42,086 nt of DNA. Origin: Alistipes sp. (GTDB lineage: Bacteria; Bacteroidota; Bacteroidia; Bacteroidales; Rikenellaceae). Of this stretch, positions 1 to 42,086 are shown in pieces. The DNA lies in NCBI GenBank assembly GCA_017629145.1, contig JAGBXR010000001.1:1-42086 (forward strand), read 5' to 3'. Position numbers and translations under genes: made by a program. The notes beneath the pieces are model-generated. The model worked only from the letters and a program-made list of their open reading frames with translations, searched no databases and was not told the origin of the DNA. Positions within the stretch are counted from its first letter, which is position 1. Every line of letters begins with the position of its first letter.

Positions 1-1
1 A

Positions 2-355
2 TCGGCACTCTACGCTTCGTTTACTGAGGGTGATGTAACCGATGTTACAAATCCTAAGTTCTCTGATCAGTACATTATCTCTGAGTTCCGTGGCTATTGG
101 GATTCAATCACCCTTGCAGCTCCTTACTACTTCTACGTTGCGGAGTGGAACTACGACCAAAGTGCTTTGACTTACGCCCTAGATAGCAACGACCGCGAGG
201 GTAAGGTTGGTCGCTTGCTTATCAATCCTAAGGATAAGACAGGTGAGGTTGCTGAGCTTCAAACATATGTAAATGCTAAGACATTTGCAACGCTTGACGC
301 CCCCAAATCATTGGTATATAATAAAAACCAATCAATAAAACTTACTGCATTGTAA
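2..355 (+). CDS. C-terminal part of an uncharacterised protein (5' end outside window)
   Basis: The open frame runs from the window edge to a TAA at 353-355 and gives about 117 residues. The tail is rich in aromatic residues, Asn and Thr, ends in a Lys/Asn-rich stretch, and shows no catalytic motif that I recognise. The composition resembles beta-rich secreted proteins of Bacteroidetes, but that is a guess because the signal peptide is outside the window. It converges on the YhcH-family gene and shares the perfect palindromic terminator at 418-455 with it. Coding is clear: the frame is open throughout and third positions vary as in neighbouring genes. Confidence 0.7.
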   Translation, partial: SALYASFTEGDVTDVTNPKFSDQYIISEFRGYWDSITLAAPYYFYVAEWNYDQSALTYALDSNDREGKVGRLLINPKDKTGEVAELQTYVNAKTFATLDAPKSLVYNKNQSIKLTAL

Positions 356-417
356 TACTATTTTCAAACCACTTTTCACTACTTTTATCGTTGTGACATT
401 CATACAGACCTATTTAT

Positions 418-455
418 AATACAATAGCCTATCCTTAAGGATAGGCTATTGTATT
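418..455. terminator. Bidirectional intrinsic terminator
   Basis: A perfect 38-nt palindrome (arms of 19) lies between the convergent ends of the partial gene and the YhcH-family gene. It is flanked by A/T-rich sequence, so it can end transcription in both directions. Confidence 0.85.
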
Positions 456-474
456 TATCAGCATAAATTAAGAC

Positions 475-924
475 TTACTTATACTCAATCTTAAAAATGA
501 GCTTACGGACCTTGCCTTTACCGAGCATTGGGGCGTGGGCATCCTCTGGGAAGAGGAGCGTAAACTGACCCTCACGCACCGTATAGTAGGTCTGCGGACG
601 ATCCGAATAGAACAATATATCGCGCTCCGCGTCGAACGCACCCTCGGCCATACGGCAATCTTTGCGTTCGCTCCAGCCAAATGTCTCCTCACCGCCAAGA
701 ACGACCTGAACATCGACGTAGCGGTTGTGAGCCTCAAGATGCGCAGCATCCAATGGTCGAAGATCGAGCTCCGAGACGTTAACAAACAAGCGCTCGCCAT
801 CGATCTCGTGGCGGCCTACCTCAAGGCTTGCCAAATCCGTATCGCGCATAAAGGCAACAACACGCTCCAAAGCAGGAAGAAGAGCGTAGTAACGCTCCGC
901 ATTATTCAGTGAATCGAGAATCAT
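475..924 (-). CDS. YhcH/YjgK/YiaL family protein
   Basis: This 149-residue protein matches the family formerly called DUF386 (related to EbgC and YhcH), small cupin-like proteins found with sialic acid, gulonate and galactoside catabolism. Visible family marks are an EAHNRYVDVQ segment near residues 83-92, in which His and Asp are typical metal-site residues, a GGEETFG turn right after it, and an FPEDAHAP motif near 125-132. The length is normal. It is the last gene of the minus-strand block, 33 bp after the endonuclease-fold gene. No sugar-catabolic genes are nearby, so its substrate cannot be inferred. The family call is firm and the biochemical role is open. Confidence 0.88.
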   Translation of the reverse strand: MILDSLNNAERYYALLPALERVVAFMRDTDLASLEVGRHEIDGERLFVNVSELDLRPLDAAHLEAHNRYVDVQVVLGGEETFGWSERKDCRMAEGAFDAERDILFYSDRPQTYYTVREGQFTLLFPEDAHAPMLGKGKVRKLIFKIEYK

Positions 925-957
925 ATATCTTTAGTTTTAATAACTCAACCTAAACGA

Positions 958-2100
958 CTACTCCTCGAATTTGAGGCGTACCAAGACTGGCAAGTGGTCC
1001 GATACATCGGCATCCTCGTTGGCGTAGTAGTAGATAGACTTCAGACCTTCGGAGTGCAAGATATAGTCGATACGCAACATACCATACATCGGGCGGAAGG
1101 TATAGCCATAGCCACTACCCTGCTCAACGAAGGAATCGATGAGGTCGTCACTCAACTTGTTATAGACAAACGACATAGGCACATCATTGAAATCTCCAAG
1201 CACAATCTTCTCGTATGGCGTCTCATCGATAAGATCGCACAGCATATCGACGTGATCGGCACGTATTGCTGAGTTGCCGGCAATGCGGTCAACGATGCTC
1301 ATCATACGATCGCTATCGCTGAAAATCTCACCGCTATGGATATCCTCGCTCTCGGCATCCGAGATGTGCATCGAGTAGAGATGGTTGTTTATAAGGCGCA
1401 GCGTATCGCTACCTATGACGATATCACTCCACTGCGACGTACCGCGATAGGTATTCTGAAGTTCACCCTTTGCGATAATCGGATAGCAGCTATACGTGCG
1501 CAACACCACATTGCTAAACTCCACAGCATCGCTTGTATAGCATCGCTTATATCGGCGATTGAACAATGAGTCGATACGCTCTACGCCCTCGGCGTTACGG
1601 CGAAACTCCTGGAAGCATACCACATCGGCAAGCTCGTTATTCGACAAGTAGCTCACGAGACTATCGATAGTCGACTCGTGATTATCGTCATTGAAGCAAC
1701 GCACGTTGTAGCTCATAACCGTAAACGAACCCTTCTCGCGTGGTATCTCACCCTCACGCATAATATCGATATTGTAGAAATCCGAGAAGCGCAGAATGCC
1801 CGGAAGCATTACAATAAGCAAAGCGAGTGCCATACGCCAACGCCACATCACAATCCACAACAACATACACGCAGCAACGCACACAAAAAGTATTGGGGCG
1901 AAGATGCCCACAATAGTAAGTGAGCCAAAGGTCGAAGGCGACACATATGGGGCGAAATATGCGATGAGCAGAGCTACCGAGAAAGATAGCGACAAGGCCA
2001 AAAGTATGATAAAGAGCAACGTGCCCACAAACGAGTGACGGCGCTTGCTCTTTGCTCGGCCAAATGGGTAGTTGTTGTATGTATCCTGTTTACGTGCCAT
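958..2100 (-). CDS. Membrane-anchored endonuclease/exonuclease/phosphatase family protein
   Basis: The N-terminus carries a basic stretch and then three hydrophobic segments (about residues 24-95), followed by an EEP-fold domain. Fold marks in order are VMSYNVRCF, VVCFQEFRR (metal-binding Glu), a NNHLYS strand, GDFNDVP (catalytic Asp and Asn), RIDYIL and the terminal SDHLPV motif (catalytic His). The active site therefore appears complete and is predicted to lie beyond the membrane anchor. The ATG at 2100 is preferred; an upstream in-frame TTG at 2127 would add nine residues. Proteins of this layout are common in Bacteroidetes with unknown substrate (DNA, phospholipid or phosphoinositide-like). 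It sits 58 bp downstream of the rhomboid gene. Confidence 0.88.
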   Translation of the reverse strand: MARKQDTYNNYPFGRAKSKRRHSFVGTLLFIILLALSLSFSVALLIAYFAPYVSPSTFGSLTIVGIFAPILFVCVAACMLLWIVMWRWRMALALLIVMLPGILRFSDFYNIDIMREGEIPREKGSFTVMSYNVRCFNDDNHESTIDSLVSYLSNNELADVVCFQEFRRNAEGVERIDSLFNRRYKRCYTSDAVEFSNVVLRTYSCYPIIAKGELQNTYRGTSQWSDIVIGSDTLRLINNHLYSMHISDAESEDIHSGEIFSDSDRMMSIVDRIAGNSAIRADHVDMLCDLIDETPYEKIVLGDFNDVPMSFVYNKLSDDLIDSFVEQGSGYGYTFRPMYGMLRIDYILHSEGLKSIYYYANEDADVSDHLPVLVRLKFEE

Positions 2101-2158
2101 AGTGTATGCATTTTGCGGAGCTTGCAAGGCTCCGTATGTTGTGTTATGTATCTATAGT

Positions 2159-2809
2159 TTAGAAGTAATAGGTGCGGTTACGGTCGCGATAGCGCCACCA
2201 AAGTATTAGCAACCATCCCCAGAACATACCTCCGAGATGGGCAAAATGTGCTACACTATCCATCCGTCCCGAAACACCAAAGAAGAGTTCCAAAGCACCA
2301 TATATCACTACAAACCACTTTGCCTTAATCGGAATAGGCGGAATGAGGAGCATAATGATAGCATTAGGGTGCAACATACCAAAGGCAAGCAATAATCCAA
2401 AGACAGCACCCGAAGCGCCAACGGTAGGAGTACACAGATAGTCCCAATATGCTGGCGAGAAGGCTGCAACACGAGCAAGGTCAATCTGTGCCATACCGAG
2501 CTGAACTAGCGCTGCGCCAATACCGCAAACGAGATAGTATGTAAAGAATCGTTTTGAGCCCATCTCCATCTCGAGACCTCGACCAAACATCCACAATGCG
2601 AACATATTAAAGAACAGGTGCGAGAAGCTGCCGTGCATAAACATATATGTTATTGGCTGCCATATGTGGAAGAAAGGACTACCTGCAGGAAAGAGCGCGC
2701 AATATTCGTATATTGCGTTTTTATTGAGCAACATCATTGCCAGGTAGACCACTACATTGGCAATAAGCAGATTCATCACTACGGGGGGAGTTGTATTCTG
2801 AAGTCTCAT
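2159..2809 (-). CDS. Rhomboid family intramembrane serine protease
   Basis: This 216-residue polytopic membrane protein has the rhomboid signature: an FMHGSFSHLFFNMF segment (residues 57-70), the catalytic serine in GASGAVFG (Ser133), and the catalytic histidine in AHFAHLGG (His191). About six hydrophobic segments are visible, the basic bacterial rhomboid core, with only a short charged tail. The family cleaves transmembrane helices inside the bilayer; the substrate is unknown. The start codon lies 24 bp after the mutL stop, which supports co-transcription. Confidence 0.95.
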   Translation of the reverse strand: MRLQNTTPPVVMNLLIANVVVYLAMMLLNKNAIYEYCALFPAGSPFFHIWQPITYMFMHGSFSHLFFNMFALWMFGRGLEMEMGSKRFFTYYLVCGIGAALVQLGMAQIDLARVAAFSPAYWDYLCTPTVGASGAVFGLLLAFGMLHPNAIIMLLIPPIPIKAKWFVVIYGALELFFGVSGRMDSVAHFAHLGGMFWGWLLILWWRYRDRNRTYYF

Positions 2810-2833
2810 ATCTTCTATTTCATTGGTTTAAAG

Positions 2834-4762
2834 TTAGCAACGAGTGAGCTTTGCGGCAAGCTCCTCGCCAGTAAGTTCTGCCATAATGGGATTACCCGAA
2901 GGTGTGAAGCTCACATCGTCGCAAGCCTCAAGGCGTGTGAGAAGCTCCTTGGCATCCTCCGAGCGCAGATTGCGGCCATAGCCAGCACTACCTCTGCGCG
3001 CCATAAGCGACGCAAGACGACGACGCTCCTCCTCGAGAGGCAGATTACCCTCGTCGATACCGTGCAAAAGCTCGTAGATGAGTTCGTCGATAGGCATAGC
3101 GAGGTCGAGCATCGCAGGACGACCCTTAACGGCGATATGTCCATCGCCACGATACTCCACATCGAAGCCAAGAGCGGCAAACTCCGTTGCGTGGTTTTCC
3201 ATAAGTTCGTACTCGTCGTGCGATAATGTCAGCTCCTCGGCGAAAATCATACACTGCGATGGTGCAGAGCCTGCACTCATCGACTTGAGCAAATCCTCGT
3301 ACAAGACACGCTCCCTCGCGCGACGCATACTCACAACGACACAACGGCCAGCATACAGCGCAATTGCATAACCCACGGGCAGAGCCAGAACATCACCGAA
3401 GTGACGCTGCTCACTGGTCATAGACGACTCGATATACTCAAATTTACTCTGCTGGCACTCCTCATCCTCCTCATCGATATACTCTATAACCGAACTCTGC
3501 GACGAACTGTGCAGTGTATATTCATCTTCCACCTCGGCAAAGCTGATACCTTGTGCAGCTGTTGCAGCAGGTCGAATAAGGCCATCATAGGGTACATCGA
3601 AGCCCGTAAACGGAACATCGGGCGTAGGTGCCGTAGGATCGATATACTCGACACTGAACGGATTGTACGACTTGTTGGTAGCTGTGCGTGGCTCGGCATA
3701 GACACCCATACCGCTGCCGATAACAGGGATATCGACACGCACATCATCCGAGAAGTCCATCATAGGAACGGCACCAGTCTTTGCAAGCGTCTCACGTACT
3801 GCCGCCTGCAAAATCTGCAAGATAACATCGTTATCGGCAAACTTTACTGTCGTCTTCTGCGGATGGACATTTACATCGATCTGCTCGGGTGGCACAGTGA
3901 TGTAGATGAAAAACGAGGGCATACATCCATCGGGGATGAGTTTCTCGTAGGCACGAAGAATCGTGCGTTGCATAGGTATAGACTGGAAGTAGCGGCCGTT
4001 GACAAAGAGATACTGCTCGTTGTTGCGACGTTTAGCCGCAGCAGGGCGGCCAACGAAGCCCTCGATACGTGCCACAGAGGTATCGACATCTACCTCCAAA
4101 AGATTCTGTTTGATATGACGGCCCACCAAATCGACAATACGACCAGCGCGGTTGGTAGGCATCAGTGAATATAGCAGTGCATCGTTCTGTCGCAGTTCGA
4201 ACTCAACACCTGGGTTGCAGAGTGCAACACGCATAAACTCCTGCTTGATATGTTGCGCAAGGCGCGAGTTATCGCCATCGATAAACTTACGACGCGACGG
4301 AACATTGTAGAAGAGGTTACGCACAATAAACTGCGAACCCTTCGAGCACGATACGGGTGCTTGACTGCGGAACTCGCCGCCGCTGATAAGCGTGAGTGTA
4401 CCCACCTCATCCTCCTCACGGCGCGTGCGCAACTCAACCTCTGCAACCGCGGCTATCGAAGCTAACGCCTCGCCACGGAAACCAAAGGTGTGCAACGCAT
4501 ACACATCCTCGATACTGCGAATCTTGCTCGTAGCGTGACGGTCGAAGGCCAGACGTGCGTCGACAGCCGACATACCCGAACCATCGTCGACAATCTGGAT
4601 AAGATCCTTACCGCCATTACGGAAGTTGACACGCACACACGAAGCCCCAGCATCGAGAGCATTCTCCATCATCTCCTTAACGACATTGGATGGCGAATTG
4701 ACCACCTCGCCTGCAGCAATCTGATTGGCTACAATCTCGGGTAATAGTTGTATGCGGTTCAT
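2834..4762 (-). CDS. mutL: DNA mismatch repair protein MutL
   Basis: The N-terminal half is a clear GHKL ATPase: ENALDAGA (motif I, residues 33-40), DDGSGM (motif II) and TFGFRGEAL (motif III). A long acidic linker follows, then the C-terminal dimerisation domain. The position where endonuclease-type MutL proteins carry DQHA-x2-E-x4-E reads SMRRARERVLYE, so the metal-binding Asp, Gln and His are absent. The terminal CPHGRP-like motif reads TPSGNP. The protein therefore looks like a non-nuclease MutL that relays the MutS signal rather than nicking DNA itself. Length (642) is normal. Its distance to the next gene on either side is about 30 bp. Confidence 0.96.
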   Translation of the reverse strand: MNRIQLLPEIVANQIAAGEVVNSPSNVVKEMMENALDAGASCVRVNFRNGGKDLIQIVDDGSGMSAVDARLAFDRHATSKIRSIEDVYALHTFGFRGEALASIAAVAEVELRTRREEDEVGTLTLISGGEFRSQAPVSCSKGSQFIVRNLFYNVPSRRKFIDGDNSRLAQHIKQEFMRVALCNPGVEFELRQNDALLYSLMPTNRAGRIVDLVGRHIKQNLLEVDVDTSVARIEGFVGRPAAAKRRNNEQYLFVNGRYFQSIPMQRTILRAYEKLIPDGCMPSFFIYITVPPEQIDVNVHPQKTTVKFADNDVILQILQAAVRETLAKTGAVPMMDFSDDVRVDIPVIGSGMGVYAEPRTATNKSYNPFSVEYIDPTAPTPDVPFTGFDVPYDGLIRPAATAAQGISFAEVEDEYTLHSSSQSSVIEYIDEEDEECQQSKFEYIESSMTSEQRHFGDVLALPVGYAIALYAGRCVVVSMRRARERVLYEDLLKSMSAGSAPSQCMIFAEELTLSHDEYELMENHATEFAALGFDVEYRGDGHIAVKGRPAMLDLAMPIDELIYELLHGIDEGNLPLEEERRRLASLMARRGSAGYGRNLRSEDAKELLTRLEACDDVSFTPSGNPIMAELTGEELAAKLTRC

Positions 4763-4792
4763 CTTCTATTTAGTTTACTATGTTTTGGCAGA

Positions 4793-5335
4793 CTACTTCT
4801 CGACACGACGACCATCCCTGATCTCGACATCGTCGTCGTATATCGTAATCGTGCCTACGGAGTTCTGCCACTCCTCAATCTCGTTGATAATCTCGGGGCT
4901 GAGCGTCTCGAACTCTCGGAAGTCGATATCGGCGTGCTGCTCGTTGAGAATTATGCTGCGCTCCACATCACCCTCCACCTCGTCGAATAGCTCGGTGGAT
5001 TGCTGCGAAGCCATCTTCTCGAGGTTTGCAGTCTCGACAAAGCGCATAACACGCGGCAAAAGCAACATCATAGACACAACGACAAGCACAACAGCCAACA
5101 GCAGAAGGCGCATACGCGACATCGCTGCACCGCTACTCTCCTCACGCGACACCTCGCGTGCCTCGCGCTGCGTACGGATATAACGACCAGGCGTATAGGG
5201 CACATCCTCGTCGGTTGCCGATGTGCCGTGAAGCTCACGACGACGCTGCTCGCGCTGCTCCTTGACAGGATCATAGAAGCGTGGTATGTAGTTGAACTGT
5301 CTCGGTTTGCTCTTATGCGGACGGAATATCGACAT
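4793..5335 (-). CDS. Uncharacterised single-pass membrane protein
   Basis: The 180-residue product begins with a basic, proline-containing segment (an FRPHKSKPR start, then an EQREQRRRE stretch). It has one strong hydrophobic helix at about residues 76-98 and ends in an acidic region of about 80 residues. There is no signal peptidase site, so a cytoplasmic N-terminus with one membrane anchor is likely. I recognise no domain. It lies between dnaJ (52 bp) and mutL (30 bp) on the same strand, so it is part of the operon, but the neighbours do not suggest a specific role. Confidence 0.8.
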   Translation of the reverse strand: MSIFRPHKSKPRQFNYIPRFYDPVKEQREQRRRELHGTSATDEDVPYTPGRYIRTQREAREVSREESSGAAMSRMRLLLLAVVLVVVSMMLLLPRVMRFVETANLEKMASQQSTELFDEVEGDVERSIILNEQHADIDFREFETLSPEIINEIEEWQNSVGTITIYDDDVEIRDGRRVEK

Positions 5336-5387
5336 CGATATAATTTGTTTAGTGTTATCTACTTACTAATCTTTTCAGCAGCGACAT

Positions 5388-6551
5388 TCACCCGTTGAAG
5401 AAGCTCTTCATACGCTCGAGAATGCTCTGATTCTCGGGCTCGGCAGCGCGCTTGAAGTGAGGCTGCTCGGCGAGCTGCTCGATAATCTTGCGCTCCTCCT
5501 TGGTGAGCTCATCCGGGATGGTGATATCGACAATCACGGTAATATCGCCACGGCCATAGCCATTAACATTTGGAAGACCCTTGCCTCGGAGGCGCAGAAT
5601 CTTACCTGCGTGTGTACCTGGAGCAATCTTGATACGTGCACGACCGTCGATTGTAGGCACCTCAACCTCGCCACCGAGGATTGCTGTGGTTACGGTGATG
5701 TTAAGCTGGTGTACCAAGTCGTCGCCATCGCGCACTAACTGTGGATTGCGCTCCTCCTCGATTACAACCAACAAGTCGCCATTCTGACCACCATTGCGCG
5801 CTGCATTTCCCTTGCCACGCACCGTAATAGCCATACCCTCGGCAACACCTGCTGGAATCTTTACCTCGACAATCTCCGAGCCTCGCTCCGTACCCTCGCC
5901 GCCGCACTTATCGCACTTCGCCGTAATGACACGTCCCGATCCGCCGCACGTAGGACACACGGTCTGGGCCTGCATACGTCCGAAGAAGGAGTTCTGAACG
6001 GTGATAACATATCCCGAGCCGTTACACTGCGAACAAGTAGAGTACGACGATGCATCCTTTGCACCCGAGCCACCACACTTGTCGCAAGCTACAACCTTAT
6101 TAATCTTGAGCTTCTTGGTAACACCCTCTGCAATCTCCTGAAGAGTGAGGCGAACCGTTACGCGTATATCGCTACCACGATTTACGCGTGGACCACGGCT
6201 GCGCGAGCTTCCACCAAAGCCTCCAAAAGCACCGCCAAAGATATCACCGAACTGCTCGAAGATATCCTCCATTGAGAAGCCACCTCCCGAGAAGCCACCA
6301 AAGCCACCACCACCGGTAGCTCCGCCCATACCAGCGTGACCGAATCGGTCGTAGCGAGCACGCTTCTCCTCGTTTGACAACACATCGTAGGCCTCAGCAG
6401 CCTCCTTAAACTTATCCTCGGCCTCCTTGTCTCCTGGGTTCTTATCGGGGTGATATTTGATGGCCGCCTTACGGTAGGCCTTCTTTATGGTATCGGCATC
6501 GGCGTTGCGCTCAACACCTAACACCTCGTAGTAATCTCTCTTCTCTGCCAT
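5388..6551 (-). CDS. dnaJ: Molecular chaperone DnaJ
   Basis: This is a full-length type I DnaJ (387 residues). The J domain carries the HPD tripeptide in YHPDKNPGD, which stimulates DnaK ATP hydrolysis. A Gly/Phe-rich segment follows (about 75-120). Then come four CxxCxGxG zinc motifs: [24 protein letters not shown] and CDKCGGEG. The C-terminal substrate-binding domains are complete. It lies 34 bp downstream of grpE on the same strand; dnaK is not in the window. No CIRCE-type operator is seen at the grpE-dnaJ boundary. Confidence 0.98.
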
Positions 6552-6585
6552 AAATCTTCGTTTGTTTCTCGGTTAGCGTTACACC

Positions 6586-7167
6586 CTACTCGCCAACAAC
6601 AACCTTCGCGTAGCGCAATACGTGCTCGCCAAGCTTATAGCCGCGCTGTACGCAGTCGATAACCAAGCCTCGCTTATCCTCGCCAGCAGCAAAACGGGCT
6701 ACAGCCTCCTGCTCCTCCTCGTTGAAGGGCTTATCGACGCACTCGATAGGTGTGATGCCTGCATTCTGCAAGATGCTCTCGAACTTCTTCATAACAAGCT
6801 CCTCGCCCTGACGCAAAGCCTCGACATCGTCGCTCCTGCGCGAAGCAGCTACAGCACGCTCCATATCATCCATAATTGGGAGGATAGCCTTCCACGCACC
6901 CTCGCAACCACGCTCAACAAGCTCCATCTTCTCGCGTACGGTACGCTTACGGAAGTTGTCGAACTCGGCCTGCAAACGAAGGTACTTATCGCGCCACGCA
7001 GCAATCTGCTCCTCGAGTGACGGCTCGACTGACACTTTGTCAGCATCTGTCGCCTCACCATCTGTCATAGTGTCGCACGCTGCATCGGCAGAAGCTGTCT
7101 CCTGCTCTGTCGCAGGATTCACATCCTGCTCTATATCTTGTTCTTTTTCAATAGTTTGCTTATTCAT
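6586..7167 (-). CDS. grpE: Nucleotide exchange factor GrpE
   Basis: The protein (193 residues) has the acidic, disordered N-terminus typical of GrpE. A long helical segment follows (RDKYLRLQAEFDNFRKRT, about residues 59-76), then the beta-wing domain with a GITPIE segment and a final region around QRGYKLGEHVLRYAKVVV. GrpE releases ADP from DnaK. It is followed by dnaJ after 34 bp and preceded by the RsmI-like gene after 42 bp. The A/T-rich gap upstream might hold an extra heat-shock promoter, but no match to TAnnTTTG is visible there. Confidence 0.97.
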   Translation of the reverse strand: MNKQTIEKEQDIEQDVNPATEQETASADAACDTMTDGEATDADKVSVEPSLEEQIAAWRDKYLRLQAEFDNFRKRTVREKMELVERGCEGAWKAILPIMDDMERAVAASRRSDDVEALRQGEELVMKKFESILQNAGITPIECVDKPFNEEEQEAVARFAAGEDKRGLVIDCVQRGYKLGEHVLRYAKVVVGE

Positions 7168-7209
7168 ATATACTCCTTAATTTAACACTTTCTAATATAA
7201 TTAAACAAA

Positions 7210-7929
7210 TTATATGCCTAAAATAAAGATCGTTGGTCGCTTCTCGAAATCGGGGCGAGGCATACGCTGCCACTCCTCGATAGTGTGAGTTGCGATGAAC
7301 TCATCGCCAGCCGTAATGTTGACCGCAACCGTCAGACGCATCGTTCCCGAGAGACTACGCACCAGAGCATCGAAGAGCTTCACGTTGCGATAGGGCGCTT
7401 CGATGAAGATTTGTGCCTCGCGCTCCTGCTTCGCTCGGCGCTCAAGTGTCTTGATACGCTGCGCACGCTCCATATCCTTAACCGGAAGGTAACCACAGAA
7501 GGCAAAGGCCTGACCATTCTGACCCGAAGCCATTAGTGCCATAAGGATGGACGATGGGCCAACAAGAGGTACCACGCGCACACCCTTGCGGTGCGCCAAA
7601 GCCACGATATCGGCACCCGGATCGGCAACACCCGGAACACCTGCCTCCGAGATTACACCTGCCGAACGACCAGCAAGTACCGGTCTGAGCATACGCTCCA
7701 CATCGGCAGCCGACGTGGTGTGCTCGTTAAGTTCAACAAACTCCAGTTCCGCAATAGGACGCTCCACGCCAGCCTTCGACAAAAAGCGACGTGCCGAACG
7801 AGTATTCTCAACGATGAAGTAGTCGAGGCTGTTCATTATACGGCGGTTACCCTCGGGCAACACATCCCATACCGACTCGCCATCGGCGATGGGACAGGGG
7901 ATCATATATATTGTTCCTTTGTTCTGCAT
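7210..7929 (-). CDS. Tetrapyrrole-methylase-fold SAM-dependent methyltransferase (RsmI-like)
   Basis: The product (239 residues) belongs to the RsmI/COG0313 branch of the tetrapyrrole methylases. Visible marks are ENTRSARRFL, the glycine-rich SEAGVPGVADPGA loop (about 95-107), VVPLVGPSSILMAL, FCGYLP and EAPYRN. RsmI 2'-O-methylates C1402 of 16S rRNA. This version is shorter than usual RsmI (about 280) and its first strand reads CPIADG instead of the usual TPIGNL, so the target may be the same or a relative. The start codon overlaps the murF-alr stop by one base (TAATG), implying translational coupling. Confidence 0.85.
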   Translation of the reverse strand: MQNKGTIYMIPCPIADGESVWDVLPEGNRRIMNSLDYFIVENTRSARRFLSKAGVERPIAELEFVELNEHTTSAADVERMLRPVLAGRSAGVISEAGVPGVADPGADIVALAHRKGVRVVPLVGPSSILMALMASGQNGQAFAFCGYLPVKDMERAQRIKTLERRAKQEREAQIFIEAPYRNVKLFDALVRSLSGTMRLTVAVNITAGDEFIATHTIEEWQRMPRPDFEKRPTIFILGI

Positions 7930-10292
7930 TATCTCTCGGTATAAATTCGCTTAATACGTGCCGACAACGAGGTCATAACCTCGTAGCTGATGGTATCGAG
8001 TACACGAGCCATATCGTTGAGCGTATTACCCTCCTCGGCCGAGAATATCGTAACCTTATCGCCAACCTCGACACCCTCGATGCCCGTAAGGTCAATCATC
8101 ATACTATCCATACATACGCGACCGATAATCGGAGCCTTCGCTCCACGTACCAGCACGTTCCAACGACCATTGCCCAGATGGCGATCCATACCGTCGGCAT
8201 AGCCGATAGGGATGGTCGCAATGAGACTATCACGCTCCAGACGCGCTGCGCGGCCATAGCCAACACTCTCACCTGCACGCAACTGCTTGAGCTGTACGAT
8301 GCGCGTGCTGAGCGTCGCTACCTGTATAAGGTTGTCGTTATGCTCGTAACTTAAGCCATAGAGGCCCAAACCCAAGCGACACATATCGAAATGCGCTTCG
8401 TGGTGGCGCTCTATAGCTGCCGAGTTGGCCAAATGGCGCAACGGACGGTAGTCGAGCCACTCGATAAGCTGTGAGCTCATAAAGTCGAAGAGCGATATCT
8501 GTCGGCGTGTGAACTCATCCTCGGCCTCGACATCGGCGCAGCTCAAATGCGAGAAGACCGATGCTATTCGCAACGATGTATCGGCGTGCACTGCACGACC
8601 CAGCGTATCGATATCATCCTCCATAAAGCCGAGGCGGTGCATACCCGTATCGAGTTTGATGTGGATGGGATAGTTGTCGCGGTGGGCACGATGCACGGCA
8701 CGGCGGAACTCATCCAACGAGTGGAAGCTATAGATCTCTGGCTCGAGATCGTGCGAGATCATCACATCGAAGCTATCCTGATCGGCATTGAGCACAACGA
8801 TAGGCATTGTGATACCCTTCGAGCGAAGAGCAACACCCTCGTCGGCAAAGGCTACAGCCAGGTACTTGACACCCTCGTGCTGCAACATACGCGCTACATC
8901 GACATCACCCATACCATAGCTCCACGCCTTGACCATAGCCACTATAGGATGGTAGGCGGGAAGATGGCGACGGAAGTAGTTCAAATTCTTTTTCATAGCC
9001 GCGAGGTCTACCTCGAGAGTTGTGGTATGCGTGCGTCGCTCCAACAATCGGCTGAGACGCTCGAAACGGCTATCTCGGCTACCCTTGACCAGGATAACCG
9101 ACGATGCCCAACGCTCGCGATCGAAGTTTTCGATAAGCTCCTCGGTAGTAAAGTAGAACGACGAGGTGCGGTCGAACAACGCACGGTACGACATAATATT
9201 CTCGCCAACACCGATAAGATGATCTACGCCAGCCTTCCTGACAGCCTCGGCGATACGGCCATAGAGCTCATCCGAAGGCATACCGCTCTGCTGGATATCC
9301 GAGATGACAGCAACACGACGACGACCCATAGACTGCACGTGAAGTGCATCCAACGCGACAAGCACCGAGTTGATATCGGAGTTGTACGTGTCATCGATAA
9401 TCATCGAGCCATCGATACCCTCCTTGAGTTCGAGGCGCATAGCTACGTTTGCCGAGAAGACGGCCTCGTCGACATCGTATCCCAGGTAGCGCATAAGCGA
9501 GGCTACGTGGCAAGCATCGACAATCAGAGCATCGCTGAGCTCCAACAAATCCTCGACAGCCTCCGCGCTGCTATCGATAAGTTCTCGGTCGCCATAGCGC
9601 TCTTTGATACGGCGAGCCAGCGATCTGTACTCACTACTATATATAATTGTGCTGGCTCGCTTGGCAAGCAACAGCTTTTCGTCAATCTTCTGCTCTGTAG
9701 AGCTGAAATTCACCGAATGGGCATCGCCAATCGATGTGAACACCACAATATCGGGACGAATCATTGCCTCGAGACGCTCCATCTCGCCAGGCTCCGAGAT
9801 ACCAGCCTCGATGAAGGCTACCTCCTCCTCGCCCTCGAGCATAAGCAACGAAAGAGCCACACCGAGCTGCGAGTTGTAGCTCTTGGGCGATGCGAACGAA
9901 CGCACCGTATCGGGCATTGAGCGCGAAGCCCACTCCTTGACAATCGTCTTGCCGTTGGAGCCTGTGATGGCAACTACCCTACCCTCGAAGTGTGCACGAT
10001 GGTGAGCAGCCAAACGCTGAAGAGCCGCAATCGTAGAGTCTACGACAACCATACCGCAGCCCTTAATCTCGACCGAGACCTCTCGCTCGACAATAAAGGC
10101 ACGCACACCACGCTGAAGCATTCGCTCTATATAGTTGTGACCATCGTGGTTCTTGCCATCGATTGCTGCAAAGACCACATCCTGCGACGACAGAAGGCTA
10201 CGCGAATCGGTGGCAATGCCTCGCACAGCAAGGTCGCTACCGACAAGTCGACCGCCAATAATCGTAGCTATTTCCGATAATAAGTAGTTCAT
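7929..10292 (-). CDS. Bifunctional UDP-MurNAc-tripeptide--D-Ala-D-Ala ligase / alanine racemase (MurF-Alr fusion)
   Basis: The first about 415 residues are MurF: GSNGKT ATP-binding loop (111-116), EAGISEPGEM (the usual EMG region), and IIDDTYNSD. The second part is a fold-type III alanine racemase: the pyridoxal-phosphate lysine is in VAMVKAWSYGMG (Lys455), followed by KLDTGMHRLGF, a GLYGLSY segment and the RVCMDSMMIDL segment near the second active site. One polypeptide can thus make D-Ala and add D-Ala-D-Ala to the peptidoglycan precursor. This fusion is known in Bacteroidetes. The ATG at 10292 is chosen; a TTG at 10304 would add four residues. It follows mutS2 by 15 bp. Confidence 0.96.
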   Translation of the reverse strand: MNYLLSEIATIIGGRLVGSDLAVRGIATDSRSLLSSQDVVFAAIDGKNHDGHNYIERMLQRGVRAFIVEREVSVEIKGCGMVVVDSTIAALQRLAAHHRAHFEGRVVAITGSNGKTIVKEWASRSMPDTVRSFASPKSYNSQLGVALSLLMLEGEEEVAFIEAGISEPGEMERLEAMIRPDIVVFTSIGDAHSVNFSSTEQKIDEKLLLAKRASTIIYSSEYRSLARRIKERYGDRELIDSSAEAVEDLLELSDALIVDACHVASLMRYLGYDVDEAVFSANVAMRLELKEGIDGSMIIDDTYNSDINSVLVALDALHVQSMGRRRVAVISDIQQSGMPSDELYGRIAEAVRKAGVDHLIGVGENIMSYRALFDRTSSFYFTTEELIENFDRERWASSVILVKGSRDSRFERLSRLLERRTHTTTLEVDLAAMKKNLNYFRRHLPAYHPIVAMVKAWSYGMGDVDVARMLQHEGVKYLAVAFADEGVALRSKGITMPIVVLNADQDSFDVMISHDLEPEIYSFHSLDEFRRAVHRAHRDNYPIHIKLDTGMHRLGFMEDDIDTLGRAVHADTSLRIASVFSHLSCADVEAEDEFTRRQISLFDFMSSQLIEWLDYRPLRHLANSAAIERHHEAHFDMCRLGLGLYGLSYEHNDNLIQVATLSTRIVQLKQLRAGESVGYGRAARLERDSLIATIPIGYADGMDRHLGNGRWNVLVRGAKAPIIGRVCMDSMMIDLTGIEGVEVGDKVTIFSAEEGNTLNDMARVLDTISYEVMTSLSARIKRIYTER

Positions 10293-10307
10293 ATCACTTA
10301 TCAATTG

Positions 10308-12800
10308 CTATTCACCCTTAAACCTTACGACAGTGATGCCGGCACCTCCGCGATCGGCGTGATCGTCGGCAACACTCGCCACATCTCGCACAGTACGCAA
10401 GTAGCGACGTATCTCCTCCTTGAGTGCACCTGTACCCTTGCCGTGGAGAATCGTGACACCCGACACGCCCACCATAAGTGCATCGTCAATCAAATCCTCG
10501 ACAGCCTCTAAAGCCTCCGAAGCACGCATACCGCGCACATCGATGCTATCGCGGAAGTTGAGCTTGCGCTCACGTATATCTACCGAGACAACCGTACGTG
10601 CAGTTGTAGGTCGCGTAGCTTGCTTGAACTCCGACGAAGAGATTAGTTTAAGACGCGACTTCTCGACCATAATCATCATCTGACCGAATGCCACCTGCGC
10701 CTTGCCGCCCTTGATCATCTGCACCACACCCGGCACATCCTGACCATCAATCTTCACCTTCGAGCCTACCTCGATAGGTTGCACGACCTCTGTCTTTGTT
10801 ACCACTGGCTGCTCTACACCCCTCTCTCGCTCGGCGGCGCGCTGCTCTCGACGCTCTCGGCGGCGTGACAGACGCTCCATCTCGCGTTCGATACGATCAT
10901 CGGCTGCCTTGCTGCCATCGGTGACACCCTCGGCAAAGACCTCAAGTTCCTTACGTGCCATACGCGTGAGCTCCTTCTCGGCCTGCGCCTCACGGATTGT
11001 GCGAATCGTATTCTCGATAGTGCGGTTGGCATTCGAGATCATCTCCTCGGCCTCGCGTCGTGCCTTATCAAGAATTGCCTTGCGCTCATCCTTAATACTC
11101 TGAAGCCTGTCGCTATAGGTCTGCTCCAATTGCTCGACCTTGCGGTCTGTAACACGTATACGATCACGCTTCTCGGCCCAATAGCGCTTGTCTCGAGCAA
11201 TCTCGCGAAGCTGCTTCTCGAGGTTGATGTGATCCTCGCCAGCAAGCTCCATAGCGCTGCGCACCACATCCTCCGGAAGACCCGTTTTTCGGGCAATCTC
11301 GATAGCAAACGAACTGCCCGGCTTACCCATCTCTAAACTGAATAATGGGCGTATCTGCTTAACATCAAACGACATAGCGCCATTAGCTACGCCATCGTGA
11401 CGCGAAGCGAAGTATTTTATATTTGCATAATGCGTCGTAATAACGCCATAGCATCCCTTGTTAACGAAACGCTCCAGGATAGCCTCCGAGATAGCACCAC
11501 CAATCGTGGGTTCCGTACCCGAGCCAAACTCATCGATAAGAATCATCGTACGAGGCGATGCCTCCTGAAGCATCGACTTCATATTGAGAAGATGCGACGA
11601 ATAGGTCGACAGGTCGTTCTCCATAGACTGCTGATCGCCGATGTCGATCATCAGCGAGTCGAACAACGGAAACTCCGAATTCTCGAGCACTGGCACAAGG
11701 AATCCGCACTGCACCATATACTGAAGGATGCCAGTAGTTTTGAGACATACCGACTTACCGCCAGCATTAGGCCCCGAGATAACGAGAATGCGTCGCTCGG
11801 CATTAAGCTCCATATCGAGCGGCACTATCTCCTTGTTCTGCGCCTTAAGCGTCTGCTCTAACAACGGATGGCGCGCCTTGCGCAACACCAAACGTCCGTC
11901 TGTAGAGATGATTGGTCGCACAGCACCATAGGCCAACGCCCAACGCGCCTTGGCACGCAGAGCATCTATGTGAGTAAGGAAAACCTCGATACGCGACAGA
12001 CCCTCAATGTCGCCACGCAGAAGCGCGGTAAGTTCAGTGAGAATGCGCACAACCTCTCGCTTCTCCTCATACTCCAACTCGCGAAGCTCGTTGTTGAGCT
12101 CGACAACCTCGACCGGCTCGATATAGAACGTACGTCCCGTAGCCGACTCATCGTGGATAAATCCCGAAATCTTGCGCTTATTTGCCGCAGCAACCGGAAT
12201 CACAGCGTGGCCGTCACGTATAGAGATCATCGCATCGGCCTCGACAATACCCGAAGCCTTTGCACGTTGCAACACCTGCTGCAAGCGCTTTGCCACCTGA
12301 CCTTCGTGTTCGCGTATGGCACGTCGCAACGATGCAAGCTCGGAAGATGCTGAAGAGCGCACCTCTCCCTTCTCGTCGACAACGCGCTCAATGGCGGCCA
12401 ACAACTCGGGGAAGAGCTCCACGCCCGAGGCCAGTTTACGAAGCATCGGATAGCTATCCTCCCTGCGCGACATCACGAAGCGCACGATTGTGGATGCCGA
12501 ACGCAGTGCACGGCTCAACACCACACACTCCTCTGCGCCGAGGTATGCACCCTCAACTGCAGCCTTATCTACAATATGACGTATATCCTCCTGCTCGCCA
12601 ATCTCGGCACCCGGCTCCATAGATATCACCGTGCGCATCTCGTCGGCGAGACGCAAGCGGCGCTCAACCTCGCTCTGCGAACGCGAGAAGCCCTCGGCTT
12701 CGATGAGCTCTCGCGCCGACTGCATTGAACAAGAATCGACAATCTGCGTACGTATACGGTCGAAGCCAACCTTTGTCTCGAAATTTGAAGGATATATCAT
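10308..12800 (-). CDS. mutS2: MutS2 family protein (endonuclease MutS2 / ribosome-rescue type)
   Basis: The product (830 residues) has the MutS core ATPase with Walker A GPNAGGKS (about 343-350) and Walker B LIDEFGSGTE (about 421-430). It then has a long charged coiled coil (about 520-640), a KOW-like turn and a C-terminal Smr domain with DVRGMRASEAL and HGKGTGAL. No mismatch-recognition N-terminal domain is present, which separates it from MutS1. The family acts in recombination suppression and, in some bacteria, in splitting collided ribosomes. The ATG at 12800 is chosen over a GTG one codon upstream. It lies 27 bp after the MCE gene. Confidence 0.96.
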   Translation of the reverse strand: MIYPSNFETKVGFDRIRTQIVDSCSMQSARELIEAEGFSRSQSEVERRLRLADEMRTVISMEPGAEIGEQEDIRHIVDKAAVEGAYLGAEECVVLSRALRSASTIVRFVMSRREDSYPMLRKLASGVELFPELLAAIERVVDEKGEVRSSASSELASLRRAIREHEGQVAKRLQQVLQRAKASGIVEADAMISIRDGHAVIPVAAANKRKISGFIHDESATGRTFYIEPVEVVELNNELRELEYEEKREVVRILTELTALLRGDIEGLSRIEVFLTHIDALRAKARWALAYGAVRPIISTDGRLVLRKARHPLLEQTLKAQNKEIVPLDMELNAERRILVISGPNAGGKSVCLKTTGILQYMVQCGFLVPVLENSEFPLFDSLMIDIGDQQSMENDLSTYSSHLLNMKSMLQEASPRTMILIDEFGSGTEPTIGGAISEAILERFVNKGCYGVITTHYANIKYFASRHDGVANGAMSFDVKQIRPLFSLEMGKPGSSFAIEIARKTGLPEDVVRSAMELAGEDHINLEKQLREIARDKRYWAEKRDRIRVTDRKVEQLEQTYSDRLQSIKDERKAILDKARREAEEMISNANRTIENTIRTIREAQAEKELTRMARKELEVFAEGVTDGSKAADDRIEREMERLSRRRERREQRAAERERGVEQPVVTKTEVVQPIEVGSKVKIDGQDVPGVVQMIKGGKAQVAFGQMMIMVEKSRLKLISSSEFKQATRPTTARTVVSVDIRERKLNFRDSIDVRGMRASEALEAVEDLIDDALMVGVSGVTILHGKGTGALKEEIRRYLRTVRDVASVADDHADRGGAGITVVRFKGE

Positions 12801-12827
12801 CACTCTGGCAAGTCCTCTTATTTATTG

Positions 12828-13823
12828 TTATTCGCTTACCTCAATCTCTGCTACCTCACCATTCTTGGCAGCCTTCTTTGCTGCCTTTGCAGCCTTCTTT
12901 GCCTCCTTCTCGGCGATTTGAGCCTCCGACTTACCGAAGAGCGAGAAGTGGACATAGCGCATTGGATGAGCCTTCAAATCCTCGAGCAATACTGCGAGAT
13001 TCTCGCCAGCTGCATTGAGAGAAGTATAAAGGTTGTCATCAGTAAGAAGCTTACCCACCGAGCCCTGACCCTCATCAATAGATGCGAGGATTGAGTTGAT
13101 TGAGCTAACAGCACCCGACAGCTGACCTACGAAATCAGCCTCGGCAATGTCGGTCGTAAGCTGATCTACGTTGCTGAGCATAGACTCAATGCGACCAGTA
13201 TTGGCTGCGAGTGTCGAGGTGAATGTGTTCAAATCAGCCATCACACTCTCGATATCCGATGCCGAGCTATTGATGATACCATTGATAGATGAGGTCATCG
13301 ACTCGAGGTTAGCCACAAGCTGTGTGATAGCTGTACTGTTGCCATCGATGAGTTCGTTGACACCCTCAACAGTGCGGCTAAGACCATCGATGAGCTCGCC
13401 ACCCTGCTCGGCAAGTGTTGCAAGCATATCGGGCTTCATACGACCGGCCAACACTGCACCGTCCTGAATGCAATCCGCTGCATCGCCCTGAAGAATGGTG
13501 ATCTGCATACCACCCATAAGACCAGCCGACGCGATCTCGGCGATAGAGTTAGATGGGATCATCTTAGTGTAGCCGTTCTCGATAGCAATCTCTACCTTTA
13601 CACTGTCACCAATAAGCTCGATATCGCGCACGTTACCCACAGCCACACCGCGCATATTGACACGTGATGACTCCATAAGACCTGTCACATCCTCGAAATA
13701 TACCGAGTAGATGCTGCTCTGCTTGAGTAGATCCTGACCACCCAACCACTTGATACCCCACCAAGATACACCGATTACGATGATGGCGAAGATTCCAACT
13801 TTAAGTTCTCTGTTAAATTTCAT
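12828..13823 (-). CDS. MCE family (MlaD-like) lipid-transport substrate-binding protein
   Basis: An N-terminal anchor helix (residues 9-27) is followed by a single MCE domain (about 38-115; EDVTGLMESSRVNMRGVAVG is diagnostic). A long helical, Ser/Asn-rich region with repeated spacing (about 120-290) and a Lys/Ala-rich tail close the protein. MCE proteins form rings in the periplasm and move phospholipids between the membranes together with MlaE/MlaF permease and ATPase. Those partner genes are not in the window. The helical tail may form a channel extending from the ring (inference). It follows the amidase gene by 34 bp. Confidence 0.94.
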   Translation of the reverse strand: MKFNRELKVGIFAIIVIGVSWWGIKWLGGQDLLKQSSIYSVYFEDVTGLMESSRVNMRGVAVGNVRDIELIGDSVKVEIAIENGYTKMIPSNSIAEIASAGLMGGMQITILQGDAADCIQDGAVLAGRMKPDMLATLAEQGGELIDGLSRTVEGVNELIDGNSTAITQLVANLESMTSSINGIINSSASDIESVMADLNTFTSTLAANTGRIESMLSNVDQLTTDIAEADFVGQLSGAVSSINSILASIDEGQGSVGKLLTDDNLYTSLNAAGENLAVLLEDLKAHPMRYVHFSLFGKSEAQIAEKEAKKAAKAAKKAAKNGEVAEIEVSE

Positions 13824-13857
13824 ATCTTAAATCTTTATTTTGTTTCACATCTGTTAT

Positions 13858-14982
13858 CTATTTCACAAGTTTACCAGCCTCATAGCGCACAACATAGGCA
13901 TCCTTGAAGCTCTTGCGCACCTCTGCCAAATCGCTCTTTGCCTCTTCGGCCGAAGCATAGCTTCCGAAGCAATATTTGTAGCACCACGAACCAGTGCCCA
14001 TAACCAGCATCACACGACCACGATAACTCTTGAACTGCGAATCATTGATGTTGACCTTTGTTTTGCTTGATATAAGCTGAATGGTATATCCTGCACCCGA
14101 AGCATCCTTAACATCCTGCTTCACGGACTCCTTAGAAGCTGTCGACTGCGTTGATTGCTCCTGCTCGGCACCAGCATCGGCATACTCGCCAGCAGCATCC
14201 AGACCCTTGATAAAGTAGACGATAGCATCGCTGATAGCTCCAGCTACCTCCTTCTTACCCTTATCCGAAGCCAAATACTTTAGCTCCTCGGGATTTGACA
14301 TATAGCCAGTCTCGACCAGTGCTCCAGGGCCCTCGAGATAGTAAAGCAGAGTCCATACCACACTATCGAAGACACCACGATCGTTGAGACCCAGGCTCTT
14401 GAAGTTGTTGCACAGCACACGCGCAAAATTGCGATTGCGAGGCTCGTTATCGAGCTGTCGTGCAAGAGCAAGCATAAAACCCATAGAGCTGCGATCGATA
14501 TTCTCGATATCGATATAATCACCCTCATCAGCAAAACTGTTAGCCTTCTTCTTATTGTAGTTTAGCACCTTATCGTTGAGCGAGAGTATCCATACCTCAC
14601 CACCACGCACAGCCGTATTATCGTGCGCATTGGCGTGGATGCCCACCGTAAGATCTGCGCCTTTGCGGTTGGCAAACTCGGCACGCATACGGTTGTCGAT
14701 ATCGCGATTGGCATCATACATCGAGTCGCACGAGCGAGTGAGGTAGACAACCAGGTCGGGCATCTTCTTCGCAAGCTGATTGCGCACTTCGAGTGCCACG
14801 TCAAGGTTGAGTGTCTTCTCGTATATCTTGCCAGCAGCCTTACCAGGGCGTGAGCCTCCGTGACCAGGATCGAGCACAACGACACGCTTACGCTTCTCGG
14901 GAGCAACATTTTCGCTCTCGGTAGCGTTTACCACAACGGGAAGGAGTATACCAATTAGTATCGCTATTATGAGTTTTCTCAT
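13858..14982 (-). CDS. N-acetylmuramoyl-L-alanine amidase with C-terminal SPOR domain
   Basis: A signal peptide (residues 1-20) precedes an Amidase_3 zinc domain. Ligands are visible as His41 in DPGHGG, Glu55 in YEKTLNL and His116 in GIHANAH, with catalytic Glu224 in LVETGYMSN. A low-complexity Gln/Ser linker (about 268-295) leads to a SPOR domain (GYTIQLISSK to the C-terminus) that binds denuded glycan at the septum. Role: cleavage of the peptide stem from glycan during division. It is the first gene of the minus-strand operon and is transcribed divergently from the LptD-like gene. Confidence 0.96.
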   Translation of the reverse strand: MRKLIIAILIGILLPVVVNATESENVAPEKRKRVVVLDPGHGGSRPGKAAGKIYEKTLNLDVALEVRNQLAKKMPDLVVYLTRSCDSMYDANRDIDNRMRAEFANRKGADLTVGIHANAHDNTAVRGGEVWILSLNDKVLNYNKKKANSFADEGDYIDIENIDRSSMGFMLALARQLDNEPRNRNFARVLCNNFKSLGLNDRGVFDSVVWTLLYYLEGPGALVETGYMSNPEELKYLASDKGKKEVAGAISDAIVYFIKGLDAAGEYADAGAEQEQSTQSTASKESVKQDVKDASGAGYTIQLISSKTKVNINDSQFKSYRGRVMLVMGTGSWCYKYCFGSYASAEEAKSDLAEVRKSFKDAYVVRYEAGKLVK

Positions 14983-15011
14983 AAAAAGTAAAAATTATGC
15001 AAAAAATTTAT

Positions 15012-15019
15012 TATCTTTG
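15012..15019 (+). promoter_or_regulatory. Probable -7 box for the LptD-like gene
   Basis: TATCTTTG matches the Bacteroidetes -7 consensus TAnnTTTG. A good -33 TTTG is not seen at the right distance, so strength is uncertain. The predicted start near 15026 gives a leader of about 105 nt. Confidence 0.5.
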
Positions 15020-15084
15020 CAGGTTGTAACCGCACACGCGCAGGAAAACGTCGCAGAGGAGAGTTCTCAACGAGGTTATCCCCT

Positions 15085-15114
15085 GTCGGTTTTGCCGACT
15101 TGTCGGCAAAGATA
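15085..15114 (-). promoter_or_regulatory. Minus-strand -7 box with overlapping palindromes between the divergent amidase and LptD-like genes
   Basis: CAAAGATA at 15107-15114 reads TATCTTTG on the minus strand and can start the amidase operon. Its CAAA is shared with a perfect palindrome, arms TTTGCCGAC at 15091-15099 and GTCGGCAAA at 15102-15110. A second hairpin (GTCGG 15085-15089 with CCGAC 15095-15099) competes for the same bases. The site could be an operator or an RNA switch in the LptD-like leader. No -33 box is visible. Confidence 0.45.
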
Positions 15115-15131
15115 CAAAAAAATATTGAATT

Positions 15132-17903
15132 TTGAGACATTTATTCACAAAATATCTGCCCTCGGCACTACTTGTGGCAATCGTGGCTTCGCTGCTCGGT
15201 GGAGTTGTCGGCGTTGGCGCAAGCGGTTTCGACCTGCTCTACAGCATCGACACCGCAGCAATGCACCGCAGCGCTGCAGCGACTTCAGCTCTGGAGTCAT
15301 CGACTCTCTCGTATGAGCGCAGCACTGCCCCTATCAAGAGCGCAGAGAGCGACTCAACAGAGAATAAGCCCGAGGAGACTCCATCGGCACAACCTGCGCA
15401 GCACACCCACTCCGCCAAGAGCAGTGAGCGTCGCAGAAGCAAGTCGATGTTTAGCGACATTGTAGAGGGTAAGGCCGTAGACTCTGTGGTATTCGATGCA
15501 CGCAGCAAGATGATCTATAGCTACAAGAGCGGTGATGTATCGTACCAGGGTATGAACCTTAAGGCCGACTTTATGCGCGTCGATATGCAGACCAAAGATA
15601 TCTTTGCGCACGGCTACAAAGACTCTGTCGACGGTAAGCCTACACAGTCGCACCCAGAGTTCTCGGATGGCGGTTCGCCATACTCTATGGACACAATCAC
15701 CTACAACCTCGACACTCGCAAGGCAAAGATTAAGGGTATCGCTACACAGCAGGGCGATGGTTGGCTTATTGGCAACGATGTGAAGATGCACCCCGATGAG
15801 AGCATCCACATTGGCGATGGTAAGTACACTACGTGTGATTGTACCGACCACCCCCACTTCTATATCAATATGACGCAGGCCAAGATTATCCCCAACAAGA
15901 AGATCGTCACTGGCTACGCATATCTCGTTATGGAGGATGTACCTATCTACTTCCCAGGTATTCCAGAGGCCTTCTTCCCCATCAACTCCGGCCCAAAATC
16001 TGGTATCTTGATGCCTACATATGGTGAGGACGCAAAGGGTTTCTTCATCCGCGACCTCGGTTACTACTTCAAGCTCGGCGAACATATGGACCTTGCAATC
16101 CGAGGAGGTATCTACACCCTCGGTTCGTGGGAACTCTCGGCAGTATCGCAGTATGTCAAACGATACAAGTTCAAGGGCAACTTCAATCTTCAGTACTCGG
16201 CAATCCGTTCGGGAGAGAAGGGTGAGCCCGACTTTGTACAGCAGAACAACTACAAGATTCAGTGGACACACTCGCAGGATGCCAAAGCAAACCCTGGCTC
16301 GACATTCTCGGCTTCGGTAAACCTTACATCAAGCGGCTATAGCAAATACTCGGCAACTAACGTCGACGACATCCTCGCAACACAAACCAACTCTTCAATC
16401 TCATACTCGAAGAACTGGGAAGGTACGCCATTCTCATTGGCTTTCAATATGGCGGTATCACAGAACTCGAAGGATAAGACAATCGCCGTAACGCTGCCTA
16501 CCATCACGTTCAACGTGGCGAGCTTCAACCCATTCAAGCGTCGCGAGGCTGTAGGTAAGACACGCTGGTATGAGAAGATTAAGATGAGCTACTCGATGAA
16601 GATGACAAACACGGTAAACACCACCGAGGATGAGATCTTCACCAAGGAGACACTTATGAAGATGAAAAACGGTATCCAGCACTCGATACCAGTATCGACA
16701 TCGCTGTCGTTGTTCAACTATATCAACGTCAGCCCATCGTTCAACTATACCGAGAGATGGTACTTTAAGAAGGTGAGCCAGCAGTGGAACGAGGAGACAC
16801 ACAAGGTCGAGACGCTCGAGCCAGAGTATGGTTTCTGGCGTATTTATAACTACAACGCCTCGGTATCAGCCAATACTACCATTTATGGTACGTACACTGC
16901 CAAAAAGAAGACCCGTAAGCTTCAGGCCGTACGTCATACGCTGACGCCAAACATCGGTTTCTCGTATGCGCCCGACTTCAGCCGACAGAAGTATGGTTTC
17001 TACGAGACCGTACAGACCGATACCACAGGTAAGTTCAAGGTATACTCTCCATTTACGGATAACGCCTACGGTGTACCATCAAGCGGTCAGCAACTCGCAC
17101 TGACATTCGGCTTGTCACAGTCGCTCGAGGCGAAGATTCGCACAAAGGATACCGTAAAGAAGATTAAGCTTATCGACCAATTGTCGATTACCGGCTCGTA
17201 TAACTTCCTCGCCGACTCGTTGCGTTTGTCTAATCTACCAATCTCGTTGCGTACGACAATCTACCAGAATATCGGACTTAACCTATCGCTCACGCTCGAT
17301 CCTTACGAGGTATCGCCCGAGGGCGTGCGCTACAACAAACTTATGTGGCGTCGAGGTCTTCCAGGCCGTGTACAGAGTGCTAGCTGGAGTTTTGGTTATA
17401 CGTTTAAGTCGCGCCAGGACAAGAGTCGAACAGCCGGTAACGATATCACATCGTTGCCTGCAGAGTACTTCAACTGCTGGTCGGATCCATATGGCGAGCT
17501 AAACCCTGCTATGCGACGCCAGTGGATGGCTGGACAGTATTACGATTTCTCGATACCGTGGAACTTTGGTTTCAACTATAGTATCAGCTATAATGCACAA
17601 TATGTGAATAACGGAACAACGGGTTATCGCAAGAATATCAACCAGACGATTAACTTCAACGCAAGTGCTACGATTACGCCGAAGACGATGATTACGGCTT
17701 CGACCGGTTATGACTTCACATCTGGCAAGATGTCGATGACTTCAATTACGCTCACACGTGATTTGCACTGCTGGCAGATGTCGTTTACGTGGATTCCATT
17801 CGGCACGCACCGCAGCTGGGCATTCAACATCGGTGTTAAGGCGGCATCACTCGCCGACCTGAAATTCGACAAGAGCGTCACGCAGTACGATAATATGTAC
17901 TAA
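15132..17903 (+). CDS. LPS-assembly protein LptD-like outer-membrane protein
   Basis: The 923-residue product has an N-terminal signal or anchor segment (LLVAIVASLLGGVVGV). A Ser/Ala/Glu-rich linker follows, then an OstA/LptD-type beta-jellyroll (about 110-290, with repeated DxxT/S-Y-x-L-D strands and CDCTDHPHFY). A large C-terminal barrel domain runs from about 300 to the end, rich in alternating aromatic strands. It resembles the Bacteroidetes LptD family, which inserts lipopolysaccharide into the outer leaflet. The frame has no upstream ATG: a TGA lies at 15126, so the start is most likely TTG at 15132, which leaves Arg-His-Leu-Phe-Thr-Lys before the hydrophobic core. A terminator follows at 17937. 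Confidence 0.9.
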   Translation: MRHLFTKYLPSALLVAIVASLLGGVVGVGASGFDLLYSIDTAAMHRSAAATSALESSTLSYERSTAPIKSAESDSTENKPEETPSAQPAQHTHSAKSSERRRSKSMFSDIVEGKAVDSVVFDARSKMIYSYKSGDVSYQGMNLKADFMRVDMQTKDIFAHGYKDSVDGKPTQSHPEFSDGGSPYSMDTITYNLDTRKAKIKGIATQQGDGWLIGNDVKMHPDESIHIGDGKYTTCDCTDHPHFYINMTQAKIIPNKKIVTGYAYLVMEDVPIYFPGIPEAFFPINSGPKSGILMPTYGEDAKGFFIRDLGYYFKLGEHMDLAIRGGIYTLGSWELSAVSQYVKRYKFKGNFNLQYSAIRSGEKGEPDFVQQNNYKIQWTHSQDAKANPGSTFSASVNLTSSGYSKYSATNVDDILATQTNSSISYSKNWEGTPFSLAFNMAVSQNSKDKTIAVTLPTITFNVASFNPFKRREAVGKTRWYEKIKMSYSMKMTNTVNTTEDEIFTKETLMKMKNGIQHSIPVSTSLSLFNYINVSPSFNYTERWYFKKVSQQWNEETHKVETLEPEYGFWRIYNYNASVSANTTIYGTYTAKKKTRKLQAVRHTLTPNIGFSYAPDFSRQKYGFYETVQTDTTGKFKVYSPFTDNAYGVPSSGQQLALTFGLSQSLEAKIRTKDTVKKIKLIDQLSITGSYNFLADSLRLSNLPISLRTTIYQNIGLNLSLTLDPYEVSPEGVRYNKLMWRRGLPGRVQSASWSFGYTFKSRQDKSRTAGNDITSLPAEYFNCWSDPYGELNPAMRRQWMAGQYYDFSIPWNFGFNYSISYNAQYVNNGTTGYRKNINQTINFNASATITPKTMITASTGYDFTSGKMSMTSITLTRDLHCWQMSFTWIPFGTHRSWAFNIGVKAASLADLKFDKSVTQYDNMY

Positions 17904-17936
17904 CCCACGCGGCTTGGTATACATATATTTATATAG

Positions 17937-17971
17937 GCCCATTCAGCGATTGCTGGATGGGCATTGTTTTT
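17937..17971 (+). terminator. Intrinsic terminator of the LptD-like gene
   Basis: An 11-bp stem (GCCCATTCAGC at 17937-17947 with its partner at 17952-17962, one G-U pair), a four-base loop and a T-rich tail lie 34 bp after the stop codon. Confidence 0.88.
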
Positions 17972-17982
17972 GACTCCCCACT

Positions 17983-18018
17983 GACTTTTGCAGGTGATCC
18001 GACTTTTGCAGGTGATCC
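17983..18018. repeat. Two perfect tandem copies of an 18-bp unit
   Basis: GACTTTTGCAGGTGATCC occurs at 17983-18000 and again at 18001-18018 without mismatch, in the gap between the LptD-like gene and the tRNA terminator. No function is evident; recent duplication is the simplest view. Confidence 0.9.
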
Positions 18019-18070
18019 TACATACGACAAGCGTAGGCACTACGCACTCTTGCAAAGAATACAAGCAACG

Positions 18071-18098
18071 AAAAAGCGACCCTCAAAGAGAGTCGCTT
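18071..18098 (-). terminator. Intrinsic terminator of the tRNA-Gln transcript
   Basis: On the minus strand a 7-bp stem (AAGCGAC with GTCGCTT, 18074-18080 and 18092-18098) extends inward with one mismatch and ends in a run of five T, just beyond the tRNA 3' end. Confidence 0.8.
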
Positions 18099-18101
18099 AA
18101 G

Positions 18102-18172
18102 TTGGGCTACCTGGATTCGAACCAAGAATGACAGGACCAGAATCTGTAGTGTTACCATTACACCATAGCCCA
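18102..18172 (-). tRNA. tRNA-Gln (anticodon CUG)
   Basis: The 71-nt minus-strand sequence folds as a cloverleaf: acceptor TGGGCTA with TAGCCCA, discriminator A, T-loop GGTTCGAATCC and D-arm with AATGGTAA. The seven-base anticodon loop is TTCTGGT, giving CTG at positions 34-36. CCA is not encoded. The last pair of the anticodon stem is an A-C mismatch, as if the gene derived from a UUG isoacceptor. Promoter and terminator flank it. Confidence 0.93.
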
Positions 18173-18191
18173 ATATTTGTTTTTGACGATG

Positions 18192-18222
18192 CAAAAGTAT
18201 ACATTAATTTTTGAATTGCAAA
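18192..18222 (-). promoter_or_regulatory. Promoter of tRNA-Gln
   Basis: On the minus strand TTTG (18222-18219), a 19-bp spacer and TACTTTTG (18199-18192) fit the Bacteroidetes consensus. The predicted start is about 13 bases before the mature tRNA 5' end. Confidence 0.75.
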
Positions 18223-18243
18223 GAAAATTGTAAAAAAATTTCA

Positions 18244-18251
18244 TATCTTTG
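18244..18251 (+). promoter_or_regulatory. -7 box for the transporter-rarA operon
   Basis: TATCTTTG fits TAnnTTTG and lies about 50 bp before the ATG at 18301. No TTTG is found at 19-21 bp upstream, so the -33 element is degenerate. Confidence 0.5.
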
Positions 18252-18300
18252 TTAAGATTTTTTGAACCGAATTTCGTACACAACTTATAAGTTATTGATT

Positions 18301-19644
18301 ATGAAGAATATCAAGTTGCGACTCATCGTAATGAATTTTTTGCAGTTTGCGGCGTGGGGCGCCTATCTAACTTGCATTGGTCAGTTTTTGGGTAAGATTG
18401 GTCTCGGTGGCTACATCTCGTGGTTCTATGTTGCACAGGGCATAGTATCTATTTTTATGCCTGCAATTATGGGTGCTATCGCCGATAAGTTTGTTCAGCC
18501 ACAGCGTCTGCTCGGCATCTCCCACCTCTTGGCGGGCAGTTTTATGCTCGTTGCAGCCTACTTTGGCGTAGAGGCGACAAATATTGCCGCAGCAAATGCT
18601 GCCAATCCAGAGTTTATAGGTAACATCTGGCCAATATTCATTCCGTATCTTATCAGCGTAGCATTCTATATGCCTACTATTGCGCTGTCGAATACCGTAG
18701 CCTTCGGTACACTAACACGTGCCAACCTCGACTTCGTGAAGGCATTCCCTCCAATCCGCACACTTGGCACTATTGGATTCATCGCTTCGATGTGGCTTGT
18801 GAACAGTTTCTCATTCGGTCTTGAGTTTTCGGCACAGCAGACATATATGCAGCTTATCATTAGTGGTGTGTTGAGCGTAGTGCTGGGCCTCTACTCGTTT
18901 ACTCTGCCTGCGTGCCCTATCTCCGCAGGTGGTGAGAAGAAGAGTCTCGTGCAGCGTCTTGGTCTCGATGCATTCGTACTTTTCAAGAGCAAGCAGATGG
19001 CTATGTTCTTCATCTTCTCGATGCTCCTCGGCGTGTCGTTGCAGATTACAAACGGCTTTGCTACGCCATATATCGAGAGTTTCGCATCGGTGTCGGATAG
19101 TTGGTTTGCCAAGAATCCTACGATGCTCGTATCCGTATCGCAGATCTCCGAGGCATTGTGCATCCTTATGACATCATTCTTCTTGATCCGCTTTGGCATT
19201 AAGCGTGTGATGCTCATCGCTATGTTTGCGTGGGTTTTGCGCTTCGGTCTCTTTGGCGTAGGCAGCACAGAGACTACACTCGGCATTTTGGCCCTCATTG
19301 CTTCGTGCCTTGTATACGGCGTGGCTTTCGACTTCTTCAACGTATCGGGTGCTATGTTCGTACAGCAGGAGGCTCCAAAGGCTATGCAGGGTAGCGCACA
19401 GGGACTCTTTATGCTTATGACCAACGGTATTGGTGCGTCGGTGGGTACGTGGATTGCCGGCAAGGTTGTCGATCACTACTGCTCTTGGCAGGGTGGCCAC
19501 TTGCTGTCACGCGCAGAGTATACAAATGGCTGGCAGGATACGTGGTTTATCTTCGCAGGCTATGCCCTCGTTGTGACCATTGCCTTTATGGTACTCTTCC
19601 GCTATAAGCACGATCCAAACAAGTTATCTCGCCTCGGCGAATAA
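18301..19644 (+). CDS. Major facilitator transporter, nucleoside:H+ symporter (NupG-like) family
   Basis: The 447-residue protein has about twelve hydrophobic segments and begins MKNIKLRLIVMNFLQFAAWG, very like the NHS/NupG family N-terminus (short basic start, then FLQFAAWGAYL). Loops contain ADKFVQPQRLLG after helix two, consistent with the conserved MFS loop. Likely role: uptake of nucleosides driven by protons across the inner membrane; the exact substrate is not visible. The ATG at 18301 is chosen; a TTG in frame at 18262 is too far upstream of the helix. RarA follows after 12 bp, so the two are probably co-transcribed. Confidence 0.85.
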   Translation: MKNIKLRLIVMNFLQFAAWGAYLTCIGQFLGKIGLGGYISWFYVAQGIVSIFMPAIMGAIADKFVQPQRLLGISHLLAGSFMLVAAYFGVEATNIAAANAANPEFIGNIWPIFIPYLISVAFYMPTIALSNTVAFGTLTRANLDFVKAFPPIRTLGTIGFIASMWLVNSFSFGLEFSAQQTYMQLIISGVLSVVLGLYSFTLPACPISAGGEKKSLVQRLGLDAFVLFKSKQMAMFFIFSMLLGVSLQITNGFATPYIESFASVSDSWFAKNPTMLVSVSQISEALCILMTSFFLIRFGIKRVMLIAMFAWVLRFGLFGVGSTETTLGILALIASCLVYGVAFDFFNVSGAMFVQQEAPKAMQGSAQGLFMLMTNGIGASVGTWIAGKVVDHYCSWQGGHLLSRAEYTNGWQDTWFIFAGYALVVTIAFMVLFRYKHDPNKLSRLGE

Positions 19645-19656
19645 TACACGTAGCAT

Positions 19657-20937
19657 ATGTCGCAGCAACCATTAGCCGAGCGCCTTCGTCCGCACAGCCT
19701 CGATGACTATATCGGTCAGAGCCATCTAGTGGGCGAGAAGGGTGTCTTCCGCAAGTTCATAGCCTCTGGCAGTGTCCCATCGTTCATACTGTGGGGCCCT
19801 CCCGGTGTGGGCAAAACTACACTTGCGCATATCATAGCCTCGGCCCTCGAACGTCCGTTCTACACACTCTCGGCCGTAACGTCGGGTGTGAAGGATGTGC
19901 GCGAAGTTATCGAGAAGGCCAAGAAGCAACACCTTTTCAGTGCTCGTCCTGCGTTTCTCTTCATCGATGAGATTCACCGTTTCAACAAGTCGCAGCAGGA
20001 CTCGTTGCTCGGCGCTGTAGAGCAGGGCATAATAACGCTTATTGGTGCTACGACTGAGAATCCATCGTTCGAGGTTATCTCTCCGCTATTGAGTCGTTGT
20101 CAGGTGTATGTCCTCAAGCCTATGAACGACGAGGAGCTCAACACGCTTCTGCAACGCGCAATAAGCAATGATGAGGAGCTACGCAAACGCAACATCGAGG
20201 TCAAGGAGAGTGCCGCATTGTTCAAATTCTCGGGCGGCGATGCACGCAAGCTGCTCAACATATTGGACATCATTGCAGGAGCTACCCAAGGCGATATCAT
20301 CATCACGGATGAACGAGTAACGGAGTGCCTCCAGCAGAATATTGCGCTATACGACAAGTCGGGAGAGCAGCACTACGATGTAATCTCGGCATTCATAAAG
20401 TCGGTGCGTGGCAGTGATCCCAATGCTGCAATCTACTATCTCGCACGTATGCTGGCTGGTGGCGAAGAGCCACGATTCATCGCACGACGCCTGGTAATCC
20501 TGGCATCGGAAGATATTGGACTTGCCAACCCCAATGCACTACTTTTGGCCAATGCCTGCTTCGATACTGTACATAAGATTGGTATGCCCGAGGCACGTAT
20601 TACGCTTGCCGAGACTACAATCTACCTCGCGACAAGCCCCAAGAGCAACTCGGCATATGCCGCCATCAACAAAGCACTGCACTTTGTCGAGCACGATACG
20701 ACGAATCGTCCCGTACCACTGCACCTGCGCAACGCGCCAACTAAACTTATGGGCGAGCTGGGTTATGGCGCCGAGTATAAGTATGCGCACGATTACAGCG
20801 GCAACTTCATACAGCAGGAGTTCCTCCCCGAGTCGCTATCGGGTACGCGCTTCTATGAGCCTAACGAGCAGAATGCGCAGGAGGCCAAGATGGCAGAGCG
20901 TATGCGTGCGTTGTGGGGATATAAGTATGACAAGTAG
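19657..20937 (+). CDS. rarA: Replication-associated recombination protein RarA (MgsA) AAA+ ATPase
   Basis: The 426-residue protein carries Walker A GPPGVGKT (47-54), Walker B LFIDEIHRF (101-109), sensor 1 GATTENPSFEV and an arginine-finger region SPLLSRCQV. It continues into the clamp-loader-like C-terminal tetramerisation domain (ISAFIKSVRGSDPNAAIYYLARML). RarA acts at stalled forks together with SSB and clamp-loader proteins. The length is typical and no motif is missing. Its start is 12 bp downstream of the transporter stop. Confidence 0.97.
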   Translation: MSQQPLAERLRPHSLDDYIGQSHLVGEKGVFRKFIASGSVPSFILWGPPGVGKTTLAHIIASALERPFYTLSAVTSGVKDVREVIEKAKKQHLFSARPAFLFIDEIHRFNKSQQDSLLGAVEQGIITLIGATTENPSFEVISPLLSRCQVYVLKPMNDEELNTLLQRAISNDEELRKRNIEVKESAALFKFSGGDARKLLNILDIIAGATQGDIIITDERVTECLQQNIALYDKSGEQHYDVISAFIKSVRGSDPNAAIYYLARMLAGGEEPRFIARRLVILASEDIGLANPNALLLANACFDTVHKIGMPEARITLAETTIYLATSPKSNSAYAAINKALHFVEHDTTNRPVPLHLRNAPTKLMGELGYGAEYKYAHDYSGNFIQQEFLPESLSGTRFYEPNEQNAQEAKMAERMRALWGYKYDK

Positions 20938-21068
20938 GCGTGACAAATTGTCAGTTTCATATGTAAAATATATGTCTCCGAGGCGTGTTTACGGCTTTGG
21001 CATAGAGATTGCTCGTAGAGAGACTCAAAACAGAAAATATTATTAAAACATAAAACACAGAATAAACT
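20938..21068 (+). promoter_or_regulatory. groESL upstream region with a TGACAA palindrome
   Basis: The 131-bp gap must hold the heat-shock promoter. A 13-bp palindrome (TGACAA, A, TTGTCA) lies at 20941-20953 immediately after the rarA stop. The CIRCE operator (TTAGCACTC with GAGTGCTAA) is not present, and no clean TAnnTTTG box is seen. The palindrome may be a regulator site; this is a weak inference. Confidence 0.3.
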
Positions 21069-21341
21069 ATGGCAGTAAAACCACTTTCAGACCGCGTATT
21101 GGTTAAGCCCAATCCGGCAGAAGAGAAGACCGCTGGCGGTCTCTTCATTCCAGACACAGCGAAGGAGAAGCCCTTGATGGGTAAGGTCGTAGCCGCAGGC
21201 CCTGGCACCGCAGATATCAAGATGGAGGTAAAGGTAGGCGACGTCGTTATGTATGGCAAGTACGCAGGTACAGAGATTAGCTACGAGGGTGAGGAGTTCC
21301 TCGTTATGAAGCAGTCGGATATTATCGCTGTAATCGAGTAA
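21069..21341 (+). CDS. groS: Co-chaperonin GroES
   Basis: The 90-residue product has the full GroES fold marks: [11 protein letters not shown] at the N-terminus, the mobile loop [18 protein letters not shown] that binds Gro[11 protein letters not shown], and [20 protein letters not shown] near the end. The length fits the lid of the chaperonin. groL begins 22 bp downstream. Confidence 0.98.
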
Positions 21342-21354
21342 TAACTTTTAATAA

Positions 21355-22998
<1,644 letters not shown>

Positions 22999-23022
22999 TC
23001 TATCCGCGATAGTGGGATAATT

Positions 23023-23060
23023 AAAATGGGCGTGTTCAAAATATTGAGCACGCCCATTTT
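23023..23060 (+). terminator. Intrinsic terminator of groES-groEL
   Basis: A 12-bp perfect stem (AAAATGGGCGTG at 23023-23034 with CACGCCCATTTT at 23049-23060) extends inward by five more pairs to a four-base loop and ends in T residues. Confidence 0.92.
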
Positions 23061-23187
23061 GTCAGAAGTTGTATAGCAAAATTCAATATAGGCAATATTC
23101 CGTATACTTGGCACTGATGTTGTCCTATGATGCTTTATTGAAATATTTTAAAATATTGGCGATTGGTGGTTAATTTTCTGTAAAATA

Positions 23188-23219
23188 TTTGTGGGTTTGC
23201 AAATTGTTTCGTACATTTG
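23188..23219 (+). promoter_or_regulatory. Promoter of the 23470 surface lipoprotein
   Basis: TTTG at 23188-23191, a spacer of exactly 20 bp, then TACATTTG at 23212-23219: a full match to the Bacteroidetes promoter consensus. Confidence 0.75.
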
Positions 23220-23225
23220 TGTGAG

Positions 23226-23469
23226 AATGTATAGTAGTATAAGTCGGTTTAAGATTAGGTGCTAGCTGAAATTTTGCTGCTTTTGGCGTAATGTATTGAT
23301 CTTCTATATGTTATTTAGCTAGTGGAGATGCATTTTAGTAGAAGTAATGTGAACTTAAACTATTGCTACTAAAGCGACTCTTGGCGGAGATACCATTTAT
23401 GGTATAGTTAGGGGCCGATTAAAAGTGAAATACGAAGAGAAAAATAAAAACAAATTAATACTTTTTACT
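23226..23469 (+). other. Long (about 245 nt) untranslated leader
   Basis: Between the predicted transcription start and the ATG at 23470 no ORF is supported. The leader includes a short perfect palindrome (ATACCAT, TT, ATGGTAT; 23390-23405) and complementary GCTAGC/TAGCTAG segments near 23263 and 23317. I do not recognise a known riboswitch. The region is AT-rich, as surface-protein leaders in this group often are. Confidence 0.4.
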
Positions 23470-26136
23470 ATGAAACGATTTCTAACGTTGGCATTGGTTG
23501 TCTTCGGTTTGGCAGCTTGCCAGAATGATCCAGACGCACCTAGAAACAACGGTGGTGAGGTTGAGTTTGAGTTATCAGTAACATCGGCAGATCTCGGCAC
23601 TACACGTGCTGCTACAAATGGCACTAACGACACAAAGAATGCTCTCAATAGCGCATATGGTGCTATCGACTACTTGCAGGGCGCAACTTTGAACGATGAA
23701 CTCCACTACGATTGGAATGACGTAGACCTTCGTTACACATTGGAGGTTTATGACAACTTGTCGAGCTACACTGGTGCAGAGCCTATCAAGAAGCGTCAGG
23801 TGATTATCGTTGACGAGTACACTCCCGTTAAGTTCAGCGTTCGTCTTATCCCAGACCGCACCTATCGTTTCGTTGTATTTGCCGACTTCGTAGGTCAGGG
23901 CGCAACCGATAACCCAGCAATTGAGACACAGCGCAACCTCGGTCTCAAGCATATTATCGGCGATAACCTCGGCGATATCACAATCAAGGAAGACGCTATC
24001 AACGACGAGCGCACAGATGCATACTTCGCTTCGGTAGACCTTCTCATCAGCAACTCGGCAGCCAAGAGCGTAGAGCTTAAGCGTCCTTATGGTAAGCTAC
24101 GCGTAGTTGCTACCGACCTTGCAGAGCTCAACCTCAATGTTGACCCTACATCTGTAGAGGTTAAGTACGAGGCATTCCACGCTGCACAGTTCAATGCTGT
24201 GACAGGTGTTATCGGTGGCGAGTACACAGAGACTACGTTCCAAAACCCATACAACGCAGGTGTTGGCAAGTATTCATTGGCAAACCACGTATACAACGTC
24301 GGTTACGACTCTGACTACAAGTACACAAACGCTGACAATGAGACGTTCCACACTCATATGACACTATTCACAGACTATATCCTCGCAAATGAGGATCAGC
24401 ACGACGTGCAGTTTGTGATGAACGTATACGATGGTCAGAAGCTCATCAAGAGCACCGACTTCAATACACAGATTCCTGTACAGCGTAACCACCTCACAAC
24501 AATCGTAGGTAACGTGCTCACTACTGGCACAGAGATTATGGTGACTATCGATGACAACTTCCTCAATGCAGAGACTGAGGAGCCATACTATCAGGAGATG
24601 TGGGACGGTTCGGTTAGCGCGCCTGCATACAATGCCGATACAAAGGTATATACCGTAAATTGTGGTGCAGAGCTTGCGTGGGTAGCACAGGAGGTTAACA
24701 ACGGCCGTACGTTCATCGGTGAGACAATCGTTCTTAATAAGGATATCAACCTCAACAACGAACTTTGGACACCTATTGGCAATTCTGCAAAGCACAATGC
24801 TACATTCCGCGGCTCGTTCGATGGCCAGGGCAAGACTATATACAACTTGTTCGCACAGAACGAGGAGGGCGCAGGACTCTTTGGCTTGGTCTCTCCATTG
24901 GAGATCAAGAACGTAAATATCGATGGTGCAACTGTAAACAGCACTCACTATGGTGCCGCATTGGTTGGCTGGATTCAGGGCGTCGACTCTAACCACCGTT
25001 GCGCAATCAGCAACTGCCACGTTAAAAACGCGGTCGTTACCCTCGAGGTTAAGGATAAGGACAACGGCGACAAGGCTGCTGCTCTTGCAGGTTACGCTGT
25101 TCGCACCGACATCACTGGCTGTTCTGTAGAGAATGTTGTAGTTAAGGCATACCGCGACTGCGCTGCATTGGTAGGTCACGCTAACACTGGTGCTGTAGTT
25201 AAGAACTGCTCTGCAACTAACGCAACAGTAATCGTTGACCAGACCGTTGAGTATGCTACAGAGGCAGCAGCTAACGCTGGCAAGATTGTAGGTCGCAAGT
25301 CTGACGATGCAGTTGTCGAGAACAACAGAGCAGAGAACGTCGTAATAAAGAGTGTGGTAAATACTAATGAGGCGTTTGAGGCTGCTTTGGCAGCTGGCGA
25401 GAGCGTTATCTTGGGTGCTGACCTTAATGTCGGCTCTCTCACTCTGTCGAAAGACACATCTATCGAGGGCGTAACCAAGGATATCACATTGACAGGTAAC
25501 CTTGTGATGCAGTCTGATTATGCTGGTGGCCAGTACACAAGTCCTAACATCACATTGAGCAACCTCACATTCAAGTGGAATGGTCAGGGCCGCAATGAGT
25601 CAGATACAGCAGCAATCCTTATTCTTAATGAGGGAAGCAGCTGTCCTCGAGTAACTCTCGACAATTGTGTATTCGACTGGAATGGCGGTAACTTTGCAAG
25701 CTATATGAAGAATGCCGCAGGCTTTATCTTCGCCAAGAACTATGCATACGGCCTCGTTGTTCGTAATTGCAAATTTACTGGTTCAACAGGCAACAATGTA
25801 AACTATGACATTTGGGGCGGTGTAACAGGTAATGACAGCGTTCAGGCTGTTATTGAGGGTAACACATTCGCAAAGGCAGTATGTATTGAGAACGGTACTG
25901 CACAGTTCAACAATATCGTTATTCGCAGCAATAGCGTTAGCAATACTCTTCGCGGTCTTCGTCTTGTTGCACAGTCTAACAATAGCTTCAAGAATATCTG
26001 GATTGAGAACAACACTGTAGGCAAGATGGACTTCTATGGATGGAATGCTTCAACCGTAACCGAGAATCTTTACTACAAGGGCAATAACAAGGCATTGCCA
26101 GCAAACATTGCTGATAAGTTTATTACAGAGTATTAA
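23470..26136 (+). CDS. Surface lipoprotein with fimbrillin-like (DUF6562-type) N-terminus and right-handed beta-helix
   Basis: The 888-residue protein starts with a lipoprotein signal (MKRFLTLALVVFGLAACQ, Cys17). About residues 30-370 resemble the DUF6562 group of fimbrillin-related Bacteroidetes proteins, with RLIPDRTYRFVVFADFV and repeated beta strands. A GLUG-like segment (about 430-640; FRGSFDGQGKTIYNLF, AALVGWIQG, AALAGYAV) and a parallel beta-helix (about 660-880; repeated VxNCxF and NNxFxN turns) follow. Export to the cell surface is likely; the role could be adhesion or glycan binding (inference). The ATG at 23470 begins the signal peptide; a GTG 45 bp upstream is not credible. A strong terminator follows. 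Confidence 0.85.
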   Translation: MKRFLTLALVVFGLAACQNDPDAPRNNGGEVEFELSVTSADLGTTRAATNGTNDTKNALNSAYGAIDYLQGATLNDELHYDWNDVDLRYTLEVYDNLSSYTGAEPIKKRQVIIVDEYTPVKFSVRLIPDRTYRFVVFADFVGQGATDNPAIETQRNLGLKHIIGDNLGDITIKEDAINDERTDAYFASVDLLISNSAAKSVELKRPYGKLRVVATDLAELNLNVDPTSVEVKYEAFHAAQFNAVTGVIGGEYTETTFQNPYNAGVGKYSLANHVYNVGYDSDYKYTNADNETFHTHMTLFTDYILANEDQHDVQFVMNVYDGQKLIKSTDFNTQIPVQRNHLTTIVGNVLTTGTEIMVTIDDNFLNAETEEPYYQEMWDGSVSAPAYNADTKVYTVNCGAELAWVAQEVNNGRTFIGETIVLNKDINLNNELWTPIGNSAKHNATFRGSFDGQGKTIYNLFAQNEEGAGLFGLVSPLEIKNVNIDGATVNSTHYGAALVGWIQGVDSNHRCAISNCHVKNAVVTLEVKDKDNGDKAAALAGYAVRTDITGCSVENVVVKAYRDCAALVGHANTGAVVKNCSATNATVIVDQTVEYATEAAANAGKIVGRKSDDAVVENNRAENVVIKSVVNTNEAFEAALAAGESVILGADLNVGSLTLSKDTSIEGVTKDITLTGNLVMQSDYAGGQYTSPNITLSNLTFKWNGQGRNESDTAAILILNEGSSCPRVTLDNCVFDWNGGNFASYMKNAAGFIFAKNYAYGLVVRNCKFTGSTGNNVNYDIWGGVTGNDSVQAVIEGNTFAKAVCIENGTAQFNNIVIRSNSVSNTLRGLRLVAQSNNSFKNIWIENNTVGKMDFYGWNASTVTENLYYKGNNKALPANIADKFITEY

Positions 26137-26150
26137 TCTCAGGAGCTTTT

Positions 26151-26194
26151 AAACTACAAGGGAGTGCCCACCTATGGACACTCCCTTGTAGTTT
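26151..26194. terminator. Bidirectional terminator
   Basis: A 16-bp perfect stem (26151-26166 with 26179-26194), starting AAACTACAAG and ending CTTGTAGTTT, separates the convergent surface lipoprotein and the minus-strand small gene. Confidence 0.9.
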
Positions 26195-26209
26195 ATATCG
26201 GTCGATGTA

Positions 26210-26590
26210 TTACAACTCTATTTTTATGTTTGCACCTGTCCAGGGATTGAGCAAATGGCGACGGTTGTAGAGTTCGACATCATCACGCGAGATAATCACG
26301 TGCAACTCATAACTCTTCGCTTCATCTACTCTCTGCTCCTCGGGCAAGCTGTGAGGTATACTATATATATATAATATAAGAGCATCGGCTGGGCGACTCT
26401 CCATACGGATAACTCCGCGAGGTGTATAATTCTGTGGTGCAATCTGGACATTAGAGCCAAGCTCTGCGACATCGTCGCTATACTTGATAAAATCGACACG
26501 CTCTCCATTAAGCAGTGCTTCCCCCATAATTCGGAGATTGTATTTCCACTCGTTTTTATCGCCCTCAATAGTTATGATATAGGGTTTCAT
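26210..26590 (-). CDS. Uncharacterised 126-residue protein
   Basis: The product has no signal peptide, no membrane segment and no motif that I recognise. The sequence alternates charged and hydrophobic residues in the way of a small beta-rich cytoplasmic protein (YIITIEGDKNEWKYNLRI at the start, ELHVIISRDDVELYN near the end). It is transcribed divergently from the DUF177 gene; a minus-strand TATTTTTG at 26636-26629 could be its -7 box. Codon use is like the neighbours, so it is probably a real gene, but the function is unknown. Confidence 0.7.
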   Translation of the reverse strand: MKPYIITIEGDKNEWKYNLRIMGEALLNGERVDFIKYSDDVAELGSNVQIAPQNYTPRGVIRMESRPADALILYIYSIPHSLPEEQRVDEAKSYELHVIISRDDVELYNRRHLLNPWTGANIKIEL

Positions 26591-26643
26591 AGTATTTAAT
26601 TTTTAAGAATTAGCATAAAACTTTGCTACAAAAATAATAATAA

Positions 26644-26675
26644 TTTGCACATTTTGGTTTTTTGTTGTAAATTTG
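26644..26675 (+). promoter_or_regulatory. Promoter of the DUF177-rpmF-plsX cluster
   Basis: TTTG at 26644-26647, a 20-bp spacer and TAAATTTG at 26668-26675 give a full consensus match. The predicted start leaves only about 12 nt before the ATG at 26694. Confidence 0.8.
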
Positions 26676-26693
26676 CAGACTATTTGTGCTGAA

Positions 26694-27251
26694 ATGGAGC
26701 AGATTGCATTATATACGATAGCTTATAAAGGGCTAAAAATCGGTAGCTATGATTTTGATTTTCAGGTCGATAACAAGCTATTCGAAGCCTACGAAGCCGA
26801 GGAGATACTCGGCGGCGACTGTCGTGTCAAAGTAGAACTTAAGCGCAGCGAGTCGATGTTGGAGCTCAATGTCGATATTTCGGGCGAAGTTATTTGCGAG
26901 TGCGACCGTTGCTTGGAGGAGTGTTCGATACCTATCGACTACTCTGGCGAGTTGGTTGTTAAGTTCTCGGACGAGACAGACTACTACGATGGCGATGTAA
27001 TGTGGATTTCACCATCGGAGGATATGCTCAACCTCACGCAGTATATCTACGAGAGTATTATTCTCTCGTTGCCATATAGCCGCGTACACGAGGATGGCGA
27101 GTGCAACCCCGAGATGCTTGTTGCAGAGATCAGTGAGGAGGAGTTGGAGAAGATGGAGGCCGCAGCAGCCGAAGGCGATGTGATTGGTCTCGACGACTAC
27201 AACAAATCGCTACTTGAGGCTCTCAAGAGCGAGATGGAGAAGGATAAATAG
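26694..27251 (+). CDS. DUF177/YceD family protein
   Basis: The 185-residue protein has the family centre CECDRCLEEC, followed by an ELVVKFSDE strand and an acidic C-terminal half. In other bacteria YceD-type proteins sit directly before rpmF and affect 23S rRNA accumulation. The same order is seen here, with rpmF 84 bp downstream. The ATG at 26694 is used; the frame could begin at a TTG at 26673, but this overlaps the -7 promoter box and is excluded. Confidence 0.88.
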   Translation: MEQIALYTIAYKGLKIGSYDFDFQVDNKLFEAYEAEEILGGDCRVKVELKRSESMLELNVDISGEVICECDRCLEECSIPIDYSGELVVKFSDETDYYDGDVMWISPSEDMLNLTQYIYESIILSLPYSRVHEDGECNPEMLVAEISEEELEKMEAAAAEGDVIGLDDYNKSLLEALKSEMEKDK

Positions 27252-27335
27252 AGATTGGGTTCGAGTGGTAGCTTATCCGTCGGGTTGCTGCAAGAACAAA
27301 AAGAAAACATAATAACTTAAAAATTATATTGTAAG

Positions 27336-27521
27336 ATGGCACATCCTAAACACAAAGTCTCTTCTACACGTCGAGACAAGAGAAGAACTCACTACAAGGC
27401 AGTAGTTCCAACTGTAGTAAATTGCTCAAACTGCGGTTCTGCAGTACTCTACCACCGCGTATGCCCCGAGTGCGGTTTCTATCGCGGTAAGCTCGCTATC
27501 GAGAAGAAGACTGCAGAGTAG
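27336..27521 (+). CDS. rpmF: 50S ribosomal protein L32
   Basis: The 61-residue product begins MAHPKHKVSSTRRDKRRTHY and carries four zinc-type cysteines (Cys30, Cys33, Cys43, Cys46), the zinc-binding form of L32. It follows the DUF177 gene and is followed by a hairpin and plsX, the usual gene order. Confidence 0.98.
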   Translation: MAHPKHKVSSTRRDKRRTHYKAVVPTVVNCSNCGSAVLYHRVCPECGFYRGKLAIEKKTAE

Positions 27522-27534
27522 TCTTCACAACACC

Positions 27535-27570
27535 AAAAGGGCACAACCGCAAGTCGGTAGTGCTCTTTTT
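27535..27570 (+). terminator. Terminator or attenuator between rpmF and plsX
   Basis: AAAAGGGCAC (27535-27544) pairs with GTGCTCTTTT (27560-27569) with one G-U, plus an inner CCG/CGG step, followed by T. It may end most rpmF transcripts and lower plsX expression by partial read-through (inference). Confidence 0.75.
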
Positions 27571-27610
27571 CTTTATTCGTTTCTAACCATTACTACTTAC
27601 ACCTAACAAT

Positions 27611-28657
27611 ATGATTAGAATTGGTATAGACGCAATGGGCGGTGACTTTGCTCCCGAGGTAGCTATCGAGGGTGCCATTATGTCGCTTGCCAAGATCGAT
27701 AAGGATAGTCGCATTGTGCTCTTCGGTGACGAAAAGCGTATCGTTGAGTTGCTTAAGAAGCACAACTGCCAAGTATCTAATTTCGATATCGTACACACCT
27801 CACAGGTTATCGAGATGGGCGACCACCCTGCAAAGGCATTTGTAGCAAAGTCGGACTCGAGCATCACCGTAGGTTTCCGCCACCTGTCAGAGGGCAAGAT
27901 CGACGGTTTCGCTAGCGCAGGCTCAACTGGCGCTATGATGGTTGGCTCGATGCAGGTAATCAAGCCTATCGAGGGTGTTATCCGTCCTGTACTCGCGACA
28001 CTCATCCCCACAATCTCGGCAGAGAAGGGTATACAGCGCGGTGTATTGATGGACGTTGGTCTCAACGTAGACGCAAAGCCCGAGGTATTGGCACAGTATG
28101 GCCTCCTCGGCTCGATATATGCAAAGTCGGCACTCAATACCGACAACCCTCGCGTAGCGTTGCTCAACATAGGCGAGGAGGAGGGCAAAGGTAATGCCCA
28201 GGCGAAGGCCACCTACGACCTTATGAAGGCTGACAAGCGCTTCAACTTCGTTGGTAATGTGGAGTCATCGTATATCTTCACTGGCAAGATTGCCGATGTT
28301 GTCGTAGCTGACGCATTCGTCGGCAACAGCATCCTGAAGATGGCCGAGGCTCTGTATCGCATTAACTTCCGTCTGGGTGGTGGCAAGCCACGTGTAAAGA
28401 ACTTCTTGCGCCCGTTGCTTGGTCGTATCGTGCCTAAGCTCTACTGGCAGCAGGACTTCTGGGATGCAATGAACGCTGAGAGCGTTGGTGGTTTGCAGGT
28501 TATGGGTGTCAATGCTCCCGTAATGATTGGCCACGGTAGCTCATCGGCACGTGCAATTTGCAGTATGATCGTATCGATGGAGCGCGATATCAAGAGTGAC
28601 TTCCCATCGAAGTTGCGCGAGGCCCTAAAGGAGCACAATAACGAGAAGGAGGCGTAG
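27611..28657 (+). CDS. plsX: Phosphate acyltransferase PlsX
   Basis: The 348-residue protein starts MIRIGIDAMGGDFAPE, the PlsX signature, followed by ASAGSTGAMMVGSM, LLNIGEEEGKG and the final GVNAPVMIGHGSSSARA. PlsX turns acyl-ACP into acyl-phosphate for PlsY in phospholipid synthesis. fabH, which often follows plsX in bacteria, is not next here; a lipoprotein gene begins one base after the stop codon instead. Confidence 0.97.
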   Translation: MIRIGIDAMGGDFAPEVAIEGAIMSLAKIDKDSRIVLFGDEKRIVELLKKHNCQVSNFDIVHTSQVIEMGDHPAKAFVAKSDSSITVGFRHLSEGKIDGFASAGSTGAMMVGSMQVIKPIEGVIRPVLATLIPTISAEKGIQRGVLMDVGLNVDAKPEVLAQYGLLGSIYAKSALNTDNPRVALLNIGEEEGKGNAQAKATYDLMKADKRFNFVGNVESSYIFTGKIADVVVADAFVGNSILKMAEALYRINFRLGGGKPRVKNFLRPLLGRIVPKLYWQQDFWDAMNAESVGGLQVMGVNAPVMIGHGSSSARAICSMIVSMERDIKSDFPSKLREALKEHNNEKEA

Positions 28658-28658
28658 T

Positions 28659-29324
28659 ATGATTATGAAAGCAACACGCTTAATACTCGTTGCCACCCTA
28701 CTCATCGGCCTATTATTCGCTGGCTGCGAGACCCCGAGTGAGCCTACTATCGACACCCCTACCCAGGAGGAGACCGAGGATGAAGGCAACGAGGATAGCG
28801 GCAATGAAGAGGATAATGGTAGCACCGAAGAGGAGGAGAACAACAATGGCGAGGAAGGTGGTGAAGAGAACAACGGCACCGAGGATGAGGAGGAGCAGGA
28901 TATGTCGTGGATGGAGAATCCACAGCCACTCCCCGAGGCAACGTATGAGCTCTCTGGCGGTTTGGTAGCCACGAGCTATGTGAGCTATGCCATAGGGCTG
29001 CGCAACGACTATTTGTCGTTCTACGAGGCAGAAAGAGACTATGCGCTATATATTGATCTCTACACTTCGGAGAGCAACACAATACTCCCTACAGGACGCT
29101 ATCTACTATCTGACGAGATGAAAAACTGCGCCTTCCGTGAGTATTGCTACCTTACTCTCGAGACTAATGGCGATTTGTATCGCTTTACGGAGGGATGGGT
29201 TGAGGTTATTGCCGATGCAGAGCACTCATCTGGTTATCCTTATCACAACATACGCGCATACTTTGTGATGGAGTCTGGTGAGAGCGTATCGTTGGAGTAC
29301 GAGGGCACTATAGTTCTAAAATAG
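28659..29324 (+). CDS. Lipoprotein with an acidic low-complexity linker
   Basis: The 221-residue product has a lipoprotein signal (LLIGLLFAGC). A Glu/Asn/Gly-rich, Pro-poor linker of about 55 residues (roughly 35-90) follows, then a globular domain of about 130 residues with many Tyr and beta-strand patterns. No domain is recognised. The linker suggests a domain held away from the membrane. It starts one base after the plsX stop and is probably translated from the same message. The product has no evident link to phospholipid synthesis. Confidence 0.8.
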   Translation: MIMKATRLILVATLLIGLLFAGCETPSEPTIDTPTQEETEDEGNEDSGNEEDNGSTEEEENNNGEEGGEENNGTEDEEEQDMSWMENPQPLPEATYELSGGLVATSYVSYAIGLRNDYLSFYEAERDYALYIDLYTSESNTILPTGRYLLSDEMKNCAFREYCYLTLETNGDLYRFTEGWVEVIADAEHSSGYPYHNIRAYFVMESGESVSLEYEGTIVLK

Positions 29325-29344
29325 GCCTCTGGGCATTTAATATG

Positions 29345-29380
29345 GCAGTAGCTGGGCATTTGCTTGGCTACTGCTGTTTT
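29345..29380 (+). terminator. Terminator after the plsX-lipoprotein operon
   Basis: GCAGTAGC (29345-29352) pairs with GCTACTGC (29367-29374), and TGTTTT follows. It lies 21 bp after the stop codon. Confidence 0.85.
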
Positions 29381-29481
29381 ATAATCCTCTCAATATGGTT
29401 TCATTCCCCCTCCCTTCCCTTAAGAGGTCTTGTTGCTTGTAATTCTGAATCTGGCCCTAGATCCTATTTTTATGCAAACGA

Positions 29482-29529
29482 AGAGCACGAATCCATAGCA
29501 TACACGTCGTATGCGAGAATTCGTGCTCT
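29482..29529 (-). terminator. Hairpin downstream of the GH57 gene, probable terminator
   Basis: AGAGCACGAAT (29482-29492) pairs with ATTCGTGCTCT (29519-29529), and an inner GCATAC/GTATGC stem (29498-29503, 29509-29514) completes a long hairpin. On the minus strand it is followed by a T-containing stretch, so it can end the glucan operon. A smaller AGGAC/GTCCT hairpin sits at 29537-29552. Confidence 0.7.
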
Positions 29530-29563
29530 AAACCTTAGGACTATGCAGTCCTCTTGGAGATTT

Positions 29564-30739
29564 TTATAGCTTATTCAACTCAATCTCGAAGTCTGACAAT
29601 ACATTCATATAGTTGATGAATGCCTCGTATGCCGAGTCGTATGGATTGAAGTATGAGTGAACATCACCATCCGATAGCCACTTTGTAGCCATATAGTAGA
29701 AGTGGTCTGAGTTCTGCATAAAGTGCCATACGAACTCGAAATCCTTGTTCTTCGCCTTCTTTACACGTGGTGCAAGAGCATACAACTTACGGAATGCCTC
29801 GTTCTGCAAATCGTTACCGAGCCAAGCTGTAACATCGCGCTCCTCATCCGCCCAAGACATAGTATATGGACAGTGGAGAACAGCTACTGGCTGGAGCTTC
29901 TTCGCAGCCTCCGATGCTGTTGCGAACTCGATACCGCGGCTCTGCAAAGCAGCTGGAAGCGCCTTCATAAAGTCGAAAATACCTGTAGATGCCTTCTGAT
30001 GCTCACCGAATGTCTCGTAGTCCATAAACAAGTTGACAACGTCACCAGTCTCTGAAGCTACCCAGTCGGCATACTTATCTGCTGTCAAGGGCCACTCGTT
30101 CCAACCCTCGTTAGAGAAGCGGAAGGCGATGTCGTCCGAAAGCTTGTAATTGCGCAACAAGAGGCGGAGCTTATTGTCCACAGCATCGGTATATACGAAG
30201 TTTGGAGACTTCCAACCAAGGATGTGCTTTGCGCCCTCTGCAAGCATTGTCTTGAAGCCCATAGCCTCAACTGTCTGTGCAATCTCGTCAGAATAGATAA
30301 GCTCGGTATTGCGGAACGCTGTAGGCTTCACACCAAACTCCTCCTTGAGCATTGCTGTATGGAGCTTAACCTCGTTCTTGAACTCATCTACCGAAGCCAA
30401 CGATGCGAGCGAGTGTGAGTATGTCTCACCCAGGAACTCAACATAGCCAGTGTCGGCAAGCTGCTTGAACGACTCGAGAACCTCGGGAGCATACGCCTTG
30501 AACTGCTCGACAGCCGAGCCAGTAATCGAGAACGTAACCTTGAACGCACCCTTACCCTCGCGGATGAGGCTCAAAAGCAAAGCATTCATCGGCAAGTAGC
30601 ACTCGCGAGCCACCTTCTGCATAATTGCTCGGTTGGTAAAGTCGTCGAGATAGTTGTGGTCGTTGCCCATCTGGAAGAAACGGTAGGTCTTCAAACGCCA
30701 GGGCTGATGTACCTGAAAATAGAAACAAACTGTCTTCAT
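29564..30739 (-). CDS. Glycoside hydrolase family 57 alpha-glucan enzyme
   Basis: The 391-residue protein begins MKTVCFYFQVHQPWRL; the FQVHQP motif is typical of GH57. The likely nucleophile is Glu146 in AFRNTELIYSDE and the general acid is Asp240 in LFMDYETFGEHQ. GETYSHSL (104-111) is another conserved GH57 region. Family members are alpha-amylases, glucanotransferases or amylopullulanases acting on alpha-1,4 or 1,6 glucans. It is cytoplasmic because no signal peptide is present. The ATG at 30739 is used; a longer frame is not supported. It is the third gene of the glucan operon, 16 bp after the glycosyltransferase. Confidence 0.93.
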   Translation of the reverse strand: MKTVCFYFQVHQPWRLKTYRFFQMGNDHNYLDDFTNRAIMQKVARECYLPMNALLLSLIREGKGAFKVTFSITGSAVEQFKAYAPEVLESFKQLADTGYVEFLGETYSHSLASLASVDEFKNEVKLHTAMLKEEFGVKPTAFRNTELIYSDEIAQTVEAMGFKTMLAEGAKHILGWKSPNFVYTDAVDNKLRLLLRNYKLSDDIAFRFSNEGWNEWPLTADKYADWVASETGDVVNLFMDYETFGEHQKASTGIFDFMKALPAALQSRGIEFATASEAAKKLQPVAVLHCPYTMSWADEERDVTAWLGNDLQNEAFRKLYALAPRVKKAKNKDFEFVWHFMQNSDHFYYMATKWLSDGDVHSYFNPYDSAYEAFINYMNVLSDFEIELNKL

Positions 30740-30755
30740 ATATATACTAATTTTA

Positions 30756-32072
30756 TTATTTACACTTGTCGATAGCCTGCTGATATACATCCTTGATCTT
30801 TACAGCGGCGTTGATCCACTTGAGGTTGTTAACCTCGTCCATACCCTTCTCTGAGAACATCTTTGCCAAAGCTGGGTAGGTGATAAGGCCATAGATAGCG
30901 TCAGCCATAGCGTCGACATCCCAATAGTTGACCTTAACAGCATAGTCCAAAACCTCGGCTACACCACTCTGGTGCGAGATGATTGTTGGCACGTTCGAAC
31001 GCATAGCCTCAAGAGGCGAGATACCGAAAGGCTCCGACACCGAAGGCATAATGTATACGTCCGAAAGCTGGAACATCTTCTGCACATCATCACCCTTCAA
31101 GAAGCCTGTAAAGTGGAAACGGTCAGCGATGCCGAGCTGTGCAACACGACGAATACAGTGGTTCATCATATCACCCGAGCCAGCCATCACGAAGCGTACA
31201 TTAGGTACTCGTCGGAGAACCTTGGCAGCAGCCTCGATAAAGTAGTCGGGGCCCTTCTGGAAGGTGATACGACCGAGGAATGTTACAATCTTATCATCTA
31301 CACCGCGCTTAGGTACTGGATTGTCATTCTCTGCAAAATGCACAGCATTGTGCACTGCAACGACCTTCTCTGGCTCGATGTTGTACTTGTTGATTACGAT
31401 GTTACGTGTAAGGTTTGACACCGCGATAACCATATCGGCAGCAGCCATACCTGCGCGCTCAATCTCGTAAACACGTGTATCGATATTGTCGCTCGACGAA
31501 CGGTCGAACGATGTCGCGTGCATATGAACAACAAGTGGCTTACCCGACACTCTCTTTGCAGCGATACCTGCAAAGTATGTCAACCAGTCGTGGGCGTGGA
31601 TAACATCGAACTGACCCTCGAGCTGACGCGCCACCTCGGCAGCAACAACAGCATAGCGAGCAACCTCCTCCATAATGTTTGCACCATACTTACCCGAGAA
31701 GGTATAGCGCTGTGTCCAGCTGTCGCCCTTGCGCTCCCAGAACTTCTTACCGGTACGCTCGTAGCCCTCGCGGTATGTTGCCCACTCCTCTGGAGAGATG
31801 TAAGGCACCATATTCGAGTCGATATGGATGAATGAAATCTTGCTCATAATGTCATCAGCACCCTCGATGCTTGAGTCGCAGTAGTGTGCCTCGATGTCGC
31901 TGGCATTGACAACCTTCACGAAGCTCTGGTCCTCGTCACCCGACGCCTTGGGCATCACGAAGATAACCTCGACATCGTTGCGAGCCAGACCCTGGGTCAT
32001 ACCATAGCAGGCCGTACCCAAGCCACCAGCGATATGGGGAGGAAACTCCCAACCGAACATTAAGACTCTCAT
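30756..32072 (-). CDS. Glycosyltransferase (GT4/GT5 fold), glycogen synthase-like
   Basis: The 438-residue protein begins MRVLMFGWEFPPHIAGGLG; the GG segment binds the sugar nucleotide. It has HAHDWLTYFAG, GRITFQKGPDYFIEA and MPSVSEPFGISPLEAM, where the Glu pair of the E-x7-E motif lies. The fold is GT-B. Between a debranching enzyme and GH57 on one transcript, the expected role is chain elongation of storage alpha-glucan (inference). The gap to the next gene is 16 bp, to the previous gene 21 bp. Confidence 0.9.
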   Translation of the reverse strand: MRVLMFGWEFPPHIAGGLGTACYGMTQGLARNDVEVIFVMPKASGDEDQSFVKVVNASDIEAHYCDSSIEGADDIMSKISFIHIDSNMVPYISPEEWATYREGYERTGKKFWERKGDSWTQRYTFSGKYGANIMEEVARYAVVAAEVARQLEGQFDVIHAHDWLTYFAGIAAKRVSGKPLVVHMHATSFDRSSSDNIDTRVYEIERAGMAAADMVIAVSNLTRNIVINKYNIEPEKVVAVHNAVHFAENDNPVPKRGVDDKIVTFLGRITFQKGPDYFIEAAAKVLRRVPNVRFVMAGSGDMMNHCIRRVAQLGIADRFHFTGFLKGDDVQKMFQLSDVYIMPSVSEPFGISPLEAMRSNVPTIISHQSGVAEVLDYAVKVNYWDVDAMADAIYGLITYPALAKMFSEKGMDEVNNLKWINAAVKIKDVYQQAIDKCK

Positions 32073-32093
32073 ACTCTATATATTTTTACGTTT

Positions 32094-34127
32094 TTACTTC
32101 TTAACACTCTTACGAACACACTTACGCTTTGGCTTCTCCTCGCTCTGTGCCTCGCTCTTCGCGGTCTTCTTGGCACACGCCTTGCGCGCTGGCTTCTTGA
32201 GCTCATAAGATTCAATAAACTCGTTGATCTGGAGCAAACCAGCCACAGATGTAGCGTGTGACACCGAGCCACGTGGATTGTGTGGAGGATCACCCTCGAA
32301 ACGCTCCGAGATAGAGCCTACACACTTGGTCTGAAGCTCTGCATCGAAGCCGTCGAGAATATTGCGAGCATCGCTCACGAACTTCTCGCCACCGATAGCA
32401 AAGCAAGCCTTGACATAGAATACGAGTGGAGCAACCCACGCTGAACCGTTACGCGATGCGAGATCCTGCGAACGCTGATCCTCGTTGTAGTTCGACTTGT
32501 AGAGCATATTGCGTGGCGAAAGCGTACGCAAACCACGAGGCGTGAGCAAGTGCTCTCTGGCTGTCTGCAATACACGCACACGCTTCTCCTCGTCGAGCAT
32601 TGTGTAGTCCAGACCTGCAGCCATAACCATATTTGGACGAATGAACTTATTTGTCTCATCGGCATTTACATAGTCTGCAAGGTAGCCCTCCTCCTCGAGC
32701 CAGAACTTCGAGATAAATGATGCCTGTGTCTTGGCTGGCATATCCTTCCACTCCTTCGCAAACTCCTTGTCGCCCTGCTTCTTTGCCAAAGCCAGGGTGT
32801 AGCTCACAGCGTTGTACCACAATGCCTGAAGCTCAACGGGGTAGCCGCGACGTGGTGTCACAGGAGCACCGTCGACGATAGTACCCATCCACGTGAGTGG
32901 ACGCTCTGCAGCAGCCCAAATAAGACCATTGTCGTGGAGCTTAACCTCCTCGCCGTGGCCACGACGATATGCCTCGAGAATGCTCTTCATAACCTCGCCA
33001 TATTTAGCCCAAAGCTCCTTGGCGCCGATATGCTTCTCAAGATTCTGCATAGTATAGAAGAACCACAATGGTGCATCTGCCGCAACACGTGCCGAGCCGC
33101 TACCTGCGAAGTCACCATCCTTCATATCACCGACCAACGTGTCGAGCGCATCGATGCAATCCTCCTTATAGCCCTGTGTGAGTGTAAGACCTGGCAAGGC
33201 AATGAACGTATCGCGTGTAAGAGGACCAAACCAAGGATAGCCTGCGATAACCTCTGTACGATTCTCGGGGCGGCGAATGACGAACTGACGTGCCGAGTGG
33301 CGCAAGCAGCTCAAGAAATCGATCTTATGTGTACGACGTGCCAAAGATGCGTCGTATACAGCAGTGATAGTCTCGGGTGAAGCCATCAAGTCGGTAGCAG
33401 CAGAGAAGATTACGCTCTCGCCCTTTTTAATCTTGAACTCGAAATAGCCCGTAGTGAGCAGATCCTCGTGACCCTCGTAGCCACGTGCAAGCTCCTTGTG
33501 ATACTCGAAGTTGTAGTACCAGTCTGGAGCTGGAATAAACTCTGCCTCCTCCTTATTCAGCTGCATATACAACCAGGGGAAGCCATCATAGAGCTTACAC
33601 TTGACACCATAAGGTACTGGATATGCACGACCATCTGCCTCCATATTTGCCTTCGACAGCGAGTGCTTGTCGCGGAAGGCAAGCAATGGACGAAGACGCA
33701 ATGTTGTCTCCGAGTGTGCATCGACAAGTGTGTAACGAATCATAAGCTGTGTACGCTTGTGAATCCACAACAACTCTTTGCGTAGTATCACTCCACCTAC
33801 ACGATATGTTATCGTGGGCGTTGGCGTGTACTCAAAGTCGGTGATATACTTGTGACCGCGAGGCTCATAAGTACCATTAAAGCGGTGTAACGCAAGGTTG
33901 AATGATTGGTCGTGCTGGATGACAGTCTCATCGAGCGACGAAAGTAGCACATAGGTACGATCGCTTTGGTCGATAGGTGCGACCATCAGACCGTGGTATT
34001 TGCGCGTGTTGCAACCAACGATTGTTGTACTCATATAGCCACCACGACGATCCGTGGCAAGCACCTCTCTGTCGAGCGAGTACTCCAAGTTACCCAATTC
34101 ACGCTTGTCGAATGTAAGTCCTGACAT
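32094..34127 (-). CDS. Glycogen debranching enzyme (amylo-alpha-1,6-glucosidase type)
   Basis: The 677-residue product has the N-terminal GDE domain (LATDRRGGYMSTTIVGCNTRKYHGL in the first 50 residues) and a C-terminal (alpha/alpha)6 amylo-1,6-glucosidase domain with WFGPLTRDTFIALPGL and DADAPLWF-like strands. It is cytoplasmic. Its role is removal of branch points from stored glucan. The last about 30 residues form a Lys/Arg/Ala-rich tail (two KKxA-type repeats), which is unusual and may bind anionic polymer (inference). It is the first gene of the minus-strand glucan operon; no exact promoter match is seen upstream, only TTACTTTG at 34260-34253. Confidence 0.94.
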   Translation of the reverse strand: MSGLTFDKRELGNLEYSLDREVLATDRRGGYMSTTIVGCNTRKYHGLMVAPIDQSDRTYVLLSSLDETVIQHDQSFNLALHRFNGTYEPRGHKYITDFEYTPTPTITYRVGGVILRKELLWIHKRTQLMIRYTLVDAHSETTLRLRPLLAFRDKHSLSKANMEADGRAYPVPYGVKCKLYDGFPWLYMQLNKEEAEFIPAPDWYYNFEYHKELARGYEGHEDLLTTGYFEFKIKKGESVIFSAATDLMASPETITAVYDASLARRTHKIDFLSCLRHSARQFVIRRPENRTEVIAGYPWFGPLTRDTFIALPGLTLTQGYKEDCIDALDTLVGDMKDGDFAGSGSARVAADAPLWFFYTMQNLEKHIGAKELWAKYGEVMKSILEAYRRGHGEEVKLHDNGLIWAAAERPLTWMGTIVDGAPVTPRRGYPVELQALWYNAVSYTLALAKKQGDKEFAKEWKDMPAKTQASFISKFWLEEEGYLADYVNADETNKFIRPNMVMAAGLDYTMLDEEKRVRVLQTAREHLLTPRGLRTLSPRNMLYKSNYNEDQRSQDLASRNGSAWVAPLVFYVKACFAIGGEKFVSDARNILDGFDAELQTKCVGSISERFEGDPPHNPRGSVSHATSVAGLLQINEFIESYELKKPARKACAKKTAKSEAQSEEKPKRKCVRKSVKK

Positions 34128-34511
34128 AATCTACTTGGTCTTTATAGTTTAATATTTCAATTCAATATATGACCTCACACACCCTAATATGCTATGAATC
34201 TGCACAATATGGCCAGCACTTCGGGTGTACGAACAGAAAATATGGTGTTTTACAAAGTAAAGTTACGAACTATTTTTTGAATTTGCAAAAAATATTAGCA
34301 AAACAAACCTTATTTCATATTTACCTCATATCTCACTAATGCTGTGCAACTTGACTATTGGACCAAAACCCAAAAACAAATACTCCAAAAAGATCAAACC
34401 ACCACGCACACAATAATCCGAACACTCGCTGCGTTATATTGGCACGAGTATTGTAATAAATTCGTATAGCTGCGGATCTAATACGCAGTTAGGTTTCTTC
34501 ATTTATTTAAG
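34128..34511. other. AT-rich intergenic region with a hairpin at 34429-34488
   Basis: No gene is supported. A hairpin with CTGCGT (34429-34434) and ACGCAG (34483-34488) arms and an inner imperfect ACGA/TTCGT stem lies just before the first repeat element. A weak minus-strand -7 box (TTACTTTG) at 34253-34260 could serve the debranching-enzyme operon. Confidence 0.5.
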
Positions 34512-34635
34512 TTTGGGTTAGTAGTTTACAGAACTTGTTTCTGGAACGCAGGGAGCCGTCGTGAGACGCCTCCCTGTTGTTTTTATGTTCTGTAAACTTC
34601 TGACTGCTCCCGCGGTGTGGCAGAGTTGTCTGCGA
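34512..34635 (+). repeat. Structured intergenic repeat, unit copy R1a
   Basis: These 124 bases are identical to 35621-35744. Outer arms AGTTTACAGAAC (34523-34534) and GTTCTGTAAACT (34587-34598) enclose a 12-bp hairpin (34549-34560 with 34565-34576) with one central C-C mismatch and GTGA loop, then a T run. A second small hairpin, GCAGA-GTTG-TCTGC, lies at 34620-34633. No ORF is supported. Confidence 0.92.
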
Positions 34636-34640
34636 GTGCT

Positions 34641-34761
34641 GTATGATGGTTTGGCGTGTTGCTATGCAACAAATGTGGTTGCGTAGCTGGTCATATAGTG
34701 AGCAAGCTCTCCTAGACCAACTACACAACCACACTCCTTCGTCGTCGCCAAACCATCATAC
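34641..34761. repeat. Variable multi-helix fold following R1a
   Basis: GTATGATGGTTTGGCG (34641-34656) pairs perfectly with 34746-34761 (16 bp). Inside lie a TTGC-TAT-GCAA hairpin (34657-34671) and an 18-base stem (34675-34692 with 34715-34732) with two C-A mismatches, capped by GAGC-AA-GCTC (34700-34709). The sequence differs from other copies, but the layout is kept. The two C-A pairs become G-U on the minus strand, which hints at a minus-strand RNA. Confidence 0.75.
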
Positions 34762-34776
34762 CTACTCTTGCTCTGC

Positions 34777-34890
34777 TCAAACCTTAAGGAGAGTTAGTAG
34801 TTTGTTAGCGGCGCTTCGCAATTGAGTATTTATATAGAATTTGTTTCTGGAACATAGGCGGCAGTCGTGAGACTCCCGCCTATTTATTTT
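34777..34890 (+). repeat. Structured intergenic repeat, unit copy R1b
   Basis: Starts with a 31-bp sequence (34777-34807) also found at 35878-35908 and 36977-37007, continues with a short insert and the AGAATTTGTTTCTGG motif, then a 13-bp hairpin (34854-34866 with 34871-34883), again with a single C-C mismatch at the same place and a GTGA loop, followed by a T run. It overlaps the 3' end of the lipoprotein gene by four bases. Confidence 0.88.
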
Positions 34891-35275
34891 TTCTCAATGT
34901 TACAACATCACCATAGCGACTACCTATTAATACTATTTGTTCCGCTGATATGCTTTGGACAATATATAACGCTGTATGATAAATGCCTTCATAGCTGCTA
35001 CTACTTTTTGTAATAGTTAATGCTAATGTATTCTGGCTTTTATTATATGAATATGTTCCTGAATCATGGAAAGGGACGGCTCCAGCTCCAGTAGCACCTT
35101 CATTATAATATATGGTAATAGATCCTCCTTTGGTAAATACCCATCTATTATAATAGCTTTCATACCAGGTGCCAACAAATGATGATTGTTTATACGCACC
35201 TTCATCTTTCTCACACGATGTGAATATGCAACACCCCATAATTGCCATTAATACACACAGTAAAATCTTTTTCAT
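34880..35275 (-). CDS. Lipocalin-like lipoprotein
   Basis: The 131-residue product has a lipoprotein signal (MKKILLCVLMAIMGCCIFTS, mature Cys21). The core shows the small lipocalin-like pattern of Bacteroidetes: FVGTWYESYYNRWVFT, SGTYSYNKSQNTLALTIT and a final QIVLIGS strand. The role is unknown; such proteins often bind lipophilic ligands, but that is not shown here. The gene is AT-richer than the glucan operon next to it and is bounded by repeat elements R1 and R2, so it looks like a mobile or cassette-borne gene (inference). Confidence 0.78.
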   Translation of the reverse strand: MKKILLCVLMAIMGCCIFTSCEKDEGAYKQSSFVGTWYESYYNRWVFTKGGSITIYYNEGATGAGAVPFHDSGTYSYNKSQNTLALTITKSSSSYEGIYHTALYIVQSISAEQIVLIGSRYGDVVTLRKNK

Positions 35276-35287
35276 AATAGTTTGATA

Positions 35288-35340
35288 TTTAAGTTAAACA
35301 ATAAGTGTCGTTGCCGCAGATAGCAACCGTTTAACTTAAA
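35288..35340 (-). promoter_or_regulatory. Hairpin in the leader of the lipocalin-like gene
   Basis: Perfect 12-bp arms TTTAAGTTAAAC (35288-35299) and GTTTAACTTAAA (35329-35340), with an inner GTTGC/GCAAC stem (35310-35314, 35323-35327), lie directly before the start codon. It may be a regulatory leader structure. Confidence 0.55.
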
Positions 35341-35383
35341 ATCAGGAGAATACCTAAAAAAGAAACGTGGGTAATGCTTATCG

Positions 35384-35495
35384 GAAGAAGGGACGACCAA
35401 GTACCCATACGAACATAAGCACACCCACGCCATAGGGCGTGGGCATTTAATGTGCCTATTGTCTGTTCGTTTAATAATTTTGGTCGTTTTACTTC
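35384..35495. repeat. Long nested imperfect hairpin between the lipocalin-like gene and repeat R2
   Basis: Successive pairs are GAAG/CTTC (35384-35387, 35492-35495), ACGACCAA/TTGGTCGT (35393-35400, 35480-35487), ACGAACA/TGTTCGT (35409-35415, 35464-35470), GCACA/TGTGC (35419-35423, 35451-35455) and CCCACGCC-ATAG-GGCGTGGG (35424-35443). This is a 112-nt rod with five helices. No ORF is supported. Confidence 0.8.
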
Positions 35496-35620
35496 ACGAA
35501 ACAATAGCCCTAAATGCCATCTATAAACACTGCGTATTTCGCAATGTTACTACAAATATACAAAAGTATTTCCGAAAAACAAAAAATTACACAAGAGTTA
35601 TACATTAAGGTTATTAATGC

Positions 35621-35744
35621 TTTGGGTTAGTAGTTTACAGAACTTGTTTCTGGAACGCAGGGAGCCGTCGTGAGACGCCTCCCTGTTGTTTTTATGTTCT
35701 GTAAACTTCTGACTGCTCCCGCGGTGTGGCAGAGTTGTCTGCGA
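35621..35744 (+). repeat. Structured intergenic repeat, unit copy R2a
   Basis: It is a perfect duplicate of R1a (34512-34635), including the hairpin with GTGA loop and the GCAGA-GTTG-TCTGC hairpin. Perfect identity over 124 bp suggests a recent duplication or strong selection. Confidence 0.95.
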
Positions 35745-35748
35745 TATT

Positions 35749-35861
35749 AGCGATTTGGCGTATTGCTTTGCAATAGTTAGGGTTGCGCCATTGGTTGTAT
35801 TTGTGAGCAAGCTCCCACACACCAATAACGCAACCCTACGACAAGTCGCTGCCAAATCACT
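35749..35861. repeat. Variable multi-helix fold following R2a
   Basis: Arms GATTTGGC (35752-35759) and GCCAAATC (35851-35858) form the closing stem, extended outward with one C-A mismatch. Inside are TTGC-TTT-GCAA (35763-35773) and a stem 35779-35795 with 35821-35837 containing two adjacent C-A mismatches, capped by GAGC-AA-GCTC (35805-35814). It has the same plan as the fold after R1a with mostly different sequence. Confidence 0.75.
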
Positions 35862-35865
35862 CAAT

Positions 35866-35948
35866 CTCTTGCTCTGCTCAAACCTTAAGGAGAGTTAGTA
35901 GTTTGTTAGTGGTGCTTCGCAATTGATTATTTATATAGAATTTGTTTC
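35866..35948 (+). repeat. Structured intergenic repeat, truncated copy R2b
   Basis: It carries the CTTGCTCTGC box and the 31-bp sequence (35878-35908), followed by the same insert as R1b (GCTTCGCAATTGA) and AGAATTTGTTTC, but the hairpin is missing; the Fic gene end lies 25 bp on. Confidence 0.85.
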
Positions 35949-35973
35949 ATTTAACATTTTTTATGAATGGCTG

Positions 35974-36861
35974 TTAGTATCTCACCTTAAAATAGTCTAG
36001 CACCGCTTTGTAGTTGTCTTGTGCAGCCAAGCAGGTGTCGAGAAGATAGCCTCGGATATTGTTCCACTCCCGCAAACCGCGATAGTAGAACATTTTGAGT
36101 TCCTCGGTGATGATGAACGGCACATAACCATTCGCCAAACACTCCTTAAACATCACAAGACGACCGACACGACCATTGCCATCCTGGAATGGGTGTATTG
36201 ACTCGAATAGCTGGTGCAGGTCTATAATATCCTCAAACGACTTCTGCTTCTTGCCGTTGTACTCTTTGAGGAGGGTTTGCATCTCACGATGCACATCTTC
36301 GGGTGCAGTGGTTTCGTTACCACCTACCTCGTTAGGTAGGCGTTTATAGTCGCCAATGGTAAACCAATCCTTACGACTATCTGAAGTGCCAGACTTGAGG
36401 ATGAGGTGTAGTTCCTTGATAAGGCTCTCGGTAAGTCGTTCCTCTGCTCGGTCAATTATAAGGTCGATGCATCGGAAGTGATTTGTCGTCTCGATGATAT
36501 CATCTACACGAATACTCTCGCCCTCAATACCTATGGTGTTGGTCTCGAAGATATAGCGTGTCTGGTCGTGCGTTAGGCGGCTGCCTTCAATGTGGTTGGA
36601 GTTGTAGGTAAGGTCAATTTGCGTCTTGTGATAGATACCACCTTTGAGCCTCGCTTCCTTCTCTTGGCGCAGAACAACGAGCAGTGGCATCGCCTTACGC
36701 TGGCGAGGTTTTCTACCAGGAAGCTCCGCCTCGGCAGGAATGTTCCAAGTCTTACCCACGAGGGTTGCACCCTCAATCTTTCCGAGGGAGCAGTAATTAC
36801 GCGCTGTGCGCTCCGAAATGCCAAATTTTGAGGCAAATTCTGCAACTGAAATATACTTCAT
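35974..36861 (-). CDS. Class II Fic family protein with N-terminal helix-turn-helix
   Basis: The 295-residue protein has an N-terminal DNA-binding segment (residues 1-45, helix-turn-helix with RTARNYC). An inhibitory motif SNHIEG (88-93) fits [S/T]xxxE[G/N]; in class II Fic proteins this Glu blocks the ATP gamma-phosphate site. The catalytic motif HPFQDGNGRVGR (223-234) is complete. Fic proteins transfer AMP or a related nucleotide to target hydroxyls. The target is unknown. No separate antitoxin gene is present, as expected for class II. The operator palindromes over its promoter suggest autoregulation (inference). It lies between repeats R2 and R3. Confidence 0.93.
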   Translation of the reverse strand: MKYISVAEFASKFGISERTARNYCSLGKIEGATLVGKTWNIPAEAELPGRKPRQRKAMPLLVVLRQEKEARLKGGIYHKTQIDLTYNSNHIEGSRLTHDQTRYIFETNTIGIEGESIRVDDIIETTNHFRCIDLIIDRAEERLTESLIKELHLILKSGTSDSRKDWFTIGDYKRLPNEVGGNETTAPEDVHREMQTLLKEYNGKKQKSFEDIIDLHQLFESIHPFQDGNGRVGRLVMFKECLANGYVPFIITEELKMFYYRGLREWNNIRGYLLDTCLAAQDNYKAVLDYFKVRY

Positions 36862-36871
36862 ACGCTACGAC

Positions 36872-36933
36872 TATCGGCAAGTTTTAGGCCGATTTTCTGT
36901 GCAAATATAGCGATTCTTGCCGATAACGGCAAA
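36872..36933 (-). promoter_or_regulatory. Fic promoter with palindromic operator
   Basis: On the minus strand TTTG (36933-36930), a 20-bp spacer and TATATTTG (36909-36902) give a full promoter. TTGCCG-ATAA-CGGCAA (36917-36932) overlaps the -33 element, and ATCGGC (36873-36878) with GCCGAT (36888-36893) lies in the leader. TATCGGCAAG (36872-36881) is the exact inverted partner of CTTGCCGATA (36916-36925). Autoregulation by the helix-turn-helix is the likely reading. Confidence 0.72.
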
Positions 36934-36976
36934 TTATCCGCATATATTCTATTATTCATTTACCTTTTTACCTCCA

Positions 36977-37094
36977 TCAAACCTTAAGGAGAGTTAGTAG
37001 TTTGTTAAAGGTGTTCCGCTTGCGCTACACATAAGTAGTTTACAGAAATTGTTTCTGTAAAGAGGATAGGCGGCAGCTGTGAAGCTCCCGCCTA
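36977..37094 (+). repeat. Structured intergenic repeat, unit copy R3
   Basis: The 31-bp sequence (36977-37007) is followed by a perfect 10-bp hairpin, TTTACAGAAA-TTG-TTTCTGTAAA (37039-37061). A 12-bp hairpin (37067-37078 with 37083-37094) then repeats the C-C mismatch and GTGA loop with a different stem sequence. T-rich sequence follows. Confidence 0.88.
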
Positions 37095-37148
37095 ATTCTT
37101 TGTTTATTGATCCTTTAATAAAAACTACTGACGGTTTTGAACGTGGCA

Positions 37149-37273
37149 ACAATGCGTGTACCGACGAGTGCAAGCACTCATCAACAGAGCAATGGCGAGA
37201 GAATTTAGTGAACAAACTCACAATCCATCGCCATCGCTCTATTGTTGCTATGCAACTATTGTCCTCGCATTGT
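37149..37273. repeat. Variable multi-helix fold following R3
   Basis: Closing arms ACAATGCG (37149-37156) and CGCATTGT (37266-37273) hold GAGTGC-AA-GCACTC (37166-37179), a stem AGAGC-A-ATGGCG with CGCCAT-C-GCTCT (37186-37197, 37229-37240; one A-C mismatch, U-G on the minus strand), and GTTGC-TAT-GCAAC (37244-37256). The last hairpin is the same as in R1. Confidence 0.72.
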
Positions 37274-37311
37274 CTGACCTACTCGTGGAAACGTTAGTTG
37301 TTTGCCAATAT

Positions 37312-37365
37312 TCTCAAAGTTCACTAAGTTCATTAAATTCTCTAAACTCACTAATTTCCTAGAAA
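37312..37365 (+). repeat. 9-bp-period imperfect tandem repeat
   Basis: Six units of the type TCNYTAANN (for example TCACTAAGT, TCATTAAAT, TCTCTAAAC, TCACTAATT) follow each other without gap. The same unit recurs in inverted orientation at 38534-38587. Confidence 0.8.
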
Positions 37366-37410
37366 TCCTTGCTTAACTGAAAAACTTTGTTTAATTTTGT
37401 GTTGTCGAGG

Positions 37411-37456
37411 GTCTGCTCTCGGCAGACATATTTATTAGTGAAAGTGTTTCGCTAAT
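37411..37456. repeat. Two adjacent hairpins before the multi-branched fold
   Basis: GTCTGC-TCTCG-GCAGAC (37411-37427) is perfect. ATTAGTGAAA (37434-37443) pairs with TTTCGCTAAT (37447-37456) around a three-base loop with one T-G pair. Both lie upstream of the larger structure that starts at 37460. Confidence 0.65.
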
Positions 37457-37459
37457 CCT

Positions 37460-37617
37460 TAAAGAAAAAATTTGGCGATTTTAGACGAAAGGATAACGAA
37501 TGCTTACATCACTTGTATTGGTATGCTTCGTCGGCACGTTCTGTGCCTACTCCACATACTGTACAGGTGTGGAGTATTGTTTATTTTCGTCGAGGCCACG
37601 CCAAATGCCTTTCTTTA
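37460..37617. ncRNA. Candidate structured RNA: four-way junction element
   Basis: Three successive closing helices pair TAAAGAAA (37460-37467) with 37610-37617, TTTGGCG (37471-37477) with CGCCAAA (37599-37605) and GACGAAA (37484-37490) with TTTCGTC (37585-37591). Inside are three hairpins: ACGAA-GC stem (37496-37531), GGCAC-GTTCT-GTGCC (37533-37547) and TACTCCACA with TGTGGAGTA (37548-37576). TTTGGCG/CGCCAAA is shared with the R1 fold. It ends 81 bp before the zinc-motif gene. I do not recognise a named RNA family. Whether the transcript is plus or minus is not settled. Confidence 0.55.
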
Positions 37618-37698
37618 GATAAACGGACATCTCCACACTTTCTTTATTTATATTAATCCCGTTATCGGAGGTGGGGCGGAAACAAACATTTATTAATT

Positions 37699-38136
37699 AT
37701 GAAAAAGTTATTTTTACTTTTAACATTATGTGCCATTTGTACTACGAGTGTCTACCCTAAAAATGTAATGATTGATAGTCAACAAAACTATGTTACACAA
37801 GCTTGTGCTTATTGTAGTGGAACGGGAGTCATTTTTATGGGCTATAATTACTATGGACAGCCAGTATATCAAGCTTGTGCGAACTGTGGAGGCAAGGGTT
37901 ATGTTGTAATTTCCACCTCTTCAAACGTGTCTTTTCAAGGCTCAAATAGTGATGGTTATATCTACGATGGTTATATAGTACTAAAAAGAGTTGCATCTGA
38001 CAAAAGAGATAAATTCTATAAATACAGAAAAATGGGATCAATATATGCGTCTCCAGATGGAAAAAATTTTTATAAATATTCAGGAGAAAGAACCCTTACA
38101 ATTGGAAGTATAAAATATGAAGGCGGAAGTTACTAA
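37699..38136 (+). CDS. Small secreted protein with two DnaJ-type zinc motifs
   Basis: The 145-residue product has a signal peptide (MKKLFLLLTLCAICTTSVYP, about 20 residues) and two CxxCxGxG motifs: CAYCSGTG (36-43) and CANCGGKG (60-67), the half-site pattern of the DnaJ zinc finger. The remaining 75 residues are Ser/Tyr/Gly-rich and not recognised. Four cysteines can hold one zinc. Export of such a domain is unusual; a role in redox or protein folding in the periplasm is speculative. The gene is very AT-rich compared with the operons around, which suggests transfer. It lies between the R3-associated fold and R4. Confidence 0.82.
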   Translation: MKKLFLLLTLCAICTTSVYPKNVMIDSQQNYVTQACAYCSGTGVIFMGYNYYGQPVYQACANCGGKGYVVISTSSNVSFQGSNSDGYIYDGYIVLKRVASDKRDKFYKYRKMGSIYASPDGKNFYKYSGERTLTIGSIKYEGGSY

Positions 38137-38338
38137 TATATACAACTAATTTACATTTTGCAGAACTGTTAACCTACTATTAATATTAGAATATTGTGGG
38201 CACAAAAGCTTAGAGATACCAAATGTCCCAACATAAATATCTGGATAATCATCTATAGTAGCATTTTTGCAGTATTGTCAACACTTTGCTAGCATAAATA
38301 TCAATTTGATTAGTTTACAATTATATGTTTACAACCCT

Positions 38339-38422
38339 TGGGTTAGTGGTTTACAGAACTTGTTTCTGGAACGCAGGGAGCCGTCGCGAGACGCCTCCCT
38401 GTTGTTTTTATGTTCTGTAAAC
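38339..38422 (+). repeat. Structured intergenic repeat, unit copy R4
   Basis: The same unit as R1a, with outer arms GTTTACAGAAC (38349-38359) and GTTCTGTAAAC (38412-38422) and the hairpin 38374-38385 with 38390-38401. The loop is GCGA instead of GTGA, which keeps the GNRA pattern. It differs from R1a at a few positions only. Confidence 0.92.
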
Positions 38423-38466
38423 TCCTGACGATTCGGTGGCGGCTCGGATGACTTATCTTGTATAGC

Positions 38467-38509
38467 GTGTGGCGCAGATGCTCCGCATCAATTGTGTCTG
38501 CTTTGCCAC
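38467..38509. repeat. Variable hairpin following R4
   Basis: GTGGC (38469-38473) pairs with GCCAC (38505-38509), CAGA (38475-38478) with TCTG (38497-38500), and GATGC-TCC-GCATC (38477-38489) is an alternative inner hairpin. The frame of the GTGTGGC-CAGA...TCTGC box of R1a is kept while the loop is longer. Confidence 0.6.
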
Positions 38510-38533
38510 CAAGCATTTCATATAATTCTTAAT

Positions 38534-38645
38534 GTTTAGATAATTTAGGGAAATTAAGGAATTTAATGAATTTAGGGAGTATAAGGCATCTAACGAAAAA
38601 TATCTAATCTCACTAAATTCCCTATACTCCTTAATCTCATTACAC
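38534..38645. repeat. Inverted pair of 9-bp-period repeat arrays
   Basis: Units of type ATTTAGGGA run at 38534-38587 (six units). Units of the reverse type (TCACTAAAT, TCCTTAATC) run at 38601-38645 (five units). The two arrays can fold back on each other around a 13-base loop. The unit is the same as at 37312-37365. Confidence 0.75.
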
Positions 38646-38659
38646 AAAACAATACCTAT

Positions 38660-38711
38660 GGTGTGGCAGAGTTGTCTGCAAGTTATGAAGCGAGGGCATA
38701 TTGCTATGCAA
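38660..38711 (+). repeat. Extra copy of the GTGTGGCAGA module
   Basis: GGTGTGGCAGAGTTGTCTGC (38660-38679) is identical to 34614-34633, and TTGC-TAT-GCAA at 38701-38711 repeats the inner hairpin of the R1 fold. The parts are from the same element but separated from R4 by the 9-bp arrays. Confidence 0.8.
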
Positions 38712-38833
38712 TGCAAAAAGTTTAGAGAACTTATTGTTAATGTATAGGAAGTGCTGTAAACTAAAGCCCCCCCTATCTTATCTTCCCTTAACTACCTATA
38801 TCTCTCCTGTACGCATTATGAGAAGCAACAAAA

Positions 38834-38865
38834 ATAGGCGGAAGTATTTTTTAACTACCGCCTAT
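38834..38865 (-). terminator. Terminator of the outer-membrane protein gene
   Basis: ATAGGCGG (38834-38841) pairs with CCGCCTAT (38858-38865), plus an inner AGT/ACT step; on the minus strand it ends in TTTTT. It lies 38 bp after the stop codon. Confidence 0.8.
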
Positions 38866-38902
38866 AAGCTATAATATCTATATCTGCAAAAATCGAGACC
38901 CT

Positions 38903-39670
38903 CTACTTACCGAAGCGGAAACCGAGGTTTACATAACCCATATTTACTGGGAATCCGTACTCGACAAGAGCGTTATATCCAATGCCCACGTTAAAGCGCT
39001 TATACTCGATACCAGCACCTACACGACAGTGGAAGCCTGTCTCACCAGATAAGTCACCAATACCTACGAAAGCTCCCAACGAACACTCCAAATAGGGGTT
39101 AACCGCAAATTTTTTAGTCAAGTAACCCTTAAGATTTACACCCAATGGGATATAACCAACGAATAAAATCTCGGAATACTCCCCCCAATCATCATCACCA
39201 TAATAATAATCACCTTGATAATCATAATAATATTTCTCCAATAATGAGTGGAAACCGACTTCTATACCAGCATAAAGGTGATCAAAGAGGAATACGCCAG
39301 CCGAAACGTCCAATGTAGGGCCTGCCATTTCAGACAAAAATATTGTACCTACTGATGTATAGCCTCTGAATGCAACAGGCAACGAAGATGAGGCATTATT
39401 ACGATGCTCACCAACCCTTGCTCTGGTTTCAGGCACTGCATTCATCAAGTCCTTCTCGCCATTTTCATACTTGATATAGAAAATTTGCGATTTGCTGATT
39501 GTATAAGTTGGACCGTCAAGATTACTCCAACGCTTATAAGTTACCTGGTCTTGAGTGATAGATGTAACCTTTGCCATAACTTCATCAGCGTTGCGCATAA
39601 CTATAATATCCTGCGCTTTGGCAGCATAGGACGCCAAGAATAAAATGGCGAATAAAATTAGTCTTTTCAT
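38903..39670 (-). CDS. Outer-membrane beta-barrel protein
   Basis: The 255-residue product has a signal peptide (MKRLILFAILFLASYAAKA, cleavage before QD) and a short N-terminal domain (DIIVMRNADEVMAKVTSI, then YKRWSNLDGP), as in many Bacteroidetes outer-membrane proteins. Alternating hydrophobic strands follow, ending in LGFRFGK, where Phe near the C-terminus serves barrel assembly. The loop at about 160-175 is very rich in Tyr and Asp (YYYDYQGDYYYGDDDW). Start ATG at 39670; a long upstream extension is excluded because the promoter lies there. The role is unknown. Confidence 0.85.
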   Translation of the reverse strand: MKRLILFAILFLASYAAKAQDIIVMRNADEVMAKVTSITQDQVTYKRWSNLDGPTYTISKSQIFYIKYENGEKDLMNAVPETRARVGEHRNNASSSLPVAFRGYTSVGTIFLSEMAGPTLDVSAGVFLFDHLYAGIEVGFHSLLEKYYYDYQGDYYYGDDDWGEYSEILFVGYIPLGVNLKGYLTKKFAVNPYLECSLGAFVGIGDLSGETGFHCRVGAGIEYKRFNVGIGYNALVEYGFPVNMGYVNLGFRFGK

Positions 39671-39702
39671 AAAACAATTGTAATTTGAGTTAAATATTAT
39701 CA

Positions 39703-39734
39703 CAAAATTAAAAAATATTTTACAAACGAGCAAA
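39703..39734 (-). promoter_or_regulatory. Promoter of the outer-membrane protein gene
   Basis: On the minus strand TTTG (39734-39731), a 20-bp spacer and TAATTTTG (39710-39703) fit the Bacteroidetes consensus. The expected transcript starts about 25 bp before the ATG. Confidence 0.75.
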
Positions 39735-39763
39735 ACTTGCGACAAATAATATGGGCCTCCAGA

Positions 39764-39795
39764 ATTGCATATTTGAAAAACTTCAATTAACTTTG
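39764..39795 (+). promoter_or_regulatory. Promoter of the small lipoprotein gene
   Basis: ATTG (39764-39767), a 20-bp spacer and TAACTTTG (39788-39795) match the Bacteroidetes consensus with one change in the -33 element. Confidence 0.65.
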
Positions 39796-39818
39796 TATAA
39801 TACTAAATATACACCACT

Positions 39819-40211
39819 ATGAAACGATTTATACTTTGGGTGATGATACTCCTCGCCACCACCGTCATATCGTCGTGTGAGCGTGATGAAGCCAGAGGCA
39901 GAAACAGAACATTCTACAAGGTTGAGACCAACCTCGGCCACCTGAATCCGCTAAACATAGACCTATACTTCTACGAATACGACGACTACGGCTACCTTGT
40001 CAACCAGCAGGTATGGGAGGGTGTGCCCGATGGCGAGGCCAAGAGCTTCCGCCCTGCGAGCGATGCTACGCAGTTGGTCATCTACCTCGAGGCGTTATTC
40101 TACGAGGGTACGCTCAAGGCCTACCTCGCTGAGGTATTCCAGCTAACCGAGCGACGCACAGAGATAGTCATCAATGGCGAAACACAGATTACCGAATACA
40201 ACCCTATATAG
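39819..40211 (+). CDS. Small lipoprotein
   Basis: The 130-residue product has a lipoprotein signal (MKRFILWVMILLATTVISSC, Cys20) followed by charged residues and a beta-rich domain (DLYFYEYDDYGYLVNQQVW, then TQLVIYLEALFY). No family is recognised. GC content resembles the core genes rather than the AT-rich repeat island. It is divergent from the outer-membrane protein gene, and its promoter is shared within the same gap. Confidence 0.8.
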   Translation: MKRFILWVMILLATTVISSCERDEARGRNRTFYKVETNLGHLNPLNIDLYFYEYDDYGYLVNQQVWEGVPDGEAKSFRPASDATQLVIYLEALFYEGTLKAYLAEVFQLTERRTEIVINGETQITEYNPI

Positions 40212-40225
40212 CCTCAAGCGCAAGG

Positions 40226-40315
40226 CTACTCGCCCCAATTGTCGTTTCCACCAAAGAGGTAAGAGACTAAATTCAGCGCAATGCCGATAAAGATGATCAC
40301 ATACCAAAATATCAT
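40226..40315 (-). CDS. Possible 29-residue single-helix membrane peptide
   Basis: ATG at 40315 opens a short frame of 29 residues to a TAG at 40226-40228. The peptide (MIFWYVIIFIGIALNLVSYL, then FGGNDNWGE) is one membrane helix with an acidic tail. It has a -7 box match on the minus strand (TACCTTTG, 40379-40372) and a hairpin-rich leader. Whether it is translated cannot be judged from the sequence alone. The small size makes a family assignment unsafe. Confidence 0.45.
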   Translation of the reverse strand: MIFWYVIIFIGIALNLVSYLFGGNDNWGE

Positions 40316-40341
40316 AACTCGATAATTTAGGGTTAAACAAC

Positions 40342-40413
40342 GTGTGCCGAAGCACACAACTCCGACCTCGGCAAAGGTATTGTCGGTGTTTGACAATTTG
40401 CGTCAAACACCGA
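40342..40413 (-). promoter_or_regulatory. Hairpins and palindrome in front of the small membrane peptide
   Basis: On the minus strand the leader has GTGTGC-TTCG-GCACAC (40342-40357), a classic stable UUCG loop, and CCGA-GG-TCGG (40361-40370). Upstream of the -7 box a perfect 12-bp hairpin, TCGGTGTTTGAC (40383-40394) with GTCAAACACCGA (40402-40413), covers the spacer. It could be an operator, or a plus-strand terminator for the lipoprotein gene. Confidence 0.5.
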
Positions 40414-40459
40414 TATATTTATTGCTTATACCTTTATAAATAAAAATGAAGTACGAGGG

Positions 40460-40490
40460 GTTGTTCATTCCGAAATTTTCACTACCTTTG
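40460..40490 (+). promoter_or_regulatory. Promoter of metK
   Basis: GTTG (40460-40463), a 19-bp spacer and TACCTTTG (40483-40490). The predicted start near 40497 places the riboswitch at the very 5' end of the transcript. Confidence 0.75.
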
Positions 40491-40503
40491 CACCCGAAAT
40501 CAA

Positions 40504-40554
40504 TGTGGATGGATTTGAGCTGATTGCAACCACAATAAAAAAGTGCTAAAACGG
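40504..40554 (+). promoter_or_regulatory. SAM-II-like riboswitch aptamer upstream of metK
   Basis: From memory of the SAM-II consensus (GUGG..GAUUUG..UUGCAGCCAC..UAAA..GCUAAA..GG), this leader has TGTGG (40504-40508), GATTTG, TTGCAACCACA (closing P1 at 40530-40534), ATAAA and GCTAAAACGG (40545-40554) in the right order. SAM-II switches turn down methionine and SAM synthesis when SAM is high. Here it precedes SAM synthetase, which fits. Confidence 0.78.
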
Positions 40555-40583
40555 TATCCTAAAATTAATCCGTACACTTTTTT
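40537..40583 (+). terminator. Attenuator hairpin overlapping the SAM-II-like aptamer
   Basis: AAAAAAGTG (40537-40545) pairs with CACTTTTTT (40575-40583), and ACGG (40551-40554) with CCGT (40570-40573). The T run is part of the stem end. The hairpin takes up the GCTAAAACGG part of the aptamer, so aptamer and hairpin exclude each other. Confidence 0.6.
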
Positions 40584-40679
40584 ATGCAATCTTCCGAACA
40601 ACTTCCGCGTTGTTGGGGCGTTATGCTATATAGGTATAACGACCGGGAATTAATAACAAAATTATAAAATATATAAAGT

Positions 40680-41969
40680 ATGGCATTTTTGTTTACATCG
40701 GAGTCAGTCTCTGAGGGACACCCCGATAAGGTTTCGGATCAGATTTCAGACGCTATTCTCGACGAGTTCTTGCGCCACGACGCCAACTCAAAGGTTGCGT
40801 GCGAGACACTCTGCACAACAGGCCTTGTAGTAGTTTCGGGCGAGGTACGCTCGGAGGGCTATGTCGACATTCAGGGTGTTGCGCGTCGCGTAATCGACCG
40901 CATCGGCTACAACCGTAGCGAGTATCAGTTCGACGCTGCATCGTGCGGCATTTTGTCGGCTATCCACGAGCAGTCATCAGACATTAACCAGGGCGTTGAT
41001 CGTCCCGAGGGCGAGGAGCAGGGCGCAGGTGACCAGGGCATTATGTTCGGCTATGCCGTAGATGAGACTCGCGAGTTTATGCCTGCAACACTCATCCTTT
41101 CGCACGTTATCCTCAAGGAGCTCGCAGTAATCCGTCGCGAGGGCGAGGTTATGCGCTATTTGCGTCCCGATGCAAAGAGCCAGGTGACTATCGAGTACGA
41201 TGACGAGCGTCGCCCACAGCGCGTACACACAATCGTTGTATCTACACAGCACGACGAGTTCATCCTCCCATCGCATACACGCAGCGAGGCAGAGGCAGAG
41301 AAGGAGATGCAGCGCATCATCGCCAAGGATGTTCGCGAGATTCTCATTCCACGTGTTAAGGCTCGCTTGGAGCGCGCCAACGACCGTCTCTCGGAGCTTA
41401 TCGGTGAGGATTACATCCTCCACGTTAACCCTACAGGCAAGTTCGTAATTGGTGGTCCTCACGGTGACACTGGTCTTACAGGCCGCAAGATTATCGTAGA
41501 TACCTACGGTGGTCGCGGTGCTCACGGCGGTGGTGCCTTCTCGGGTAAGGACTCATCGAAGGTTGACCGCTCGGCAGCATATGCAGCACGTCACATCGCA
41601 AAGAATATGGTAGCTGCTGGCATCGCACGCGAGGTACTCGTGCAGGTCAGCTACGCAATCGGTATTGCACAGCCATTGTCAATCTATGTTGACACCTACG
41701 GTACAGCAAACGTGAAGATGACCGATGGCGAGATTGCCGAGAAGATTGGCCGTCTCTTTGATCTTCGTCCTGCAGCTATCGTTGAGCGCTTCGGTTTGAA
41801 GTACCCTATCTTCGAGGCTACAGCATCGTATGGCCACTTTGGTCGTCGTCCCTACACCGAGATTGTACGCTTTGTAGGTGGCGGTAAAGAGTTCGCCAAG
41901 GAGGTAGAATTCTTTAGTTGGGAGAAATTAGACGAGGTTGACCGTCTGAAGGCGGAATTTTCGCTATAA
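40680..41969 (+). CDS. metK: S-adenosylmethionine synthetase
   Basis: The 429-residue protein has the MetK marks: [20 protein letters not shown] (6-25), the ATP-binding [26 protein letters not shown] with DTYGG right after it, and [18 protein letters not shown]. It forms SAM from methionine and ATP. The length is the longer Bacteroidetes type. The leader between the attenuator and the ATG adds hairpins AACAAC/GTTGTT (40597-40602, 40609-40614) and CGTTAT/ATAACG (40619-40624, 40636-40641). Confidence 0.98.
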
Positions 41970-41974
41970 TATAA

Positions 41975-42016
41975 AAGGCGCAGTAGCAACGAGTTAGCTA
42001 CTGTGCCTTAAATTTT
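41975..42016 (+). terminator. Terminator of metK
   Basis: AAGGCGCAGTAGC (41975-41987) pairs with GCTACTGTGCCTT (41997-42009) with one G-U, and a T-rich tail follows, directly after the stop codon. Confidence 0.88.
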
Positions 42017-42039
42017 ATTGAAAAATTTTTGCGAAAAGT

Positions 42040-42070
42040 TTTGGAAATAGAAAAATAGTTTCTATCTTTG
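42040..42070 (+). promoter_or_regulatory. Promoter of the gene to the right of the window
   Basis: TTTG at 42040-42043, a 19-bp spacer and TATCTTTG at 42063-42070 match the Bacteroidetes consensus. The gene itself is outside the window. Confidence 0.75.
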
Positions 42071-42086
42071 CACTCGCAAACCTCAA

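What the first reader, a model, noticed from the sequence alone, without database searches (positions are those of the whole stretch)
34512..38711. Repeat-delimited gene cassettes: three small unrelated genes separated by one family of structured elements
The sequence shows at least six occurrences of a shared unit (34512, 34777, 35621, 35866, 36977, 38339), all in the same orientation. Each copy or pair of copies is followed by a different gene: lipocalin-like lipoprotein, Fic protein, zinc-motif protein. The gap lengths are large (300-800 bp), the genes differ in orientation, and two are clearly AT-richer than the surrounding operons. The arrangement recalls integron cassettes or other repeat-bounded islands, but the repeats do not show the usual attC core pattern and no integrase is in the window. 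This may be an undescribed cassette-like system or a hot spot where elements of one family insert.
Basis: partly seen in the sequence, partly recalled or inferred. Interest (0 to 1): 0.82.

Follow-up and report, generated by a model that had tools for sequence, protein, structure and literature searches.

The report
sRNA gene's tail as DNA landing pad
The repeats are copies of the tail of a newly recognised, almost invariant small-RNA gene of Alistipes and its relatives, and that tail appears to serve as a docking site where phages and small gene-carrying DNA segments insert.

Summary
The repeats are real. They are copies of the 3' half of a small-RNA gene with a sigma54-like promoter (80 of 88 loci), a nearly invariant 33-nt single-stranded core and a terminator. 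The core is usually single-copy: 160 of 200 family genomes, 0 of 292 genomes of other families of the order. The duplicates delimit gene-carrying segments, the usual mark of integration at RNA-gene 3' ends. Two IMG/VR contigs carry the same 3' half just upstream of an integrase gene; one of 89 loci holds a close relative of that integrase in its array. Gene content turns over: lipoprotein and zinc-motif genes at 1 of 89 loci each, Fic at 6 plus a fragment. Similar repeats follow 20 of 96 tRNA/tmRNA genes, starting at the T-loop in 12. Between duplicates lies a long covarying hairpin, V, more stable on the bottom strand at the sRNA (46 of 50). It recalls integron attC, but integrase, core and length tests fail. 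Hot spot: supported. Integron: no. V's role and the current recombinase: unknown.

The parts
34439..34455 (+). sigma54-like -24/-12 promoter TTGGCACGAGTATTGTA
   Evidence: Sequence; TGG[CTA]A-N6..8-TTG[CT] upstream of the core in 80 of 88 loci, 0 of 88 shuffled once each. The sigma54 consensus itself is recalled.
34470..34488 (+). hairpin 1 of the sRNA (CTGCG...CGCAG)
   Evidence: Read from the sequence; present as a hairpin with varying loop in the 88-locus alignment, by eye
34492..34524 (+). 33-nt nearly invariant single-stranded core of the sRNA
   Evidence: 36-nt probe in 146 of 180 genus genomes; 33-nt core in 160 of 200 family genomes, mostly 0 mismatches in the listed part; 28-nt probe in 0 of 292 other-family genomes of the order
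34517..34527 (+). core site R1 (GTTAGTAGTTT), part of the sRNA; likely attB/attL
   Evidence: inside the block shared with the viral contigs L334/L335
34527..34586 (+). sRNA hairpin 2 and intrinsic terminator
   Evidence: Fold; the sRNA region folds better on the top strand in 82 of 88 loci
34587..34604 (+). r: inverse copy of the R1/hairpin-2 arm (GTTCTGTAAACTTCTGAC)
   Evidence: Complement is matched within each genome: mean score 9.8, against 6.1 when swapped between genomes and 5.8 in loci without a second core site
34605..34792 (.). V1, long variable hairpin
   Evidence: Covariation score 0.482 vs 0.161 shuffled and at most 0.138 slid, 34 sequences
34793..34803 (+). core site R2
34804..34892 (+). 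linker and second terminator-type hairpin (3'-half relic)
   Evidence: 58-nt repeat family, 78% to the first copy
34880..35275 (-). 131-aa lipoprotein gene, cargo of segment 1
   Evidence: ORF; 1 of 89 sRNA loci
35276..35600 (-). M1: noncoding 5' module in front of the lipoprotein gene
   Evidence: In 34 of 61 genus genomes; upstream of many unrelated genes
35598..35625 (+). E1: 28-bp stretch abutting the core site, possible element end
   Evidence: Identical before the core in L189; 1 mismatch in L219, 6 in L059 and L054, 10 in L045. A 1-mismatch copy in L045 and weaker ones in L175 and L079 are not followed by an intact core
35621..35744 (+). second copy of the sRNA 3' half (read as attR1/attL2), core site at 35626
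   Evidence: 124 nt, 100% identical to 34512-34635
35745..35893 (.). V2 hairpin
   Evidence: Fold z -3.8; in the covariation alignment
35894..35904 (+). core site R3
35974..36861 (-). Fic-domain gene, cargo of segment 2
   Evidence: PF02661 1.9e-16; PADLOC PDC-S04 9.7e-113; full length at 6 of 89 sRNA loci plus a 26-aa fragment in L187
36978..37003 (+). right foot of a decayed V and core site at 36993
37034..37130 (+). further 3'-half relic with terminator-type hairpin
37131..37300 (.). V3, hairpin-like stretch ending in core variant GTTAGTTG (37293)
   Evidence: Read from the sequence by likeness to other units of this class; not folded separately
37400..37698 (+). M2: noncoding 5' module in front of the zinc-motif gene
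   Evidence: In 51 of 61 genus genomes, up to 14 matches in one; upstream of unrelated genes
37699..38136 (+). 145-aa CXXCXGXG-type zinc-motif protein, cargo of segment 2
   Evidence: PF00684 2.6e-4, below cut-off; 1 of 89 sRNA loci
38314..38341 (+). E2: stretch abutting the core site, uncertain relative of E1
   Evidence: 14 of 28 mismatches to E1, but ends ACAACCCTTGG like the stretches in L045 and L054
38337..38429 (+). third copy of the sRNA 3' half (read as attR2), core variant GTTAGTGG at 38342
   Evidence: 97% over 92 nt
38430..38712 (.). V4 and a V left-arm relic (38660-38712)

Best explanation
The locus is an integration hot spot at the 3' end of a Rikenellaceae sRNA gene. Phages and small elements using a tyrosine-type integrase carry a copy of the sRNA 3' half (core site, hairpin 2, terminator). 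Integration at GGGTTAGTAG therefore restores the sRNA and displaces a copy of the old 3' end to the far side. In the window this happened at least twice: segment 1 (about 34517-35625: V1 + lipoprotein) and segment 2 (about 35626-38341: V2/V3 + Fic + zinc-motif protein) sit in tandem between three 3'-half copies. The segments lack an integrase and would have been moved by one supplied in trans or since lost. Shown here: the sRNA's conservation, the duplicated 3' ends, gene turnover, the same 3' half beside an integrase gene in viral contigs, one bacterial array holding a close relative of that integrase, and a shared repeat boundary in the T-loop of 12 tRNA/tmRNA genes. Inferred: that the window segments moved this way, that the viral copy is an attP, that V helps, and that the sRNA is transcribed from a sigma54 promoter.
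For: sRNA conserved, usually single copy. Three 3'-half copies in the window, two identical over 124 nt. Viral contigs L334/L335 carry the 3' half upstream of a 426-aa integrase gene (Phage_int_SAM_5 and Arm-DNA-bind_5; PHROG integrase, with a repressor-like gene beside it). L187 (G136) has the viral hairpin and an integrase 87% identical over 391 aa, 424 nt from the core. Cargo differs: lipoprotein and zinc genes 1 of 89 loci each, Fic 6 of 89 plus a fragment. In L055/L067 the flanks align up to the terminator and again after it, but the arrays between differ; L179 has 1.6 kb at the terminator that L180 and L166 lack. Repeats of at least 11 nt follow 20 of 96 tRNA/tmRNA genes against 2 of 96 upstream with the same query; in 12 of the 20 a block starts at G53 or T54 (15 of 52 blocks, 1 of 4 upstream).
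Against: No integrase in the window. Only two query recombinases were used to scan the 89 loci; the viral-type one hit 1 (L187), the Xer-type one hit 6 others. The two viral contigs have identical integrases, so count as one case, and Pfam's catalytic-domain model PF00589 did not come up for it. In L187 a 36-nt linker lies between core site and viral hairpin, which plain integration does not explain. The L179 insertion has no 3'-half copy at its far end, only TTAGTAG. The supposed element end is well conserved only in L189 and L219; the window's second one has 14 of 28 mismatches. In 8 of 20 tRNA/tmRNA genes no repeat block starts at the T-loop boundary. The recurrent neighbourhood of Fic may be partly old synteny. 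No recombination, excision circle or transcript was seen.
Confidence: 0.67

Rival explanations
1. Integron-like cassettes: V is an attC-like site recombined as a folded bottom strand, RNA-gene 3' ends act as attI, and an unknown (non-IntI) tyrosine recombinase exchanges units at G^TT.
For: V is a variable palindrome between inverse cores, after the sRNA, tRNA and tmRNA genes. Its bottom strand is more stable in 46 of 50 sRNA units with RNA parameters and 49 of 50 with DNA parameters; on a strand-neutral structure G.T exceeds A.C 79 to 29. One single-base bulge lies at a fixed place on one side (structure). L154 and L169 share sRNA (96%) and terminator (98%) but their V is 70% identical with different feet, between identical immediate flanks. 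The sRNA core and 12 of 15 T-loop blocks start with GTT.
Against: No IntI above cut-off in 121 genomes. The 7-mer core never fits GTTRRRY (0 of 50). V with cores is about 180-240 nt against the 57-141 bp given in PMC3053210. Strand asymmetry is mixed away from the sRNA: 6 of 14 tRNA/tmRNA units favour the bottom strand; 7 of 8 and 4 of 10; and an untrimmed window gave 29 of 52. Two exact V motifs were not found in viral contigs.
Confidence: 0.2
2. Tandem duplication by replication slippage or template switching at hairpins multiplied the sRNA tail; the genes were caught by chance.
For: Hairpin-rich DNA; r is an inverse copy of the adjacent arm matched within each genome, as template switching would give; full sRNA duplicates exist (G054).
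Against: Repeat boundaries cluster at one base in different tRNA/tmRNA genes; the same 3' half stands beside an integrase gene in viral contigs.
Confidence: 0.15
3. V and the tails are parts of a large structured RNA: V is an RNA domain of an extended sRNA and the genes are bystanders.
For: Strong covariation; a second core site at +250 to +345 in 51 of 88 loci (one of these, L064, later dropped).
Against: V folds better on the strand opposite the sRNA (46 of 50), while the sRNA folds better on its own strand (82 of 88); V also follows tRNA and tmRNA genes, beyond their terminators.
Confidence: 0.1
4. REP/RAYT or IS200/IS605-type mobile hairpins.
For: sRNA-type cores contain GTAG, the tag of one REP super-family in PMC3733652 (abstract and section list seen); hairpin elements.
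Against: Y1 transposase in 1 of 101 genus genomes and not in the window's; tRNA-type cores (GTTCGA) lack GTAG.
Confidence: 0.03

Closest known systems
tRNA/tmRNA-targeted integrative islands (Islander; PMC4383910, passages seen)
   Same: Intact RNA gene plus displaced 3' fragment in the same orientation; T-loop among the known subsites; integrase in the related viral contigs; tandem arrays
   Different: The target here is an sRNA for which no report came up in the searches named; segments of 0.2-2.7 kb without integrase, many below that database's 2-kb floor; an inverse copy and a long hairpin V beside the fragment
Integron attC cassette arrays (PMC3053210, passages seen) and integrase-less attC clusters (recalled)
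   Same: Variable palindrome between inverse cores, GTT at the core, bottom-strand bias at the sRNA, one orientation, array at a fixed site, small cargo genes
   Different: No IntI, no GTTRRRY core, longer, RNA-gene 3' end instead of attI
REP elements (PMC3733652, abstract and section list seen)
   Same: Palindromic, intergenic, GTAG in one core type
   Different: About 200 nt against 20-40 bp, tied to RNA-gene 3' ends, no Y1 transposase
Phage attachment sites in sRNA genes of other bacteria (recalled, no call)
   Same: Integration restores the sRNA 3' end
   Different: Different sRNA; tandem gene-carrying segments and V hairpins

Membership tests
RNA-gene 3'-end integrative element | Intact target gene and displaced 3' fragment, same orientation | tested here: met
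   Window. tRNA/tmRNA: 20 of 96 genes have downstream repeats, 12 with the T-loop boundary
RNA-gene 3'-end integrative element | Integrase on board | tested here: not met
   None seen in the window's array; present in viral contigs L334/L335 and in L187, 1 of 89 loci. So the window segments are filed as integrase-less relatives, not as full members
RNA-gene 3'-end integrative element | Free element carries a sequence matching the target (attP) | tested here: met
   L334/L335: shared block starts TTAAGTTTGGGTTAGTAG and runs into the 3' half; that it is a working attP is inferred
RNA-gene 3'-end integrative element | Demonstrated excision or integration | not testable with these tools
   Needs reads or an assay
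Integron | Integron integrase | tested here: not met
   TIGR02249 over cut-off in 0 of 121 genus genomes
Integron | attC core GTTRRRY | tested here: not met
   0 of 50 V-linked cores at the sRNA
Integron | attC length 57-141 bp | tested here: not met
   50 V units with cores about 180-240 nt; range from PMC3053210
Integron | Bottom strand folds preferentially, with two extrahelical bases on one side | tested here: inconclusive
   46 of 50 at the sRNA, mixed at tRNA/tmRNA (6 of 14; 7 of 8 and 4 of 10); one fixed bulge, not two
REP/RAYT | Y1 transposase in the genome | tested here: not met
   1 of 101 genus genomes, not the window's
Known RNA family | Rfam match at gathering score | tested here: not met
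   Window 33500-39000: two matches, both below gathering. Five relative loci: only tRNA and tmRNA reach gathering

The most novel reading that the evidence does not exclude
A cassette system outside integrons: RNA-gene 3' ends (sRNA, tRNA, tmRNA) serve as insertion platforms, each unit carries a strand-biased, covarying DNA hairpin (V) as its recombination site with a GTT crossover, and a host or phage tyrosine recombinase other than IntI exchanges hairpins and small cargo genes there.
Probability: 0.2. Interest if true: 0.88.

Novelty: new variant of a known kind. Interest (0 to 1): 0.72.

Why it matters
It links three things that can now be tested. First, a family-wide, almost invariant small RNA with a sigma54-type promoter that no Rfam model matched at gathering score. 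Second, a hot spot at its tail where phages seem to dock and where a candidate defence gene and lipoprotein genes come and go in a common gut genus. Third, a long hairpin found after sRNA, tRNA and tmRNA genes that resembles integron recombination sites although no integron integrase was found in 121 genomes. If the hairpin is a recombination site, folded-strand recombination is not confined to integrons.

Tried and rejected
Replication origin/terminus: no skew switch at the array in 5 long contigs. The array's orientation against skew was weak (C-rich strand in 25 of 37 extended and 25 of 34 simple loci), so no replication link is claimed. Known RNA family: none at gathering score. Integron. 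REP/IS200. INPHARED phages: one match, 26% of the query at E 0.3, taken as chance. V motifs in viral contigs: none. 16-mer core in viral contigs: 14 stretches, of which L333, L334 and L335 clearly extend beyond the 16-mer; the rest look like chance. Integrase relatives in viral contigs: only the same two contigs. Seed hypothesis (core complementary to ATG AAG AAA starts): 22 of 1464 genes with 10 nt or more, at least 4 and probably 5 of them the sRNA locus read backwards, against 5 and 8 in the two controls; weak, not claimed. Two sRNA genes 15 kb apart in G054 looked like an island, but the stretch between them gave no hit to either recombinase query.

Results that ran against me: an untrimmed window gave no strand asymmetry (29 of 52). 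After trimming, 36 of 43 favoured the bottom strand; 13 of 56 candidates without a recognised right arm were dropped there, and one of the 43 (L068) is probably false. The tRNA/tmRNA units were 6 of 14. L064 was dropped from the V set because its second core looked like coding sequence.


Full report
WHAT IS THERE. The window is contig C5 of a 1.62-Mb, 49-contig genome, 76% complete. The repeats are as described. The first copy differs from the others: it is the end of a gene. Upstream lie TTGGCACGAGTATTGTA, a short hairpin and GGTTTCTTCATTTATTTAAGTTTGGGTTAGTAG, then a second hairpin and a U-tract terminator.

THE sRNA. The 36-nt probe (up to 3 mismatches) is in 146 of 180 genus genomes, 63 of 70 of those at least 90% complete and at most 5% contaminated, usually once. 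The 33-nt core is in 160 of 200 family genomes and 19 of 22 genera. A 28-nt probe hit 3 of 295 genomes of the order, all three of this family. A -24/-12-like box precedes the core in 80 of 88 loci, 0 of 88 when shuffled. The hairpins vary in sequence but keep their form, by eye, and the strand with promoter and terminator folds better in 82 of 88. Rfam has no match at gathering score. Two literature searches listed nothing on such an RNA; only listings and abstract openings were seen.

DUPLICATED TAILS. In 51 of 88 sRNA loci with enough sequence, a second core site follows at +250 to +345; one of these (L064) was later dropped. The other 37 showed none there, but 6 of them score like extended loci (12 or more), some ending at a contig edge. 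The 88 are a sample, partly fetched because they matched the repeat. In the window, 3'-half copies start at 34512, 35621 and 38337. The second is preceded by TTATACATTAAGGTTATTAATGCTTTGG, identical in L189, with 1 mismatch in L219, 6 in L059 and L054 and 10 in L045; the third by a stretch with 14 of 28 mismatches. Copies of this stretch without an intact core also exist (L045, L175, L079). The arrangement fits attL, attL/attR and attR around two tandem elements of 1.1 and 2.7 kb, but the element end is only partly conserved.

PHAGE. Two IMG/VR contigs (L334, L335) hold the 3' half of the sRNA, without its 5' half, just upstream of a 426-aa integrase gene. Pfam and PHROGs support an integrase, with a repressor-like gene beside it; PF00589 itself did not come up. 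The two integrases are identical. In G136 (L187) the same hairpin and an integrase 87% identical over 391 aa lie 424 nt from the sRNA core. That array has a 36-nt linker that plain integration does not explain. A third viral contig (L333) carries a full variant of the sRNA with the exact 28-nt core.

TURNOVER. Among 89 sRNA loci (62 with at least 5 kb downstream), the lipoprotein and zinc-motif genes were found only in the window. Fic is full length at 6 and a 26-aa fragment at 1; a further Fic (L047) lies on a contig whose sRNA is not included. Fic matches the candidate defence family PDC-S04. Flanking genes differ widely. In L055/L067 both flanks align but the arrays between differ, and L179 has 1.6 kb at the terminator that L180 and L166 lack. 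The L179 insertion carries another lipoprotein-like gene with the same 5' module (M1) as the window's, read by eye. It has no 3'-half copy at its far end, so it fits the hot-spot reading better than the strict att reading. M1 matches from at least 8 genomes lie within about 2.5 kb of the sRNA (positions).

OTHER RNA GENES. Dispersed copies of the hairpin foot in other genomes begin 64-77 nt after a tRNA gene in 7 of 8 cases with a tRNA call (337 in the eighth), and also follow tmRNA. Of 96 tRNA/tmRNA genes in the fetched loci, 10 have a 14-nt copy of the T-arm downstream at 1 mismatch or less, against 1 upstream and 0 shuffled. With exact repeats of at least 11 nt and the same query, 20 of 96 have downstream blocks and 2 of 96 upstream ones; in 12 of the 20 a block starts at G53 or T54 (15 of 52 blocks: 12 and 3), against 1 of 4 upstream blocks. 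Many later blocks continue the same repeat into the trailer. In 8 of the 20 no block starts at that boundary. Some genes are orthologues. Six of the ten 14-nt cases are in the window's own genome, where 30 tRNAs were found.

HAIRPIN V. On 34 bottom-strand sequences, 36 of 50 pairs show Watson-Crick types differing on both sides and 37 of 50 when wobble pairs count; score 0.482 against 0.161 shuffled and at most 0.138 slid. The bottom strand is more stable in 46 of 50 sRNA units, 49 of 50 with DNA parameters, and on a strand-neutral structure G.T exceeds A.C 79 to 29. Away from the sRNA the asymmetry is mixed (6 of 14; 7 of 8 and 4 of 10). L154 and L169 differ in V between identical immediate flanks. 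These features recall attC as described in PMC3053210 (passages read): a variable palindrome, bottom-strand recognition, extrahelical bases. But integron integrase, core motif and length are not met.

VERDICT. The hot-spot reading is well supported; the viral 3' half and the G136 array give it a mechanism. Membership is that of integrase-less relatives of RNA-gene-targeted integrative elements, a new variant. V is the open part: it works like a recombination hairpin on paper, and nothing here shows that it is one.

Noticed in passing
35276-35600 (M1) and 37400-37698 (M2): Two ~300-bp noncoding modules mostly end at or within a few nt of the start codon of unrelated genes: 56 of 60 loci gave an ORF, in 38 clusters. 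M1 in 34 of 61 and M2 in 51 of 61 genus genomes, M2 with up to 14 matches in one. They look like mobile 5' leaders.
   Followed up: partly
L333 5588-5615 (-): A 48-kb viral contig carries a full-length variant of the sRNA with the exact 28-nt core and a different first hairpin.
   Followed up: partly
35974-36861: The Fic gene strongly matches PADLOC candidate defence family PDC-S04 (9.7e-113).
   Followed up: no
L143 (G054): Two full sRNA genes 15 kb apart, one with V and one without, flank what reads like a Sus-type/sigma-factor operon (names by eye).
   Followed up: partly
34492-34524: The bottom strand of the core reads AAATAAATGAAGAAACC, a start-codon-like context; complementarity to gene starts is only weakly enriched.
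   Followed up: partly
L166, L179, L180: A Xer-type recombinase gene lies next to the sRNA (directly after it in L166 and L180, after the 1.6-kb insert in L179).
   Followed up: no
37321-37357 / 38542-38578: AT-rich minisatellite-like stretches form an inverted pair, 78% complementary over 37 nt.
   Followed up: no
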